Assembly (NCBI GenBank): GCA_025463785.1
Contig: JAODBD010000009.1
Span: 124,001 to 188,000 of the forward strand
Length of the DNA: 64,000 nt
Source of the DNA: Glaciihabitans sp.
GTDB lineage: Bacteria; Actinomycetota; Actinomycetes; Actinomycetales; Microbacteriaceae
Direction: 5' to 3'
In this document: positions 1-64,000 of the stretch, in pieces
How the letters are laid out: every line of letters begins with the position of its first letter
How positions within the stretch are numbered: position 1 is the stretch's first letter
The notes under the pieces: generated by a model
Database searches by the model: none
Seen by the model: the letters and a program-made list of their open reading frames with translations, nothing else
What the model was told of the DNA's origin: nothing
Translations under genes and position numbers: made by a program

Positions 1-198
1 GGGGATGACACCCTCCGTCTTGTAACCGACGTCGAGAAGAACCTCGTCACGATCGATTTTGACGACGGTACCCTCGATGAGGTCTCCGTCGTTGAAGAAC
101 TTCAGTGTCTTTTCGACTGCGGCGAGAAAGTCTTCAGCAGATCCGATGTCATTGACGGCGACCTGCTTGGGTGCCTTGGCAGTCGTTGCGATTGTCAT
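1..198 (-). CDS. rpsA: 30S ribosomal protein S1, N-terminal part (runs off the left edge)
   Basis: The minus strand encodes an acidic N-terminus followed by FNDGDLIEGTVVKIDRDEVL, the opening of the first S1 (OB-fold) RNA-binding domain typical of bacterial ribosomal protein S1. S1 binds mRNA on the 30S subunit and helps start translation of structured messages. Only the first 66 residues are inside the window. The ATG at 196-198 is preceded by a CTGGAG Shine-Dalgarno-like stretch, which supports this start. The 114 bp upstream (199-312) should carry the promoter; I could not pick a convincing -35/-10 pair. Confidence 0.9.
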   Translation of the reverse strand, partial: MTIATTAKAPKQVAVNDIGSAEDFLAAVEKTLKFFNDGDLIEGTVVKIDRDEVLLDVGYKTEGVIP

Positions 199-312
199 GT
201 AGTTAGTGCTCCAGTATGGACATAGCTAGGGCCAGCGACGGGGTGATGCAGATGTTTTTCGCCGATGGCAGGCGGATGATAGCCACGAATGTGACGTTCC
301 AGCTTAGCGGAA

Positions 313-963
313 TCAGTCTGCCTGGGACAACACACGGCTCATGTAGCCGCGCTCCGTCTCGTAGATGTGCGCCGACTTGATGATGAAGACCAGCTGACCG
401 ACCGGGATACCCAACTCGCTCGCGATGTACTCCTGCAGCCAGGCAAGTTCAACCAGGTTGCCGTAGCCCTTCGAACCGAAGTCGATGCTGTGGGCGTACA
501 CGACCTGCTCGAGCGCGCCATCCCTGATCCAGAAATCGAGCAGGCTCACGCACGGAATGTACGACGTGTCGATGAGCGGTTCGAACGTGGTAATCGTCGC
601 TGAACGGCTCGTCGGATCGGTTTTCAGACGATCGATCACCCAACGGACCTGGTCGCGACTCGAACCCGCGTAGTCGAAGAGCCTGCTCGCGTAGCTTCGT
701 GCATCCCCCAGTTCCCTCACCAGGGCGTGGTCGGTGAAATTCGCGTGCATCCAGGCGAGACGCTCGGGGTCCGCGAAACGGGCGATGATCAGGTCGGCCG
801 GGCTTGGATGTGCAACGGTTATGGTCGCCCGTTCAATCTCGAGGATGGGCAAGTGGTCATACTCGCTCATAACCCCGGAGCCGAGAATGTGGTCCGCGAT
901 CCGCAGCCACGCCTCACCAATGGTCGTCGTGCTGATCGCGATGTCGTCAACTGCTGAAGTCAC
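313..963 (-). CDS. Short thymidylate-synthase-fold protein with altered ligand-binding residues
   Basis: This 216-residue protein aligns without gaps to the core of thymidylate synthase (ThyA) over residues 120-201. It keeps the catalytic cysteine (C138 in YIPC), S159, D161, N169 (the uracil-selecting Asn of ThyA), H199 and Y201 (SAHIYE). It differs where ThyA binds phosphate: the Arg of the RS.D motif is His158, the His after the catalytic Cys is Val139, and a conserved Gly near 165 is Lys. The first 60 residues show no clear ThyA similarity, and the protein is about 50 residues shorter than E. coli ThyA (264). The start is a GTG at 961-963; the only SD-like bases (GAGG) lie too close, so a leaderless start is possible. 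It could be a nucleotide-modifying enzyme (C5 methylase or hydroxymethylase) with a different substrate, or a paralogue of unknown role; normal ThyA activity looks doubtful. Confidence 0.7.
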   Translation of the reverse strand: MTSAVDDIAISTTTIGEAWLRIADHILGSGVMSEYDHLPILEIERATITVAHPSPADLIIARFADPERLAWMHANFTDHALVRELGDARSYASRLFDYAGSSRDQVRWVIDRLKTDPTSRSATITTFEPLIDTSYIPCVSLLDFWIRDGALEQVVYAHSIDFGSKGYGNLVELAWLQEYIASELGIPVGQLVFIIKSAHIYETERGYMSRVLSQAD

Positions 964-1031
964 ACCTCAGCCTAAGCTCGCAACGATGAGCCCACCGAAT
1001 CCGGTGGCCCATGGCCAGCACCAGGCAACTT

Positions 1032-2417
1032 CTACTCGGATTCGCGCCGTTTCGGGATGCGGTATCCGGCACCCGGGTGGGATGAAGGTAGCCCGGCCCG
1101 GCCCTCCGGAAAGAACCGCTCGCGCAGAGTTCCATCACGATAGCGTTCGCGGTACAGCCCGCGTTTCTGCAGCGCGGGGACCACGAACTCGACGAAGTCC
1201 TCGATGGTGCCGGGCGTCAGGAATTGACGAAGGTTGAATCCGTCGATCCCGGTCGCCGCCACCCAGCCCACTATCGCCTCAGCGATCTCGTCGCCGGTGC
1301 CAAGGGCAAAAAACGGACCTCGGTCGAACCTGGTGACCTCGCGCAACGCCTCGCCGACGGTCGCGCCCGGCGCATAGCGACTCATGGTTGCTGCTTCCTT
1401 GCTGCTCGCGGTCGCCGCAATAATGTCGGCGATGCGCGTTTCGGGCGGGTAGGCGGCCAGATCGATTCCGCTGCCGCCGCCCGCGTAGGCGAGATAGCCT
1501 TCGGCACTCGAGTATCGCTCGTACTCCTCGGCTTTGCGCACAGCATCGGCGTGGGTTCGACCCGGAATCAGCACTGCACTGCCGAGCGTGCGGACCGCAT
1601 CCGGCCCGCGGCCATACTCGTCAGCGAGCCGGCGGATGTCCGCGATGCTCGCCGCGAAATCCTCCAGTGACGCTCCCCCGACGAACACCACCTCGGCATG
1701 CTTCGCTGCGAACGCGCGACCCGTAGCCGACGACCCGGCTTGGAAAATGACGGGTGTTCTCTGCGGCGAAGGCTCGGAGAGATGCGGCCCCGCAACCTGA
1801 AAGTACGCCCCGTTGTGATCGATCGCGTGCACCCGGCTCGGGTCGGTGTAAACGCCACGGACGGCATCCCGAGTCACCGCGCCGTCTTCCCATGAGCCTT
1901 CCCACAGCTTGTACAACACCTGGAGGTACTCGTGTGCCCTGTCGTAGCGCTGCTCGTGCGACAGCTCGTTCTCGAGCCCGAAATTTCGGGCGGCGCCCGG
2001 AAGGTACGACGTCACCACGTTCCAGCCGAAGCGGCCCTTGGTCAGGTGATCAAGGGTGCTCGCGCGGCGGGCGAACGCGAACGGTGGTTCGTATGTGGTC
2101 GAAAATGTGGCGACGAAACCGAGGTGCTCCGTCACCGCGGCCATCGCCGGTATCACCAGAAGTGGATCGTTGTTCGGGATCTGCACAGCCTCGCGCACAG
2201 CAGTTTCCGGGCCGCCGCGGTATCCGTCGTAGGCGCCGATTACGTCTGCGAGAAATACCGAGTCGAACAGGCCGGCCTCGAGGAGGCGAGCCTCGTCCTG
2301 CCAAAACGCGAGGTCGGTGTACCGATCACGCGTGTTGGCAGGATGACGCCACAGACCCTGCGAGATGTGCCCAACCGTGTTCATTTCAAACAGGTTGAAG
2401 CTCAGCTCGGTGGTCAC
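1032..2417 (-). CDS. LLM-class flavin-dependent monooxygenase, NtaA/SnaA/DszA type
   Basis: The 461-residue protein has the luciferase-like TIM-barrel pattern of the nitrilotriacetate monooxygenase subfamily: N-terminal MNTVGHISQGLWRHP, a WQDEARLLEAGLFDSVFLAD stretch, then TLDHLTKGRFGWNVVTS. These enzymes use FMNH2 from a partner reductase plus O2 to oxidise small organic or sulfur compounds. The start is a GTG that overlaps the TGA of the upstream DUF885 gene as GTGA, so the two are translationally coupled; a longer reading frame upstream lies inside the DUF885 gene and is not used. No flavin reductase gene is adjacent. The substrate cannot be told from sequence. Confidence 0.86.
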   Translation of the reverse strand: MTTELSFNLFEMNTVGHISQGLWRHPANTRDRYTDLAFWQDEARLLEAGLFDSVFLADVIGAYDGYRGGPETAVREAVQIPNNDPLLVIPAMAAVTEHLGFVATFSTTYEPPFAFARRASTLDHLTKGRFGWNVVTSYLPGAARNFGLENELSHEQRYDRAHEYLQVLYKLWEGSWEDGAVTRDAVRGVYTDPSRVHAIDHNGAYFQVAGPHLSEPSPQRTPVIFQAGSSATGRAFAAKHAEVVFVGGASLEDFAASIADIRRLADEYGRGPDAVRTLGSAVLIPGRTHADAVRKAEEYERYSSAEGYLAYAGGGSGIDLAAYPPETRIADIIAATASSKEAATMSRYAPGATVGEALREVTRFDRGPFFALGTGDEIAEAIVGWVAATGIDGFNLRQFLTPGTIEDFVEFVVPALQKRGLYRERYRDGTLRERFFPEGRAGLPSSHPGAGYRIPKRRESE

Positions 2418-4090
2418 CCGAGCAGCGCCTTCTTGAGCGTGTCGAGCCCGACGCCGCCAATGTCGAGCGCCTTCTTGTGGAACTCCTTGGGACTGAAGGA
2501 TGCCCCCTCGCGCGCCTTGTACTCGTCGCGAATCTGTTCCCAGATGCGCTGGCCCACCTTGTATGACGGCGCCTGACCCGGCCAACCGAGATACCGGTTG
2601 ACCTCGAAACGTACGAATTCCGGGTTCATGTTCACGTTCTTCCCCATGAAGTCGAACGCGTAGTCGCCGGTCCACTTGCCCTGGCCGTCAGGGCGCTCCT
2701 TCTCGAGGTGCACACCGATGTCGAGAACGACACGTGCTGCGCGCATCCGCTGGCCATCGAGCATCCCGAGCCGGTCTGCCGGATCACTCAGATAGCCGAG
2801 CTCCTCCATGAGGCGTTCCGCGTACAGCGCCCAGCCCTCCGCCTGGCCCGAGGTGCCCGCGAGCAGTCGACGATAGCTGTTGAGCGTCGCGCGGTTGTAG
2901 ACGGCCTGCGCGATCTGCAGGTGATGCCCCGGAACGCCTTCGTGATACACGGTTGTAAGCTCCCGCCAGGTATCGAACTCGGTGACGCCCTCCGGCACGG
3001 ACCACCACATCCGACCGGGCCGGGAGAAGTCGTCTGTCGGGCCGGTGTAATAGATGATCCCCGTGTGGCTCGGTGCGATCATGCACTCGAGCGTGCGGAT
3101 CTGCTGCGGGATGTCGAAGTGGGTCCTGCCCAGCTCCTCAATAGCGTGGTCGCTGGTTTCCTGCATCCAACGCTGAAGAGCGTCCGTGCCGTGAAGTTTT
3201 CGCGACGAGTCCGCGTCAAGGAACGCGACGGCCTCCTCGACGGAAGCGCCCGGCTTGATCTCATTCGCGATCGCCGTCTGTTCGTCGACCATGCGCTGCA
3301 GCTCTTCGATGCCCCATTCGTAGGTCTCGTCGAGGTCGACGGTTGCACCGAGAAACGACCGGGAGGCGACCTCGTAGATATCGCGACCGACGGCATCTTT
3401 ATCCCCCGCCTTCGGCAGAAGCTCGCTTTCGAAGAAGTCGGCGAGCTTGTCGTATGCCTCGGCGGATGCTGATGCACCCGTCTTCAGGTCGGCATTCAGC
3501 CCGGCCGATATCCCGTCGGCCCGCCCAACGAGTTCAGCGAAGAGACCGTCGGGGTCTGCGGTCGTTCGAGCTTGCAGGATGACCTCGCGCACCTGGCGCG
3601 CGGCGGGAACGACGCCCTTCGAAATGCCCAGGCGGAGAGTTTCGATGTACTGGTCGATTGCGACAGGAGCCTTATTGAGTCGCGAGGAGACATCCGACCA
3701 GTCCTGCTCGGTCGAGGTCGGCATGATGTCGAATACCTCGCGAATGGTCTGCACCGGGGATGCGATCACATTGACATCGCGAAGATGCAGCCCGACGGCA
3801 TCCTTTTCCAATTCGAGCGCCAGCGTCTCCAGCAGGTCGACCTTGGTGACCTCGTCGACAGCGTCGCTGGTGGGCACGTCTTTCAGCTCAGCAATTACTG
3901 CCCTCGCCGCAGCGGCAAGCGCCTCGTGACCCGCGGGCGAGAAGTCTTCCCACTCCCCCGTCCTGCCGTTGTCTGCGCCGATGTAGGTCGCAAGAGTGGG
4001 AACCAGTTCGGCGAGTGTTGTGACCCACCTCTCCGCAATTGCGTCGATCGGCGTGGGTGTACGCACATCGATGTGCTGTTCATTTGTCAT
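2414..4090 (-). CDS. DUF885 family protein, putative zinc-dependent hydrolase
   Basis: At 558 residues this matches the usual length of DUF885 proteins, which are common in actinobacteria and resemble metallopeptidases. The diagnostic motif is YHEGVPGHHLQ near residue 385, an HExxxGH-like metal-binding helix, followed by the conserved SGQAEGWALYAERLM segment carrying a second likely metal-ligand glutamate. No signal peptide is seen, so it should be cytosolic. It ends in a 4-nt GTGA overlap with the flavin monooxygenase gene, which suggests the two products act together, but the substrate is unknown. Start is ATG at 4088-4090. Confidence 0.85.
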   Translation of the reverse strand: MTNEQHIDVRTPTPIDAIAERWVTTLAELVPTLATYIGADNGRTGEWEDFSPAGHEALAAAARAVIAELKDVPTSDAVDEVTKVDLLETLALELEKDAVGLHLRDVNVIASPVQTIREVFDIMPTSTEQDWSDVSSRLNKAPVAIDQYIETLRLGISKGVVPAARQVREVILQARTTADPDGLFAELVGRADGISAGLNADLKTGASASAEAYDKLADFFESELLPKAGDKDAVGRDIYEVASRSFLGATVDLDETYEWGIEELQRMVDEQTAIANEIKPGASVEEAVAFLDADSSRKLHGTDALQRWMQETSDHAIEELGRTHFDIPQQIRTLECMIAPSHTGIIYYTGPTDDFSRPGRMWWSVPEGVTEFDTWRELTTVYHEGVPGHHLQIAQAVYNRATLNSYRRLLAGTSGQAEGWALYAERLMEELGYLSDPADRLGMLDGQRMRAARVVLDIGVHLEKERPDGQGKWTGDYAFDFMGKNVNMNPEFVRFEVNRYLGWPGQAPSYKVGQRIWEQIRDEYKAREGASFSPKEFHKKALDIGGVGLDTLKKALLG

Positions 4091-4128
4091 AAATCGAGCC
4101 TAGAACACGCTCGCGACGAAACGTGGAG

Positions 4129-4575
4129 CTAACTGGCCAGCAACTCATAGACACGCTCGGCCGTGCTCGCCGACCGCAGGGACGCCGCACGGCCCTCATC
4201 GAGCAACACGGTGGCGAGTTGGCTGAGCAGTGTGATGTACCTGCGCCCGTGCGCGGCGATTCCGATAACGGTGGTGACATCGCTGCCGCCCCAGTCGATC
4301 GGCGACGCGAGCAGCAGCAGGCTCAGCCCCTCGGTAATGACGTCATTCTTGGCGGTGAGCGTGCCGTGCGGCATCGCAATTCCATCGCCCACAAACGTGG
4401 AAACCGCTCTCTCACGATCGAGCATTTGGTCGACGTAGTCTTCGTCGACGCAGCCGGCCGCGACGAGCAGGGCGCCGGACCGCCGAACAGCTTCATCCCG
4501 ATCGACGACTTGCGCCGCGAAAACGATGGAGGCAGGGGGAAGAAGTTCTCGAAGCTCAACCGCTGAAGGAGCCAT
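4129..4575 (-). CDS. PTS EIIA component, fructose/mannitol type (EIIA-2)
   Basis: The 148-residue protein has the PTS EIIA type-2 fold pattern with the phosphoryl-accepting histidine in GIAMPHG (His70), followed by the hydrophobic LSLLLLASPIDW strand. EIIA domains receive phosphate from HPr and pass it to EIIB during sugar uptake, or act as sensors. No EIIB or EIIC gene is next to it: the neighbours are a DUF885 gene and polA. It is therefore either a subunit serving a transporter encoded elsewhere or a regulatory EIIA (PtsN-like). Start is ATG at 4573-4575. Confidence 0.82.
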   Translation of the reverse strand: MAPSAVELRELLPPASIVFAAQVVDRDEAVRRSGALLVAAGCVDEDYVDQMLDRERAVSTFVGDGIAMPHGTLTAKNDVITEGLSLLLLASPIDWGGSDVTTVIGIAAHGRRYITLLSQLATVLLDEGRAASLRSASTAERVYELLAS

Positions 4576-4646
4576 AGCTCAAACCTAGCGCCGACCCGGC
4601 GCACACCGATCAGGCAATCCGCGCCGCCGTGCCCTGATGCGCTAAC

Positions 4647-7316
4647 TCAGTGCGCTGCTTCGTCCCAGTTGGCGCCGGTGCCGATCTGAACGTCGAGCGG
4701 TACCCGGAGATCCGCTGCATGGCCCATCCGGTCACGCACGATCGCCGCCAGGGCATCGAGTTCGCCCGACGCAACCTCGAACACGAGCTCATCGTGCACC
4801 TGCATGAGCATCCGGGATTCGAGCGATTGGGTGCGCAGGTCGTCGGCAATGCCCAGCATTGCGATCTTCAGGATGTCGGCGGCAGACCCCTGGATGGGCG
4901 CATTGAGCGCTGCCCGCTCGGCATTTTCGCGCAGCACCCTGTTGTTTGAGGTCAGGTCGCCGAAAGGCCGACGCCGGCCAAAAATGGTCTCCGTGTAGCC
5001 GTCGACTCTGGCCTGTTCGACGACGTTTCGCAAATAGTCGCGCACGGCGCCAAAACGCGCGAAATAGTCGGTCATCAGCTGTTTCGCCTCGGCGGTCTCG
5101 ATGCGTAGTTGCTTGCTGAGGCCGAATGCGCTCAACCCGTAGGCGAGCCCGTACGACATCGCCTTCACCTTGGTTCGCATAACGGGCGTGACGTCGGCGG
5201 GCTCAACGCCGAAGATGCGCGATCCGACGAACCGGTGGAGGTCCTCGCCCTCGTTGAAAGCCAGAATGAGCCCGTCATCCCCGGAAAGATGCGCCATGAT
5301 CCGCATCTCGATCTGTGAGTAATCGGCCGTGAGGAGCGTCTCGAACCCCGCGCCGCGCTCGAACGACGAACGAATCTCGCGCCCGACCTCGGTCTTCACC
5401 GGGATGTTTTGCAGGTTGGGATCATTGGACGAGATGCGACCCGTACTGGTGCCCGTCTGGTCGTAGGTGGTGTGAATACGGGCGTCAGCCGCGATGCCGC
5501 GCTCGAGCGTCTCAATGATCTGCTTCAGCTTCGTTGCATCTCGGTGCTGGAGCAGCAGATCGAGGAACGGATGGGGTGCCTGATCCTGTAGATCGGCGAG
5601 TGAGGCCGCGTCTGTGGAGAAACCGGTCTTGTTTGCACGCGTCTTCGGCATCCCGAGTTCTTCGAAAAGCACCTGCTGCAGCTGCTTGGGCGAACCGAGG
5701 TTTACCTCGTGGCCGATTTCGGCGTAGGCGCGGGAGGCGAGACTGTCTGCACTCGCGGTCAGACTGGCGTTCAGACGCGCGAGTTCGGATGCGTTCACAG
5801 TCACGCCCGTCGTCTCCATGAGCGCGAGCACGGGAACGAGGGGCAGCTCGATGTCATCGAGGACACGTCGCGACCCGGCATCCAGCCGCTCCGCCAGATA
5901 CTCGGAGAGCCGGAAGACGTACCAGGCCTCGGTCGCCGGGCTGAACGCCTCGACATCAGGGACGAGCTGGTTTGGATCTGCTTGCGGCAGCGTTTCGCCG
6001 AGGTGCGAATAGACCTGCGCAGGAAGATTCTCGCTGTGTCCCCCAGGCTTTAGGAGCCAGGCCGCAAGCGTCGTGTCGAACGCGATGCCACGGAGTTCGA
6101 GCCCCGAGCGTCGCAGCCACTTGAGCTCGCGTTTGGAGTCGTGCAGGTACTTCGGTGCATCGCTCGCCAGCCAGGCCTCAAGCGCAACGTAATCGGGTCG
6201 ACCGGATGCCCACGGCACGAATGCCGAGTCGGAGTCGCTGGCAAGACCAAGCCCGGTAACCTCGCCCGCAGTAAATTCAACTCGCAGTCCGAGCGGCTTC
6301 GTACCCTTTGCCGTTGTCGTGTCGATCCACTTGGCAAGCTCTTCGTCCACCATGGTGCGGACGGGCGGCACCTCGGTGCCCGCGAGCACGGCGTCGGTCG
6401 GCAGCTCGCCGACATCGCTGCCCTCAGCGGCGGCAATCTTGAGGACCCGGTCGAGCAGGGTTCTGAATTGCAACTTGTCGAAGACTTCACGAACTGCAGT
6501 GACGTTGATGGGTTTGCGTTCGAGGTCGGTCGGGCCGAGGGGCAGGTCAACGTTCGTGAGCAGGTGATTGAGCTTGCGGTTGCGTACGGCCCGTTCTCGC
6601 TGTTCGCGCAACTTCTCGCCGACGACTCCCCCGATCTCGTCGCTGTGCTCGAGCAGCTGGCTCAGGCTGCCGTACTGGTTAATCCATTTGACCGCGGTTT
6701 TCTCGCCGACCTTGTCGATGCCAATGAGGTTGTCGCTGGTCTCGCCGACTAGCGCAGCCACGTCGGGATATTGGTGCGGCTCGATGCCGTACCGTTCGAA
6801 CACCGTGTCGCGGTTGTACCGCTTCAGCTCAGATACCCCGCGCGCGTTCGGGTACAGCAGCGTCACGTCGTCGTTGATCATCTGGATCGCATCACGGTCA
6901 CCGGACACCACGAAAACGTTGAATCCCTGCTGTGACCCCTCGTGTGCCAGCGTCGCCAGAATGTCATCCGCTTCGAAATCTTCCTTCGACAGGGTCGGAA
7001 TGTTCATGGCCTTCAGTGCCTCCTCGAGCAGTGGGATCTGACCCACGAACTCCGGGGGCGTCTCGCCGCGGGTGCCCTTGTACTCGGGATACTCACGCGT
7101 GCGAAACGAATAACGCGAGATGTCGAACGCCACGGCAACGTGTGTCGGCCTCTCGTTTGCGAGCAGGTTGATCAGCATCGAGATGAAACCGTGGATTGCG
7201 TTGGTGTGCTGGCCCTCGCGGTTCATGAAACTGTCGACCGGAAGGGCGTAAAACGCCCGGAACGCCAGCGAATGGCCATCAATGACCATGAGGGTAGGCT
7301 TTTCGGAGTCCGTCAC
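4647..7316 (-). CDS. polA: DNA polymerase I
   Basis: 889 residues with three domains in order: N-terminal 5'-3' flap nuclease (VIDGHSLAFRAFYALP, then EADDILATLA and VSGDRD metal sites), a middle 3'-5' exonuclease-like domain, and the family A polymerase with motif A (TADYSQIEMRIMAHLSG), motif B (RTKVKAMSYGLAYGLSAFGL) and motif C (MQVHDELVFE). The middle domain has lost its catalytic acids: the DxE of Exo I reads GLRVEF and the Exo III aspartate region reads AWYVFRL, so proofreading is predicted to be absent, as known for Mycobacterium and Thermus PolA. Role: Okazaki fragment maturation and repair synthesis. Its start is 66 bp from the divergent thioesterase gene. Confidence 0.97.
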   Translation of the reverse strand: MTDSEKPTLMVIDGHSLAFRAFYALPVDSFMNREGQHTNAIHGFISMLINLLANERPTHVAVAFDISRYSFRTREYPEYKGTRGETPPEFVGQIPLLEEALKAMNIPTLSKEDFEADDILATLAHEGSQQGFNVFVVSGDRDAIQMINDDVTLLYPNARGVSELKRYNRDTVFERYGIEPHQYPDVAALVGETSDNLIGIDKVGEKTAVKWINQYGSLSQLLEHSDEIGGVVGEKLREQRERAVRNRKLNHLLTNVDLPLGPTDLERKPINVTAVREVFDKLQFRTLLDRVLKIAAAEGSDVGELPTDAVLAGTEVPPVRTMVDEELAKWIDTTTAKGTKPLGLRVEFTAGEVTGLGLASDSDSAFVPWASGRPDYVALEAWLASDAPKYLHDSKRELKWLRRSGLELRGIAFDTTLAAWLLKPGGHSENLPAQVYSHLGETLPQADPNQLVPDVEAFSPATEAWYVFRLSEYLAERLDAGSRRVLDDIELPLVPVLALMETTGVTVNASELARLNASLTASADSLASRAYAEIGHEVNLGSPKQLQQVLFEELGMPKTRANKTGFSTDAASLADLQDQAPHPFLDLLLQHRDATKLKQIIETLERGIAADARIHTTYDQTGTSTGRISSNDPNLQNIPVKTEVGREIRSSFERGAGFETLLTADYSQIEMRIMAHLSGDDGLILAFNEGEDLHRFVGSRIFGVEPADVTPVMRTKVKAMSYGLAYGLSAFGLSKQLRIETAEAKQLMTDYFARFGAVRDYLRNVVEQARVDGYTETIFGRRRPFGDLTSNNRVLRENAERAALNAPIQGSAADILKIAMLGIADDLRTQSLESRMLMQVHDELVFEVASGELDALAAIVRDRMGHAADLRVPLDVQIGTGANWDEAAH

Positions 7317-7382
7317 GAGGCCAGCCTAGTCGCGGCCACCGACGGTGTTTCCGCCGCTGTTCACGTCATTCGAAAGAAGCCG

Positions 7383-7808
7383 ATGACCATCTATCCCGAC
7401 AATCTCGACCCAGAGCTTTTCAAGCGATTGATCGAGTCTGGCGGTGGCGACCTCACTTCACGGATGGGCGTCGAATTCCTCGAACTGTCGGCCGAGCATT
7501 CCGTCGCCAGGATGCCGGTGGAGGGCAACACGCAGGTCATCGGGCTCCTCCACGGAGGAGCGCACGTCGTGCTGGGCGAGTCGCTCGGGTCGATTTCGTC
7601 CGCAATTCACGCTGGCCCCGGTCGTTATGCGGTTGGGATCGAGATCAACGCGACCCACAGTCGCTCGGTTACGTCGGGCTGGGTCATCGGCACATGCGAT
7701 GCGCTGGTCCTCGGGCGCACACTTGCGACGCACGAGATCGTAATTCGCGACGAGCAGGGCCGCAGGCTTTCGACGGTGCGCATGACGAACATGCTGCGTG
7801 ATCAGTAG
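7383..7808 (+). CDS. PaaI-family hotdog-fold thioesterase
   Basis: This 141-residue protein shows the hotdog thioesterase pattern VIGLLHGGAHVVLGESLGS (residues 52-70), where the HGG loop and Glu66 form the active-site region, followed by the strand GIEINATHSRSV. Family members cleave acyl-CoA or aryl-CoA thioesters such as 4-hydroxybenzoyl-, phenylacetyl- or DHNA-CoA. The ATG at 7383 follows a GAAAG Shine-Dalgarno-like sequence, which is why this start is preferred over longer versions that would run into polA's promoter. It is divergent from polA. A phosphatase relic starts 2 nt after its stop codon. Confidence 0.88.
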   Translation: MTIYPDNLDPELFKRLIESGGGDLTSRMGVEFLELSAEHSVARMPVEGNTQVIGLLHGGAHVVLGESLGSISSAIHAGPGRYAVGIEINATHSRSVTSGWVIGTCDALVLGRTLATHEIVIRDEQGRRLSTVRMTNMLRDQ

Positions 7809-7810
7809 TC

Positions 7811-8013
7811 ATGCTGGATTTGCGTGATGTTGACTGGGGTGACCTGCAGAACGCCCGCGACTTCGGCTGCCTGTCTGCGAATGGGTGGCTGACTCAGCCC
7901 GGGCGAAGCTGACCGACTTTCTCGACGGGGTGGACGTCGAGCAGTACCTGCGCAGTGCGGGGGTCACTTCGACTCAAGTCGCACGACCAGGGTCGCGACT
8001 GCTTGACAGGTAG
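7811..8013 (+). pseudogene. Relic of a tyrosine-phosphatase-like (Y_phosphatase3) gene with internal deletion
   Basis: An ATG 2 nt after the thioesterase stop opens MLDLRDVDWGDLQNARDFG, then SANGWLTQPGRS and a stop at 7910-7912. This is the N-terminal NxRDLGG...pGxlyRS signature of bacterial dual-specificity or tyrosine phosphatases, with the usual second Gly changed to Cys. From 7909, in another frame, comes DFLDGVDVEQYLRSAGVTS and a TAG at 8011-8013, which matches the family's conserved C-terminal tail. The roughly 180 residues in between, including the HCxxGxxR catalytic loop, are gone. The rest of the gap to the ANTAR regulator (8014-8138) shows nothing recognisable. The gene was probably once co-translated with the thioesterase. 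Confidence 0.65.
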
Positions 8014-8138
8014 CTCGCCCGTCGATCCTCCCCCGTCGGAAAATCTGCGAAACACCGTCGCAGCGGGCTCACAAGACCGGCGATTCGCAATTTCTCCGAC
8101 GCTGGCACACGCCGCGACTGTGCAGTCGCAGGAGCGAG

Positions 8139-8744
8139 CTACTTCTTGGCGCTCAATTGCTCGATGATCGCCTGCGCGACGTCGTGCATGGTGAGCCGGC
8201 GGTCCATGGATGCCTTCTGAATCCAGCGGAATGCCTCGGGCTCGGTAAGCCCCATTTTTTCATTGAGCAGGCCCTTGGCACGGTCAACCAGCTTGCGCGT
8301 TTCAAACCTCTCGACCAGGTCGCTGACCTCGGCCTCAAGCGTAATGATCTGGGCATATCGGGCGAGAGCGATCTCGATCGCGGGCAGTAGGTCGTTCGGC
8401 GTGAACGGTTTGACGACGTACGCAAGCGCGCCCGCCTCGCTCGCTCGCTCGACCAGTTCCTTCTGGCTGAATGCCGTCAGGAGGACGACGGGTGCAATGT
8501 GGTTCTTCGTGAGGCGCTCTGCGGCCGAAATGCCGTCGAGCTGGGGCATCTTGACATCCATGATGACAAGGTCCGGGCGAAGCTCGGTAGCGAGGGCCAC
8601 CGCGGTCTCGCCGTCGGCAGCTTCACCCACAACTTCGAAGCCGTTGTCACGGAGTGTCTCGACGATATCCATACGAATCAGAGACTCGTCCTCCGCAACG
8701 ACAACGCGACGGGGTGCCTGCGGGGCTGTTTCCTGCTCACTCAC
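8139..8744 (-). CDS. pdtaR: ANTAR-domain response regulator (PdtaR-like antiterminator)
   Basis: 201 residues: a receiver domain (residues 13-130, acidic pocket EDES at 18-21, phosphoacceptor Asp63 in IMDVKMPQ, Lys in VVKPF), a short coiled-coil linker, and a C-terminal ANTAR domain (about 137-198, with DRAKGLLNEKMGLTEPEAFRWI). ANTAR regulators bind paired RNA hexaloops and stop transcription termination or block ribosome binding. The mycobacterial homologue is activated by the histidine kinase PdtaS, which is not encoded nearby here. The start ATG is 40 bp from the divergent tRNA-Leu gene, so the two share one short promoter region. Confidence 0.9.
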   Translation of the reverse strand: MSEQETAPQAPRRVVVAEDESLIRMDIVETLRDNGFEVVGEAADGETAVALATELRPDLVIMDVKMPQLDGISAAERLTKNHIAPVVLLTAFSQKELVERASEAGALAYVVKPFTPNDLLPAIEIALARYAQIITLEAEVSDLVERFETRKLVDRAKGLLNEKMGLTEPEAFRWIQKASMDRRLTMHDVAQAIIEQLSAKK

Positions 8745-8756
8745 GGTCCAACCCTA

Positions 8757-8871
8757 CGGTATTGTTTCCCACGTTGTTGTGCGCGCCGGATTGGCGGAAT
8801 GGCAGACGCGGAGCACTCAAAATGCTTTGTTCGAAAGGACGTGTGGGTTCAAGTCCCACATCCGGCACAAC
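8757..8871 (+). repeat. 115-bp direct repeat, copy 1 (contains tRNA-Leu)
   Basis: This segment is identical base for base to 11301-11415. It holds 28 bp of upstream sequence, the whole 83-nt tRNA-Leu gene and four following bases. The sequence diverges abruptly on both sides. The two copies are in the same orientation and bracket the secreted repeat-protein gene. Confidence 0.97.
8785..8867 (+). tRNA. tRNA-Leu (anticodon CAA), copy 1
   Basis: A complete 83-nt cloverleaf folds by eye: acceptor stem GCCGGAT/ATCCGGC, anticodon stem GAGCA/TGCTT around the loop CTCAAAA (anticodon CAA, reading UUG), a long class II variable arm (GTTC/GGAC), T-stem GTGGG/CCCAC around TTCAAGT, and discriminator A. 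The terminal CCA is not encoded. A second identical gene lies at 11329-11411. Confidence 0.97.
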
Positions 8872-8943
8872 GTCCCGGCGCGGTTTGAACAAAGTGTGGG
8901 CATTCGGCTGTGCTCGTCTCAGGCTTCCGGTCGCGCAAGCCCT

Positions 8944-8956
8944 GCCGGTCACCGGC
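8944..8956. terminator. 13-nt perfect palindrome downstream of the secreted repeat protein
   Basis: GCCGGT-C-ACCGGC lies 26-38 nt past the stop codon of the secreted protein gene. It may be a short transcription-stop hairpin, but there is no T-run on either side and a one-base loop would open to a shorter stem, so the call is tentative. Confidence 0.3.
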
Positions 8957-8981
8957 ATCGTGCACTAGTTCGAATCCCGAG

Positions 8982-11138
8982 CTAGCTGCTCACCCTGGAC
9001 TTAGACGTTGAGCTCGTCTTGCTGAGGGTCGCATAGCCTACCGCGATGCCCGTCACCTTGACGGTGATTTCCTTGCCCTTGTCCTTGCTCGTGAGCGTGT
9101 ACGAGGGCGTCTTTGCACCCGTAATGGCCTTGCCGTTGCGCAGCCACGTGTAGGTGAATCCCGTGTAGGTCGGCTTCCACGAGCCCACCGTGACCGTGAG
9201 GATATGACCAACCCTGTGCGTTCCCGTGACCTTGGGAGTGACGGAGGTCAAGGTCCCGGTCGCGACTTTCGCGGTGGCATTCGAGATCTCAATCTTTACG
9301 GAATGACCCGCAAGATAGCCTGTAACGGCAACCGTGATCCTCTTGCCCCTGTCCGCTGGTCCCACTCTGTAAGTCGACGCTGCCCCGCCGGGTACCGGAA
9401 TACCATTTGCGCGCCACTGGTAGATGAACTTCACGCCGGTCGGCTTCCAGGTACCCGATTTCGCCGTGAGCATCCTGCCGACCTTGACGCTGCCCGAGAT
9501 AGTGGGCTTGGGGGTCGTCTGGAGTGCGGGCAATGCCGCGTTAACAGTCAATGCGCCGGTTGCGATCGGCGACGTGCCGCCCTCGGACTGGACGACGAGC
9601 GTGTGATCTCCGAGAGCAACCTCGCTCCCAATTGCCGTGTGGATGATTCCTCCCGCACCAACCTGCACCCAGCTGCTGCCGAGCTGAGTTGGAGTGGAGT
9701 GCGCCCACGTCGATACCCACGCGCCAGCCAACGACGGATCGACGGTAATAGTTGCTTCGCCGTTCTGATTCACTGTCGTGCCATCCAGCGATGCGCCGCC
9801 ACTGAGCTCGTCATCGGAGAGCGGCGTCGGCGCCGAGGTCGGGGCACCCTCGGAGAGGGTGAAATTCTGACCGTAAAGAAGCTCGCCCGCAGTCACCTGG
9901 ATCGGGATGGCCGAGGTGACAGACGAGCCCCCGCCCGTAAACACGCTCGTGAATTGCGGGTAGTAGCTGGGGTCCGCGACGTAACCGATCTTGTACGAAC
10001 CCGGCGGCATCCCGAACGCGCTGATGTCGCCCGGGCCGCCATTGCCCGCGTATGCGCTCTGAATGACGAACGGCACCCACGAGCCGTCAACGAACTGGTA
10101 GATGGTTGGTCCGGGGGTGTCGTTCGTGGAAAGGTCGACTGACCCGTCGGCGGCAAGCATGGTCACGTGCCCGGTGATCGTCGCTCCGAGCCCAAGGTGG
10201 ATGTTCTCGGTCGCTATTCCGCCGTCCGTGATGTCGAACGTCGTCGCATCCTGAATCGCGGCAGCGCGGCCTAGGTAGAGCGCTTCGTATGAGGGATTTC
10301 GTAGTTGTGGTTCCGCGTCGAAGAAGCTGAGCGTGGCGTTCGTCGTCGTGGCGACATTGGGGATCGTATAGTTACCGTCTGCGTCCGTTTCCCCCTGCCC
10401 AAGCCCACCGTACGGAGCCGTGCTGAGCACGCTGACCGCGATGTGGTTGATGCCATGTCCTGAGGAATCGGTCACGCGGCCGGTGACCGTTCCCACCGGC
10501 TGCACGGCGAGGCTGAAGTCCTCTTCCGGCGTCGAGTTCGCGGCAAGATCGACCTCACGAGTCTGTGGGATGTAACCCACCGCACTCGCATACAGCGTGT
10601 AGGAGCCCGCGGCCAATCCGGTAATCGTGAACGTCTTGCCATCCGGATCGAAGCTCGTGACGGCTCCGGATGTGCTGCCAACCTTGCTCGCGAACACCTG
10701 AGGGTTCGACAGCACTTCACCGCTCGGCCCCGTGACAGTACCCGTGAATCCGCTGTTCGCGGGAAGCAGCGAGATGCTCGGACGCACGATAGTAATCGAA
10801 TCGACCACGATCGAATCCCCCGGAGCCGTGTAGCCATCGAGCGATGCGAACACCGTGTAGGGGCCGAACGGGACGTTGTCGAACTCGTAGCTGCCGTCCA
10901 CGCCGGTGCTACCACCGGCCGCGCCCACCAAATTTATCCCGCTGAGCTCAACACCAACATTTGCTAGCGGGGAGTCTGAGTTCGACCCATCGGTGACCGT
11001 CACGACGACCGTACCGCTCCCCGCTGCGAGGGCAGGTGCCGCCGCGAGCCCACCGGCGACCCACACCGTTGCGGTCGCTAGCGCGACGAGAGCGAGTAGG
11101 CGGCGGCGAGGACGAGGCGAATCGGTGCGAAGGCTCAT
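8982..11138 (-). CDS. Secreted multi-domain repeat protein with carboxypeptidase-regulatory and Ig-like repeats
   Basis: 718 residues with a clear Sec signal peptide (RPRRR, a hydrophobic core, cleavage likely after APALAA at about residue 39). The first two thirds hold several CNA-B/carboxypeptidase-regulatory-like beta-sandwich units (for example GSYEFDNVPFGPYTVFASLDGY, split here as GSYEFDNVP and FGPYTVFASLDGY, and the similar AAGSYTLYASAVGY). The C-terminal 160 residues are two tandem Ig-like repeats with the shared pattern VG..LT...G.WKPT...F.Y.W..NG. There is no LPxTG sorting motif and no C-terminal membrane helix, so it is probably released or held non-covalently. It lies alone between two identical tRNA-Leu repeats. 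Function unknown; adhesion or envelope roles are typical for such architectures. Confidence 0.85.
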   Translation of the reverse strand: MSLRTDSPRPRRRLLALVALATATVWVAGGLAAAPALAAGSGTVVVTVTDGSNSDSPLANVGVELSGINLVGAAGGSTGVDGSYEFDNVPFGPYTVFASLDGYTAPGDSIVVDSITIVRPSISLLPANSGFTGTVTGPSGEVLSNPQVFASKVGSTSGAVTSFDPDGKTFTITGLAAGSYTLYASAVGYIPQTREVDLAANSTPEEDFSLAVQPVGTVTGRVTDSSGHGINHIAVSVLSTAPYGGLGQGETDADGNYTIPNVATTTNATLSFFDAEPQLRNPSYEALYLGRAAAIQDATTFDITDGGIATENIHLGLGATITGHVTMLAADGSVDLSTNDTPGPTIYQFVDGSWVPFVIQSAYAGNGGPGDISAFGMPPGSYKIGYVADPSYYPQFTSVFTGGGSSVTSAIPIQVTAGELLYGQNFTLSEGAPTSAPTPLSDDELSGGASLDGTTVNQNGEATITVDPSLAGAWVSTWAHSTPTQLGSSWVQVGAGGIIHTAIGSEVALGDHTLVVQSEGGTSPIATGALTVNAALPALQTTPKPTISGSVKVGRMLTAKSGTWKPTGVKFIYQWRANGIPVPGGAASTYRVGPADRGKRITVAVTGYLAGHSVKIEISNATAKVATGTLTSVTPKVTGTHRVGHILTVTVGSWKPTYTGFTYTWLRNGKAITGAKTPSYTLTSKDKGKEITVKVTGIAVGYATLSKTSSTSKSRVSS

Positions 11139-11222
11139 GGGACGTCCCTAAGTAGTGCATTCGAGTTGCTACACCATAACAGTCGAATCAGTTTCAGTTA
11201 CGGCAAAGTAATCAGAGCTACG

Positions 11223-11239
11223 GCCCCCAATATGGGGGC
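11223..11239. promoter_or_regulatory. 17-nt inverted repeat upstream of the secreted protein gene, candidate operator
   Basis: GCCCCCA-ATA-TGGGGGC is a perfect 7+7 inverted repeat about 85 bp upstream of the secreted protein's start. It lies in the gap between the protein gene and the second tRNA-Leu. Its short A/T centre suggests a protein-binding site in the promoter region rather than a terminator. The remaining bases of 11139-11300 show no gene. Confidence 0.4.
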
Positions 11240-11300
11240 AACGCCTAATCCCGTTTGCCCTCGGGCGACCAGCTCATAGTCGGTGCCGGCCGATCACCCG

Positions 11301-11415
11301 CGGTATTGTTTCCCACGTTGTTGTGCGCGCCGGATTGGCGGAATGGCAGACGCGGAGCACTCAAAATGCTTTGTTCGAAAGGACGTGTGGGTTCAAGTCC
11401 CACATCCGGCACAAC
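11301..11415 (+). repeat. 115-bp direct repeat, copy 2 (contains tRNA-Leu)
   Basis: Identical over all 115 bases to 8757-8871, same orientation, with unrelated flanks. The two copies are 2,429 bp apart. Confidence 0.97.
11329..11411 (+). tRNA. tRNA-Leu (anticodon CAA), copy 2
   Basis: Same 83 bases as the gene at 8785-8867, with intact acceptor, anticodon, variable and T arms. It carries the same 28 bp of 5' flank, so it may be expressed from the same promoter elements. Nothing in it looks degraded. Confidence 0.97.
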
Positions 11416-11697
11416 CTGGGAGTCGCACCTTCTGCGCGCCCGCATCCCCCCACAACCGGCTGATAGTCAGAATGCGGCATGTCGCCGACTATGAAGGCAG
11501 GGAAGCGCACCGGTCGCTGCCCGTCCAGCTCGTCCACGACGAGGCGGCGTGCCAAATACCGCAGGCAGCGCAGGTCGTGACAGAAGAAGTCCACGTCTGC
11601 CAAACCGGGAGGGTGACGAAACGACGAGAGACACCCTAAGTTGCCCAAAATTAGACAACCCGGATGCCTCTCGCCATAAGATCCGCGGAAATTCTCG
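11416..11697. other. Intergenic stretch without a recognised gene
   Basis: Between the second tRNA-Leu and the end of pyk I see no confident gene. One minus-strand frame stays open throughout and contains protein-like segments such as DFFCHDLRCLRYLARRLVVD and PVRFPAFIVGDMPHSD, but it lacks a credible start and runs on into pyk in another frame. It could be a decayed gene. Confidence 0.4.
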
Positions 11698-13143
11698 CTA
11701 CGTGCTGGCCCACACCGGCGCGGCCGCGTTCTGCGCATCGCCAACAACATGAACGCGAAGGTCGTTCGTGGAACCCGAGATCCCGGGAGGGGACCCGGAG
11801 ATGACGACGACCTTGTCGCCGATCTCCGCCAGCCCTTCACCGAGCAGCACCTCATCGACCTGGTGGTACATCGCATCGGTGTGGGTGACGCGGTCTACCA
11901 CGAACGACTCGATGCCCCAGTACAGCGACATCCTGCGACGAATCGCAGGATCCGGAGTAAACGCCTTCATCGGCACGCGGTATCGAAGTCGCGACATGCG
12001 TCGAGCTGCGTCCCCGCTCTCAGTGAACACGCACACGTACTTCGCATCGACGAAATCAGCAACCTCGGCGGCAGCCAGGGTGAGGGCGCCACCCTGGGTG
12101 CGCGGCTTGGTGCCGAGTGGGGGGATGCGCTCCAACCCGTGATCCTCCGTGGACTCGACGATGCGCGCCATGGTCTGAACCGTGATCACGGGATATGCGC
12201 CAACGCTGGTCTCGCCGCTCAGCATGACCGCATCGGCACCATCGAGAACCGCGTTCGCGACATCCGATGTCTCGGCGCGCGTAGGAACGGGAGACGAGAT
12301 CATGGACTCGAGCATCTGCGTCGCTACGATGACGGGCTTGGCCATGCGACGAGCGAGCTCGACCGCCCGCTTTTGAACGATCGGCACCGCCTCAAGTGGA
12401 AGCTCGACGCCGAGGTCGCCGCGGGCGACCATGATCGAGTCGAACGCGTCGATGATCTCTTCCAGGTTGTCGACGGCCTGCGGCTTCTCGATCTTGGCGA
12501 TAACGGGGATCTTGCGGCCCTCCTCAGCCATAATCTCGTGGACACGGGAGATATCCGAAGCGTCACGGACGAAGGACAGCGCGATGAGGTCGGCGCCAAG
12601 CCGGAGGCCCCAACGGAGGTCTGCCTCATCTTTTTCCGACAGCGCGGGCACGTTGACGGCGACGCCCGGCAGATTGATTCCCTTGTTGTTCGAGACCGGG
12701 CCGGCAACGATGACCTCGGTCGTCACAACGGTGCCGTCAGTCTCGAGAACCTTGACCTTGACCTTGCCGTCATCAATCAGCAAGAAGTCTCCGGGAGACA
12801 CATCCTGAGGCAATCCCTTGAATGTGGTGCCCGAGAGTTCCTTCGTGCCGATGACTTCTTCGGTTGTGATCTTGAAGATGTCGCCGACGGCAAGCTCGTA
12901 CGGGCCAGCTTCGAACTTGCCGAGCCGAATCTTCGGGCCCTGCAGATCAACCATGATCGCGACCGCGCGACCGGAATCCTCGGCGGCCTTGCGAACGTTC
13001 TTGTAAACCTCTTCGTGTACGTCGTACGTACCGTGACTGAGATTCATGCGGGCGACGTCAACACCTGCCTCGATAATCGCCCTGATGTTTTCGTAGCTCG
13101 ACGTGGCTGGGCCTAGCGTCGCGACGATTTTGGCTCGTCTCAT
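11698..13143 (-). CDS. pyk: Pyruvate kinase
   Basis: 481 residues covering the full pyruvate kinase fold. The N-terminus [13 protein letters not shown] with ARMNLSHG forms the ADP and phosphate site. The catalytic Lys and metal-binding Glu are in [11 protein letters not shown], followed by [15 protein letters not shown] and ATQMLESM. The C-terminal regulatory domain ends near VHVVGD. The enzyme makes pyruvate and ATP from phosphoenolpyruvate. The ATG at 13141-13143 has an AAGGA site. It follows gltD by 51 bp, a gap that holds a tandem 10-mer (13162-13182), so it may have its own promoter. Confidence 0.96.
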
Positions 13144-13161
13144 TACGTCCTTCTGTGGTGG

Positions 13162-13182
13162 TTGTGGATCGATTGTGGATCG
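13162..13182. repeat. Tandem 10-mer in the pyk 5' region
   Basis: TTGTGGATCG occurs at 13162-13171 and again at 13173-13182, an 11-bp period that puts both copies on one face of the helix. They sit 19-39 bp before the pyk start codon, between gltD and pyk, so they may bind a regulator of pyk. Confidence 0.45.
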
Positions 13183-13194
13183 GTGTCAAATCAG

Positions 13195-14652
13195 TTACAG
13201 CGTGATGGCGCGATCCGTTGGCTTGACCGGGAACGGCAACTCGGTCTCGCCCTCAAGAAATCTGTCGACGGCTGATGCGGCGGCCCGACCCTCTGCAATG
13301 GCCCAGACGATGAGCGATTGGCCACGTCCCGCGTCGCCTGCCACGAAGACACCAGACTCGCTCGTCTCATACTGACCATCGCGGGTGATGTTACCCCTGT
13401 CGTCGAAGGGCAGGCCGAGTTGCTGCTCGATGGTGTGCTCCTCCGGGCCGGAAAAACCGAGTGCGAGTAGCACCAGGTCGGCCGGGATGTCCCGCTCGCT
13501 TCCCGCTTTCGGCACCCGACGACCGTCGAGGTACTCGGTCTCGGCCACACGGATTCCGCGGACCTCGCCGACCTCGTTGGAAAGGAACTCCACCGTCGAC
13601 GCCAGGTAGACCCGCTCGCCGCCCTCCTCGTGCGCGCTCGACACCTCGAACAGCGTCGGCTGCATGGGCCAGGGTTGGTGGTCAGGACGCTCGCTTGGTG
13701 GCTGCAGGCCGATCGCGAGGTTGGTGACCGACAAAGCACCCTGGCGGTGGGCAGTACCGATGCAGTCCGCGCCGGTGTCTCCACCGCCAAGGACAACGAC
13801 GTGCTTGCCTTGCGCGGTCAGCTGCTCAGCGACGAAATCGCCTGCGCCAACGCGGTTCTGCTGCACGAGATAGTTCATTGCGTACTCGATGCCGAGGAGA
13901 TCGCGGCCGGGAACGGGCAAGTCGCGGGGCTTCATCGCGCCGGTCGCAACGATCACGGCGTCATACCGTGCCTTGAGATCACTCCAACTGATGTCGACGC
14001 CGATCTCGACGCCGGCGCGGAACCGCGTTCCCTCCGCCTGCATCTGCGCCAGACGGGTATCGAGGTGCTTCTTCTCCATCTTGAAATCCGGGATGCCGTA
14101 GCGCAGCAGGCCGCCGATCCGATCATCGCGCTCGTACACCGCCACGGTGTGACCCGCGCGGGTGAGCTGCTGCGCAGCTGCCAGCCCGGCGGGGCCCGAT
14201 CCGACGATGGCAACCGTCTTACCGGTGAGGCGCTCGGGCGGGTGAGGCGTGACCCAGCCATTGGCGAAGGCCTGGTCGATGATCGACACCTCGACCTGCT
14301 TGATCGTCACAGGATCCTGATTGATTCCAAGGACGCAGGAGGACTCGCACGGCGCAGGGCACAGGCGTCCTGTGAACTCGGGGAAGTTGTTCGTCGCGTG
14401 GAGGCGCTCGATCGCGGCCCGGCCCTCGTCACGCCAGGTGAGGTCGTTCCATTCGGGAATGAGGTTGCCGAGCGGACAACCGTGATGACAGAACGGGATG
14501 CCACAGTCCATGCAGCGACCCGCCTGACGCTTCAGGGTCGCCGCGTCGCCCTGCTCATAAACCTCTTTCCAGTCCATGAGTCGAAGCGCTACAGGTCGCC
14601 GGACCGGCACTTCGCGTTCGGGGGTCTTCAGGAAGCCCTTCGGATCAGCCAC
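13195..14652 (-). CDS. gltD: Glutamate synthase (NADPH) small subunit
   Basis: 485 residues. The N-terminal region carries the cysteines for the [4Fe-4S] clusters ([14 protein letters not shown] and CPAPCESSC). An FAD-binding Rossmann motif follows ([16 protein letters not shown]), then an NADPH-binding one ([17 protein letters not shown]), and the chain ends with the conserved [17 protein letters not shown] loop. It passes electrons from NADPH through FAD and iron-sulfur centres to GltB. It overlaps gltB by 8 nt, which supports equal co-translation of the two subunits. Confidence 0.97.
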
Positions 14653-17600
14653 CGGTTACCTCCATGATGCGATTCCATACGACCTCGCCGTCCGGGTCGA
14701 GTCCTTCGTCGAGCGCGACCTTTCGCGTCTCAAGCACTGCTGCGTAGTCGCGAGGCAACACCTTCGTGAACCGCGCCATCGATTCGTCGAAGTTGCTCAG
14801 CATCCGCTCGGCCACGGTGGAGCCGGTCTCGGCGAAGTGTCGCTCCAGGAGATCGCCAAGGATCTCGATGTCGGCGCTGCCGAGCGGTTCGAGGCGAAGT
14901 TCCCCGCTGCCGAGCGACTCGCGGTTGACGTATTGCGTCTTCAGCTCATACACATATGCAGTGCCGCCGGACATTCCGGCGCCGAGGTTATGCCCGGTCT
15001 CACCGAGGATGACAGCGAGGCCGCCGGTCATGTACTCGAGCGCATGGTCGCCCACGCCCTCGACGACAGCAGTTGCCCCCGAGTTGCGGACGAGGAATCG
15101 CTGGCCAACCGTGCCACGGATAAACATGCTGCCGCGCGTCGCACCGTATCCGATCACGTTGCCTGCGATGACGTTGTCTTCCGCGGCGAAGGTACTGGCC
15201 GGGTCCGGGCGAACAATGATTTCGCCGCCGCACAGGCCCTTGCCGACATAGTCGTTGCTATCGCCGATGAGGCGAAGACGGATGCCACTCGGCATGAACG
15301 CGCCAAACGACTGCCCAGCAGAACCGTGGAGCGTGACATCGATCGACCCGGCAGGTAAGCCGTGCTCGCCGTGGCGAACCGTGACCTCGTGGCCAAGCAT
15401 GGTGCCAACTGCGCGCTCGGTGTTGCGAACAGGCAGGTCGATCTCGATCGACCCACCGTGGTCGAGAACATCACTGCTCAGGCGGATGAGTTCGTTATCG
15501 AAATGCTTGTCGAGTTCGTGGTTCTGACCGCGCTTGTTACTCCGTGGCTCGCCGTCTGCGAACGTCGGCCCAACGAGAATCGGCGCAAGGTCGAGCCCGG
15601 AGGCCTTCCAATGATCTACAGCGCGATCAACGTCGAGAAGCTCGTGGTGCCCTACGGCCTCCTCGATGCTGCGGAATCCGAGCTCGGCGAGATATTCGCG
15701 CACTTCCTGGGCCAGGAACTCGAAGAAGTTGACGACGAACTCCGGCTTGCCGCTGAAGCGCTCGCGCAGCACAGGGTTCTGCGTCGCGACACCAACTGGG
15801 CAGGTGTCGAGGTGGCAGACGCGCATCAGGATGCAGCCGGATACCACGAGAGGTGCCGTGGCGAAGCCAAATTCCTCACCGCCGAGCAGCGCCGCGATGA
15901 TGACATCACGGCCGGTCTTCATCTGACCGTCGACTTGCACGACGACGCGGTCGCGCATCCCGTTGAGCATGAGCGTCTGCTGCGTCTCGGCAAGCCCGAT
16001 CTCCCACGGCGTGCCAGCGTGCTTGAGCGAGTTCAACGGGCTCGCCCCCGTGCCGCCGTCGTGGCCCGAAATAAGTACGACATCCGCCAGCGCCTTGGTG
16101 ACGCCCGCGGCGACCGCACCGATGCCGGACTGGCTCACCAGCTTCACGTGCACGCGCGCCTTCGGGTTAGCGCGCTTGACGTCGTAAATCAGTTGCTTGA
16201 GGTCTTCGATCGAGTAGATGTCGTGGTGTGGCGGGGGCGAGATGAGGCCGACGCCCGCTGTCCCGTTTCGGGTGCGCGCGATCCACGGGTACACCTTGCT
16301 CGAGGGCAGCTGGCCGCCTTCACCGGGCTTTGCGCCCTGCGCCATCTTGAGCTGAATGTCGGTCGCGTTCGTCAGATACAGACTCGTTACTCCGAATCGA
16401 CCGGATGCGACCTGTTTGATTGCGCTGCGGCGACGCGGGTCGAGAAGCCTGTCGACATCCTCACCGCCCTCACCGGTGTTCGACTTGCCACCGATTGAGT
16501 TCATGGCAATCGCCAGCGTTTCGTGCGCCTCTTTTGAGATCGAGCCGTAGCTCATCGCGCCGGTTGAGAACCGCTTGATAATCGACGAGATCGATTCGAC
16601 GTCGTCGATCGGAATCGGCTTGCGAGCACCCAGTTTCAACTTGAAGAGGCCGCGAAGCGTCATCAGGTTCTCGGCCTGCTCATCCACCAGCCGCGTGTAA
16701 TCGCGGAAGATGTCATAGCGTCGTGCCCGCGTCGAGTGCTGGAGCTTGAACACCGTCTCGGGGTTGAAGAGGTGCGGTGGGCCTTCGCGGCGCCACTGGT
16801 ACTCACCCCCGGTCGCAAGCCGTTCGTGCACGCTGACGGCGCCGTCTTCGGGGTAGGCGGCCGCATGGCGGGCAGCGTTTTCGGCTGCGATTACTTCGAT
16901 GCCGATGCCGCCGAGCAGGCTCGTCGTTCCGGTGAAATAGAGGTCGACGAACTCCTGGCTCAGGCCAATCGCCTCAAACGCCTGGGCTGCTGCATACGAA
17001 CCAACAACAGAGATGCCCATCTTGGACATGATCTTCAGGACGCCCTTGCCGAGCGCCTTGATCAGGTTCTTGACGGCTTTCTCACTCGTAACGTTCTCGA
17101 TGAAGCCACTTCGAACGAGCTCTTCTGCCGTCTCCATGGCGAGGTACGGATTGACGGCAGAGGCACCGTAGCCGATCATCAGCGCGACATGGTGAACCTC
17201 ACGCACGTCGCCGGCCTCGACGACAATGCCGACCTTCATCCGGTTCTCTGCCCGAATGAGGTGGTGATGCACGGCCGCGAGCATCAGCAGTGACGGAATC
17301 GGAGCAAGGTCCTTGTTGGAGTCTCGGTCCGAGAGCACGATGTACTGCGCACCATTCGCTATGGCCTCGTCGGCCTCGGCGCACATTTTGGTGAGCCGCT
17401 TCTCCATCGCCTTCGGCCCCTTGTCGACCCGATAGAGACCCCGAATGGTCGTCGTCAGCATGCTGCCCGGTGTCGGGTCGATGTGCTGGATCTTCGCCAG
17501 CTCATCGTTGTCGATCACGGGGAAATCGAGGATGATCTGCTTCGCGTGCTCAGGCGTCGCCGCCAACAGGTTGCGCTCCGGTCCAAGGCCCAGGCTCATC

Positions 17601-19243
17601 GAGGTGACGACTTCTTCACGGATGGAGTCAAGGGGCGGGTTGGTAACCTGCGCGAACTGCTGCGAAAAGTAGTCGAAGAGCAGGCGCGGACGCTCCGAAA
17701 GCACAGCTATTGGCGTATCCGAGCCCATCGCGCCGAGCGGTTCTGCACCGTTCTTCGCCATCGGTGCGATGAGAATTCGCACCTCCTCCTCGGTGTAGCC
17801 AAAAGTGCGCTGGCGACGAGTGACGGATGCCGGGGTATGGACGATGTGCTCACGGTCTGGCAGCTGCTTGAGGTTGATACGACCGGCATCCAACCAGTCA
17901 CCCCACGGCTTCGATGCTGCAAGTTCGGCCTTGATTTCGTCGTCATCGATGAGGCGCCCGGCCTCTGTGTCAACGAGGAACATCTTGCCCGGCTGCAGGC
18001 GACCCTTGCGAACGATCTTCTCGGGAGCTATGTCGAGAACCCCGACCTCACTCGCGAGCACGACGATGTCGTCAGTGACGACGTACCGTCCCGGCCGCAG
18101 ACCGTTGCGGTCGAGGGTTGCGCCGACGAGCGTGCCGTCGGTGAAGACGAGCGCTGCCGGGCCATCCCATGGCTCCATCAGCATCGAGTGGTACTCGAAG
18201 AAACTCTTGCGGATCGGATCGATGTCGGGCTGGTTCTCCCAGGCCTCCGGCACCATCATCATGATCGAATGCGGCAGCGAGCGGCCCGTCAACGACAACA
18301 GCTCAACGACCTCGTCAAACGATGCCGAGTCGCTCGCCCCGGGGGTGACGATCGGCAGCATGGGGCCGATGTCGCCGAGCAATTCAGATTCGAGTTGCGA
18401 CTGGCGCGCGCGCATCCAGTTGCGGTTGCCCTGAACAGTGTTGATCTCGCCGTTGTGCGCGATCATGCGGAAGGGTTGCGCCAGTGGCCAGGACGGGAAC
18501 GTGTTGGTCGAGTAGCGGGAGTGGACGAGCGCAAGCTTCGACTGGAAGCGCTCATCAGACAGGTCGGGATAGAACGGCTCGAGCTGCAGCGTCGTGACCA
18601 TACCCTTGTAAACGAGCGTCCGGCAGGACAGCGACGGGAAATACGCGCCGAGCTCGCGTTCTGCTCGCTTACGCAGCCGGAACGTTCTGCGATCGAGCGC
18701 GATACCCGCCAGCTTTGCGACTGAAGACGACACAAAGAGTTGCTCGAACACGGGCATTGCCTCGCGCGCAAGGTTGCCGATTTGATCGGCGTCGACGGGG
18801 ACTTCCCGCCAGCCGAGTACGGTCAGGTTCTCGTCGGTCGCGATCGCTTCGATGCCGCGTTTCAGCTCGGCACGCTCGGCATCATCGACCGGCAGGAAAG
18901 CCATGCCGATCGCATACTCGCCGACGGGCGGCAGTTCGAAGTCGACGACGGCGCGGAAGAACAGATCGGGGATCTGCGTGATGATTCCTGCCCCATCGCC
19001 CGTGCCGGCATCCGACCCGATTGCGCCACGGTGTTCGAGGTGTCGAAGAGCTTCAAGGGCAAGCTGGATGATGTCGTGGCCGGCCGTTCCACGCAGCGTC
19101 GCGACCATCGCAAGACCGCAGGCATCCTTCTCGCGCGCCGGGTTGTACAGCCCGGTGGCAGCGGGAATCGCGCTGAAGCTCGACCCAGGCGCTTGCCTGA
19201 CCGCCGCTGGCGTAGTTGAAACTGATTGTGGCGTGAGAGCCAT
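14645..19243 (-). CDS. gltB: Glutamate synthase (NADPH) large subunit
   Basis: 1,532 residues in the usual four-domain order: a class II glutamine amidotransferase whose nucleophile Cys42 ([10 protein letters not shown]) becomes N-terminal after removal of a 41-residue propeptide, a central domain, the FMN-binding synthase barrel with the 3Fe-4S cysteines ([15 protein letters not shown]), and a C-terminal beta-helix of glycine repeats ([17 protein letters not shown]). It makes glutamate from 2-oxoglutarate and glutamine. The 194-bp gap upstream to lgt likely holds the gltBD promoter; no clear nitrogen-regulator site was seen there. Confidence 0.97.
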
Positions 19244-19437
19244 TGGATGCCGTCCTCACGATGACGCTAGATTCGATGAGCGGGACGTCAGCGGCCCAGA
19301 GGAAGTGTGCGGACACATTTGTGCCAGCCGAGACCCGCCGGCATACCCTCGCCGAGAAGTAAATACCGGCGCAGATTATTACAGCAGAGTTATGCCAGCG
19401 AAGCGATGCCCAGCGTTAGTGGTGTGCGGCTTCGGGG

Positions 19438-20457
19438 TCAGACGCCTGCACCGCTTGTGGCGGCGATTTCGGGTGAATCCACGGCGTCATTGCCAGCGTC
19501 ATCAGTGTCCGAATAGGTCTCGTCAGAGTCTACCTTAGAAGCTGTCGGCACCCACTCGCGACCCGGGCGGTACACGCTTGGCTCAATCCCGGGATGACGT
19601 CTGGTCTGCACGATCAGGATCGCGAACCCAACAATAATCGCGATGATCGCGCCCCAAACGTTGGAACGAAGCCCGTAGATGATGTCGCTCGGGTCGATAC
19701 GAATCGACTCAAACCACAGTCGGCCGATGCCGTACCAGACGAAATAGAGCCCCGCTGTCTTGCCCCAGCGCAACCGATACTGGCGCTCGAGCAAAAGGAT
19801 GATCGCGATGCCAAGCAGGTTCCACAGCATTTCGTACAGGAACGTGGGGTGAAACAGCGTGCCCGCGGGTAGTCCCACCGGGAAGGCCGCGTTCGATTTC
19901 TCGATTTCGAGACCCCACGGCAGCGTAGTCGGCTGGCCGTAGAGCTCGTGATTGAAGTAGTTGCCGAATCGGCCGAGCGCCTGAGCAAGAAGTAGCCCCG
20001 GGATCAACGCGTCGGCAAAGCTCCAGAAGCGAAGACCGGTAAGCCGACTCGCGATCAGGATGCCGATGGCACCGCCGATGATGGAGCCAAAGATCGCAAT
20101 GCCGCCCTCCCAGATGAACAGGAACGACCACGGGTTAACACCGTGCCCGATGTAGTCGTTCAAGTGGGTCAGCACGTGGTACGCGCGTGCTCCGACGATG
20201 CCAACGACGATCGCGGCGAGAGCGAAGTCGAGCCCGATGCCCGGTTCACCGCCGCGCTTGGTCAGTCGCTTGGATGTCCAGACGGTCGCGACGATCATGC
20301 CGGCGAGGAGGCACAGTGCATAGGTCTTGACGTTGATGACGTAGGTGGTCGGCACGCCGATGAAGTGCAGCCAGGTCCCTAGCGGAATCGCGAAGCCCTG
20401 CCATGAGATGGGTGGGCTGGGAATGCTGAGGGGCGCGAACATGTGCAAAACCGACAC
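19438..20457 (-). CDS. lgt: Prolipoprotein diacylglyceryl transferase
   Basis: About 339 residues with seven or more membrane helices and the Lgt signature GRFGNYFNHELYG, which contains the essential Arg and Asn. It transfers diacylglycerol to the lipobox cysteine of prolipoproteins in the membrane. The start is assigned to the GTG at 20455-20457: a ten-base match to the anti-Shine-Dalgarno complement (AAAGGTGATC, 20464-20473) sits 6 nt upstream, while the earlier in-frame GTG at 20467-20469 is part of that ribosome site itself. The C-terminal 35 residues are acidic and disordered (DSDETYSDTDDAGND). It follows trpA by 41 bp, the usual actinobacterial order. Confidence 0.94.
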   Translation of the reverse strand: MSVLHMFAPLSIPSPPISWQGFAIPLGTWLHFIGVPTTYVINVKTYALCLLAGMIVATVWTSKRLTKRGGEPGIGLDFALAAIVVGIVGARAYHVLTHLNDYIGHGVNPWSFLFIWEGGIAIFGSIIGGAIGILIASRLTGLRFWSFADALIPGLLLAQALGRFGNYFNHELYGQPTTLPWGLEIEKSNAAFPVGLPAGTLFHPTFLYEMLWNLLGIAIILLLERQYRLRWGKTAGLYFVWYGIGRLWFESIRIDPSDIIYGLRSNVWGAIIAIIVGFAILIVQTRRHPGIEPSVYRPGREWVPTASKVDSDETYSDTDDAGNDAVDSPEIAATSGAGV

Positions 20458-20463
20458 AGAACC

Positions 20464-20473
20464 GATCACCTTT
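20464..20473 (-). promoter_or_regulatory. Near-ideal ribosome binding site that sets the lgt start
   Basis: AAAGGTGATC is complementary to the 3' end of 16S rRNA over ten bases. Spacing of 6 nt to the GTG at 20455-20457 makes that codon the start; an earlier GTG overlaps the site and cannot use it. Confidence 0.75.
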
Positions 20474-20498
20474 CGTTGCGGAAAGAACGTTAGTAAGA

Positions 20499-21275
20499 CT
20501 ACTTGCCCGTGGCGAGGTAGCTTGCCGCAGCTGCGACGGCATCCACTCCGCCATCGGCGAGGGCCTTTACGAGGAGGGAGCCCACGATGGCGCCGTCAGC
20601 ATAGCCGAGCACTTCATGAACCTGCTCGGGGGTCGAGATACCGAGGCCGACGCACGCGCTCGTGGCGCCCGCCTCGCGAAGTCGGGATACCAATCCCCGC
20701 GCCGCATTGTCGACATCGCTTCTGGCGCCGGTGATGCCCATCGTCGAAACTGCGTAGACGAAGCCGCGACTGCGCTCGACCGCCTGCTCCAGACGGGCCT
20801 TCGTGGATGACGGCGCGGCAAGGAAGACGCGGTCAAGCCCCGTGCGCTCCGACGTCGCCAGCCACTCTGCCGCTTCGTCCGGAATGAGGTCGGGCGTGAT
20901 TAGTCCCGCGCCACCCGCAGCCACCAGTTCGTCGGCAAAGCGATCGACCCCGAACTGAAGTACGGGATTCCAGTAGGTCATCAGCAGAACGGGCGTGCTG
21001 ACCCGCGCCGTGATCGCGGCAACCGCCTCAAAGCCGTCCCTCAGTCGGAAGCCGTTCGCGAGAGCCTGCTGGGTTGCCTGCTGGATCACGACGCCATCCA
21101 TCACCGGATCGGAGTAAGGCAGTCCGAGCTCGAGAACGTCGACACCATTCTCTGCCAAAGCGATGGCGGCTTCGATACTCGTGGCAAGGTCGGGGAATCC
21201 CACGGGTAAGTAGCCAACGAGTGCTCCCGACCCCTCCCCCTTGCGCGCAGCGATGACGTCGGCAACCCGGCTCAC
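20499..21275 (-). CDS. trpA: Tryptophan synthase alpha chain
   Basis: 258 residues forming the TIM-barrel alpha subunit. The catalytic Glu and Asp are in [15 protein letters not shown], and the phosphate-binding loop [10 protein letters not shown] is near the C-terminus. It splits indole-3-glycerol phosphate into indole and glyceraldehyde 3-phosphate and channels indole to TrpB. Its ATG overlaps the trpB stop by 4 nt, consistent with coupled synthesis of the alpha2beta2 complex. Confidence 0.97.
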
Positions 21276-22531
21276 CGCTCCGCTCCATCTATCGGGCCGC
21301 GGTCTTCTTCCGCGAGAGCATCGGCATCGAGAATGTCGAAGTACTTTCCGGCCGTTTCCATGTCTTTGTCGCCACGGCCGCTGAGATTCACGAGAATCGT
21401 GGACTCCGGGCCCAGCTCTCTGCCGAGCTTGATCGTGCCCGCAAGCGCATGCGCGGACTCGATCGCCGGGATGATGCCTTCGGTTCTCGAGAGGAGTCGC
21501 AGCGCCTGCATGGCCTCGTCGTCGGTGATCGGCAGGTAGGTCGCGCGCCCGATGTCGGCGAGCCAGGCGTGCTCGGGGCCGACACCCGGATAGTCGAGGC
21601 CCGCAGAAATCGAGTGGGACTCTATGGTCTGGCCGTCTTCATCCTGTAACAGGTAGCTCCTCGCACCGTGCAGGACACCGGGACGCCCCCGGGTAATCGT
21701 CGCAGCGTGATGCTCAGTAAGGTGGCCTTCGCCCGCTGCCTCATAGCCGTACAGCGCGACGCTTGAGTCGTCGAGGAACGCGTGGAAGATGCCCATGGCA
21801 TTGCTGCCACCGCCGACGCAAGCCGTCACGGCATCCGGAAGCGCACCGGTCAGTTCGAGAACCTGCGCGCGCGCCTCTTCGCCAATGATCTTGTGAAAAT
21901 CGCGCACCATGACCGGGAACGGATGAGGCCCCGCAACAGTGCCGAGCACGTAGTGCGTCGTGTCTACGCTCGCGACCCAGTCGCGCAGAGCGTCGTTGAT
22001 CGCGTCCTTGAGCGTGCGGGATCCCGTGGTGACCGGAATCACCGTCGCCCCAAGAAGCCGCATGCGCGCCACATTCAGCGCCTGGCGAACCGTGTCGACC
22101 TCGCCCATGTAGACGACGCACTCCATACCGAAGAGTGCTGCCGCGGTCGCGGTTGCGACTCCGTGCTGGCCCGCGCCGGTCTCGGCGATCAGTCGGGTCT
22201 TGCCGAGCCGACGCGCAACGAGCGCCTGCCCGAGCACATTGTTGATCTTGTGCGACCCCGTGTGGTTGAGGTCCTCGCGTTTCAGGATGATGCGTGCGCC
22301 ACCCGCGTGCTCGCCGAAGCGCGGCACTTCTGTGATGATCGACGGCCTGCCCGTGTACGTCCTGTGGAGCTCGGCGAGTTCCGCCTGGAACACCGGATCT
22401 GTCTTGGCGGCCTGGTATGCGGCATCCAGCTCGTCCAGCGCGGCAATGAGCGACTCAGGAACGTAGCGACCGCCGTACTCACCGAAGTATGGGCCCAGTT
22501 CGTCTCGCAGGGACTTCGTACCCTCCGCCAT
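21272..22531 (-). CDS. trpB: Tryptophan synthase beta chain
   Basis: 419 residues with the PLP-binding lysine in [15 protein letters not shown], the conserved [12 protein letters not shown] segment and the phosphate-binding GGGSNAMG loop. The beta subunit condenses indole with serine to give tryptophan. The start codon shares one base with the trpC stop (TGATG), and the 3' end overlaps trpA. Confidence 0.97.
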
Positions 22532-23304
22532 CAGACTGCCCTGAATTCCTGAAGCGTTGCGATCGGATTGCCGTTCGTGACCAGCGCTTCACCGACCAGG
22601 ACAACGTCAGCACCCGCCGCACGATAGTGCGCGACGTCTGTCGAGGTCTTCACAGCGGACTCTGCGACACGGATGACACCCGACGGAATTGAGCCAGCGA
22701 GAGTCCCGAATAGGTCACGGTCGAGACCAAAAGTGCTCAGGTTGCGCGCGTTGACCCCGACAACCGAGGCGCCGACGTCGAGCGCACGCTCGACCTCTTC
22801 GGCGGAGTGGGCCTCGACCAGTGCGGTCATCCCCAGCTCACCGATCAGGTCGAATAGTTGCTGCATGATCGGTTGCTCGAGTGCTGCCACGATCAGAAGC
22901 ACGAGGTCTGCGCCCGCAGCACGTGCCTCAAACACCTGATACTGGTCTGCGATGAAATCCTTTCGGAGTACCGGCACCGAGACGGTAGCGCGCACCTCCT
23001 CGAGATCGGCCAGCGATCCTCCGAAGCGCCGACCCTCTGTCAACACACTGATCGCGCTGGCTCCCCCGATTTCATAGGAGGCGGCAAGAGCCGCGGGATC
23101 AGGGATGTCTGCCAGCGGCCCACGGGACGGGCTCGCTCGCTTCACCTCCGCGATGATCTTCACCCGATCGGCCGGAGCGAGAGCTGTCATCACGTCGAGC
23201 GCGGGCGCGCGAGCGGTCGCTGCCGCTTCGACATCAACGAGGCTGACCAATGCGCGCCGTGCTCTCGCATCTTCTAAGGCTCCGGCAACTAAGTCGGCAA
23301 GCAT
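22531..23304 (-). CDS. trpC: Indole-3-glycerol phosphate synthase
   Basis: 257 residues of a stand-alone TrpC barrel: catalytic Lys in [13 protein letters not shown], second Lys in [13 protein letters not shown], and the [12 protein letters not shown] stretch. It closes the ring of CdRP to make indole-3-glycerol phosphate. It is not fused to TrpF; actinobacteria commonly use PriA (HisA/TrpF dual isomerase) for that step, which is not in this window. Confidence 0.96.
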
Positions 23305-23316
23305 GTGCGCAGCCGT

Positions 23317-23547
23317 CTACGAATGCGCCTTGGGCTGATATCGGTCTCCGCCGACACCAAAACCCATGACCTTGAGCACGAGTCCGACGATCGCGCCGAC
23401 CAGGAGAAGAGCTGCGGACGCCCACACGAGCCAGGCCACTGTGAACCAGAAGGCAAAGGTGCCGATCGTAAATGCGACAAGCATGATGATGACAGTGCTC
23501 CATGCTGCGGGCGAATTGCCGTGGCCTGGGTCTGAGCCTGCTGACAC
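23317..23547 (-). CDS. HGxxPAAW-motif small membrane protein (DUF6704-like)
   Basis: A 76-residue protein with the actinobacterial signature GHGNSPAAW (residues 8-16) followed by two predicted membrane helices (TVIIMLVAFTIGTFAFWF and VWASAALLLVGAIVGLVL) and a short basic tail. The GTG at 23545-23547 is chosen because AAGGAG lies 4 nt upstream; a 99-residue alternative begins in sequence without a ribosome site. The family is commonly encoded beside trpC. Its role is unknown. Confidence 0.85.
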   Translation of the reverse strand: MSAGSDPGHGNSPAAWSTVIIMLVAFTIGTFAFWFTVAWLVWASAALLLVGAIVGLVLKVMGFGVGGDRYQPKAHS

Positions 23548-23584
23548 GATTCTCCTTGGGGTGGTGGGTGGGATGGAAGTTACT

Positions 23585-24250
23585 TTACCGGTGATCGGTC
23601 GGGTCATCGCCGCCACTCAGTGAATCCCAGTCAACGACGGAATCTCGCGGACCGTCAGGCGATTCAAAACGCAGGGCCTGGTATTTGCGCGACGCGCTCG
23701 GCCAGCGTCTGAACGTCGCGAGCAACCAGAGCCCGACCAGGAAGCTCAGCGCACCTAAGCCGATGGCGACGAAACCCCAGGGTGTTTCTGTGACACTTCG
23801 GATGAGCGCGGCGATGGCATCCTTCCCGGCAACCCCCGTGGCCTTCGAGACCAGGGACTCCGAAGGCTGATCCGGGGCAGCGAGCGAAACGATGCTGCTG
23901 AATACCACAGTGAAGCCGATCAGGAGCTGCAGTAGTCCGAGGATGAACCTGAATACTGGGCCAGCGATGGCCAGAGCTGCCGCGAGGGCGAGATCCGACA
24001 GGGACAGGGCCGAGAGCGCAGGCGCCGCGACCGTTCCCTGCACGGCAATCGAGTGACCGCTGAGGTTTAGGGTCCACCAGGTCTGAGTCGTCGTCAGAAG
24101 CGTCAGCAGCGCGACCGCACCGATGGCGAGGATCGTCCGCAAACGAAGTCGCCGCCCGAAGTCGCCGCCCTGCTGCCCGGCAGCACCGTCTCCGTTTTGC
24201 GGCCCACCGGTAGATTCTGGTTCGTCGTGCGTCTGCTCAGCTCGCGTCAT
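23585..24250 (-). CDS. Trp biosynthesis-associated membrane protein (Trp_oprn_chp family)
   Basis: 221 residues with four predicted membrane helices and a conserved extracytoplasmic TTQTWWTLNLSG segment after helix 1, the hallmark of the family (TIGR02234/PF09534) found in actinobacterial trp operons. Its biochemical role is unknown. The ATG at 24248-24250 lies inside the end of hisI (14-nt overlap), so it is co-translated with the histidine genes. In many relatives trpE sits between hisI and this gene; here there is no room for it. Confidence 0.88.
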   Translation of the reverse strand: MTRAEQTHDEPESTGGPQNGDGAAGQQGGDFGRRLRLRTILAIGAVALLTLLTTTQTWWTLNLSGHSIAVQGTVAAPALSALSLSDLALAAALAIAGPVFRFILGLLQLLIGFTVVFSSIVSLAAPDQPSESLVSKATGVAGKDAIAALIRSVTETPWGFVAIGLGALSFLVGLWLLATFRRWPSASRKYQALRFESPDGPRDSVVDWDSLSGGDDPTDHR

Positions 24251-24644
24251 CTGGGTGCCCGATCGACGGGTGCAACGGTTCGACGTCGAAGCAGGCGTGG
24301 GCGCCCGTGTGGCACGCGGCCCCAACCTGGTCGACGGTGACCAGCAAGGCATCCGCATCACAGTCGAGTGCTGCGGCTTTCACATACTGCCGGTTGCCGC
24401 TGGTATCGCCCTTGCGCCAGTACTCCCGTCGGCTGCGCGACCAGAAGGTGACGCGGCCCTCGGTGAGTGTGCGACGCACGGCTTCATCATCCATGTACCC
24501 GAGCATGAGAACCTGGCCGGTGCCCTCTTCCTGGATGATCGCGGGAACCAGGCCCTTGGCGTCGAACGCAATACGCTCAATCACCGCGCGTGCCTCGCCC
24601 GCTGTGTAGCCCGGGCCGGCGCCGTCTCCGCTACTGTCAGTCAT
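24237..24644 (-). CDS. hisI: Phosphoribosyl-AMP cyclohydrolase
   Basis: 135 residues with the HisI core: [19 protein letters not shown], metal-binding DCDADALL and the zinc cysteines in [12 protein letters not shown]. It opens the adenine ring of PR-AMP, the third step of histidine synthesis. It is not fused to HisE, which is a separate gene at 26296-26559. The start overlaps hisF by 4 nt. Confidence 0.96.
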
Positions 24645-25402
24645 CTCGTCACCAGTCCTGATTGGTCTAGCGCGCGTTTCACGTCGCCCACTGTGAGTTC
24701 GCCGTTGTGGAATACGGATGCCGCGAGCACGGCATCGGCACCGGCGGCGACCGCGGGTGCAAAGTCGTTGACCGATCCGGCGCCGCCACTCGCGATCACG
24801 GGCACACGGCTCACCGAGCGCACCGCCTCGATCAGTTCGAGGTCAAATCCGCTCTTTGTGCCGTCGGCATCCATCGAATTGACCAACAGCTCTCCGGCGC
24901 CGCGATTGATCGCCTCACGCGCCCACTCGAGGGCATCGATGTCAGTATCGGTGTTGCCACCGTGAGTCGTGACGATGAAGCCGGATGCCGCCCCGGCGCG
25001 TCGACGCACGTCGAGACTCAGCACGAGCACCTGCGCCCCGAATCGGTCTGCAATTTCTCCGATGAGGTCGGGTCGGGCGATGGCCGCGCTGTTCACGCCG
25101 ACCTTGTCGGCGCCGCTCGCAAGCAGGCGCGCGACATCCTCGGTGCTGCGCACGCCGCCGCCAACCGTCAACGGAATGAACACCTGCTCCGCCGTCGCAC
25201 TCACGACATCGAACATGGTCTCCCGGTTGTCGAGGGTCGCCTTCACGTCGAGGAACGTGATCTCGTCTGCGCCCTGTTCGTAGTACTTGCGCGCGAGTTC
25301 GACCGGATCTCCGGCATCCCGAAGATTCAGGAAATTGACACCCTTGACGACGCGACCGGCGGCAACATCGAGGCACGGGATAACCCGGACTGCGACGGAC
25401 AC
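24641..25402 (-). CDS. hisF: Imidazole glycerol phosphate synthase, cyclase subunit
   Basis: 253 residues of the HisF barrel with catalytic Asp in [18 protein letters not shown] and the second Asp in [14 protein letters not shown]. Together with the glutaminase HisH (not in this window) it makes imidazole glycerol phosphate and AICAR. It starts 2 nt after the hisG stop. Confidence 0.97.
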
Positions 25403-25404
25403 GA

Positions 25405-26244
25405 TCAGATCCTCGCGGCGTGGATCGAACTGACCAGGATGGCGCGCGCGCCCAGTTCGTACAGTTCGTCCATGATGTGGTTGGTGTCGGCCCGCGGAAC
25501 CATCGAGCGCACAGCGACCCAGTCCGGATCGTGAAGCGGCGAAATCGTGGGAGATTCGATGCCCGGCGTGATCGCCGTCGCGGCCTCCAGCAGGCGCAGC
25601 GGTACGTCGTAGTCGACGAGCACGTACTGCCTGGCAACGAGCACGCCCTGCAGCCGCCGTTGCAGAGTCGTGATGCCGGGCAAGTCGGTGCGCGCACTGA
25701 TGAGGACGGCGGTCGATTCAAGGATGACGGGACCGAAGATCTCGAGCCCCTGCGCGCGCAGCGTTGAACCCGTGGAGACCACGTCAGCGACGGCATCCGC
25801 CACCCCGAGTTTGACGGCCGACTCAACCGCGCCGTCGAGAGCAACGAGTGCAGCGCTCACGCCGTTGGCGCTCAGAAAGTTGCCGACGAGCCCCGGATAA
25901 CTCGTCGCCACTCGAACACCTTCGAGGTCTTTGAGATCTGTGAATCGTCCTGCGGCGGCCGCGAAACGAAACGTCGATTCGCCGAAATCGAGGCTCGCGA
26001 TTTCGACTGCGCTCGAGCCCGAGTCAAGTAGAAGGTCGCGACCGGTGATTCCGACATCCAGCGCACCCGACCCGACGTAGGTCGCGATATCACGGGGTCG
26101 CAGATAGAAGAACTCCACGTCATTGCGTGGGTCGGCGACGGTTAGGGCACGCGGATCCCGGCGGCCGACATAGCCCGCCTCGTACAGCATTTCTGCCGCG
26201 GTCTCGCTCAGGGAGCCCTTGTTGGGCACCGCAATTTTCAGCAT
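25405..26244 (-). CDS. hisG: ATP phosphoribosyltransferase, long form
   Basis: 279 residues: N-terminal periplasmic-binding-protein-like catalytic halves ([29 protein letters not shown] loop [14 protein letters not shown]) and a C-terminal PII-like regulatory domain of about 75 residues, which marks the long form. This is the committed, histidine-inhibited step of histidine synthesis, and the long form does not need HisZ. It lies 51 bp after hisE. Confidence 0.96.
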
Positions 26245-26295
26245 GAAGAAGTCCTCAGGTCAAAGTGTGTGGGATGACAGGTCGAAGCAGCCAAC

Positions 26296-26559
26296 TCACA
26301 AATGTCGGTAGACATCGACCGGCGTCAGTCCCTTTGCGACCATGAGTACCTGGAGGTGGTAGATGAGCTGTGAAATCTCGAGCGCCATCTCGTCGTCCGA
26401 CTGGTATTCGGCGGCCATCCAGACCTCGGCGGCTTCTTCAACGATCTTCTTGCCGATGGCGTGCACGCCAGCATCGAGCTCCGCCACTGTGCCGGAGCCC
26501 TCAGGTCGTGTGGTCGCCCGGTCGCTGAGCTCCGCGAACAGTCCGTCGAAGGATTTCAC
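26296..26559 (-). CDS. hisE: Phosphoribosyl-ATP pyrophosphatase
   Basis: 87 residues, all alpha-helical MazG-like fold: [29 protein letters not shown] with metal-binding acids, and a second acidic helix ending in DVYRHL. It hydrolyses PR-ATP to PR-AMP. It is the first histidine gene of the operon and starts 29 bp after the FKBP gene, so the his genes may be partly read from upstream. Confidence 0.95.
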
Positions 26560-26588
26560 GTCTCAAGCGTACCGGGCGACCGGCAGGA

Positions 26589-26963
26589 CTACTTGACTGC
26601 GATGAGATCTATTACGAAGATCAGAGTCTTGCCCGAGAGCCGGTGACTGCCGCCTGCGGGGCCGTAGGCCAGGTGCGGCGGAACGACGAGCTGGCGACGA
26701 CCGCCCGCTTTCATGCCGGGGATGCCCTCCTGCCAGCCTTTGATGAGGCCGGACAGGGGAAATGTGGTGGACTGGTTGCGACTCCAGCTGGAGTCGAACT
26801 CTTCACCGGATACGAAGTCGACGCCGAGGTAGTGAACGTCAACCGTCGCACCCGAAGTCGCCTCGGCGCCCGTGCCCACCTCGATGTCGGTGATCACGAG
26901 TTCGGTCGGTTCTGCACCGTCGTAGAAGTCGATTTCTGGCTTGGTCTTGGACGAATCTGTCAT
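26589..26963 (-). CDS. FKBP-type peptidyl-prolyl cis-trans isomerase
   Basis: 124 residues forming one FKBP domain: VDVHYLGVDFVSGEEFDSSW, GLIKGWQEGIPGMKAGGRRQ, VVPPHLAYGP and the final strand LIFVIDLIAVK. It has no signal peptide or lipobox, so it is a cytosolic folding catalyst. The ATG at 26961-26963 fits the family N-terminus; a nine-codon longer version starts inside the rpe gap. It lies 23 bp after rpe. Confidence 0.93.
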   Translation of the reverse strand: MTDSSKTKPEIDFYDGAEPTELVITDIEVGTGAEATSGATVDVHYLGVDFVSGEEFDSSWSRNQSTTFPLSGLIKGWQEGIPGMKAGGRRQLVVPPHLAYGPAGGSHRLSGKTLIFVIDLIAVK

Positions 26964-26986
26964 ACCTCTAGTCAACCAGACCAATT

Positions 26987-27655
26987 TCAATGAGCGTGTG
27001 AGTGTGCTGAGGCGAGGTCACGCAGAGTGGAAATCTGAGCAGCGGGGTTCTCAGCGTGGAAGACGCTCGATCCCGCAACGAAGGTGTCGGCTCCCGCCTC
27101 GGCGGCGATACCGATGGTCTTCTCGCTGATCCCGCCATCCACCTGAAGCCAGATGTCGAGTCCGGATGCTGAAACCGCTTCCCGGAGCGCGACCAGTTTC
27201 GGCATTGTCGACTCTATGAACGATTGGCCACCGAAACCCGGTTCAACCGTCATGACCAATACCTGGTCGAACTCGGTGATGATTTCGAGGTAGTCGTCGA
27301 CGGCAGTGCCGGGCTTGAGCGCGATACCCGCACGTGCACCGAGTCCACGAAGCGTGCGTGCCAGCCCGACGGAATCACCGGTCGCTTCGGCATGGAAGGT
27401 CACGGAGTATGCGCCCGCCTCGGCGTAGCCGGGAGCCCAGCGCTCCGGGTCGTCGATCATGAGGTGCACATCGAGGGGCTTGGGCGTGACCTGCTGAAGC
27501 CGCTGCACCATCGGCAGTCCGAACGTGAGGTTGGGCACGAAATGGTTGTCCATCACGTCGACGTGAATCAGGTCTGCAGACCTCACGCGCTGGAGTTCGG
27601 ACTCAAAGTTGGCGAAGTCGGCCGACAGAATCGACGGGTTAATTCTCACTGTCAT
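26987..27655 (-). CDS. rpe: Ribulose-phosphate 3-epimerase
   Basis: 222 residues: NPSILSADFANFE at the start, the metal-binding HVDVMDNHFVPN and VHLMI motifs, MTVEPGFGGQSFI and the phosphate loop near AGSSVFHAE. It interconverts ribulose 5-phosphate and xylulose 5-phosphate in the pentose phosphate pathway. It sits 9 bp after rsmB, the same neighbourhood (fmt-rsmB-rpe) known from mycobacteria. Confidence 0.97.
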   Translation of the reverse strand: MTVRINPSILSADFANFESELQRVRSADLIHVDVMDNHFVPNLTFGLPMVQRLQQVTPKPLDVHLMIDDPERWAPGYAEAGAYSVTFHAEATGDSVGLARTLRGLGARAGIALKPGTAVDDYLEIITEFDQVLVMTVEPGFGGQSFIESTMPKLVALREAVSASGLDIWLQVDGGISEKTIGIAAEAGADTFVAGSSVFHAENPAAQISTLRDLASAHSHAH

Positions 27656-27664
27656 GCACAGACC

Positions 27665-29086
27665 CTATCCGCGTTTCTCGATCAGCTGAATGAACATCGC
27701 GTCGGTCCCGTGACGGTGCGGCCAAAGCTGAACATGCTGGGACTTTGGCAGGTCGAGCGGGGTGAGGGTTACGGCCCCGAGAACTGCCTGCGTGTCGAGG
27801 AGCTGAATCTCGGGATCGCGTAGCACCGACTGCACCGCAACTCGTGTCTCTCCCAGGTGCGGCGAGCAGGTGACATAGGCCAGGATGCCGCCCGGCTTCA
27901 GCGCCGCCACGGCAGATCGCAGGAGACGAAGCTGCAGCTCGGCGAGGTCGGCGACATCCCGAGGCTGTTTGCGCCAACGAGCCTCCGGACGACGACGCAG
28001 CGCGCCGAGCCCCGTGCACGGAGCGTCGAGCAGGATGCGGTCGAACTCGCCCGGATGCAACTCGCCGATTCGCGTGCCATCGAGTTCCCACACGTCGGGC
28101 GCAGGCTCGAACACGGCAAGCGCGTTGCGGACGAGCTGGGCGCGGGCGGGGACGAGTTCGTTTGCGGTCAGAATCGCTCCGCCGATGCGAGCTTCCGCTG
28201 CCAGCAGGGCGGCCTTGCCCCCTGGGCCCGCGCAGAGGTCGAGCCACCGTTCGCCCGGAGAAATCGGACGCGCCCGGCTGAGCGCCAGCGCCGCCAGCTG
28301 CGATCCCTCATCCTGCACTCGTGCCCTGCCGGTTCTGACGGCCGTCAGGCGCATGGGGTCACCGCCATCCAGCGTCGCACCCACGGGCGAATATACCGCT
28401 GGTGATGAGTCGAGGCCGGCGCCCTGCCCCGGCAGAGCCGTGAGACTGACGCGGGGCGGCAGATTGTCTGCTGCCAGGACGTCGGCGAGTTCCGCCTCGC
28501 GCTCCTCAGTGGCCAGCGCCTGCCTGAAAGCGCGAATGATCCACTCGGGGTGTGAGTATTCGATCGACAGCCGCGCATCGTCGGTCTTCGTCGTCGCCAG
28601 CGCTTGCTCGCGCCATTCTTCTGCTGGCGTGCGCGTGATCGTTCGGAGCACGCCGTTGACAAATCCTGTCGCGGAGTTCGACCCAACGGATTTCGCGAGC
28701 GTGACCGCCTCATCGACTGCGGCATGCTGGGCAACCCGCATCGACAGCAGCTGGTGGGTCGCCAGTCGGAGGACATCGAGGATTGCGGGATCGATTTCCG
28801 CCACTGGGCGCCGCGCTGCAAGCTCGATCACCCGGTCGTAGTAGCCGCTGAGGCGCAGGGTGCCGTAGGTGAGCTCGGTCGCAAGGGCTGCATCCGCCTC
28901 TGATAGCTTCGCGCGCTCGAGCCGCACTGGCAAAAGCAGGTTCGCGTACGCGTCCGACTCTCGCACGGCCATGATCACGTCAAGCGCGATTCGGCGTGCG
29001 GGCTGAACGGTGGCCGTCTTCGCCCTCGCCGTGTTTGCGTCCGTATCCCGTGACCGGCCTTCCGAGTTGCCTACGCCGCGGTTCAT
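27665..29086 (-). CDS. rsmB: 16S rRNA (cytosine-5) methyltransferase RsmB
   Basis: 473 residues: an N-terminal NusB-like RNA-binding domain (ARRIALDVIMAVRESDAYAN) and a C-terminal SAM-dependent methylase with WLDLCAGPGGKAALLAA, the motif IV cysteine in DAPCTGLGALRRRPE and the nucleophilic cysteine in YVTCSPHLGETR. It methylates C967 (E. coli numbering) of 16S rRNA. The ATG at 29084-29086 overlaps the fmt stop as ATGA. Confidence 0.95.
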   Translation of the reverse strand: MNRGVGNSEGRSRDTDANTARAKTATVQPARRIALDVIMAVRESDAYANLLLPVRLERAKLSEADAALATELTYGTLRLSGYYDRVIELAARRPVAEIDPAILDVLRLATHQLLSMRVAQHAAVDEAVTLAKSVGSNSATGFVNGVLRTITRTPAEEWREQALATTKTDDARLSIEYSHPEWIIRAFRQALATEEREAELADVLAADNLPPRVSLTALPGQGAGLDSSPAVYSPVGATLDGGDPMRLTAVRTGRARVQDEGSQLAALALSRARPISPGERWLDLCAGPGGKAALLAAEARIGGAILTANELVPARAQLVRNALAVFEPAPDVWELDGTRIGELHPGEFDRILLDAPCTGLGALRRRPEARWRKQPRDVADLAELQLRLLRSAVAALKPGGILAYVTCSPHLGETRVAVQSVLRDPEIQLLDTQAVLGAVTLTPLDLPKSQHVQLWPHRHGTDAMFIQLIEKRG

Positions 29087-30012
29087 GACGCGACTCCGCT
29101 CGAGTCTGCGCCGCGACCGCGCCACCAGTCTGAGGCAGCCATCGCCTTTCTGCCAGCGGGATGCACGGATATCAGCTCGACCGGGTCAGTCTCGGTGCCG
29201 ACAACCACCCGTCTGCCGGAGAGAGAAATGGTGCCCGGTGCGAGCGGAGGAAGGTCGTGAGCGATAGCGGCGGCGAGGACCTTCAGCCGAGCACCGTCGA
29301 CTGACGTGAACGCACCCGGCTCAGGGGTGACGCCGCGGATCTGGTTGGTGATGGATGCGGCATCCCGAGTCCAGTTGATTCTGCCGTCGTCCTGGCTCAA
29401 TTTCGGCGCCAGGGTTATGTCGCCAACCTGGGGTTCTGCTCGGGCGGTGCCGTCGGCGAGGCCGTCCACGACCCGGAGTAGGAGTTCGGCTCCCCCGTCA
29501 GCGAGCGATTCGAGCAGATGGCCCGCCGTCTCAAGCGGGCCGACCCCCTGGGTGACTTGGCCAAAGACGTCACCCGCGTCGAGTTCCGGCACCAGTTGAA
29601 AGACGCTGGCACCGGTCAGGTCATCGCCGGCGATGATCGCCCGCTGCACGGGAGCCGCCCCGCGCCAGCGAGGCAGAAGCGAGAAGTGCAGGTTGATCCA
29701 ACCGAGCCGCGGCACTGACAGCAGCGGTTCGCGCACCAGTCCCCCGTAGGCGACGATTACCCCGAGATCGGGCGCAAGACTTGTGACGGCATCAGTTGCG
29801 GTTCCATTCAGGCGGTTCGCCTTGATTGTCGGGATGGCCAACTCGTCGGCTACCGCGGCAGCGGCCGTCGGCGTCAGGATTCCGCGCCGGCCCTGCGCCG
29901 AATCTTCACGCGTGATCACGGAAAGGATGCTGTGGTCGCTGGCCGCGAGTCGGCGGAGGCTCGGAACGGCCGCAGCGGGGCTTCCTGCGAAGACGAGGGA
30001 GAGAGATGGCAT
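29083..30012 (-). CDS. fmt: Methionyl-tRNA formyltransferase
   Basis: 309 residues: N-terminal formyltransferase domain with VFAGSPAAAVPSL, the catalytic Asn-His in INLHFSLLPRWRGAAPVQ and Asp in LDAGDVFGQ, plus the C-terminal tRNA-binding domain (IRGVTPEPGAF). It formylates Met-tRNA for initiation. The ATG at 30010-30012 matches the conserved family start; a longer version has no ribosome site. It couples to rsmB through an ATGA overlap and lies 96 bp after priA. Confidence 0.96.
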   Translation of the reverse strand: MPSLSLVFAGSPAAAVPSLRRLAASDHSILSVITREDSAQGRRGILTPTAAAAVADELAIPTIKANRLNGTATDAVTSLAPDLGVIVAYGGLVREPLLSVPRLGWINLHFSLLPRWRGAAPVQRAIIAGDDLTGASVFQLVPELDAGDVFGQVTQGVGPLETAGHLLESLADGGAELLLRVVDGLADGTARAEPQVGDITLAPKLSQDDGRINWTRDAASITNQIRGVTPEPGAFTSVDGARLKVLAAAIAHDLPPLAPGTISLSGRRVVVGTETDPVELISVHPAGRKAMAASDWWRGRGADSSGVAS

Positions 30013-30108
30013 CGTCCCATTCTCTCGTGCGTCGACCTGGCCGGTCGGCACTACGCCCTCCTCAAGAGGCATGGCGCCCTCCTCCCGAGACAGCGCGAGG
30101 GGAACGAA

Positions 30109-32145
30109 TCACTCCAGGAACGGCTCGACGTCGTCAAACCGCACGCGCAGATTGGGAGCAATGGGGACCCGCGCTCCCCTCTGCGCAATCGCCCGGCGTC
30201 GGCCGGTCGCCGCACGAATCACCTCGGCACGGAGGCTCGAGGCAACACGAGTGCCAGCGGCGTAGTCGAATCGAATGATTGTGCGAACCGACCCTGCCCC
30301 GGTATCCACCGGCCCCAGGATGTCGTCGGCGGGCACATCAACCGTGGCAACCGCCTTGGCGACGGCTTCCAGCGCACCCGTCACTGTCGCGACCCGCACA
30401 GCTGGCGGAAATCGCAGCCTGCGCCGATCCGCCAGTTCGGCTCGGGCAAAATCGGCCTGACGCCAGGTGGTCAGAGCTGAGGCGAGCGCGCCACCCACTC
30501 CGACCAGGTAGGTTGTGGCACCGCGCGCCGCCAGTGCCGTCGCGTTCGACCACCAGCGCAGGCAGTCCTCGGCGACCCGGAGGCTCTCGCGGGTAACCAT
30601 CCGTTCGCCGTCGAGAAGCAGGATAGCCCGGTAGCCTCCCGCTGCGATCGGTTCAGCGCCACGGGTGGCGATCACAAGGGCCGGTTCGGCGCCCACGCCC
30701 AGGATCGGGTGATCCCCGTCGGCGATGATGATGCGAACCCCAGGGAATGCCCGGCCCAGGTCTTCGGCCGTCCGCGTCGCCCCGCTGCCGACCTGGCGAA
30801 GTTTTGCGCCACCACAGTTGTCGCAGTGCCAGTCGACCGCGAGAGCTCCACACCACACGCAGGCTGGCACCGACCGAGCGGTCTTCTGCGCGAGCGGACC
30901 CTCGCAGCGAAGGCAGCGCGCTGATTGACCGCAATCGACGCAGGCGAGCCGCGGTGCATACCCGGGACGCGCCACTTGCACGAGAACCGGACCGAATTCG
31001 AGGGCCTCCCGCGCCGCTCGCCAAGCGGTCGAGGGGATGCGCGCCTGAGCCGCCAGGCGATCGTTGGACGCCTGCTGCGCCGTTGGCACGACTTTCGGCA
31101 GTACCGCGGGCTTGGGCGAGACCGAGGCCAGCCAGCCGAGTTCAACCAGCCTCTCGACCTCGGTGCTTCTGGCGTGACCGAAGTAGAGCAGTGCACAACT
31201 CTGCTGTTCCTGTCTCAGGAGGGCGGCATCCCGAGTGTGAACGTAGGGTGCCAATGGCTCACTATGCAACGGGTCGCCGTCATCCCACACGGCAATCAAT
31301 CCGAGGGTCGTGGCTGGCGCGTACACGACGGACCGATTGCCGACGATCGCGAGAGCGTCATCGCCAATGCAGCGAAGGAATGCGCGGTACCGATCGGGAT
31401 TCGACTGGCGGGCATCCAGCCGCACAATCCGCTCGGGTGGCAATACCGAGGCGAGTGCTGCCTCGAGTTGCTCCTGGTCGCGATAGTCGGGAAGAGCCAG
31501 AATCGCGGATGCTCCTGCCGCGATGCTCACGGCCGCTGCGGCGGACATGGCGACAGCCCACTCGCCGACCCATACCCCGGAGGGCAGCTGAGTTACCAGC
31601 GGCACGGCGTCGACGGCTGCTCGACCACGGTCGCGGATGACGGCCTCGATGGCGCCCTCCGCATAGCCCGCGACCGAGGGGGCAACCACGGGAGGCAGTG
31701 GGGAGGCAGCCTCGCGAACCAACCATGCCTTTTCCACCCGCGCCTGTCTGCCCGGAACGGCAACCCGCACGATGTCGATGGCTGAGCCAGCTGCGCGATC
31801 GGCGGTTCGGCGCGCCAGCACGGCAACTTCAGCGGAGAGAACTGGCACGGTCGACACAATGCCTTCAACGTCGCTCAGGACGCCGACATAGTCGCCGTGA
31901 TCGACAATCTCGATGACATATCCGTCCGCGACCCGGCCAGCCGACCGCAGCGGAACTCGTACTCGAATGCCGGGCACGATGCCAGCGCGGAGGTTATCGG
32001 GAATGCGATAGTCGAAGAGTCGATCGAGCTGCGGCAGCGGCGAGTCCACCAGCACGCGAGCGATCCTCGGTGCAGGCACGGAAAGACCTGCGGGGTCGGG
32101 GGCAACCGCGAGTCCGGCCACGGCATCGCTGACCGCCGCCGTCAC
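30109..32145 (-). CDS. priA: PriA-like primosomal protein N', helicase motifs lost
   Basis: 678 residues. The N-terminal 3'-DNA-binding domain (LPQLDRLFDYRIPDNL, GIRVRVPL) and the zinc cysteines (CVDCGQSARCLRC and CVWCGALAVDWHCDNCGG) are intact. The helicase core is degenerate: no GxxxxGKT Walker A is present, the DEEH box reads WDDGD and the GSATP motif reads GHARS. So it should bind forks and help reload the replisome without unwinding DNA, as described for actinobacterial PriA homologues. Start is a GTG 2 bp after metK. Confidence 0.92.
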   Translation of the reverse strand: MTAAVSDAVAGLAVAPDPAGLSVPAPRIARVLVDSPLPQLDRLFDYRIPDNLRAGIVPGIRVRVPLRSAGRVADGYVIEIVDHGDYVGVLSDVEGIVSTVPVLSAEVAVLARRTADRAAGSAIDIVRVAVPGRQARVEKAWLVREAASPLPPVVAPSVAGYAEGAIEAVIRDRGRAAVDAVPLVTQLPSGVWVGEWAVAMSAAAAVSIAAGASAILALPDYRDQEQLEAALASVLPPERIVRLDARQSNPDRYRAFLRCIGDDALAIVGNRSVVYAPATTLGLIAVWDDGDPLHSEPLAPYVHTRDAALLRQEQQSCALLYFGHARSTEVERLVELGWLASVSPKPAVLPKVVPTAQQASNDRLAAQARIPSTAWRAAREALEFGPVLVQVARPGYAPRLACVDCGQSARCLRCEGPLAQKTARSVPACVWCGALAVDWHCDNCGGAKLRQVGSGATRTAEDLGRAFPGVRIIIADGDHPILGVGAEPALVIATRGAEPIAAGGYRAILLLDGERMVTRESLRVAEDCLRWWSNATALAARGATTYLVGVGGALASALTTWRQADFARAELADRRRLRFPPAVRVATVTGALEAVAKAVATVDVPADDILGPVDTGAGSVRTIIRFDYAAGTRVASSLRAEVIRAATGRRRAIAQRGARVPIAPNLRVRFDDVEPFLE

Positions 32146-32147
32146 CG

Positions 32148-33344
32148 CTACAGCCCGACTGCGCTGCGCAGAGCGTCGACGCGGTCGAGCCGTTCCCAGC
32201 CGAAGTCGGGAAGCTCGCGACCGAAGTGTCCGTAGGTCGCCGTTTGCGCGTAGATAGGTCGCAGGAGATCGAGTTCGCGGATGATGCTCGCCGGGCGGAG
32301 GTCGAACACCTCCCGGATTGCACCGATGATGGCCTCGTCGCCCACGTGCCCCGTACCGAAACTCTCGACGTAGAGACCTACCGGCGCCGCCTTGCCGATC
32401 GCGTAGGCAACCTGCACCTCCAAGCGGTCGGCCAGACCAGCCGCGACCGCATTCTTGGCCACCCAGCGCAGCGCGTAGGCCGCTGAGCGGTCGACCTTGG
32501 ACGGGTCCTTGCCGCTGAACGCTCCCCCGCCGTGGCGCGCGGCGCCCCCATAGGTGTCAACGATGATTTTGCGGCCGGTGAGCCCGGCGTCGCCCTGCGG
32601 GCCGCCGATGTGGAACACGCCCGTCGGGTTGATGTATGGGCTGTACTTCGCCGAATCCAGTTCGACGCTGGCGAGAACCGGGTCGATCACCAGGCGCTGC
32701 ATTTCTTCGCGCAGTTCGCCGATGGAGATCGAAGGCGAGTGCTGGGTAGACAGAACAACGGTGTCAACGGTGCGCGGAACAGCGCCCTCATATCCGATCG
32801 TGACCTGGGTTTTGCCGTCTGGCCGCAGGTAATCGACCAGCCCGTCTTTGCGTACCGCGGCGAGTCGCTCGGCCATCCGATGAGCAAGCCAGATCGGAAT
32901 CGGCATGAACTCAGGGGTCTCGGTCGTCGCGTACCCGAACATGATGCCCTGGTCGCCCGCCCCCTGAGCGTCGTTGACGTCTGTGCTCTGCCCTTCGCGG
33001 GTCTCCTGCGCACTATCGACGCCCTGCGCGATATCGGGCGACTGACCGCCGATTGATACCTCGACACCGCAGGATCGACCGTCGAACCACACGTCAGACG
33101 ATGTGTAACCGATGTCGGTGATGCGCTTGCGAACGATGCCGGGGATGTCGACATATCCCGTCGTGGTGACCTCACCTGCCACGTGCACGAGGCCCGTGGT
33201 GACCAGCGTCTCGACCGCGACGCGAGCGTGCGGGTCTTCGGTGAGCAAGGCATCCAGAATGCTGTCGCTGATCTGGTCACAGATCTTGTCTGGATGGCCC
33301 TCTGTTACAGACTCGGAGGTGAAAAGGCGCAGATTTGTGCTCAA
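32148..33344 (-). CDS. metK: S-adenosylmethionine synthetase
   Basis: 398 residues with all three MetK domains: [18 protein letters not shown] (ATP and methionine site), [12 protein letters not shown], and [20 protein letters not shown] (phosphate loop). It makes S-adenosylmethionine from methionine and ATP. The start is a TTG at 33342-33344 with GGAG 7 nt upstream; the product then begins [11 protein letters not shown] as in relatives. The longer frame upstream carries HVHHHP-type sequence unlike the family. Confidence 0.95.
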
Positions 33345-33375
33345 TCGAGGGCTCCAAGGATGGTGGTGGACGTGG

Positions 33376-34557
33376 CTACAACAGCACATCCAGAATACGA
33401 TTGGCCACCGTCGTCTTGCTCCCGGTGGCCTCGCCAACTATATCGCCGGACGCCCGGATGATCGTGACAGCGTTACCGTCCGTGGCGAAGCCGGTCGTCC
33501 AGCCAACGCTGTTGAGGACAAGATAATCGCAGCCTTTGCGGGCGATCTTCGCTCGACCGAGTACAAGCAGTGCGGCCGGATCTGTTTCGGTTTCTGCGGC
33601 AAACCCGATGATGATCTGCCCGGCTCGCTTCGAAAGCGACAGATCGTGCAAGATATCGGGATTCTTCACGAGAGTGAGCTGCAGGATGTCGCCCTGCGTC
33701 TCCTTTTTGATCTTGGCCGGAGCAACCGACTCGGGTCGATAATCGGCAACCGCCGCTGCCATGATCACCACATCAGCGTCGGCAGCGGCCAACGCCACCG
33801 CTTCAGCCAGTTCGAGCGTTGTCCCGACGTGCAGAACGGCGACCTGTCCTGGCGCGTCGACCTCCAGGTTCGCGCCGATGAGCGTGACTTCCGCGCCCCG
33901 GGAGACCGCAGCCATAGCCACGGCGATGCCCTGCTTGCCGCTCGAACGATTGCCAATGAAGCGCACGGGATCGAGCGGTTCACGCGTGCCACCGGCAGTC
34001 ACGACGATCCGTTTGCCTGCGAGGTCGCCTGACCTGCCAGCCAATGCGAGTGCTGCAGCGACGATGTCGTCGGGCTCGGACATGCGTCCCGGCCCCGAGT
34101 CCTTGCCGGTGAGTTGACCGACGGCAGGGCCGATTATGTGAATCCCGCGGCCAGTTATTGTCTGAATATTTGCTACCGTGGCGGCGTTCTGCCACATCTC
34201 GGTGTGCATCGCCGGTGCGATGAGGATGGGCGCCGTACTGGCGAGAATGGTGTTGCCAAGAAGGTCAGCGGCGAACCCGCCGGCCAGTTGCGCGATGAAA
34301 TTCGCGGTCGCGGGCGCGACGACAATGAGGTCGGCCGCCTGGCCAATGGCAACGTGTCGTACTTCCGCAACACCGTCATACAGATCGGTGTGGACGGGAT
34401 TGCGGCTGATGGCTTCGAGCGTCGGCTTACCGACAAATCGAAGCGCGGCATCCGTTGCGACGACCTGGACCGAATGGCCGGCCAGAACAAACGCGCGAAC
34501 AACGCCGACAGCCTTATAGGCTGCGATACCGCCGGTGATGCCGACGACGATGTTCAC
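33376..34557 (-). CDS. coaBC: Bifunctional phosphopantothenoylcysteine decarboxylase/synthetase
   Basis: 393 residues. The N-terminal CoaC flavoprotein half has [16 protein letters not shown], the catalytic His in [17 protein letters not shown] and PAMHTEMW. The C-terminal CoaB half has [20 protein letters not shown] and [10 protein letters not shown]. It catalyses two steps of coenzyme A synthesis. The cysteine of the E. coli ACGD loop is not present at [11 protein letters not shown]. It lies between rpoZ and metK, the actinobacterial order. Confidence 0.95.
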
Positions 34558-34603
34558 GTGGGTTCGCCTGTGGTCGTCGTCGATACCTGGCTCGGGGAGT
34601 TAG

Positions 34604-34864
34604 CTACTCTTCGATGAGCGAGGTGAGAACGAGGCGGTCGTCATTGATCTCACGCAGCGCCACCGAAAGCGGCTTATCGTCGATCGTCGAGTCAACGAGC
34701 GGACCGACGTTATCGAACAAGCTTCCTTCGTGCAGGTCTGCGTAGTAGTCGTTGATCTGGCGAGCACGCTTTGAGGCGAAGATCACGAGCGCGTACTTCG
34801 AGTCGACCTTCGACAGCAGCTCGTCGATGGGTGGGTCAATGATGCCGGTCTGCTTGTCAGCCAC
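34604..34864 (-). CDS. rpoZ: RNA polymerase omega subunit
   Basis: 86 residues: [33 protein letters not shown] and a C-terminal [11 protein letters not shown] segment, all typical of actinobacterial omega. It helps assemble and stabilise core RNA polymerase. The GTG at 34862-34864 is preferred because AGGAG (34874-34878) lies 9 nt upstream; an ATG 11 codons earlier has no ribosome site. Confidence 0.93.
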
Positions 34865-34952
34865 GGTGTTGTACTCCTGAATATCGGCCCCAGGCATCCG
34901 CAGGTGGTGCGAACGATGAGGGAAGGAAGTTGATGCGCCAGAAGGTCGGCCG

Positions 34953-35855
34953 CTACGACCGGTGCCCAGACACTGCCGTCAATTCTACGACTTCTCGCGC
35001 TGCTTCGGCGACGTCGGTATTTACGACGCGAAAATCGAACTCTTCCTGCGCAGCAAGCTCGACTCGCGCGGTCGCCAGCCTCCGTGCCTGATCCGCGGTG
35101 TCTTCGGTGCCGCGGCCGGTCAGGCGACGCACGAGTTCTTCCCAACTGGGTGGCAAAAGGAAGACCAAAATCGCGTTTGGCATCGCTTGGCGAACCGAAC
35201 GCGCGCCCTGAAGGTCGATCTCCAGGAGCACGCGCTTCCCCGCGGCGAGGGCCTCGTCAATGGGTGGCCGAGGAGTGCCATAACGAAATGAGTTGTGAAC
35301 AGTCGCCCATTCCAACAGCTCATGCTGCGCGATCATCCGGTCGAACTCGGCGTCTTTCACGAAGAAGTAGTGGACGCCGTCTACCTCACCCGGTCGCGGT
35401 GGCCGCGTTGTCGCCGAAACGCTCAGGTGCACCTCGGGGTAATTGTCGCGAATGTACGCGGAAACCGTGCCCTTGCCGACGGCGGTTGGCCCGGCGAGCA
35501 CCACCAGGCGCCCCGGTTCGCTGTCGCCCTCGCGGCCCAACAGATAGTTCCAGAGCCCCGATCGCTGGCGGATGCCAAGCCCCGCTGCCTTCTTGGACTC
35601 CGCAATCCCCAGCTCAGCCATGACCTTTGCCGCCCGCGCCGGCCCCAGCGTCGGCACACTGGTGAGCAATTCGCGGACGCGGAGGCCGGCTTCTGCGGAC
35701 GACGGGTCCCTCCAGGCGACATCCAGGACATCGCGCGCCGATCTCGCCCGCGTGGCAACGTCGTGCTTGACTGCCGCCCTCGCACGGCGCGCTGCAACGG
35801 CAGCATGAGACGCCGCTACGCGGTCAACCTCGGGAGGCTCCGGGCGTGGGCTCAT
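34953..35855 (-). CDS. gmk: mIHF-type DNA-binding domain fused to guanylate kinase
   Basis: 300 residues in two parts. Residues about 10-107 match mycobacterial integration host factor (mIHF): [37 protein letters not shown] with a helix-hairpin-helix-like core, and RSGLWNYL. Residues 115-300 are a guanylate kinase with P-loop GPTAVGKGT (122-130), the GMP site [20 protein letters not shown] and LEIDLQGA. In mycobacteria mihF and gmk are separate neighbours; here they are one frame with no internal stop. The kinase turns GMP into GDP; the other half would bind DNA. The ATG overlap at 35852-35855 couples it to pyrF. Confidence 0.93.
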
Positions 35856-36697
35856 GCCGCGAAGACCTCCGCGATCTCGCGCGCCTGGGTGGCGATCGCG
35901 TCGGCGACACCGGAGACCCCGGCATCGAGAATTGCCCGCGACGAACTGACGACGAGATTCGGTGCTGCAGCCCCGTAAACGGACGATATGGCGTCATAGC
36001 CAGCGCCCTGATGGCCGAAGCCGGGCGCGAGAATCGGCGTCGCCGTCAGATCCGAATCGGAAATGCCATAGTCGGCAAGTCGCACAGTCGCCCCGATAAC
36101 CACCCCGAGCGAACCAAGCGCGCCGTGATTGCTCCTGTTCACCTCATCCACGATACTCGCGGCAACCGATCGACCCGCGAACTCACCGCGATTCTGAACA
36201 GCCGACTGCGGCGCAATCGACTGTGGATTAGAGGTCGCGGCGAGGACGAACAGCCCTTTGCCTGCCTCGCGGGCCAGGCGGATGGGCTCATCGAGGGAGC
36301 CGACCCCCTGAAAAGCGCTGATCGTCATGGCATCCGCTTCGAGCGAGCTTCCCGGTCGCAGCCACGCCTCACCGTAGGCAGCGGCGGTCGAACCGATGTC
36401 GCCGCGCTTTGCGTCCGCGATGACGAGCAGGCCCGCCTCCCGAGCTGCCGCGAGCACAGTCTCAAGTGCCGCAAAACCGGCAGAGCCGTGCCGTTCAAAG
36501 AACGCAACCTGGGGCTTCAGGATGCCGACCCGGCCGGCCGCGGCATCCACCACCCGAAGTCCGAACTCGCGCACCCCGTCCGCCGAGTCGGCGAGACCCC
36601 AGTCACTGAGCAGATACGGATGCGGATCGACGCCGACGCACAGGTGGCCGCTGGTCGCAAACGTCGCGAGGAGCCTCTCACCGAAACTTTGCGTCAT
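35852..36697 (-). CDS. pyrF: Orotidine 5'-phosphate decarboxylase, type 2
   Basis: 281 residues. The catalytic motif [17 protein letters not shown] is the type 2 form common in actinobacteria, with [13 protein letters not shown] near the start and [10 protein letters not shown] in the phosphate loop. It makes UMP from OMP, the last step of the pathway encoded in this operon. It overlaps carB and gmk by 4 nt on its two ends. The dihydroorotate dehydrogenase (pyrD) and pyrE genes are not in the window. Confidence 0.96.
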
Positions 36698-39600
36698 GCC
36701 GGTCTCGCTGAACTCGCTACTCGGTCAGCCAAGCTGGTGTCCTGCCTGGCATCCGATCGCGCGAGACGTTCGGCGCGATCGAGCGCGTAGTCCTGCAGGC
36801 TTCGCACATCGAATCCATCCCGGATCGCCTCGAACGAGGCCACAGCAGCAGCGAGCTGCGCAATAGTGGTGAAGAGAGGCTTGTCAGCGGCAACCGTTGC
36901 GGTGCGGATCTCGTAGCCATCGGCGCGGGCGCTGCGCCCACTCGGAGTATTGATGACGACATCCACCTCTCCAGCGTTGATCAGGTCGACGATTGACGGC
37001 TGGCCCTCATCGGCGGTCTGGCCCAGGTCGTACTTGCGCACAACCCGCGCCTCAATGCCGTTGCGGCCAAGAATTTCGGCGGTTCCCTCGGTGGCGAGGA
37101 TTGCAAAGCCGAGCTGGCTCAACCGCAGGACCGGCAGGATGATTGCGCGCTTGTCGCGGTCTGCGACGGACACGAACACGGAACCAGTGGCTGGGAGGCC
37201 GCCGTAGGCCGCTTCCTGGCTCTTCGCAAACGCCTTGGGAAAGTTAGAGTCGATGCCCATGACCTCACCCGTCGATCGCATCTCGGGCCCGAGAACCGAG
37301 TCGACGACGTGACCTTCCTTGGTGCGGAACCGCTTGAACGGCAAGACGGCTTCCTTCACGGCAACCGGTGAATCGATGGGCACGATGGATCCGTCCTGCA
37401 CCGGAAGCAAACCACTATCGACGAGCTCGCGAATCGTTCGCCCAATCATGACTAGTGATGCGGCCTTGGCGAGCGGTATCCCCAGTGCCTTTGACACAAA
37501 CGGAACGGTTCGGGATGCCCGTGGATTTGCCTCGAGCACGTAAAGCACCCCCTGGCCGATGGCGAACTGCACGTTCAGCAGCCCGCGCACTCCTATGCCG
37601 CGAGCGATGCCGAGCGTCGCCTCGCGAACTCGATTGATCACGTCGCGGCCCAGAGTTACCGGCGGAAGGGTGCAGGCCGAATCGCCGGAATGGATGCCCG
37701 CTTCCTCGATGTGCTCCATAATTCCGCCGATGTATAGCTCGTGTCCGTCGAAGAGTGCGTCCACATCGATTTCGATCGCGTCGTCGAGGAAACGGTCCAC
37801 CAGGAGCGGCGAAGTCGGGCCGATGATTCCGAAGTCTTTGACCCGATCGAAGTAGTCGACCAGCGAATCGGTGTCGTACACGATTTCCATACCGCGGCCA
37901 CCGAGGACGAAGGACGGCCGGACCAGCACCGGGTATCCGATGTTCTCGGCCACAGCCACGGCATCCCGAACATTCGTCGCGGTGCCATTCTTTGGTGCGA
38001 GCAGGCGCGCTTCGTCGAGAATCCTGGAGAACAGGCCGCGCTCCTCTGCGAGGTTGATCGCTTCGGGAGAGGTTCCGAGAATCGGGACACCGGCGTCTTT
38101 CAGCCCCTGTGCCAGACCGAGTGCCGTCTGGCCCCCCAACTGAACGATGACCCCGACGAGCTCGCCGCTCCGGCTCTCTGCGTGGACGATTTCGAGCACG
38201 TCTTCGAGAGTAAGCGGCTCGAAGTAGAGGCGATCACTGGTGTCGTAGTCGGTCGAGACCGTCTCGGGATTGCAGTTGATCATGATGGTCTCGAACCCGG
38301 CGTCTGACAGTGCGAATGACGCGTGCACGCAGCTGTAGTCGAATTCGATCCCCTGCCCGATACGATTTGGGCCTGAGCCGAGGATGATCACCTTGCGTCG
38401 GTCGCTGGCGATGACTTCGGTCTCGAGGTCATAGCTCGAGTAGTGGTAGGGCGTGAGGGCGGGGAACTCACCGGCGCAGGTGTCAACAGTCTTGTAGACC
38501 GGGCGCACCCCGGTGCTCCAGCGTGCAAGACGGACCTGCTCCTCGGTCAGGCCGCGGAGGTCGGCGATTTGCGCGTCGCTGAATCCGTGGTCCTTCGCGA
38601 GCCGGAATAGCGCGGCGTCGAGCGGTCGCAGTGTGCCAATTTCGGCTGCGACCTCGTTAATGAGCACGATCTGGTCGATGAACCAGGGGTCGATGCCCGT
38701 CGCCTGGAACACCTCGGCATTGGTCGCACCAGCGCGAAGTGCCTGCTGGACGGTCACGATGCGACCGTCGGTCGGCACGCTCGCAAGCTCGAGCAGCGAT
38801 GTCTTGTTGCCGGGACTGCCGCTCCAGTGGAAGCTGCTCCCCCGCTTCTCCAGCGAACGAAGAGCCTTCTGCAACGCAGTCGAATAGTTGCGGCCGATAG
38901 CCATTGCCTCGCCCACCGACTTCATCGTGGTCGTAAGCGTGGTGTCGGCTGCGGGGAATTTCTCGAAAGCGAAGCGCGGAACCTTGACAACGACGTAATC
39001 GAGTGTCGGTTCGAACGATGCCGGTGTCACCCTCGTGATGTCGTTCGGAATCTCGTCGAGGCGGTAGCCGATCGCAAGTTTGGCCGCGATCTTTGCAATC
39101 GGAAACCCGGTCGCCTTGGATGCCAGCGCCGAGGAGCGCGACACTCTCGGGTTCATCTCGATCACGATCACGCGCCCATTTGCGGGGTCGACAGCAAACT
39201 GGATGTTGCATCCACCCGTATCGACGCCCACCGCCCGGATGATGTCGATGCCGATGTCGCGCAGGTTCTGGAACTCGCGATCGGTGAGCGTCAGCGCCGG
39301 GGCAACCGTGATCGAGTCTCCCGTGTGGACTCCGACCGGGTCGACGTTCTCGATCGAGCACACCACGACGGTGTTGTCTGCGGTGTCACGCATGAGCTCG
39401 AGTTCGTATTCCTTCCAGCCGAGGATCGATTCTTCCAGCAGAACCTCGGTCGTCGGGCTCTGATGCAGGCCGTCGGTAACCATTCGAACGAGTTCGCCCT
39501 CGTCGTAGGCGAAGCCCGAGCCGAGACCGCCCATGGTGAAGCTCGGACGAATGACCAGCGGATAGCCGAGGTCGTTTGCTGCGGCAATCGCCTCGTCAAC

Positions 39601-40053
39601 CGTGTGTGCAATGTGACTTCTCGCGACCTCGGCGCCAGCATCGATGACCAGCTGCTTGAAGATCTGGCGATCCTCGCCCTTATTGATGGCCTCGAAATTC
39701 GCGCCGATCAGCTCGACGTCATATTTTTCGAGGATGCCGTGATTGTGCAGCTCGATTGCCGCGTTGAGCGCGGTCTGGCCGCCCAGAGTTGGCAGGATTG
39801 CATCCGGCCGTTCCTTTGCGATGATCGTCTCGATGACCTGCCAGGTGATCGGTTCGATGTAGGTGGCATCGGCGAAGTCGGGGTCGGTCATGATGGTTGC
39901 CGGGTTCGAATTCACGAGGATCACACGAACACCCTCCTCGCGCAGAACTCGGCAGGCCTGGGTTCCCGAGTAGTCGAACTCGGCCGCCTGACCGATCACG
40001 ATCGGACCTGAACCGATGACCAGAACGCTGTTGATGTCGTCGCGCTTGGGCAT
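36694..40053 (-). CDS. carB: Carbamoyl-phosphate synthase large subunit
   Basis: 1,119 residues with the duplicated ATP-grasp halves: [20 protein letters not shown] (first) and [20 protein letters not shown] (second), each followed by [11 protein letters not shown] or [10 protein letters not shown], plus a C-terminal MGS-like allosteric domain (NTPSGR). It makes carbamoyl phosphate from bicarbonate, two ATP and ammonia from CarA. It supplies both pyrimidine and arginine synthesis. It shares one base with carA's stop and overlaps pyrF by 4 nt. Confidence 0.98.
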
Positions 40054-41189
40054 TAGTTCTTGTCCTTCTTTGCGACGACGAGGTCTCTGAATCGATCGAA
40101 CAGATAGTTGCTGTCGTGTGGTCCGGCTGCGGCTTCGGGATGGTACTGCACCGAGAAGGCAGGAATGTCGAGCGCGCTAAGGCCCTCAACCACGTTGTCG
40201 TTGAGATTGACGTGGCTCACCTGTACCCGACCGAAGCCCGCTGGCGATTCGACTACTTCACCGATCGGAGCATCGACGGCGAATCCGTGGTTGTGGCTCG
40301 TGATCTCGGTGCGCCCCGTGGCGACATCCACGACCGGCTGGTTGATGCCGCGGTGGCCAAAAGGCAGCTTGTAGGTTCCGAATCCGAGTGCGCGGCCCAG
40401 CAACTGGTTACCGAAGCAGATGCCAAAGAACGGCAGACCCTCGCGAAGTACGCCCTGAAGGAGAGCGACGTGTTTGTCGGATGCGCCAGGGTCGCCTGGT
40501 CCGTTCGAGAAGAACACGGCGTCTGGACGCTGTTCGAGTAGTTCCTCGAGCGTGATGCTCTGCGGCACAACTCGTACATCAAACCCGCGTGCGGCCAGGT
40601 AGCGCAGGGTTGAGGCCTTGACTCCGAGATCCAGCACTGCGACCGAGCCGATCCGCTCGCCCTCAGCTGGTATGAAGTACGCGTCCACCGTTGACACCGT
40701 GCCGGACAGATTCTGACCGGTCATTTCGGCCGACCCGAGCACGAGCGCGAGCTGCTGTTCGTGGGAGAGGCCGGCGTCTGGTCCGGAAAACACCCCCGCG
40801 CGCATGACGCCCGCGTCCCGGAGCCTGCGAGTGATGGCGCGGGTATCGATGCCACTGATGCCCACGACCCCCTGGCTCACCAGCTGGTCGTCAAGTGAAC
40901 CAGTTGCGCGGTAATTCGAAACGATGCGCGAGGGGTCGCGCACGACATACCCCGAGACCCAGATCCGCGAGGATTCCGGGTCTTCGTCATTCACGCCGGT
41001 GTTGCCGATGTGCGGCGCCGTCATGATGACGATCTGGCCCGCGTAGCTCGGATCGGTCAGGGTCTCCTGATACCCGGTCATGCCGGTGGCAAAGACCGCT
41101 TCGCCAAAGGTGCGGCCGCGGGCACCGTAAGCCAGTCCGTTGTACCGGGTGCCGTCTTCGAGAACGAGAACTGCTGCGTCGAACGTCAC
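40053..41189 (-). CDS. carA: Carbamoyl-phosphate synthase small subunit
   Basis: 378 residues: N-terminal CPSase domain ([33 protein letters not shown]) and a class I glutamine amidotransferase with nucleophile Cys in [16 protein letters not shown] and His in [11 protein letters not shown]. It hydrolyses glutamine and passes ammonia to CarB. The start overlaps the upstream PH-like protein gene by 4 nt. Confidence 0.97.
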
Positions 41190-41707
41190 TGCGACTTGTC
41201 TCCTGGGGTGAGGGGGCTGGTGGGCGACAGTGCTGGCGCCGCGATGGAATCCAGCGCCTCAATCAGCGCGTCGGTTTCGGCGACCCGAAGGTAGCTGTCA
41301 AGTCTGGTCGCTCCAAGGGTCCAGGCAACGAGCACCAGGCCGCCGGGCTCGACTACGCGGTCAATCGTGTACTGCGCGCGGGAAATCTCGCGAACGTCTC
41401 CTCGGGGGATGAACACGTTGTTGCCAGGCAGGCCGAGCACAATTCCGGCTTCCGTGACAGCAATGGTCGCTCGCGCTCGGAATCCGAGACCGCGCACAGC
41501 CACCCGATTGAGCGGCTGCCCGTCGAGGGTGGTTGAGACGTAGAAACCGTCGAACTCGCCGATCAGGGCACCGAGGTCACTGGGGATGGCCGCGGTCGCC
41601 GGGATATCGCGCTGACGTCGTCGACGCATGGCCCAGCCGATCGCCCCGAGCGCGATAATCACCGCGAAGCCGATCATCACGAAGGTCAATAGTTCTGCTC
41701 TGTTCAT
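41186..41707 (-). CDS. Membrane-anchored PH-like domain protein of the pyr operon
   Basis: 173 residues: one N-terminal membrane helix ([20 protein letters not shown]), a basic stop-transfer stretch RRRRQR, then a soluble domain of about 130 residues with bacterial PH-like strands ([40 protein letters not shown]). Genes of this kind sit between pyrC and carA in many actinobacteria. The 4-nt overlaps on both sides show strict co-translation, but no pyrimidine role is established. Confidence 0.8.
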
Positions 41708-43041
41708 GCTTGACTCATTTCACGGGACGATCGCGCGGCTTGCGCGGCCAACGCGACCTCGGCCGCATCGACGAGTTCGCCTTCGAGGACCGTCGGATAG
41801 CCGTTGTGAATGGTCGCGATCACGCGGCCGGGAAGCTCACGCCCGAGGTAGGGCGAGTTTGTGCCCTTGCCGCGGAGATCCTCGAGTCCGAATACGTGGC
41901 TCACTGTGGCGTCGTACAGCGTGAGGTTCGCCGGACTGCCCGGAACGAAGGCGGCGTCGTAACCAGCCAGCCGACCGATTTCTGCCGGCTTCCTCGAGAG
42001 GATGCTGGCGACATCCGCCCAGCCGATGAGACCGGTATCAACCATCGCGAGTTGCACAATGCTCAGAGCCGATTCGAGACCGACCATGCCGAACGAGGCT
42101 TCGTCCCAGGCACACTGCTTGGATTCGGCCGGATGCGGAGCGTGATCCGTTGCGACAATGTCGATCGTTCCATCGGCGAGGGCAACGCGGAGCGCCTGCA
42201 CGTCTTCGTCACGGCGCAGCGGCGGGTTCACCTTGTAGCGAGAGTCGTAGGAACGCGCGAGTTCATCGGTCAGCAGCAGGTGATGGGGTGTGACTTCGGC
42301 TGTCACGTGAATGCCGCGAGCCTTTGCCCATCGCACGACATCGACCGACCCGGCAGTAGACACGTGACAGACGTGGAGACGAGCTCCGACGTGCTGCGCG
42401 AGCAGTACATCCCGCGCGATAATCGACTCCTCCGCGACGGCCGGCCAACCTGCCAACCCGAGCTCAGCCGAGACAGCGCCCTCGTTCATCTGCGCGTCCT
42501 CGGTGAGTCGAGGCTCCTGGGAGTGCTGGGCAATCACTCCCCCAAAGGTCTTGACGTACTCGAGCGCGCGTCTCATCAGGAGCGCATCCGACACGCATTT
42601 GCCGTCGTCTGAGAACACCCGAACCCGCGCCCGCGAACCGGCCATGGCGCCGATCTCGCTCAACCGCTCGCCACCCAGCCCTACCGTCACGGCGCCGACC
42701 GGCCGCACCGTGACGTACCCGTGCTGATCGCCGAGCGACTGCACCTGCTCGACGACGCCCGCGGTATCGGCGACGGGTGAGGTGTTGGCCATGGCATGGA
42801 CAGCGGTGAAGCCGCCGGCCGCTGCGGCACGCGATCCGGTAAGAACCGTCTCGCTCTGCTCGAATCCAGGTTCGCGCAGGTGTGTATGCAGGTCGACAAG
42901 CCCGGGCAGAACCACCAGCCCGGTCGCGTCGATCACGCGGCTGCCTGCGCCCTTGCCCGCGACGTCCACGAAACGACCGCCCTCGATTGCAAGGTCGGAT
43001 GACGTGCCGTCCGGCAGCGTCGCACCCGTGATGACGATCAT
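41704..43041 (-). CDS. pyrC: Dihydroorotase
   Basis: 445 residues, type I dihydroorotase: metal-binding VDLHTHLREPG, substrate Asn in MANTSP, His in VCHVSTAG and TPHHLLL, and the catalytic Asp in DIVATDHAPH. It closes carbamoyl aspartate to dihydroorotate. The ATG at 43039-43041 fits the family start (MIVITGATLPDG); an upstream extension would run into the 52-bp gap and pyrB. Confidence 0.96.
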   Translation of the reverse strand: MIVITGATLPDGTSSDLAIEGGRFVDVAGKGAGSRVIDATGLVVLPGLVDLHTHLREPGFEQSETVLTGSRAAAAGGFTAVHAMANTSPVADTAGVVEQVQSLGDQHGYVTVRPVGAVTVGLGGERLSEIGAMAGSRARVRVFSDDGKCVSDALLMRRALEYVKTFGGVIAQHSQEPRLTEDAQMNEGAVSAELGLAGWPAVAEESIIARDVLLAQHVGARLHVCHVSTAGSVDVVRWAKARGIHVTAEVTPHHLLLTDELARSYDSRYKVNPPLRRDEDVQALRVALADGTIDIVATDHAPHPAESKQCAWDEASFGMVGLESALSIVQLAMVDTGLIGWADVASILSRKPAEIGRLAGYDAAFVPGSPANLTLYDATVSHVFGLEDLRGKGTNSPYLGRELPGRVIATIHNGYPTVLEGELVDAAEVALAAQAARSSREMSQA

Positions 43042-43093
43042 CGCGCTGTTTCCCCTTCGTAGCTGCTCTGGCAGGTTCGGTTTGCGGTTGCAC

Positions 43094-44041
43094 TCACGAC
43101 TCGGCCGCACCCGCGAGCAGAAGGTACAGCACGGCCATCCTGACCGAGACACCGTTGGCGACCTGCTCGAGCACGGTCGACCGACTCGAATCGGCTGCGC
43201 CGGCGGAAATTTCGAGGCCGCGAACCATCGGTCCAGGGTGCATGACCATGGTATCCGGGCGCAGTCGGGAAAGCCGCTCGTCGTCGAGCCCCCACTGCCT
43301 CGAATACTCGCGGGGGTTCGGGAAAAAGGCCGCATGCATCCGCTCGGCCTGGATTCGAAGCATCATGACAACATCAGGGTCAGCGTCGATCGACTCGTCA
43401 AGGTCGTAGCCGATCGTCACCGGCCATCCCGTCGTATTCGACGGAAGCAGGGTCGCGGGCGCGACCAGGTTGACCGACGCTCCGAGAGTGTTGAGGAGCC
43501 AGACGTTCGACCGGGCGACCCTCGAGTGCAGGATGTCGCCCACGATTGTCACGCGAAGGCCAGCGAGATCGCGACCACGAGACGCCTCACCGTGCAGCCG
43601 TTTGCGCATGGTGAACGCGTCGAGCAGTGCCTGGGTTGGATGCTCGTGCGTGCCGTCGCCCGCATTCAGAATGGACGCGTCAATCCACTTGCTTTCCGCG
43701 AGGACCTGCGCCGCGCCGGATGCCGAGTGGCGCACGACGACCGCATCCGCACCCATCGCCGCAAGGGTTTGTGCGGTGTCCTTGAGCCCCTCGCCCTTCG
43801 AGACGCTCGAGCCTTTGGCAGTGAAGTTGATCAGGTCGGCACTCAGTCGTTTGGCCGCGACTTCGAAGCTGGTACGCGTTCTGGTCGAGTCTTCAAAGAA
43901 CAGGTTGATGACCGTCTTGCCGCGGAGGGTCGGCAGTTTCTTCATTTCGCGAGTGGCGACATCCGCCATGTCCTCCGCAACATCCAGAATGCCAACCGCG
44001 GTGTCTCGGTCGAGATCTTTCGTGCTCAGTAGATGCTTCAT
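43094..44041 (-). CDS. pyrB: Aspartate carbamoyltransferase catalytic subunit
   Basis: 315 residues with the carbamoyl-phosphate loop [12 protein letters not shown], the 80s-loop [24 protein letters not shown] and MHPGPMVRG. It joins carbamoyl phosphate and aspartate. No regulatory pyrI gene is present, as in other PyrR-controlled operons. It overlaps pyrR by 4 nt. Confidence 0.97.
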
Positions 44042-44568
44042 GACTCGATCGTCACCTCCTCGACACCGTCAATCTCGAGGAGGCGCACGTTAATGCGCTC
44101 ACCTTCGGTAGTCGGAAGGTTCTTGCCTACGAAGTCGGGGCGGATCGGCAGTTCGCGATGACCGCGATCAACGAGGGTGGCGAGCCTGACATAGCGTGGG
44201 CGACCAATGGCGCTGAGGGCGTCCAACGCCGCCCGAATCGTCCTGCCCGAATACAGAACGTCGTCAACGAGGATGACCAGTTTGCCGTCGATGCCGCCTG
44301 CTGGCACAGCGGTGCGGCCCGGGGCTCGGGTGGGATTTCGGGCGAGATCGTCGCGGTACATCGTGACGTCCAGCGATCCAACCGCGATCGGGAGGTCGGC
44401 CGCACTTACCATCGTCGCGCCGATGCGTTGCGCAAGCACGACACCCCTCGTCGGAATGCCCAACACGACGGTATCGAGCCACTCGCGATTGGACTCAAGG
44501 ATCTCGTGAGAGATCCGAGTCAACGCTCGCGTTATGTCAGCGGGCTGCAAAACTGTGCGTGCAGTCAC
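44038..44568 (-). CDS. pyrR: Bifunctional pyr operon regulator PyrR/uracil phosphoribosyltransferase
   Basis: 176 residues: PRPP-binding signature [20 protein letters not shown]-terminal [15 protein letters not shown] and basic RNA-binding patches. PyrR binds a loop in pyr mRNA when UMP is high and also has weak uracil phosphoribosyltransferase activity. It is the first gene of the operon. Its GTG start has AGGAGG 5 nt upstream, and that site touches a PyrR-binding hairpin at 44579-44600, so it probably controls its own translation and that of the coupled genes downstream. Confidence 0.96.
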
Positions 44569-44578
44569 TCTGACCTCC

Positions 44579-44600
44579 TTCCCCGCCTCTCTGGACGGAA
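44579..44600 (-). promoter_or_regulatory. PyrR-binding hairpin abutting the pyrR ribosome binding site
   Basis: The mRNA reads TTCC-GTCCAGAGAGGCGG-GGAA followed at once by AGGAGG. The loop core TCCAGAGAGGC matches the PyrR consensus (UCCNGNGAGGY) and the TTCC/GGAA arms can close it. The stem ends on the first base of the Shine-Dalgarno sequence (44574-44579), so bound PyrR would shield the ribosome site. This arrangement is the one reported for translational repression in Mycobacterium smegmatis. No terminator hairpin of the Bacillus attenuation type is visible. Confidence 0.75.
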
Positions 44601-44687
44601 CTTAAAGGATGTCTGGTGTGACCAGCGTAGCAGGCGCGCCGACCCCGCTCGCCGTGCTGCATCGAGCGGGCAATCGGCACCGGCTGA

Positions 44688-45104
44688 TCAGACCTTTGTG
44701 TGAGCGATCCGCCCCAGCAGCCCGTTTACGAACCCCGACGAATCGTCGGTGCTCAACGACTTCGCCGATTCAACAGCCTCCGCGATCGCGACAGCGTCGG
44801 GCACCTCCGGATTGAACAACAGCTCCCAGATGCCAATCCGGATGATCGCGCGATCGACCGCGGGCATCCGCTCGATCGGCCAACCCTGAGAATAGGTCTC
44901 GATGAGTTCGTCGATCTCGTCTCCGTGGGCGACGACGCCGTCGACGATTTGCTTGGCGTACGCCCAGGAGTTCGCTCGTCGAGTCGGATCGGCGAGCTGG
45001 CGGTTCTCTTCCGCGAGCAGCGTCGCGTTGATCGACTCTCCCCGGACATCCGCTCCGTACAGAACGTCGAGTGCGCGCTTGCGCGATTTACTGCGGGCGC
45101 TCAC
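44688..45104 (-). CDS. nusB: Transcription antitermination factor NusB
   Basis: 138 residues of the all-helical NusB fold: RSKSRKRALDVLYGADVRG, a WPIERMPAVDRAIIRIGIWE helix and the C-terminal FVNGLLGRIA. NusB with NusE binds boxA RNA and supports antitermination in rRNA operons. Its GTG shares one base with the efp stop (TAGTG). A 119-bp gap to pyrR holds the PyrR loop and probably the pyr promoter. Confidence 0.95.
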   Translation of the reverse strand: MSARSKSRKRALDVLYGADVRGESINATLLAEENRQLADPTRRANSWAYAKQIVDGVVAHGDEIDELIETYSQGWPIERMPAVDRAIIRIGIWELLFNPEVPDAVAIAEAVESAKSLSTDDSSGFVNGLLGRIAHTKV

Positions 45105-45664
45105 TAGTTGATGCGGCCGAGGTAGCTGCCGTCACGCGTGTCGACCTTCACCCTGGTTCCCTGCTCAAGGAACAGTGGGACCTGAATCTCATAGCCGGTC
45201 TCAACGGTCGCCGGCTTGGTTCCTGCAGATGACCGGTCGCCCTGAAGACCTGGCTCGGTGTAAGTGACTTCGAGAATGACGGATGCGGGAAGCTCGACGT
45301 ACAGCGGGTCGCCATTGTGCAGGGCGATCGTCACCGTCTGGTTTTCGAGCATGAAGTTGGGAGCATCGCCGACCTGCGCCTCGCTGAGCGTGATCTGGTC
45401 GTAGTCGGATGCGTTCATGAACACATAGCCGTCACCATCCTTGTACAGGTAGGTGAAGTCGCTGCGGTCGACCGTCTCGGTTTCGATCTTCGCGCCAGCG
45501 TTGAAAGTGCGGTCAACGACCTTGCCGCTCATGACGTTCTTGACCTTGGTGCGCACGAAAGCGCCACCCTTGCCCGGCTTGACGTGCTGGAAGTCGATGA
45601 CGGTCCAGAGCTGGCCGTCCATGTTGAGAACGACGCCGTTGCGAATATCGCTGGTCGAAGCCAT
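45104..45664 (-). CDS. efp: Translation elongation factor P
   Basis: 186 residues with the three EF-P beta-barrel domains; the tip lysine of domain I is Lys32 in [17 protein letters not shown] rescues ribosomes stalled at proline runs. The neighbours contain no EpmA/EpmB or YmfI-type modification genes, in line with unmodified EF-P in actinobacteria. It precedes nusB with a 1-nt overlap. Confidence 0.97.
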
Positions 45665-45739
45665 TGAGAAGTCCGTTCGTGGGAGATGTGCTTGCCCGAA
45701 GGCGCAGCCGCGATAGCGCGACCCTCAAGTGTACCCGGG

Positions 45740-46180
45740 CTATTTGGACCGGCGCCCAACCGCCGAGAGCGCAAGCAGGTAGGACTCGAGTCCGAATCCA
45801 GCGATGACACCCGTGGCGACGCCCGAGATGACGCTGTTGTGCCGAAACTCCTCGCGCGCATGCGGGTTCGAGATATGCACCTCTATGACGGTTCCACCCG
45901 ACTTCGTGACCAGAGCCACGGCATCCCGAAGCGCGTACGAGTAGTGCGTGAATGCGGCGGGATTCAGGATGACCGGAGACTTCGTATCGACGGCACTGTG
46001 CAGCCAGCCCATGAGCTCGGCCTCGTCGTCGGTCTGCCTGACGTCGATCTCCATGCCGATTGGCGCCTCCGACTTCAGCAGCAGCGCCAGCGCCGCGAGA
46101 TCCTGATTGCCGTACACGTCGGGCTCGCGACTGCCGAGGCGACCGAGGTTGGGTCCATTGAGCACGAGCACGGTTGTCAT
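45740..46180 (-). CDS. aroQ: 3-dehydroquinate dehydratase, type II
   Basis: 146 residues: LVLNGPNLGRLGSREPDVYG (catalytic Arg and Tyr loop), NPAAFTHYSYALRDAV and HISNPHAREEFRH. It makes 3-dehydroshikimate. The ATG at 46178-46180 has TAGG ten bases upstream; a TTG three codons earlier has no spacing for a ribosome site. In other actinobacteria aroQ usually follows aroB, but here a four-gene exporter cassette separates them, and only 21 bp lies between aroQ and the last cassette gene. Confidence 0.95.
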   Translation of the reverse strand: MTTVLVLNGPNLGRLGSREPDVYGNQDLAALALLLKSEAPIGMEIDVRQTDDEAELMGWLHSAVDTKSPVILNPAAFTHYSYALRDAVALVTKSGGTVIEVHISNPHAREEFRHNSVISGVATGVIAGFGLESYLLALSAVGRRSK

Positions 46181-46201
46181 GGTGGTCAAGCCTAGCGAGC
46201 G

Positions 46202-47050
46202 TCAGCCCCGCAGATCGCGACGCTGGAATACGAGAACGGCAGCGAGAGTAACGACAATGCTCACCCCGCCGAGGAGCGCGAGGTGTGCCCCATCCGCGCC
46301 ATGGGCAAGCGGGTTGGAGGCAATGTAGTAGTACCAGGGACTCAACTTTTGGCCGGCAGCCAGCGCCTTGTTGAGCGGAAGGAAGGTGTTTGCAGCGAAC
46401 GCAGCGACGGCGAAGAGCGACGGCACGAGCGTCGCCGACCGCTTGTTTCCCGTTGCACTCCCCACGAGGAAGCCGAGCGCGCCGAATACGATGCCGAGTA
46501 GCAGCGTGTGCGAAGCGGCGCCGACAATCCCGGCTGGAGACAATCCGAGGGCTCCGATGAGGTTTCCGAGCTCCAGCCCGATGCCGACACAGACGGCCAC
46601 GAAGAAGACGAGGATCACCGTCGCAATCATCTTCGCGACGAGAAACGTACCGCGACCGATGGGGACACTCAGTGCGAGCCCGAGGGTCTTCTCTTCCTCC
46701 TCACCCGCCGATGCCGCGGCAGCGCTCATCACCGCGACCACAATGGCAGCTGCGGGCGCCAGCAGCGAAAGCAGTTCCGCATTCGCCCATCCGGCGCTCG
46801 TCGAGAGGTCGGTGCCGCCAGAGATCGCGGCGACGAGGTCGTTCATCCCCCGCGGCATCGCACGGAACACGTCGCGCAGCGGCGGCCAGAGAAGTCCGAG
46901 GACCGCACCAATGGCGAGCATATAGAAGGATGCCGCCCCGACAACCTGAGTCCGATCCTTCACCGCCTTCCCGATCAGCGCGACGACTGCGCCGTTTCGA
47001 GCGCCTTTGGCCTCCGGGGCGAACGAACCTTGAGCGAGCATGGTTGTCAT
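46202..47050 (-). CDS. ABC-2-type transporter permease, subunit 2
   Basis: 282 residues with six predicted membrane helices and the loop signature AGEEEEKTLGLALSVPIGRG after helix 2, which is the ABC-2 exporter pattern also seen in the neighbouring subunit (REEEKGTMSMLSAQP). Both end in NRRDLKG or QRRDLRG. It forms a heterodimeric channel with the 47055-47831 product. The transported compound is unknown; drug, lipid or antimicrobial export would be typical. Confidence 0.85.
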   Translation of the reverse strand: MTTMLAQGSFAPEAKGARNGAVVALIGKAVKDRTQVVGAASFYMLAIGAVLGLLWPPLRDVFRAMPRGMNDLVAAISGGTDLSTSAGWANAELLSLLAPAAAIVVAVMSAAAASAGEEEEKTLGLALSVPIGRGTFLVAKMIATVILVFFVAVCVGIGLELGNLIGALGLSPAGIVGAASHTLLLGIVFGALGFLVGSATGNKRSATLVPSLFAVAAFAANTFLPLNKALAAGQKLSPWYYYIASNPLAHGADGAHLALLGGVSIVVTLAAVLVFQRRDLRG

Positions 47051-47054
47051 CGGC

Positions 47055-47831
47055 TCATCCCTTCAGATCACGACGATTGAAGCCCACGAATGCGGCAGCG
47101 CAGGCAACCGCAGCGATTAGCCCAAGCACCAGCAGGTGCCAGCCGTCGACGCCATTGCTCAATGGATTGCTTCCCGCGAAATAGTGCCAGGGACTAAGTC
47201 GAGCCCAGTCCGTAAGCTTCGCGAGCGGGAGCATTGCATTGGATGCGTAGGACGCGACCGCGAGGACGCCCGCGGTGCCGATTGACAGCCCCGGATTGCC
47301 GGTGAGTCCCCCAAGCGCAACGGCGATCGCCCCAAATGCAACAGCCAGGGCGAGGAGGTGAATGCAGATTGCCGTGAGTCCCCCCAGATCAAGACCGATG
47401 CCGTAGCCCGCAGACGATACGGATACCCCGACCCACAGCAGTACGGCAGCGCCCACGAGGCTGGCCAGGAGGGCCAACGCCTTCGACGCGACGATCGACG
47501 ACCGCGCGACGGGCTGGGCCGACAACATTGACATCGTGCCCTTCTCTTCCTCCCGAGCGATCGTCGATCCTCCAACAACGACGGCGTACCCCACCATTGC
47601 TGCGGGCGCAATCAGGTTGAACAACTCCCCCACGGCATAGCCGCCCGCGCTGCCACCGCCGATGAATGCGGTCAGCGCCTGAGGGAAACTGCGAGTCATA
47701 TCGGCGATCGCCTGGCTCAGCCCCGAGGTGAGAGCAAACACGAAGACCCCCATCAATGCGATAACCAGACCGAGTGCAAGTGCGGACCACGTCCGCGCCC
47801 TCAGCTCGTGGCGGAGAAGTTCACCGAACAT
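47055..47831 (-). CDS. ABC-2-type transporter permease, subunit 1
   Basis: 258 residues with six predicted membrane helices and the exporter loop REEEKGTMSMLSAQPVARS. It is a paralogue of the following gene (shared SPWHYFAGSNPL or SPWYYYIASNPL near the end). The ATG at 47829-47831 lies within the last codons of the ATPase gene (11-nt overlap), which supports this start rather than an earlier one deeper in that gene. Confidence 0.85.
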   Translation of the reverse strand: MFGELLRHELRARTWSALALGLVIALMGVFVFALTSGLSQAIADMTRSFPQALTAFIGGGSAGGYAVGELFNLIAPAAMVGYAVVVGGSTIAREEEKGTMSMLSAQPVARSSIVASKALALLASLVGAAVLLWVGVSVSSAGYGIGLDLGGLTAICIHLLALAVAFGAIAVALGGLTGNPGLSIGTAGVLAVASYASNAMLPLAKLTDWARLSPWHYFAGSNPLSNGVDGWHLLVLGLIAAVACAAAFVGFNRRDLKG

Positions 47832-48765
47832 GAACGGACTCCTTCTGCCCGGGCGCCGCCTCACCCGAGACGGGCCCATCCTTCCGGTAGTAGGTAAGAA
47901 AGATCTCTTCCAGATCGGCTTCGCGGCTGGTCAGATTCACCACCTCGTGGGTGCTCGCAGCACGTAGCAACTCGGTCACCGGTCCCTCGTATGAAACGTG
48001 TGCGTGAACACCGTCAACTGCCACGTCGCGTAGCCCGCTGACCCCAGAGAACACATCGGGCGCAACCGGCCTGGCAAATTCGAAGTCGAGGCGCCGCACC
48101 GCCTTACGCTTCAGATCGTCGATCCGCTCGACCACCACAAGCTGCCCGTCGCGGATGATTCCGACCCGGTCCGCAATGCGTTCTACCTCCGACAGCGTGT
48201 GCGACGACAGAAAGACGGTGCTCCCGGCATCCCGAGCCTCGGCGAGTAGTTTGAGGAACTCCTGTTGCATGAGCGGGTCGAGCCCCGCGTTCGGCTCGTC
48301 CAGGATGAGCAGCTCCGGTCGGTGCATGAACGCCTGGATAAGGCCAATCTTCTGCCGGTTTCCGGTGGAATACTCCTTCACCTTTTTCGACAGGTCGGCC
48401 TGAAGCCGGCCCGCGAGCTCGTCGATGAATACGTGGTCCACGCCACCGCGGAGTCGGGCGAAGTAGCGGATCGTTTCCGCTCCGGTCAGGTTCGGGTACA
48501 GGGCGAGGTCTCCGGGCACATAGCCGATGCGTCGACGAATCGCGAGGCTGTCCGCGTGCGAATCAAGTCCCAGGACCGTTGCCGTACCGGCGGTGGGCCG
48601 AATCTGGTCCAGCAGCGTTCGGATCGTGGTCGATTTTCCGGCGCCGTTTGGACCGAGGAAGCCGAAGATCTCCCCCCGCTGCACGTCGAGGTTCAGGTCG
48701 GCGAGGGCCGTGACCGAGCCGTAGTTCTTGGTGAGCCCAGACGTGTGAATCGCAGAATCAGTCAT
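47821..48765 (-). CDS. ABC transporter ATP-binding protein of an exporter
   Basis: 314 residues: Walker A GPNGAGKST (38-46), signature helix reading YSTGNRQKIGL instead of the standard LSGGQ, Walker B LLILDEPNAGLDP and H-loop SSHTLSEV. The C-terminal 85 residues are a regulatory extension common in drug-export ATPases (DrrA-like). It powers the two permeases encoded downstream. It overlaps tetR by 8 nt, so the regulator and exporter are one transcript. Confidence 0.92.
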   Translation of the reverse strand: MTDSAIHTSGLTKNYGSVTALADLNLDVQRGEIFGFLGPNGAGKSTTIRTLLDQIRPTAGTATVLGLDSHADSLAIRRRIGYVPGDLALYPNLTGAETIRYFARLRGGVDHVFIDELAGRLQADLSKKVKEYSTGNRQKIGLIQAFMHRPELLILDEPNAGLDPLMQQEFLKLLAEARDAGSTVFLSSHTLSEVERIADRVGIIRDGQLVVVERIDDLKRKAVRRLDFEFARPVAPDVFSGVSGLRDVAVDGVHAHVSYEGPVTELLRAASTHEVVNLTSREADLEEIFLTYYRKDGPVSGEAAPGQKESVHVR

Positions 48766-49435
48766 CGTTGGATCCTTGATCTGGTTGCGCGGTGACGAGC
48801 AGGTCGGTCACCGCAGTGAGAAACGTGTCATTGGCATAGAGGCCGTGGGTGTAGATCTCGAGGGTCGGCAGCGCGATGCGCTTCATTGCGGCGGGACCGG
48901 AAATGTCGGGACCAAATGCGCGTGCAAGCGCTCGCGGAATTGTCAGCATCGCGAGACTCGTGAGGACGGTCAGCACAGCCAGCGCCCGCGGGTCGGATGA
49001 GGGACGCATGCTGCCGTCGAGGATTCCGGCGCGAAGGATCGCCTCGGACTCATTTACCATCGAATCGGCAAATCTGGCGGCAGCGGGAGAATCCTCCGCG
49101 ATGGCGCGCGCCATGTACTGGACTTCGAGGTGGTACTCGGTGGGATCCGCGAGATATTCGCTGACGACATCCCGCATCCCTGTCACGCTCGAATCGCTGC
49201 GGGTGCGCGCGAGCAGCACCTCGAGAACGTATTCGTCGCAAATCATGCGCAGCTTTTCCTTGCTGCCAAAGTGGTGAATTACGAGGCTCGCGCTAACCCC
49301 GGCCTCCGCTGCGATCGCGCGCAGGTTGGTCTTCTGGAAGCCGTCGGTGGCAAACTGTGCGATCGCGGCGTTTCGGATCTTGGCCTGGGCAGTGAGGTCG
49401 GCGTCGGCCCGATCATCCGGGTGTACTGAACGCAT
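48758..49435 (-). CDS. TetR-family regulator of the ABC exporter cassette
   Basis: 225 residues with an N-terminal TetR helix-turn-helix (TNLRAIAAEAGVSASLVIHHFGSKEKL, given here as TNLRAIAAEAGV and SASLVIHHFGSKEKL, about 36-62) and a helical ligand domain. It is the first gene of the cassette. The start is the ATG at 49433-49435, which lies 7 nt after a -10 box and inside a palindrome; no Shine-Dalgarno sequence is present, so the mRNA is probably leaderless. Autorepression is the likely mode, with an exported compound as inducer. Confidence 0.88.
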   Translation of the reverse strand: MRSVHPDDRADADLTAQAKIRNAAIAQFATDGFQKTNLRAIAAEAGVSASLVIHHFGSKEKLRMICDEYVLEVLLARTRSDSSVTGMRDVVSEYLADPTEYHLEVQYMARAIAEDSPAAARFADSMVNESEAILRAGILDGSMRPSSDPRALAVLTVLTSLAMLTIPRALARAFGPDISGPAAMKRIALPTLEIYTHGLYANDTFLTAVTDLLVTAQPDQGSNDD

Positions 49436-49440
49436 GTTCA
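49427..49440. promoter_or_regulatory. Palindrome 1 over the tetR start codon (operator or SOS-like box)
   Basis: TGAAC-GCAT-GTTCA is a 5+5 inverted repeat that covers the tetR start codon and presumed transcription start. It is a TetR-style operator, but the core GAAC-N4-GTTC also fits the Gram-positive LexA box. Confidence 0.6.
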
Positions 49441-49471
49441 ACAGACTAAACGCGTGTTCAATCGATTGCAA
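49436..49471 (-). promoter_or_regulatory. Leaderless promoter of the TetR/ABC cassette
   Basis: On the minus strand TTGCAA (49466-49471) and TAGTCT (49443-49448) are separated by 17 bp, and the tetR ATG follows the -10 box after 7 nt. That spacing puts the transcription start on the A of ATG, matching the absence of a Shine-Dalgarno sequence. Two palindromes overlap the promoter. Confidence 0.6.
49447..49460. promoter_or_regulatory. Palindrome 2 between the -35 and -10 boxes
   Basis: TAAAC-GCGT-GTTCA repeats palindrome 1 with one arm mismatch. The centres are 20 bp apart, about two helical turns, so two dimers could bind on the same face. A further half-site GTTCA lies at 49476-49480. Confidence 0.55.
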
Positions 49472-49512
49472 GGGCGTTCAGCTTGCACTCGGTGGTGACT
49501 TGCTGATGCTTC

Positions 49513-50589
49513 CTAAGACCCGATTTCCTGGTAGGCGAGGTAAAGCATGGATTCGTCCGGGGCCGTCAGGATGGAGGGCTTGGCGATGTCGTCCAGGACG
49601 ACGAAGCGGAGGTGGCCGGCGCGAGCCTTCTTGTCGCGTTGCATGACGCTGAGAAGGGTCTGCCATCGACCCAGAGGATAGGTCGTCGGAAGCGTCAGCG
49701 ATTCCAGGATGCTGCGGTGCCGGTCGACCGCCTCGTCGCTGAGAGACCCGGTCAGGCGGGAGAGCTCGGCGGCATAGACCATGCCAACCGACACCGCAGC
49801 ACCGTGACGCCAGTTGTACCGTTCGGCGTGCTCGATCGCGTGTCCCAGCGTGTGCCCGTAGTTCAGCATCTCGCGCAGGCCCGTCTCCTTGAAGTCGGCA
49901 GAGACTACCCGCGCTTTCATCCCGATGGCGAGTTCGATCAGGCGGCGGAACTCCGGCGTCGTCGGGTCCGTTGCCCTGTCCACCGAGGCCTCATAGATGT
50001 CGAGAATCTCCGGTTCGGCGATGAAACCCGCCTTCACGATTTCCGCCGAACCTGCGAGGATCTCGTTCTTCCCGAGCGTGTCGAGCAAGTCAAGATCGAC
50101 GATGACCGCAGCGGGCGCGTGGAAGGCGCCAACGAGGTTCTTGCCCTCAGCGGTATTGATGCCGGTTTTCCCGCCGACAGCGGCATCCACCATCCCGAGC
50201 ACAGTCGTCGGCACCTGCACAAGGCGAACTCCGCGCAACCAGGTCGCGGCGACGAAGCCGGCGAGGTCGGTCGTTGCCCCACCGCCCAGGCCGATCACGA
50301 CATCCGTTCTAGTGAAATCGGTCTGACCCATGATCTGCCAGCAGAATGCGGCCACCTCGACGCGCTTGGCGGCCTCCGCGTCCGGAACCTCGGCGAGCAA
50401 CACCTCGTAGCTGCCAAGCAGGCACTCTCGAACCTCGGCGGCCCTGGCACCCAGCGTCGGCGCATGCACGATAAGCACCTTTGTCGCCTTCTGGCCGATC
50501 TGATCGGCAATATCGGCCAGAAGCCCGCGACCGATCAGGATGTCGTAAGGATCTGCGCCCGTCACGCTGATGGTCGTTGTCTCGCTCAT
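49513..50589 (-). CDS. aroB: 3-dehydroquinate synthase
   Basis: 358 residues: NAD-binding GLGGGATTDLAGFVAATW, the VPTTVLGMVDAAVGGKTGIN region with the substrate lysine, and metal-binding YGHTLGHAIEH. It converts DAHP into 3-dehydroquinate. The ATG at 50587-50589 overlaps the aroK stop as ATGA. It is the last gene of the aroE-aroC-aroK-aroB run. Confidence 0.97.
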   Translation of the reverse strand: MSETTTISVTGADPYDILIGRGLLADIADQIGQKATKVLIVHAPTLGARAAEVRECLLGSYEVLLAEVPDAEAAKRVEVAAFCWQIMGQTDFTRTDVVIGLGGGATTDLAGFVAATWLRGVRLVQVPTTVLGMVDAAVGGKTGINTAEGKNLVGAFHAPAAVIVDLDLLDTLGKNEILAGSAEIVKAGFIAEPEILDIYEASVDRATDPTTPEFRRLIELAIGMKARVVSADFKETGLREMLNYGHTLGHAIEHAERYNWRHGAAVSVGMVYAAELSRLTGSLSDEAVDRHRSILESLTLPTTYPLGRWQTLLSVMQRDKKARAGHLRFVVLDDIAKPSILTAPDESMLYLAYQEIGS

Positions 50590-51077
50590 TCGCCGCCTTC
50601 TTTCGCCCATTGCGCTATTTCGCCCGCGATGGCGTCGAGTGGCCGGTTCGAGGTATCCCAGGTGCGGGTCGCCAGCCGTTCGTAGGTCTCCTTGCGCGCT
50701 TCGATCAGCGCCACCCAGCTCTCAATACCCGTCACGAGTGGACGCTTCGTACCGCGAATCCGGGCGGCAACGGCATCCGCGCTGACAGTGATTAGAGCGA
50801 CCCGGCGGACAGCGAGGTCCGCCTGGGTGGCCGGATCAAGGATGGCTCCGCCGCCAAGGGACACGACGGCGTCGCGAGCCAGAGCGTCAATGACCGCCTG
50901 ACGCTCGAGCGCGCGAAAGTGCGGCTCGCCGTGGTTCGCGAAGATGTCCGCGATGGCACCGTATTGGGCCACAACCACCTTGTCGGTGTCGACAAACGGC
51001 AGGCCGAGCGCCTTAGCGACCCGTTTCCCGAGACGGGTCTTGCCAGAGCCGGGCGGACCGATCAGAACGATGGTCAC
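50586..51077 (-). CDS. aroK: Shikimate kinase
   Basis: 163 residues: Walker [16 protein letters not shown], the DTDKVV motif, GGGAI shikimate-binding glycines and a RPL lid segment. It phosphorylates shikimate. It overlaps both aroC and aroB by 4 nt. Confidence 0.95.
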
Positions 51078-52273
51078 AGCGAGCTTGAGCCGGTGTGGAG
51101 GTTCGCCGGGATCGACTCCAAATATCCGCGCAGGTTACGCCTGGTCTCCTCGATGGAATCGCCGCCGAACTTTTCGAGCATCGAATTTGCGAGAACAAGC
51201 GCGACCATCGCCTCGGCAACGACGCCTGCGGCAGGAACCGCGCAGACATCCGATCGCTGATGATGTGCCTCCGCTGCCTCACCGGTCGACACGTCCACCG
51301 TTCGGAGCGCACGCGGAACCGTCGCGATGGGCTTCATACCCGCACGCACACGCAGGAGGGTGCCCGTGCTCATACCGCCCTCGGTTCCACCGGCCCGGTC
51401 GCTCAACCGGTCGATCGTCGTGCCGTCGGTTACCAGTTCATCGTGTGCCTCAGAGCCGCGGCGGGTAGTCGTCAGGAACCCGTCACCGATTTCGACGCCC
51501 TTGATCGCCTGGATGCCCATGAGCGCCGCTGCAAGCTGCGAATCGAGCTTGCGATCCCAGTGCACATACGACCCGAGACCTGGCGGAACGCCGTAGGCGA
51601 GCACCTCGACGACACCACCCAGCGTGTCGCCGTCCTCGTGGGCGCGGTCAACCTCGGCGACCATCAGGGCGGATGTCGCCCCATCGAAACAGCGCAGCGG
51701 ATCGGCATCGAGACGGTCGACATCACTCGGGACCGGGAGCACAGACCCCTCCGGTACCCGAACCGGACCAATCGACAGGGTGTGCGCCACAAGCGTCACA
51801 CCCAACTCGGCGAGAAACGCGCGAGCGACCGCTCCGAGAGCGACACGCGCCGCCGTTTCGCGGGCGCTGGCCCGCTCGAGAACGTTTCTCGCCTCATCGA
51901 AGCCGTACTTCTGCATGCCGACCAAATCAGCGTGACCCGGACGCGGCCGGGTCAGCGGCGCACCGCGGCCCTTCGGAAGGTTCTCGATATCGACGGGCTC
52001 GGCGCTCATCACGTCGACCCATCGCGGCCACTCGGTGTTGCCGATTCGCAGTGCAATCGGGCTGCCCATACTCAGGCCGAAGCGGATGCCGCCCGAAATT
52101 GTCAGTTCGTCTTCCTCGAACTTCATACGCGCCCCGCGGCCGTAGCCGAGCTTGCGTCGAGCGAGATCCGCGCGGATGCCGCCCATACTCACGGGGACAC
52201 CAGCGGGAAGGCCCTCCAGGATCGCGACAAGTTCCGGGCCGTGGGACTCACCTGCGGTCAACCAACGAAGCAT
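51074..52273 (-). CDS. aroC: Chorismate synthase
   Basis: 399 residues with the three family signatures: [22 protein letters not shown]-type [18 protein letters not shown] and RRGSEAHDE near the FMN site. It makes chorismate, using reduced FMN. The ATG at 52271-52273 gives the typical [12 protein letters not shown] start. It lies 37 bp after aroE. Confidence 0.97.
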
Positions 52274-52310
52274 GTACAGAATCCTCCCACAGCGGTTGTG
52301 AGCCCGTCGC

Positions 52311-53147
52311 TCACAGGCCGACAGCCGACAACATTGCGGCGAGCACCCGATCCTCCGCCGGAAGAACCACCGTTTCATCGCCTCCGACAAAGATTCGCAC
52401 CTGAGCGAGCGCCTGCAACACGAGCATCTCGAGTCCGCTGATCACATTTTTGCCAGTCCACCCTGCGGCCAAAGTCGATGGCCACGGATGGTATGCCACG
52501 TCGAAGAGGGTGGCAGTGCGCGTGGTGTCGGGATCGAGGCTGAGCGAAATACTCGTGCCGTTGGGCAGAGTGCTGATCACCGCATCCAGTCGTTCGTCGA
52601 TCTGGTCCACCGCGTCGATTCGCCGAACCAGGACTTCGACGCCCTGGGCGCGACCGATGTCGACGAGGCCAGCCAACCGTTCAGGCGAGCGAACGGCCAG
52701 GAACACCCTCGTGGCAGACATCCTCGCCGAGGCGACGATCGCGGACGCCGCGGTCGCTCCCCCGCCCAGAATCAGAACCGTCGAAAGCGCTGCACGCCCG
52801 TGTCGGTGGAACGCCTCCGTGATGCCATACACGTCGGTGTTGAACCCCAGGACGCTGCCGCCCTCGAAGAGGACGGTGTTGGCTGAACCACTCTGTTGGA
52901 CGAGGTCTGACCCCGAATCGAGCAGCGGCAGGACGTCGCGTTTCAACGGCATCGTCAGCGACAGGCCACGCCACGAGTCGTCCCTCGAGCGGATGAATTG
53001 GGCCAGCGAATCGCCGTCCATCTCGACAGCCTCGTACCGCCAGTCAAGCCCCAACGCGACGTAGGCGGCCCTGTGAAGGGCCGGCGATTGCGAGTGCGCG
53101 ATCGGTTTCCCGAGGACCGCCAGCCGCGCTGCCGGGGCGCTGGACAC
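52311..53147 (-). CDS. aroE: Shikimate dehydrogenase
   Basis: 278 residues: substrate motif [17 protein letters not shown], catalytic Lys in [11 protein letters not shown] and Asp in FNTDVYG, and NADP loop [12 protein letters not shown]. It reduces 3-dehydroshikimate. The GTG at 53145-53147 shares one base with the mltG stop (TAGTG); slightly longer versions with GTG starts inside mltG cannot be ruled out. Confidence 0.92.
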
Positions 53148-54403
53148 TATTGGCCGTAGCCGGGGTGAGCCCGCAACCACGCCTGCCACTGCGCGACCGC
53201 TACGTTGTGCTCAGCGAGTGTGTTGGAGAAGACGGTCTGGCCGGTCGATCCGTTTACAAGCACGAAGTACAACCAGGTGCCGTTCGCAGGATGCATTGCA
53301 GCATCGATGGCTGCGTCCCCCGGTGCCGAGATCGGGCCAATGGGCAGGCCAGCGTGAGCATAGGTGTTGTATTTGTTGCTCAGGTCTGCACGCTGCGCTC
53401 CTGTCGTCGCGATCTTCGCACTGTGCGCACCGTAGCTCACAGTTGCATCCGACTGCAGGTGGATGCCCTGATCCAGGCGGTTCTGGAAGACCCGAGCGAC
53501 CTTGTAGAAGTCCTTGGTGCTGCCACCCTCCTTTTGCACAATGGATGCCAACGTCAGAACCTTCAATTCGTTCGCCTGCGACACCCCATGGCTCTTCAGC
53601 GCCTGGTTCATTCGGGCAACCATGTGCTGCAGAATGGTTTTCGCGGGCAGCCCGGGATCGAACTGATAGGTCGCCGGGAACAGGAAGCCCTCAAGGCTTG
53701 GCGCGCCCTTCGGCACACCGAGCGCGGTGTAGTTCTTGGCAGCAGCCTGCAGGTCAGCGATCGGGGCGCCCGTCGAGACGGCAAGCTTTGTCAGGATCTG
53801 CGGGAGCGTCATCCCCTCGGGAATGACCACCTTCGAGATCACCCGATTCTTCGGGTCGAGGAGCTGTGCGAGAGCGGACTTCGCGCTCATCTGCTTCTGC
53901 AGCTTGTAAGTACCCGGCTCGAAGTTGGGCTGGGTGGTCTGCTTGAGCAGGAGGGAGTAGAAGGCAGTCGAGGTCTTCGTGACGCCCGCCTTGGCGAGGC
54001 TCCTGGCAATGTCGCTGCCGATCTGTCCTGACATGATCGTGATCGTGGCGGGCTGGCCGTCGCCCGTGCCGGTGTAGTCGTTGGGGCCATCCCAGCCCAT
54101 GGCATGCCGGATCTGTGGGCCGAACGCCGACCAGACCACCGCGGAACCCGCAACGCCGATCAACAGAACCACAAGCACGACAATGAGCCCGACGAGTCGA
54201 CCCCTTCGCCGCGGAGGCTTGCCGCCGCCGCGCGGTGAACGGCTGCGAGAGCGCGAATCCGCTTCGCGAAGGGATCTTCTGGATGCCTGCTCCGGGGCCA
54301 GGATCGGGATTGTGGGAGCACCGGGCTCGCGTGGTGGAACACTCGCCTGCGGATGCGAGTGTTCGGATTGACCGAAAAGGTCGTCCCAGGTCGGGTCAGC
54401 CAT
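53147..54403 (-). CDS. mltG: Endolytic murein transglycosylase MltG
   Basis: 418 residues: a proline- and charge-rich cytoplasmic tail of about 70 residues, one membrane helix (LVGLIVVLVVLLIGVAGSAV), then the extracellular YceG domain with catalytic Glu in LASIVQKEGGSTKDF and YNTYAHAGLPIGPISAPG. It cuts nascent glycan strands. The position before aroE and after ruvX is the standard actinobacterial order. It overlaps ruvX by 8 nt. Confidence 0.94.
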   Translation of the reverse strand: MADPTWDDLFGQSEHSHPQASVPPREPGAPTIPILAPEQASRRSLREADSRSRSRSPRGGGKPPRRRGRLVGLIVVLVVLLIGVAGSAVVWSAFGPQIRHAMGWDGPNDYTGTGDGQPATITIMSGQIGSDIARSLAKAGVTKTSTAFYSLLLKQTTQPNFEPGTYKLQKQMSAKSALAQLLDPKNRVISKVVIPEGMTLPQILTKLAVSTGAPIADLQAAAKNYTALGVPKGAPSLEGFLFPATYQFDPGLPAKTILQHMVARMNQALKSHGVSQANELKVLTLASIVQKEGGSTKDFYKVARVFQNRLDQGIHLQSDATVSYGAHSAKIATTGAQRADLSNKYNTYAHAGLPIGPISAPGDAAIDAAMHPANGTWLYFVLVNGSTGQTVFSNTLAEHNVAVAQWQAWLRAHPGYGQ

Positions 54404-54866
54404 TGTCTTGCCCTTCGTCCGGGTGGGCGATCTCGCCCGGCGGAGTTCCCGCGGAGCGCTCGAAATCAAGCGCGTGCTGCACGATTATAACGGCGGCAAC
54501 CTGATCGATTACGGAGCGCGACTGCCTGCTCGATCGACCGGATGCCCGCAGTGCCGCCTGCGCCGACACGGTACTCAGTCGTTCGTCGACCAGGCGGACA
54601 GGCAGGTCCGTCAGCGCGGCGAGCCGACCGGCAAAGCCAATGGCGTCATCCGTTGACGCTGTTGCCGAGCCGGAGAGTCCAAGCGGCAAGCCGACGATGA
54701 GTTCGATTGCGTCGAGTTCAGCGGCTATCGCGAGGATTCGCGCGACGTCGCCATCGCCCCGAGCGACAGTTTCGACGGGCGTTGCCAACAGACCATGCGG
54801 GTCGCTCCGCGCAACGCCAATACGGACTTTGCCGACGTCGACACCGACACGCGCTCCCAGACGCAC
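54396..54866 (-). CDS. ruvX: RuvX (YqgF-family) putative pre-16S rRNA nuclease
   Basis: 156 residues of an RNase H-like fold: VGVDVGKVRIGVARSDP, IVGLPLGLSG, and LVDERLSTVSA with the conserved acids. The family trims the 5' end of 16S rRNA. The GTG at 54864-54866 has GAGG 8 nt upstream. It starts 10 bp after the alaS stop. Confidence 0.93.
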   Translation of the reverse strand: MRLGARVGVDVGKVRIGVARSDPHGLLATPVETVARGDGDVARILAIAAELDAIELIVGLPLGLSGSATASTDDAIGFAGRLAALTDLPVRLVDERLSTVSAQAALRASGRSSRQSRSVIDQVAAVIIVQHALDFERSAGTPPGEIAHPDEGQDNG

Positions 54867-54876
54867 TCCGCCAGCC

Positions 54877-57531
54877 TCAGTGAACCAGCGACTCGCGGAT
54901 CGCGTCGAGCGCCGAACCAATCTTTGCGATGTCGGACCCGCCGCCCTGGGCCAGGTCATCCTTGCCACCGCCACCACCGCCGAGTACGCCGGCGGCGAGC
55001 TTCGCGAGTGAGCCAGCGCTCGCGCCGGAAGTGCGAGCCGCCTCGTTGGTGGCGACGATGACCGCGGGCTTACCCGCCACATCCGCTGCGAGTGCGACTA
55101 CCGACGCTTCGGATCCGAGGCGCTCGCGAACGCTCGTCACCAGCGAGCGAAGGTCGTCGGTGGAATTCAAGCCGCCGATATTCTCGGCGACGAGGAGGAC
55201 GTCCCCCACCTTTGTGGCACTCTGCGCGATGGCAGGCACCCGACCGCTGCGCTCGCTCGCCTCATAGGCGGAAATTCGCTTCTCTGCCGCCCTCAGGCTC
55301 GCGACGAGCTCGGAGATGCGCTCGGGTAGCTGATCCCGAGGAGTCTTGAGCGATGACGTGAGAGTCGACACAATTGCGCGCTCCGCGGCGAGATCGTGGA
55401 AGGCATCGAGCCCCACCAATGATTCGATACGGCGGTTCGTCGAACCGACGGATGACTCGCTCACCAGGCTGATCAGCCCGACCTCGGCCGAACGACGGAC
55501 GTGCGTACCAGCACAGAGCTCGAGTGACCAGGGACCACCGATCTCCACGACTCGTACCTCGTTGCCGTACTTCTCGCCGAACAGGGCCATCGCGCCGAGC
55601 GCCTTGGCCTCCTCGAGTGGAAGGATGCGCGTCGTCACCTCAAGATTGTCGCGAACCTTGTTATTCGCGATGTTCTCGATCTCACTTCGCGTCGCCAGCG
55701 ACAGTGGCTGGTTCCAGTTGAAGTCGAGCCGCATGTAGCCGGCCTTGTTGTACGAACCGGACTGGTGCGCTTCCGACCCCAGCGTCTGCCTCAGGGCAGC
55801 GTGGATAAGGTGAGTTGCCGAGTGCGCCTGTGCAGCCGCATGACGCCAGATCGGGTCGACGACCGAGGTCGCGGCATCCCCCACTCCCACTTCTCCGCTG
55901 CGCACCTGCACTCGGTGGCTAATGAGGCCCTTGACGGGTTTCTGGACATCGAGGACTTCCAGATCGAAACCCTTGCCAACGATTGCACCGGCATCGGCCT
56001 CCTGGCCACCGGATTCCGCGTAGAGCGCCGTCTCAGCGAGGATTACCTCGGCGATGTCACCGACCACGGCGCGATCTACCGATTCGCCTCCGACGATGAT
56101 TCCAAGGATTGTGCTCTCGGTCGTCAGCAGGTCGTAGCCGGTGAAAACGGTCTCACCGAGTGCGCGGAAGTTGCTGTAAACCGAGAGGTCGGCAAGCGCG
56201 GTCTTCTTCGCCTTAGCGTCTGCCTTAGCCTTGGTGCGCTGGTCGAGCATGAGCCGATCGAAGGCGGCACGATCGACCGTCAAGCCGGCCTCTTCAGCAA
56301 CCTCGAGGGTGAGGTCGATCGGGAACCCAAACGTATCGTGCAACAGGAACGCGGTATCGCCAGCCAGCTGTTTGCCGCCGGTCTTTGCCGTCTTGTCGAC
56401 CGCGACATCCAGAATGCTCGTGCCCGCTGCGAGCGTGCGAAGAAAGGTGTCCTCCTCGCCAAGGGCAAGGCGCGAGATGCGGTCGTAGTCATTCGAGACC
56501 TCGGGATACGCGGCCTTCATCGCATCGCGGGATGCCGGGAACAGCTCCGCGAACGTTGGCTCCTCGACCCCCAGCAGCCGCATCGCGCGAACGCTGCGAC
56601 GCATGAGCCGGCGGAGGATGTAGCCCCGGCCCTCGTTGCTCGGCGTCACGCCATCTGACATGAGCATGAGGCTCGAGCGGACGTGGTCTGCAATGACACG
56701 CATCCGAACATCGTCGTCGTGCACGGCGCCATAGCGACGACCCGACAGCTCCGACGCGCGATCGAGCACGGGGCGGACCTGGTCGATCTCGTACATGTTC
56801 TCGACACCCTGGGTCAGGAACGCGACTCGCTCCATGCCCATGCCGGTGTCGATGTTCTTTTTGGGCAGCTCGCCCAGAATCGGGAATTCCTTGCCGCTGC
56901 CCTCGCCCCGCAGGAACTGCATGAAGACGAGGTTCCAGATCTCCACGTAGCGGTCGTCGTCCGTTGCCGGCCCGCCATCGCGACCATAGGCGGGTCCACG
57001 GTCGAAGAAAATTTCGGAGCACGGACCGGCTGGGCCGGGCTGGCCGGTCGACCAATAGTTGGTGTCCATGTCGAGTCGCTGGATGCGCTCATCCGGAAGT
57101 CCCGCGATCTTCTTCCACAGCGCAATCGCCTCGTCATCGTCCTTGTAGACAGTCACCCACAGATCTTTTGGCTGGAAACCAAGGCCCCCATCAGACTCGG
57201 ATGTCGTCAACAACTCCCAGGCGTAAGCGATCGCCTGCTCCTTGAAATAGTCGCCGAACGAGAAGTTGCCATTCATCTGGAAGAACGTGCCGTGACGCGG
57301 CGTCTTGCCGACCTCTTCGATATCCAGGGTCCTGATGCACTTCTGCACACTGGTTGCACGCGGGAAGGGGGCAGGCACCAATCCCGTCAGATACGGGACG
57401 AACGGCACCATGCCCGCAACGGTGAAGAGCAGAGTCGGGTCATCGCTGACGAGCGAGGCGGACGGCACGATCGTGTGCCCGCGGTCGCCAAAAAAGTTGA
57501 GCCAGCGGCTCTGGATATCTGCAGTTTGCAT
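54877..57531 (-). CDS. alaS: Alanyl-tRNA synthetase
   Basis: 884 residues: class II core (RWLNFFGDRGHTIVPSASL, TSVQKCIRTLDIEEVGKTPR), the tRNA domain, the editing site (HSATHLIHAALR and CAGTHVRRSAEVG) and a glycine-rich C-terminal segment (GVLGGGGGGKDD) of the DHHA1 domain. It charges tRNA-Ala and removes mischarged Ser or Gly. Confidence 0.98.
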   Translation of the reverse strand: MQTADIQSRWLNFFGDRGHTIVPSASLVSDDPTLLFTVAGMVPFVPYLTGLVPAPFPRATSVQKCIRTLDIEEVGKTPRHGTFFQMNGNFSFGDYFKEQAIAYAWELLTTSESDGGLGFQPKDLWVTVYKDDDEAIALWKKIAGLPDERIQRLDMDTNYWSTGQPGPAGPCSEIFFDRGPAYGRDGGPATDDDRYVEIWNLVFMQFLRGEGSGKEFPILGELPKKNIDTGMGMERVAFLTQGVENMYEIDQVRPVLDRASELSGRRYGAVHDDDVRMRVIADHVRSSLMLMSDGVTPSNEGRGYILRRLMRRSVRAMRLLGVEEPTFAELFPASRDAMKAAYPEVSNDYDRISRLALGEEDTFLRTLAAGTSILDVAVDKTAKTGGKQLAGDTAFLLHDTFGFPIDLTLEVAEEAGLTVDRAAFDRLMLDQRTKAKADAKAKKTALADLSVYSNFRALGETVFTGYDLLTTESTILGIIVGGESVDRAVVGDIAEVILAETALYAESGGQEADAGAIVGKGFDLEVLDVQKPVKGLISHRVQVRSGEVGVGDAATSVVDPIWRHAAAQAHSATHLIHAALRQTLGSEAHQSGSYNKAGYMRLDFNWNQPLSLATRSEIENIANNKVRDNLEVTTRILPLEEAKALGAMALFGEKYGNEVRVVEIGGPWSLELCAGTHVRRSAEVGLISLVSESSVGSTNRRIESLVGLDAFHDLAAERAIVSTLTSSLKTPRDQLPERISELVASLRAAEKRISAYEASERSGRVPAIAQSATKVGDVLLVAENIGGLNSTDDLRSLVTSVRERLGSEASVVALAADVAGKPAVIVATNEAARTSGASAGSLAKLAAGVLGGGGGGKDDLAQGGGSDIAKIGSALDAIRESLVH

Positions 57532-57594
57532 GGTGAATTCCTGTTATCGGTGGTCGATGGCGTCGTTCACGGGCGCATCGAGACCGGCGAAAAG

Positions 57595-57816
57595 TTACCT
57601 GTTGCGAAGGTCGTTGATGGCATCTTCCGCATCGGCAACGGCGGAGCGCAACTCTGCCTCGCGCACTCGGTAACCATCGATGACCGCCGAGCCGAATTCA
57701 CGTGCCTTCGAATCGACATCGTCGAAGAACTGCCTGCCCCTCGGGGTCTTGGAGAACTGATGGGCGGCAAAAAATCCGATGCCGACACCGACAACCAGAA
57801 ACAGGATCTTCTTCAC
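57595..57816 (-). CDS. Small membrane-anchored protein between rpsD and alaS
   Basis: 73 residues: one N-terminal membrane helix (KKILFLVVGVGIGFFAAHQF) followed by an acidic helical tail. It resembles small uncharacterised actinobacterial proteins encoded next to alaS. The GTG at 57814-57816 has AGGAG 7 nt upstream, which fixes the start. Function unknown. Confidence 0.8.
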   Translation of the reverse strand: MKKILFLVVGVGIGFFAAHQFSKTPRGRQFFDDVDSKAREFGSAVIDGYRVREAELRSAVADAEDAINDLRNR

Positions 57817-57914
57817 GACAGTGCTCCTCAAGGAAGTGGGGTGGGTGCGAGCTTCAAGCTTAGTTGGGCGCGTGCGGGTTCATCGGCGCGGACATCTCTC
57901 TGCGCGGACGCGAA

Positions 57915-57944
57915 GAAGGGCCGGGGATGACTCCCCGACCCTTC
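57915..57944 (-). terminator. Strong hairpin just downstream of rpsD
   Basis: Two 13-nt arms (57915-57927 and 57932-57944) pair at 12 of 13 positions around a 4-nt loop, 15 nt past the rpsD stop. There is no T-run, so it may be a GC-rich actinobacterial terminator or an mRNA-stabilising 3' structure. Confidence 0.65.
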
Positions 57945-57959
57945 TCCCTGACCGCGTGG

Positions 57960-58589
57960 TTAGCGTGCCGCGTAGTACTCGACGACGAGCTGGACTTCAC
58001 AGGTCACGGGGACTTCTGCGCGCTTCGGCCGGCGCACGAGGCGCGCCTGCAGCTTGTCGAGTTCGACCTCGAGGTAGGCCGGAACCTTCGGCAGAACGTC
58101 AACGTGTCCACCGGCGGCAGCGACCTGGAAGGGCTCCATGCCCTCTGAACGAGCCTTGACGTGGATAAGCTGACCCGGCTTCACCCGGAACGACGGCCGG
58201 TCGACGAGTTGGCCGTCGACGAGGATGTGGCGGTGCACGACCATCTGGCGGGCCTGCGCGGTCGTGCGGGCGATGCCAGCACGCAACACGAGCGCGTCGA
58301 GACGCATCTCGAGCAGCTCGACCAGGTTCTCACCGGTCAGGCCGGCGGCACGACGTGCCTCCTGGAACGCAATCTTCAGCTGGGCCTCGCGGATGCCGTA
58401 CTGCGCACGCAGGCGCTGCTTCTCACGAAGACGAACGGCGTAGTCGCTGTCGGCTTTGCGCTTGGTGCGGCCGTGCTCCCCCGGAGCATATGGGCGCTTC
58501 TCGAGGTACTTGGCTGCCTTCGGCGTGAGAGCGATGCCCAGCGCGCGCGAAAGGCGGGTCTTACTACGTGTACGTGACTTGGTAGACAC
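57960..58589 (-). CDS. rpsD: 30S ribosomal protein S4
   Basis: 209 residues: STKSRTRSKTRLSRALGIAL, KRPYAPGEHGRTKRK and the S4 RNA-binding domain (RLDALVLRAGIARTTAQARQ). The N-terminal zinc cysteines found in some S4 proteins are absent, so this is the zinc-free form. The GTG at 58587-58589 gives the standard N-terminus. S4 nucleates 30S assembly and can act as a translational repressor. The 214 bp upstream to rarA hold its promoter and leader, with a CACCGGTG element. Confidence 0.96.
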   Translation of the reverse strand: MSTKSRTRSKTRLSRALGIALTPKAAKYLEKRPYAPGEHGRTKRKADSDYAVRLREKQRLRAQYGIREAQLKIAFQEARRAAGLTGENLVELLEMRLDALVLRAGIARTTAQARQMVVHRHILVDGQLVDRPSFRVKPGQLIHVKARSEGMEPFQVAAAGGHVDVLPKVPAYLEVELDKLQARLVRRPKRAEVPVTCEVQLVVEYYAAR

Positions 58590-58780
58590 AGATTCTCTTT
58601 CTTTCAATTCAACAAAGTGGACTACCGGTGTTCTCGCGTCCCCGCAGAGGCGCGCAAAGGCACACCGGTGAAAGTAGAGGGTCAGATTGGTATCTGAGGC
58701 AGCCGCGCGACCCGGTCGGCTAAAGACCACAATCGCTTTGCCGGTTCGAAGCAGCAGCCGTGCGCAGAGAACCAGTTTTA

Positions 58781-58798
58781 GGCAGCCTCAAGGCTACC
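58781..58798 (-). terminator. Short hairpin after rarA
   Basis: GGTAGCCT and AGGCTGCC (minus strand) can form an 8-bp stem with one G-T pair, 6 nt past the rarA stop. It has no T-run; a modest terminator is likely. The rest of the gap 58590-58780 shows no gene. Confidence 0.45.
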
Positions 58799-58803
58799 AC
58801 GAG

Positions 58804-60135
58804 CTACTTGCCTCGGATGATCCGCTTCAGCTTCTCCCACCGGGCCGAGACATCGCGCTCGTTTCCATGTTCGGTTGGCCGGTAATAGCTGACGTCGACA
58901 AGCTCGTCTGGCAGGTATTGCTGGGCAACAACTCCGAGCTCGGAGTCGTGCGCGTACTGGTACCCCTTGCCGTGGCCGAGGCGCTTGGCCCCGGGATAGT
59001 GTGCATCACGCAAGGGCTTGGGGACGCGGCCGAAGTTGCCGGCCTTCACATCCGCAATCGCGGCGTCGAGCGCCATGTATGACGCATTCGACTTCGGCGC
59101 GGTCGCCAGATATACGACGGCCTCGGCGAGCGGGATGCGGCCTTCCGGCATCCCGACATATTGGACGGCGTCGGCTGCGGCCACCGCAATCACGAGCGCG
59201 TGCGGATCAGCCATGCCCACGTCTTCTGACGCGCTAATCATGATGCGACGGGCGATGAACCGCGGATCTTCGCCCGCCTCGATCATTCGCGCGAGATAGT
59301 GCAGGGCCGCATCGGCATCCGACCCGCGGATCGACTTGATGAACGCGCTAATGACGTCGTAGTGCTCGTCACCCTGTCGGTCATACCGGAGCAGCGCCCG
59401 ATCGACCGCACGAGAGACGATCTCGTCGGTGACGACGGGCTTGCCCTTGCCCGTGAACGAGTTCGCCGCAGAGCTTGCCGCGGCCTCGAGGGCCGTCAGT
59501 GCTCGGCGGGCATCCCCGGAGGACAGGCGGATGATGGCGGCGCGGGCCTCGGGGGCGAGCTTGACGGCATCCGCGAGGCCCCTCGCATCGGTGACGGCGC
59601 GATCAATCACGACGCCAAGGTCTTCGTCGCTCAGTTGCTCGAGAGTCAGCAGCAGTGACCTTGAGAGCAGCGGTGAGATTACGGAGAACGATGGATTCTC
59701 GGTCGTCGCGGCAATCAGAATGATCCAGCCATTTTCTACGCCGGGGAGCAGGGCATCCTGCTGGGCCTTGGAGAATCGATGAATCTCATCGAGGAAGAGA
59801 ACCGTGGTCACGCCGTACAGGTCACGGTTGGATAGCGCCTGCTCCATAACCTTCCGCACATCGGCAACACCAGCGCTGACCGCGGATAGTTCGACGAAAC
59901 TCCGACCGGAGCTGTGGGCAATCGCCTGAGCGAGTGTCGTCTTGCCTGTGCCAGGCGGACCCCACAGGATGACGGACACCGCGCCCTGCTCCCCCGATTT
60001 GTCTGCGGCGAGATTGACCAGCGGCGAACCGGGCGTCAGCAGGTGACGCTGACCGGCGACCTCGTCGAGGCTGGTCGGGCGCATCCGCACAGCAAGCGGC
60101 GTCGCGCCGCCGCGCAGTCCCTGGCGGGTGTCCAT
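58804..60135 (-). CDS. rarA: Replication-associated recombination protein A (RarA/MgsA AAA ATPase)
   Basis: 443 residues: [15 protein letters not shown], Walker [16 protein letters not shown] (near 59-66), Walker [21 protein letters not shown], sensor 1 AATTENPSF and the C-terminal tetramerisation region (AIEDVK-like [14 protein letters not shown]). It acts at stalled forks. The ATG at 60133-60135 starts the conserved N-terminus. It is the first gene of the long minus-strand block, divergent from the cyclophilin gene. Confidence 0.95.
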
Positions 60136-60286
60136 AGCCGCAATCGTAATCGCGGCCACCGGCACCCGTCGGCGCGCGCTGAGGGGTCACTGCGCGACTC
60201 GCCACCGGCGCGGTCATTTGGCCGCGGTTCGTCCGCGCCCGTAAAGTTCTCTGGGGCACCAGCTACCGCTTGGAAATCGAGGACAC

Positions 60287-61105
60287 GTGGCACCGAGCAA
60301 AAACACGGAACGTGAGGCGCGTGAAGCGCGTGAACGTTTGCGGCGCTATAACGCGCGCCAGGCCGTGCACACTCACCAGGTCAAGCGACGCAGGCGAGAC
60401 AACGTCTTCGCACTCGTCGGTCTGGTTGTGATCGCCGCCCTTGCCACGGTCACGCAGATCTACTATTTCTCGGCTGGCCCTGGGATGCCGAAGGCCGTTC
60501 CGTCGTCGTCGGCGTCGCCGAGTGCGACGCCGACCCCCGCAGTCAACACCAATGTTGGTCCTGTTCCGCCGAAGTCGGTCGCGCAGGCCCGAACCTGGAC
60601 GGGAAGTCTGACGCTCAACAAGGTCAAACTCGGCATCTCGCTTGATGGCAAAGCCGCACCGCAGGCGGTCGCCGCATTCGTCACCGACGTCAAGGACAGC
60701 TACCTCAACGGCAAGTTCTGCTGGCGTCTCGCCAATCAATCCGATTTCGGTGTCCTGCAGTGCGGAACGGCTGACGCGGGCGGCGCGGATCCGGCCAACT
60801 ACAGCTTCGGCCCACTCGAAAACACGCCAAAAGACAACGTATATCCCGCCGGCTCAATCGTTCTTGCCCGAACTTCCAACAACGCATACGGTCAGGGTCA
60901 CCAGTTCTTCATCACATTCAAGAAGACGATCATCCCGGCAGACAGCGCGGGCGGATACTCGATCTTCGGACACGTGACCAGCGGTCTTGCCGCACTGATC
61001 TCGCAGATCACCTCGAAGGGGATCAAGCCGCTGACCGGGTCGACCTCGACCACAGACGGCGCACCCGTTGTGACGACCATCATCAGCTCGGTAAAGATCA
61101 AGTAA
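60287..61105 (+). CDS. Membrane-anchored cyclophilin-type peptidyl-prolyl isomerase
   Basis: 272 residues: basic N-terminal tail, one membrane helix (about 40-62, VFALVGLVVIAALATVTQIY), a Ser/Pro/Thr-rich linker, and an extracellular cyclophilin domain with catalytic Arg in FCWRLANQSDFGVLQCG and the HQFFITFKKT strand. It speeds proline isomerisation in exported proteins. Start is a GTG at 60287. It is divergent from rarA and 113 bp ahead of the DUF349 gene. Confidence 0.92.
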   Translation: MAPSKNTEREAREARERLRRYNARQAVHTHQVKRRRRDNVFALVGLVVIAALATVTQIYYFSAGPGMPKAVPSSSASPSATPTPAVNTNVGPVPPKSVAQARTWTGSLTLNKVKLGISLDGKAAPQAVAAFVTDVKDSYLNGKFCWRLANQSDFGVLQCGTADAGGADPANYSFGPLENTPKDNVYPAGSIVLARTSNNAYGQGHQFFITFKKTIIPADSAGGYSIFGHVTSGLAALISQITSKGIKPLTGSTSTTDGAPVVTTIISSVKIK

Positions 61106-61218
61106 GCGGTGGGCGCCCCCGGTGCATTACCGGTGCAATAGGCTGGACGGCGGCCGCAGGGGCGTCGAACCGACGCAGCCGGGCGCTCCGACACAATGGT
61201 TCAAGCAAGGTAGACAAC

Positions 61219-62517
61219 GTGGCACCTGACGATCAGCTCCCATCGCCGGTCCCTCGCGCGCGCCCGACCGCACCGAGCGGCGCGCGACCCGCCGTCGACG
61301 AGGCCCCATGGGGTCGAGTCGACGAGACCGGTACCGTTTTCGTTCGCGAGCCCGACGGTGAACGAGCCGTTGGGCAATATCCGGATGGCACGCCAGAAGA
61401 GGCACTCGCCTATTTCCAGCGCAAATTTGTCGACCTCGCCGGTCAGGTCACGCTACTTGAGCAGCGCGCGCAGCGGGGCGCGCCCGCCGCCGACATCGCG
61501 AAGGCCGTGGCATCCCTGACCAGCTCGGTCTCGAACGCGAACGCCGTCGGCAACCTCGCCGCGTTGCAGACACGCCTTGACGCCCTCGGCGGTGCCGTGA
61601 CAGAGCTCACCGAGAAGCAAACCGAAGAGGCGAAGGCGGCGGTCGAAGCGGCCCTCGTGGAACGCACCGCAATCGTGGTCGAGGCAGAGAGGCTCGCTGC
61701 CCAGGATCCCGCAAAGGCGCAGTGGAAGCAGGTCAGCGCTTCCCTCGACGAACTGTTCCTCCAGTGGCAGAAGCACCAGCAGGACGGCCCACGACTGCCA
61801 AAGAACGAGAGCAACGAGCTGTGGAAGCGATTCCGCGCCGCTCGTGCCACAATCGACACCCACCGTAAGGCATTCTTCGCCGAACTCGACAGCACCCACC
61901 GGGATGCGCGCACGCGTAAGCAGGAGTTGGTGACGAAGGCCGAAGCCCTCATTCCGAAGGGGCCGGACGGCATCGCGGCCTACCGCACTCTGCTCGACGA
62001 GTGGAAGCTCGCCGGTCGTGCCGGCAAGAAATTTGATGACGCGCTGTGGGCAAAGTTCAAAGCCGCCGGCGATGCGATCTATGCGGCCAAGTCCGAGATC
62101 GACGCTAGGGACAACGTCGAGTTTGAGGCAAATCTTGCGCTCAAACTCGAGTTGCTGACCGAGGCGGAGCCGCTGCTGACGGCAACCGATCGCGCGAAAG
62201 CGAAAGACGCGCTTGCGTCAATCCAGCGCAGGTGGGACAAGATCGGCAAAGTTCCCCGCGATAAGGTCAAAACCGTCGAAGACCGCATTCGCAAGGTCGA
62301 GACAGCCGTTCGTAAACTCGACGACGATCACTGGCAGCGCTCCGACCCGGAGAAGCAGGCGCGAAGTGAAGGTCTTGCGAGCCAACTTCACGATGCCATT
62401 GCTCGTCTCGAGCGTGAACTCGCTGATGCCAAGGCGAGCGGCGACAAGAAGAAGGTCGCTGACGCGCAGGAAGCTCTGGATGCCCGCAAGGTCTGGCTGA
62501 ACGCACTCGGTTCCTGA
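61219..62517 (+). CDS. DUF349 repeat protein
   Basis: 432 residues, highly helical and charged, with at least three DUF349 repeats showing the spaced tryptophan pattern (WKQVSASLDELFLQWQKH, LLDEWKLAGRAGKKFDDALW, RRWDKIGKVPRDKVK). The N-terminus WGRVDETGTVFVREPDGERA is typical of the actinobacterial version. Function is unknown; the family is encoded beside rel in many actinobacteria, as here. Start is a GTG. Confidence 0.88.
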   Translation: MAPDDQLPSPVPRARPTAPSGARPAVDEAPWGRVDETGTVFVREPDGERAVGQYPDGTPEEALAYFQRKFVDLAGQVTLLEQRAQRGAPAADIAKAVASLTSSVSNANAVGNLAALQTRLDALGGAVTELTEKQTEEAKAAVEAALVERTAIVVEAERLAAQDPAKAQWKQVSASLDELFLQWQKHQQDGPRLPKNESNELWKRFRAARATIDTHRKAFFAELDSTHRDARTRKQELVTKAEALIPKGPDGIAAYRTLLDEWKLAGRAGKKFDDALWAKFKAAGDAIYAAKSEIDARDNVEFEANLALKLELLTEAEPLLTATDRAKAKDALASIQRRWDKIGKVPRDKVKTVEDRIRKVETAVRKLDDDHWQRSDPEKQARSEGLASQLHDAIARLERELADAKASGDKKKVADAQEALDARKVWLNALGS

Positions 62518-62605
62518 AGCCGGAGGGCGATTTCCACAGGCCGGATCCATCCACAGATCCTTCGCACGGTGCCCGTAGGCCGGGTAGGCCCGCGAGAGTT
62601 GCGGG

Positions 62606-63169
62606 ATGACCAACCGACTCTCCTCCGTGCTCTCCACGGCCGACTTCCCGGCGCCCGAACTTGACGCACTCAGGCTCGACGGTGACGCCTATCGCCTCGA
62701 CGACTGCGTTGCGCCGATCGATGAGATCCAGAATCCACGATTGCGGGCGGCCGCCCTCGCGGCCGAACTGCCTCCCCGCCTCATCGCAGAACAGCACAGT
62801 GCCGCGTGGGTGTGGGGTGCGGTGCTGTTTCCGCCCGCCAAACACGAAGTGGCCGCAGACATCTCGGCACGGGCACGTCCTTCGCTCGAATTGCACCTCG
62901 CGGTGCGGGAAGTTGTCATCCTCCACGAGGACATCGTTACCCTCGCGGGCGCAACGATCACGACACCACTTCGCACCGCGATCGATCTGACCCGCTTCGT
63001 TCGGCTCTGGAATGATGAGGAGCGACGAATCGTCGCCGAGCTGATGGCGTTCGGCGAGTTCGGGGCGCTCGACTGTGCGCGGGTGATGAACCGTAGACGC
63101 AACCTGCCGGGCAAACGCCTGGCGCTGGAACGGCTCGCGGCCGCTGATGCCGAAATCAGCCGGAGTTGA
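62606..63169 (+). CDS. Solitary AbiEi-antitoxin-like protein
   Basis: 187 residues. The middle part follows the pattern of the AbiEi antitoxin family C-terminal region: [37 protein letters not shown] and [15 protein letters not shown]. The N-terminal winged helix typical of full AbiEi proteins is not obvious. No AbiEii nucleotidyltransferase toxin is adjacent. Its stop lies 14 nt inside the end of rel, which runs the other way. It may be an AbiEi-fold regulator rather than part of a toxin pair. Confidence 0.65.
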
Positions 63170-64000
63170 CGCGGTACACGTCATAAACCGCGTCAATGCG
63201 GCGCACGGCGTTCAACACGCGGTCGAGGTGGGTCGTGTCACCCATCTCGAATACGAAGCGGCTGAGAGCAAGGCGATCGCTTGAAGTTGACACCGTCGCG
63301 GAAAGAATGTTGACGTGGTTTTCGCTCAGGACGCGGGTAACATCCGAAAGCAACCCCGACCGGTCGAGCGCTTCGACCTGAATCTGCACCAAAAATACGC
63401 TCTTGGATGACGGCGCCCACTCAACCTCGATCATCCGCTCGGGCTCGTTCAGCAGCGAACTCACGTTGTGGCAGTCTGCGCGATGCACGGACACTCCGGC
63501 TCCGCGAGTGACGAATCCGACGATCTGGTCACCGGGCACGGGCGTGCAACACTTCGCCAGTTTTACCAGGATGTCGGGGGCACCGCGCACGAGGACGCCC
63601 GAGTCGCTATGGCGGATCTCGCGGCTGCGCACGCTCGGCGAGAAGACGAATTCGGTGTCCTCGGCTTCCGCCTCGGTCTGAACCGAGGCAACCACCTTCT
63701 CGATAACCGACTGGGTGGATACGTGACCCTCGCCGACGGCGGCGTAGAGGGCGGACACGTCCTCGTATCGCATCTGGGCCGCCACCTCCGAGAAGGAGTC
63801 CTGGCTCATCAGTTTCTGCAGCGGAAGGTTCTGTTTACGCATCGCGCGCGCGATCGCGTCCTTGCCCTGCTCTATCGCTTCTTCGCGACGCTCGATCTTG
63901 AACCACTGGCGGATCTTGTTGCGTGCCCTGGGGCTCTTGACGAAGTTCAGCCAGTCCTGGCTGGGGGCGGCATCCGGATTCTTCGAAGTGAACACCTCGA
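63156..64000 (-). CDS. rel: RelA/SpoT-family (p)ppGpp synthetase/hydrolase, C-terminal part (runs off the right edge)
   Basis: About 281 residues are visible, all from the regulatory half: the end of the TGS/helical region ([20 protein letters not shown]), the zinc-finger/RIS region ([30 protein letters not shown]) and the C-terminal ACT domain ([20 protein letters not shown]). The catalytic domains lie outside the window. Rel senses uncharged tRNA on the ribosome and sets (p)ppGpp levels. The 3' end overlaps the convergent AbiEi-like gene by 14 nt. Confidence 0.96.

Follow-up and report, generated by a model that had tools for sequence, protein, structure and literature searches.

The 64,000-nucleotide stretch of Glaciihabitans sp. 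DNA analysed here (the window) carries what is probably a lineage-specific single-gene islet that came in at the time when an entire tRNA unit was duplicated. A repeat search of the window identified a perfect 115-bp direct repeat, with copies on the + strand at positions 8757–8871 (copy 1) and 11301–11415 (copy 2) that are 100% identical over 115 nt. Each copy consists of a 28-bp leader, the entire 84-nt tRNA-Leu(CAA) and 3 bp, and the identity of the two copies breaks off abruptly at both ends of this unit. ARAGORN places the two tRNA genes at 8785–8868 and 11329–11412, both on the + strand; both score 56.3 bits against Rfam RF00005, for which the gathering score is 29, and both look intact. 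This pair is the only direct-repeat family of at least 60 nt reported in the window, and we rejected a chance origin because an exact 115-bp repeat is far beyond what chance would produce. A sequence-only reading of this DNA had described two identical 115-bp repeats, each with a complete tRNA-Leu(CAA) and its 5′ flank, around one secreted-type gene; the repeat search, ARAGORN and Rfam bear this out. That reading had also called for a copy-number check of tRNA-Leu(CAA), and the count proved to be two identical copies, the sole identical pair in a genome in which 50 tRNA calls correspond to 49 distinct sequences.

Between the repeats, we judged a single gene to be coding (8982–11138, − strand), among ORFs that include shorter, overlapping antisense ORFs. 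It would specify a 718-aa secreted-type protein with three CarboxypepD_reg stretches (Pfam PF13620, 1.7e-24) and, by eye, a Sec-type signal-peptide-like stretch at the N-terminus and two Ig-like repeats at the C-terminus. Searches with this protein, the cargo, returned no match among PDB sequences at E ≤ 1 and only matches far below the cut-offs in NCBIfam; a role as a defence gene was rejected, there being no PADLOC match at E ≤ 0.1. A 110-bp spacer (8872–8981) separates copy 1 from the end of the cargo gene, and the 162 bp between the start of the gene and copy 2 (11139–11300) presumably hold its promoter region. Within the spacer, we considered a tRNA-like stretch near position 8968 as a further attachment remnant, and dropped it, since it shares only 11–12 nt with ordinary T-arms and no T-stem pairing was seen by eye. 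The left anchor of the locus is a conserved neighbour, an ANTAR response regulator gene (8139–8744, − strand; Pfam PF00072 and PF03861) divergent from the tRNA. To the right of copy 2, 282 bp of intergenic sequence (11416–11697) lead to the end of the right anchor, the pyruvate kinase gene pyk (11698–13143, − strand; named by eye), whose orthologue bounds the far side of the variable interval described below. An antisense ORF over this right flank (11361–11876) has no Pfam match, and we rejected the notion that the flank is a decayed gene; a 10-bp inverted match between the right end of the cargo and the right flank was likewise dropped (E 0.096 in a tiny search). The wider surroundings resemble the chromosome core, with polA, the response regulator gene, pyk, gltD, gltB, lgt, trpA and trpB (all but the response regulator named by eye).

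In relatives, the locus has one tRNA. Each of the best 80 among 580 confirmed response-regulator loci has exactly one tRNA-Leu(CAA) at the orthologous position, and so does the locus in all five other genus members (G003 has its tRNA on one contig and pyk on another, so that its interval is not seen whole). Of 398 family genomes, our own included, a tRNA match at E ≤ 1e-9 was obtained in 368, and 13 of these gave more than one; the survey scored only two candidates in each genome, and the other 30, which yielded no match, say nothing on copy number. When the 12 other multi-match genomes were searched again, together with two single-copy controls, no two complete copies lay close together on one contig. 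The multi-match genomes held partial copies, diverged leucine tRNAs and one case of contig overlap (G073), and G376, a draft with 6% contamination, had one extra tRNA match on a separate contig. Neither the cargo DNA nor the spacer matched anything in the genus regions or the 80 loci at E ≤ 0.01, and in the same set the 282-bp right flank gave only a 24-bp match, in locus L127 (E 0.006) and outside the interval. The locus comparison proposed in the sequence-only reading thus finds relatives with one tRNA and no cargo gene; two tRNAs enclosing this gene in every relative, which it had named as the outcome that would count against it, is not what we observed. The same reading took the perfect identity as a sign of a recent event or of ongoing gene conversion. 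A recent event is plausible, given that the copies are identical and that the region matching the 115-bp unit is only 89–96% identical in G001, G002, G003 and G005, and 77% over 66 bp in G004; gene conversion, with two identical copies, is indistinguishable from youth.

Comparison of the upstream edges points to which copy is original. The motif TACGGTA upstream of the tRNA is kept in 29 of the 30 relatives' rows listed, of 60 same-orientation loci. At copy 1, the edge reads CCTACGGTATTG, and TACGGTA is intact across it. At copy 2, the edge reads CCCGCGGTATTG, and the conserved edge is broken, with CCCG in place of the conserved CCTA just outside the repeat. We conclude from this comparison that copy 1, which adjoins the response-regulator gene, is at the ancestral place. 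Copy 2 may nonetheless be transcribed, since its leader retains TATTGT and the remaining leader sequence.

In Microbacteriaceae, the stretch from tRNA-Leu(CAA) to pyk is variable. The distance from the tRNA to pyk could be measured in 53 of the 80 loci and ranged from 61 to 5194 bp (≤400 bp in 22 loci and >400 bp in 31); among the remaining 27 loci, 22 extend for 5.7 kb or more in that direction with no match to pyk, and five are too short to judge. Within the genus, the distance is about 0.26 kb in G005, 1 kb in G004, 3.2 kb in G002 and 4.7 kb in G001, with different ORFs inside, and the interval in G003 and G004 includes a gene with a GmrSD_C match. We counted 187 ORFs of 90 aa or more in intervals longer than 300 bp; 156 of them reached 125 aa, and 149 of these were scanned. 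Among the 25 listed of 71 Pfam families, the interval genes are ordinary metabolic or regulatory in kind; these 25, and the 25 listed of 36 PHROGs, include no integrase, although the census alone cannot exclude one. A direct search, in which the queries were six of the seven integrase matches of the genome itself, found nothing resembling a tyrosine integrase (E ≤ 0.01) in the window, in any of the 80 loci or in the two genus loci searched, and positive controls worked. All of the genome's own integrase matches are on other contigs, and the contig that includes the window (C12) has no PF00589 match. The sequence-only reading's statement that no integrase lies inside the islet therefore stands, and extends to the flanks that were tested. 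In 8 of the 80 loci (L073, L074, L087, L104, L108, L116, L121 and L122), a direct copy of at least 14 nt of the 3′ part of the tRNA lies no more than about 150 bp from the intact gene; such copies could be leftovers of integrase activity. Serial copies of the tRNA 3′ part also occur in genus g65.

The cargo gene itself was likely acquired laterally from outside the genus, as suggested by its codon usage and its lack of strong relatives. At E ≤ 1e-12, the N-terminal 440 aa matched only our own genome among 299 family and 394 class genomes, two samples that overlap. With looser cut-offs, related domains were found in 22 of 40 genomes (our own included), mostly through the C-terminal repeats, and weak N-terminal matches appeared in G001, G012, G010 and G018 (E about 1e-6 to 6e-4, 31–36% identity). 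The synonymous-codon distance of the cargo, 2.22, was exceeded by none of the 35 other window ORFs of at least 250 aa, and leucine was encoded by CTG at 5 of 48 positions, as against 600 of 1676 in window ORFs (p = 1.6e-4); the control set was 41 automatically picked window ORFs, which may include antisense frames. Among 11 ORFs sampled elsewhere in the genome, one had a higher codon distance (2.64) and one was nearly equal (2.06). The GC content of the cargo (0.60–0.64) equals that of its surroundings, and foreign GC was accordingly rejected as an indication, such that the case for a foreign origin rests on codon usage and the missing strong relatives. On the phage and plasmid records listed, we also rejected a viral or plasmid source: matches were mainly to the C-terminal repeats, and the best places were all below 60% identity, with none covering 80%. 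The 20 phage records found all match in the C-terminal repeats alone; of 39 plasmid records, 20 were listed, and among these the N-terminal part is matched, at 29%, by no more than three Priestia plasmids; and none of eight pattern stretches in viral contigs was confirmed. Nor did we retain the idea that the second tRNA was supplied for the cargo's codons, as TTG accounts for 6 of 48 leucine codons in the cargo and for 138 of the 1676 in window ORFs (p = 0.29); in nine hand-picked genes the count was 27 of 508.

The sequence of events that we favour is that a secreted-protein gene, probably from outside the genus, arrived in the variable interval between tRNA-Leu(CAA) and pyk, and that duplication of the whole tRNA unit, from position −28 of the leader to the 3′ end, left the cargo bracketed. 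Duplication in situ with illegitimate insertion would suffice, either by staggered-break repair and end joining or by template switching; the 115 bp already on the chromosome would serve as the source, and no integrase would be needed. We tentatively rank this origin first, while giving it somewhat less than an even chance, because exact identity and abrupt ends are expected if a molecule's own sequence is copied. The presence of Ku in the genome also counts in favour of this origin. On the other side, the edges of the repeat coincide rather neatly with those of a complete tRNA transcription unit, an outcome not expected from random breakage, and the junctions (flanks inspected by eye) lack convincing microhomology. 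Once in place, the arrangement could be reversed: recombination or slippage between 115-bp repeats 2.5 kb apart would delete the gene and one tRNA, restoring the single-tRNA state of relatives. The cargo could therefore be lost by ordinary recombination with one working tRNA left behind, as the sequence-only reading had proposed from the same repeat geometry.

Other routes to this arrangement have to be weighed against duplication in situ. The islet might be a remnant of, or a satellite to, an integrase-driven element at tRNA-Leu(CAA), with the integrase lost or acting in trans and the two tRNAs representing attL and attR. The copies of the tRNA 3′ part near the intact gene in the eight loci, and the serial copies in g65, are in keeping with this, as are the integrase genes beside other tRNAs in the same genome (e.g. 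C9:511785 and 511998) and the published description of a small integrase-less tRNA island (BJ6TGI02, 2.9 kb, PMC3927601). But the usual footprint given there is a whole tRNA and a portion, whereas here both ends carry the whole tRNA with its 28-bp leader, and we found no integrase-like match in the window or the 80 loci and no PF00589 match on contig C12; we regard this origin as unlikely. Alternatively, a circle carrying the cargo and one 115-bp unit could have recombined homologously with the chromosomal tRNA, in a Campbell-type insertion. The geometry is exactly that of one crossover, and RecA-type recombination is able to use 115 bp. Such a circle, though, must have carried a 115-bp stretch, leader included, identical to that of this lineage, when the stretch is only 89–96% identical in four genus members; the genome has no second copy of the cargo DNA beyond a 44-bp match at 84%; and the phage, plasmid and viral-contig searches described above offer little sign of a carrier. 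A recombinase-less E. coli island with 144–148-bp repeats does excise and integrate, presumably by host functions (PMC3191183), and we accord the Campbell-type route a minor share of the probability. If it were true, tRNA–cargo units could be exchanged between strains by host recombination.

It is also conceivable, with a rather small probability, that a local duplication of the tRNA, either fortuitous or favoured for dosage, came first, that the cargo entered later and that gene conversion has kept the copies identical. Two identical and apparently intact tRNAs fit this order of events, but TTG is not in clear special demand, as judged from the leucine-codon counts, and no tandem pair of whole copies exists in any relative examined. 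That one copy is unreal, an artefact of assembly, would be the least expected outcome, and we consider it extremely unlikely. The assembly is in draft form, in 15 contigs, and its estimated contamination is 4.36%; against this, repeats of 115 bp tend to interrupt assemblies, not to add spurious copies, and both copies lie within a contig of 391,724 bases between unique flanks, the left one conserved in relatives and the right one running into pyk. Finally, we entertained, as a very improbable idea, that the 115-bp unit serves as a cassette border that is sufficient in itself and needs no integrase, in which a cassette brings a complete tRNA and its start signal and can be gained, lost or swapped at this site by host recombination without breaking the sole kind of tRNA that pairs exactly with TTG. 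Insertion of a laterally acquired gene together with duplication of the whole tRNA unit remains our preferred explanation.

Set beside known systems, the islet is a variant of tRNA-bordered islands that have already been described. In the tRNA islands of Bradyrhizobium japonicum USDA6 (PMC3927601), one border has the whole tRNA and the opposite border a portion of it. They resemble our islet in being strain-variable DNA next to a tRNA with a tRNA-derived direct repeat at the borders, and the small one (2.9 kb, with an 18-bp repeat) also lacks an integrase; the difference is that the far repeat there is a portion, whereas here it is a complete tRNA with its leader. Our islet thus has the tRNA-derived direct repeats at both ends that typify an integrase island, but no integrase in or beside it (none on C12 or in the window), and a whole tRNA with a 28-bp leader at both ends in place of one intact and one partial end. 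Cassettes targeted to tRNAs make up additive flexible islands in Ca. Actinomarinales (PMC7771536), Alteromonas (PMC4119200) and Methylophilaceae (PMC10872708), where the repeats described are partial (e.g. the last 20 or the last 52 nt). As in such islands, the same place is variable among relatives with the tRNA conserved (80 of 80 loci; 53 distances), and a tRNA repeat ends the recent cassette, but as a whole copy and not as a portion. Tycheposons, as outlined in PMC10872708 and mentioned in PMC11389934, similarly have cargo bordered by a tRNA, but they carry a tyrosine recombinase, which our islet lacks, and span 4–200 kb. The microcin H47 island of E. coli is similar in its lack of recombinase genes and its long direct repeats (144–148 bp), and presumably moves by host functions; its repeats are imperfect (76%), it is 13 kb long and its movement has been demonstrated (PMC3191183). 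Loss of DNA between direct repeats is recorded for Haloquadratum (PMC3119063) and for Deinococcus, in which 438-bp repeats have 1.5–10.5 kb between them (PMC4627823); the repeat layout is like ours, with the loss observed there and only predicted here. Among the literature matches listed, we found no published pair of whole or identical tRNAs flanking an island, and no mention of this Microbacteriaceae hotspot, which is no proof of absence.

The unusual point is that a complete tRNA with its leader has been duplicated, instead of a 3′ fragment. Islands bordered by tRNAs are usually explained through partial tRNA repeats and the action of integrases. A site of family-wide variability with no integrase in view, together with a case involving whole tRNAs, would help to test what share ordinary repair and recombination have in gene turnover at tRNAs, and would represent a route to tRNA gene duplication in a genome where every other tRNA gene is unique in sequence.

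Among the 80 best response-regulator loci of relatives (of 580 confirmed), each of which carries one tRNA-Leu(CAA), 20 have the tRNA in inverted orientation with respect to the response-regulator gene. Galbitalea soli has this inverted arrangement as well (genome G004, locus L149:4844-4926; also locus L061), and its tRNA-Leu(CAA) sequence at this place has diverged.

In several species of genus g65, the intact tRNA-Leu(CAA) is followed by 82-bp units arranged head-to-tail (loci L196 and L197, from genomes G317 and G069, and loci L073 and L074), each unit consisting of a 28-bp spacer and ~54 nt that repeat the 3′ portion of this tRNA. A search of two other g65 genomes, G240 and G347, found the intact copy only. 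We take g65 to be Plantibacter, since L073 and L074 have the same leader.

In the Glaciihabitans sp. draft genome, there are near contig starts two copies of tRNA-Gly(TCC), whose 5′ ends differ and one of which has a mismatched acceptor stem, and two near-identical copies of tRNA-Pro(TGG); positions for this set of Gly and Pro genes are L162:206-279 (contig C11) and L159:230-302 (contig C8). Two copies of tRNA-Ser(GCT), at L180:79-168 (contig C6) and L181:2292-2381, differ solely in the variable arm, and an integrase match lies 2.5 kb from the C6 copy. An integrase gene directly adjoins tRNA-Thr(CGT) (contig C9:511785-512522; locus L202), an arrangement that resembles a classical integrated element.

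In the draft genome of one relative, G073, contigs C86 (locus L194) and C8 (locus L195) share an overlap of exactly 127 bp that contains tRNA-Leu(CAA), which resembles a point where an assembly graph branches. Differences between strains at this tRNA-Leu(CAA) site may lie behind the overlap.
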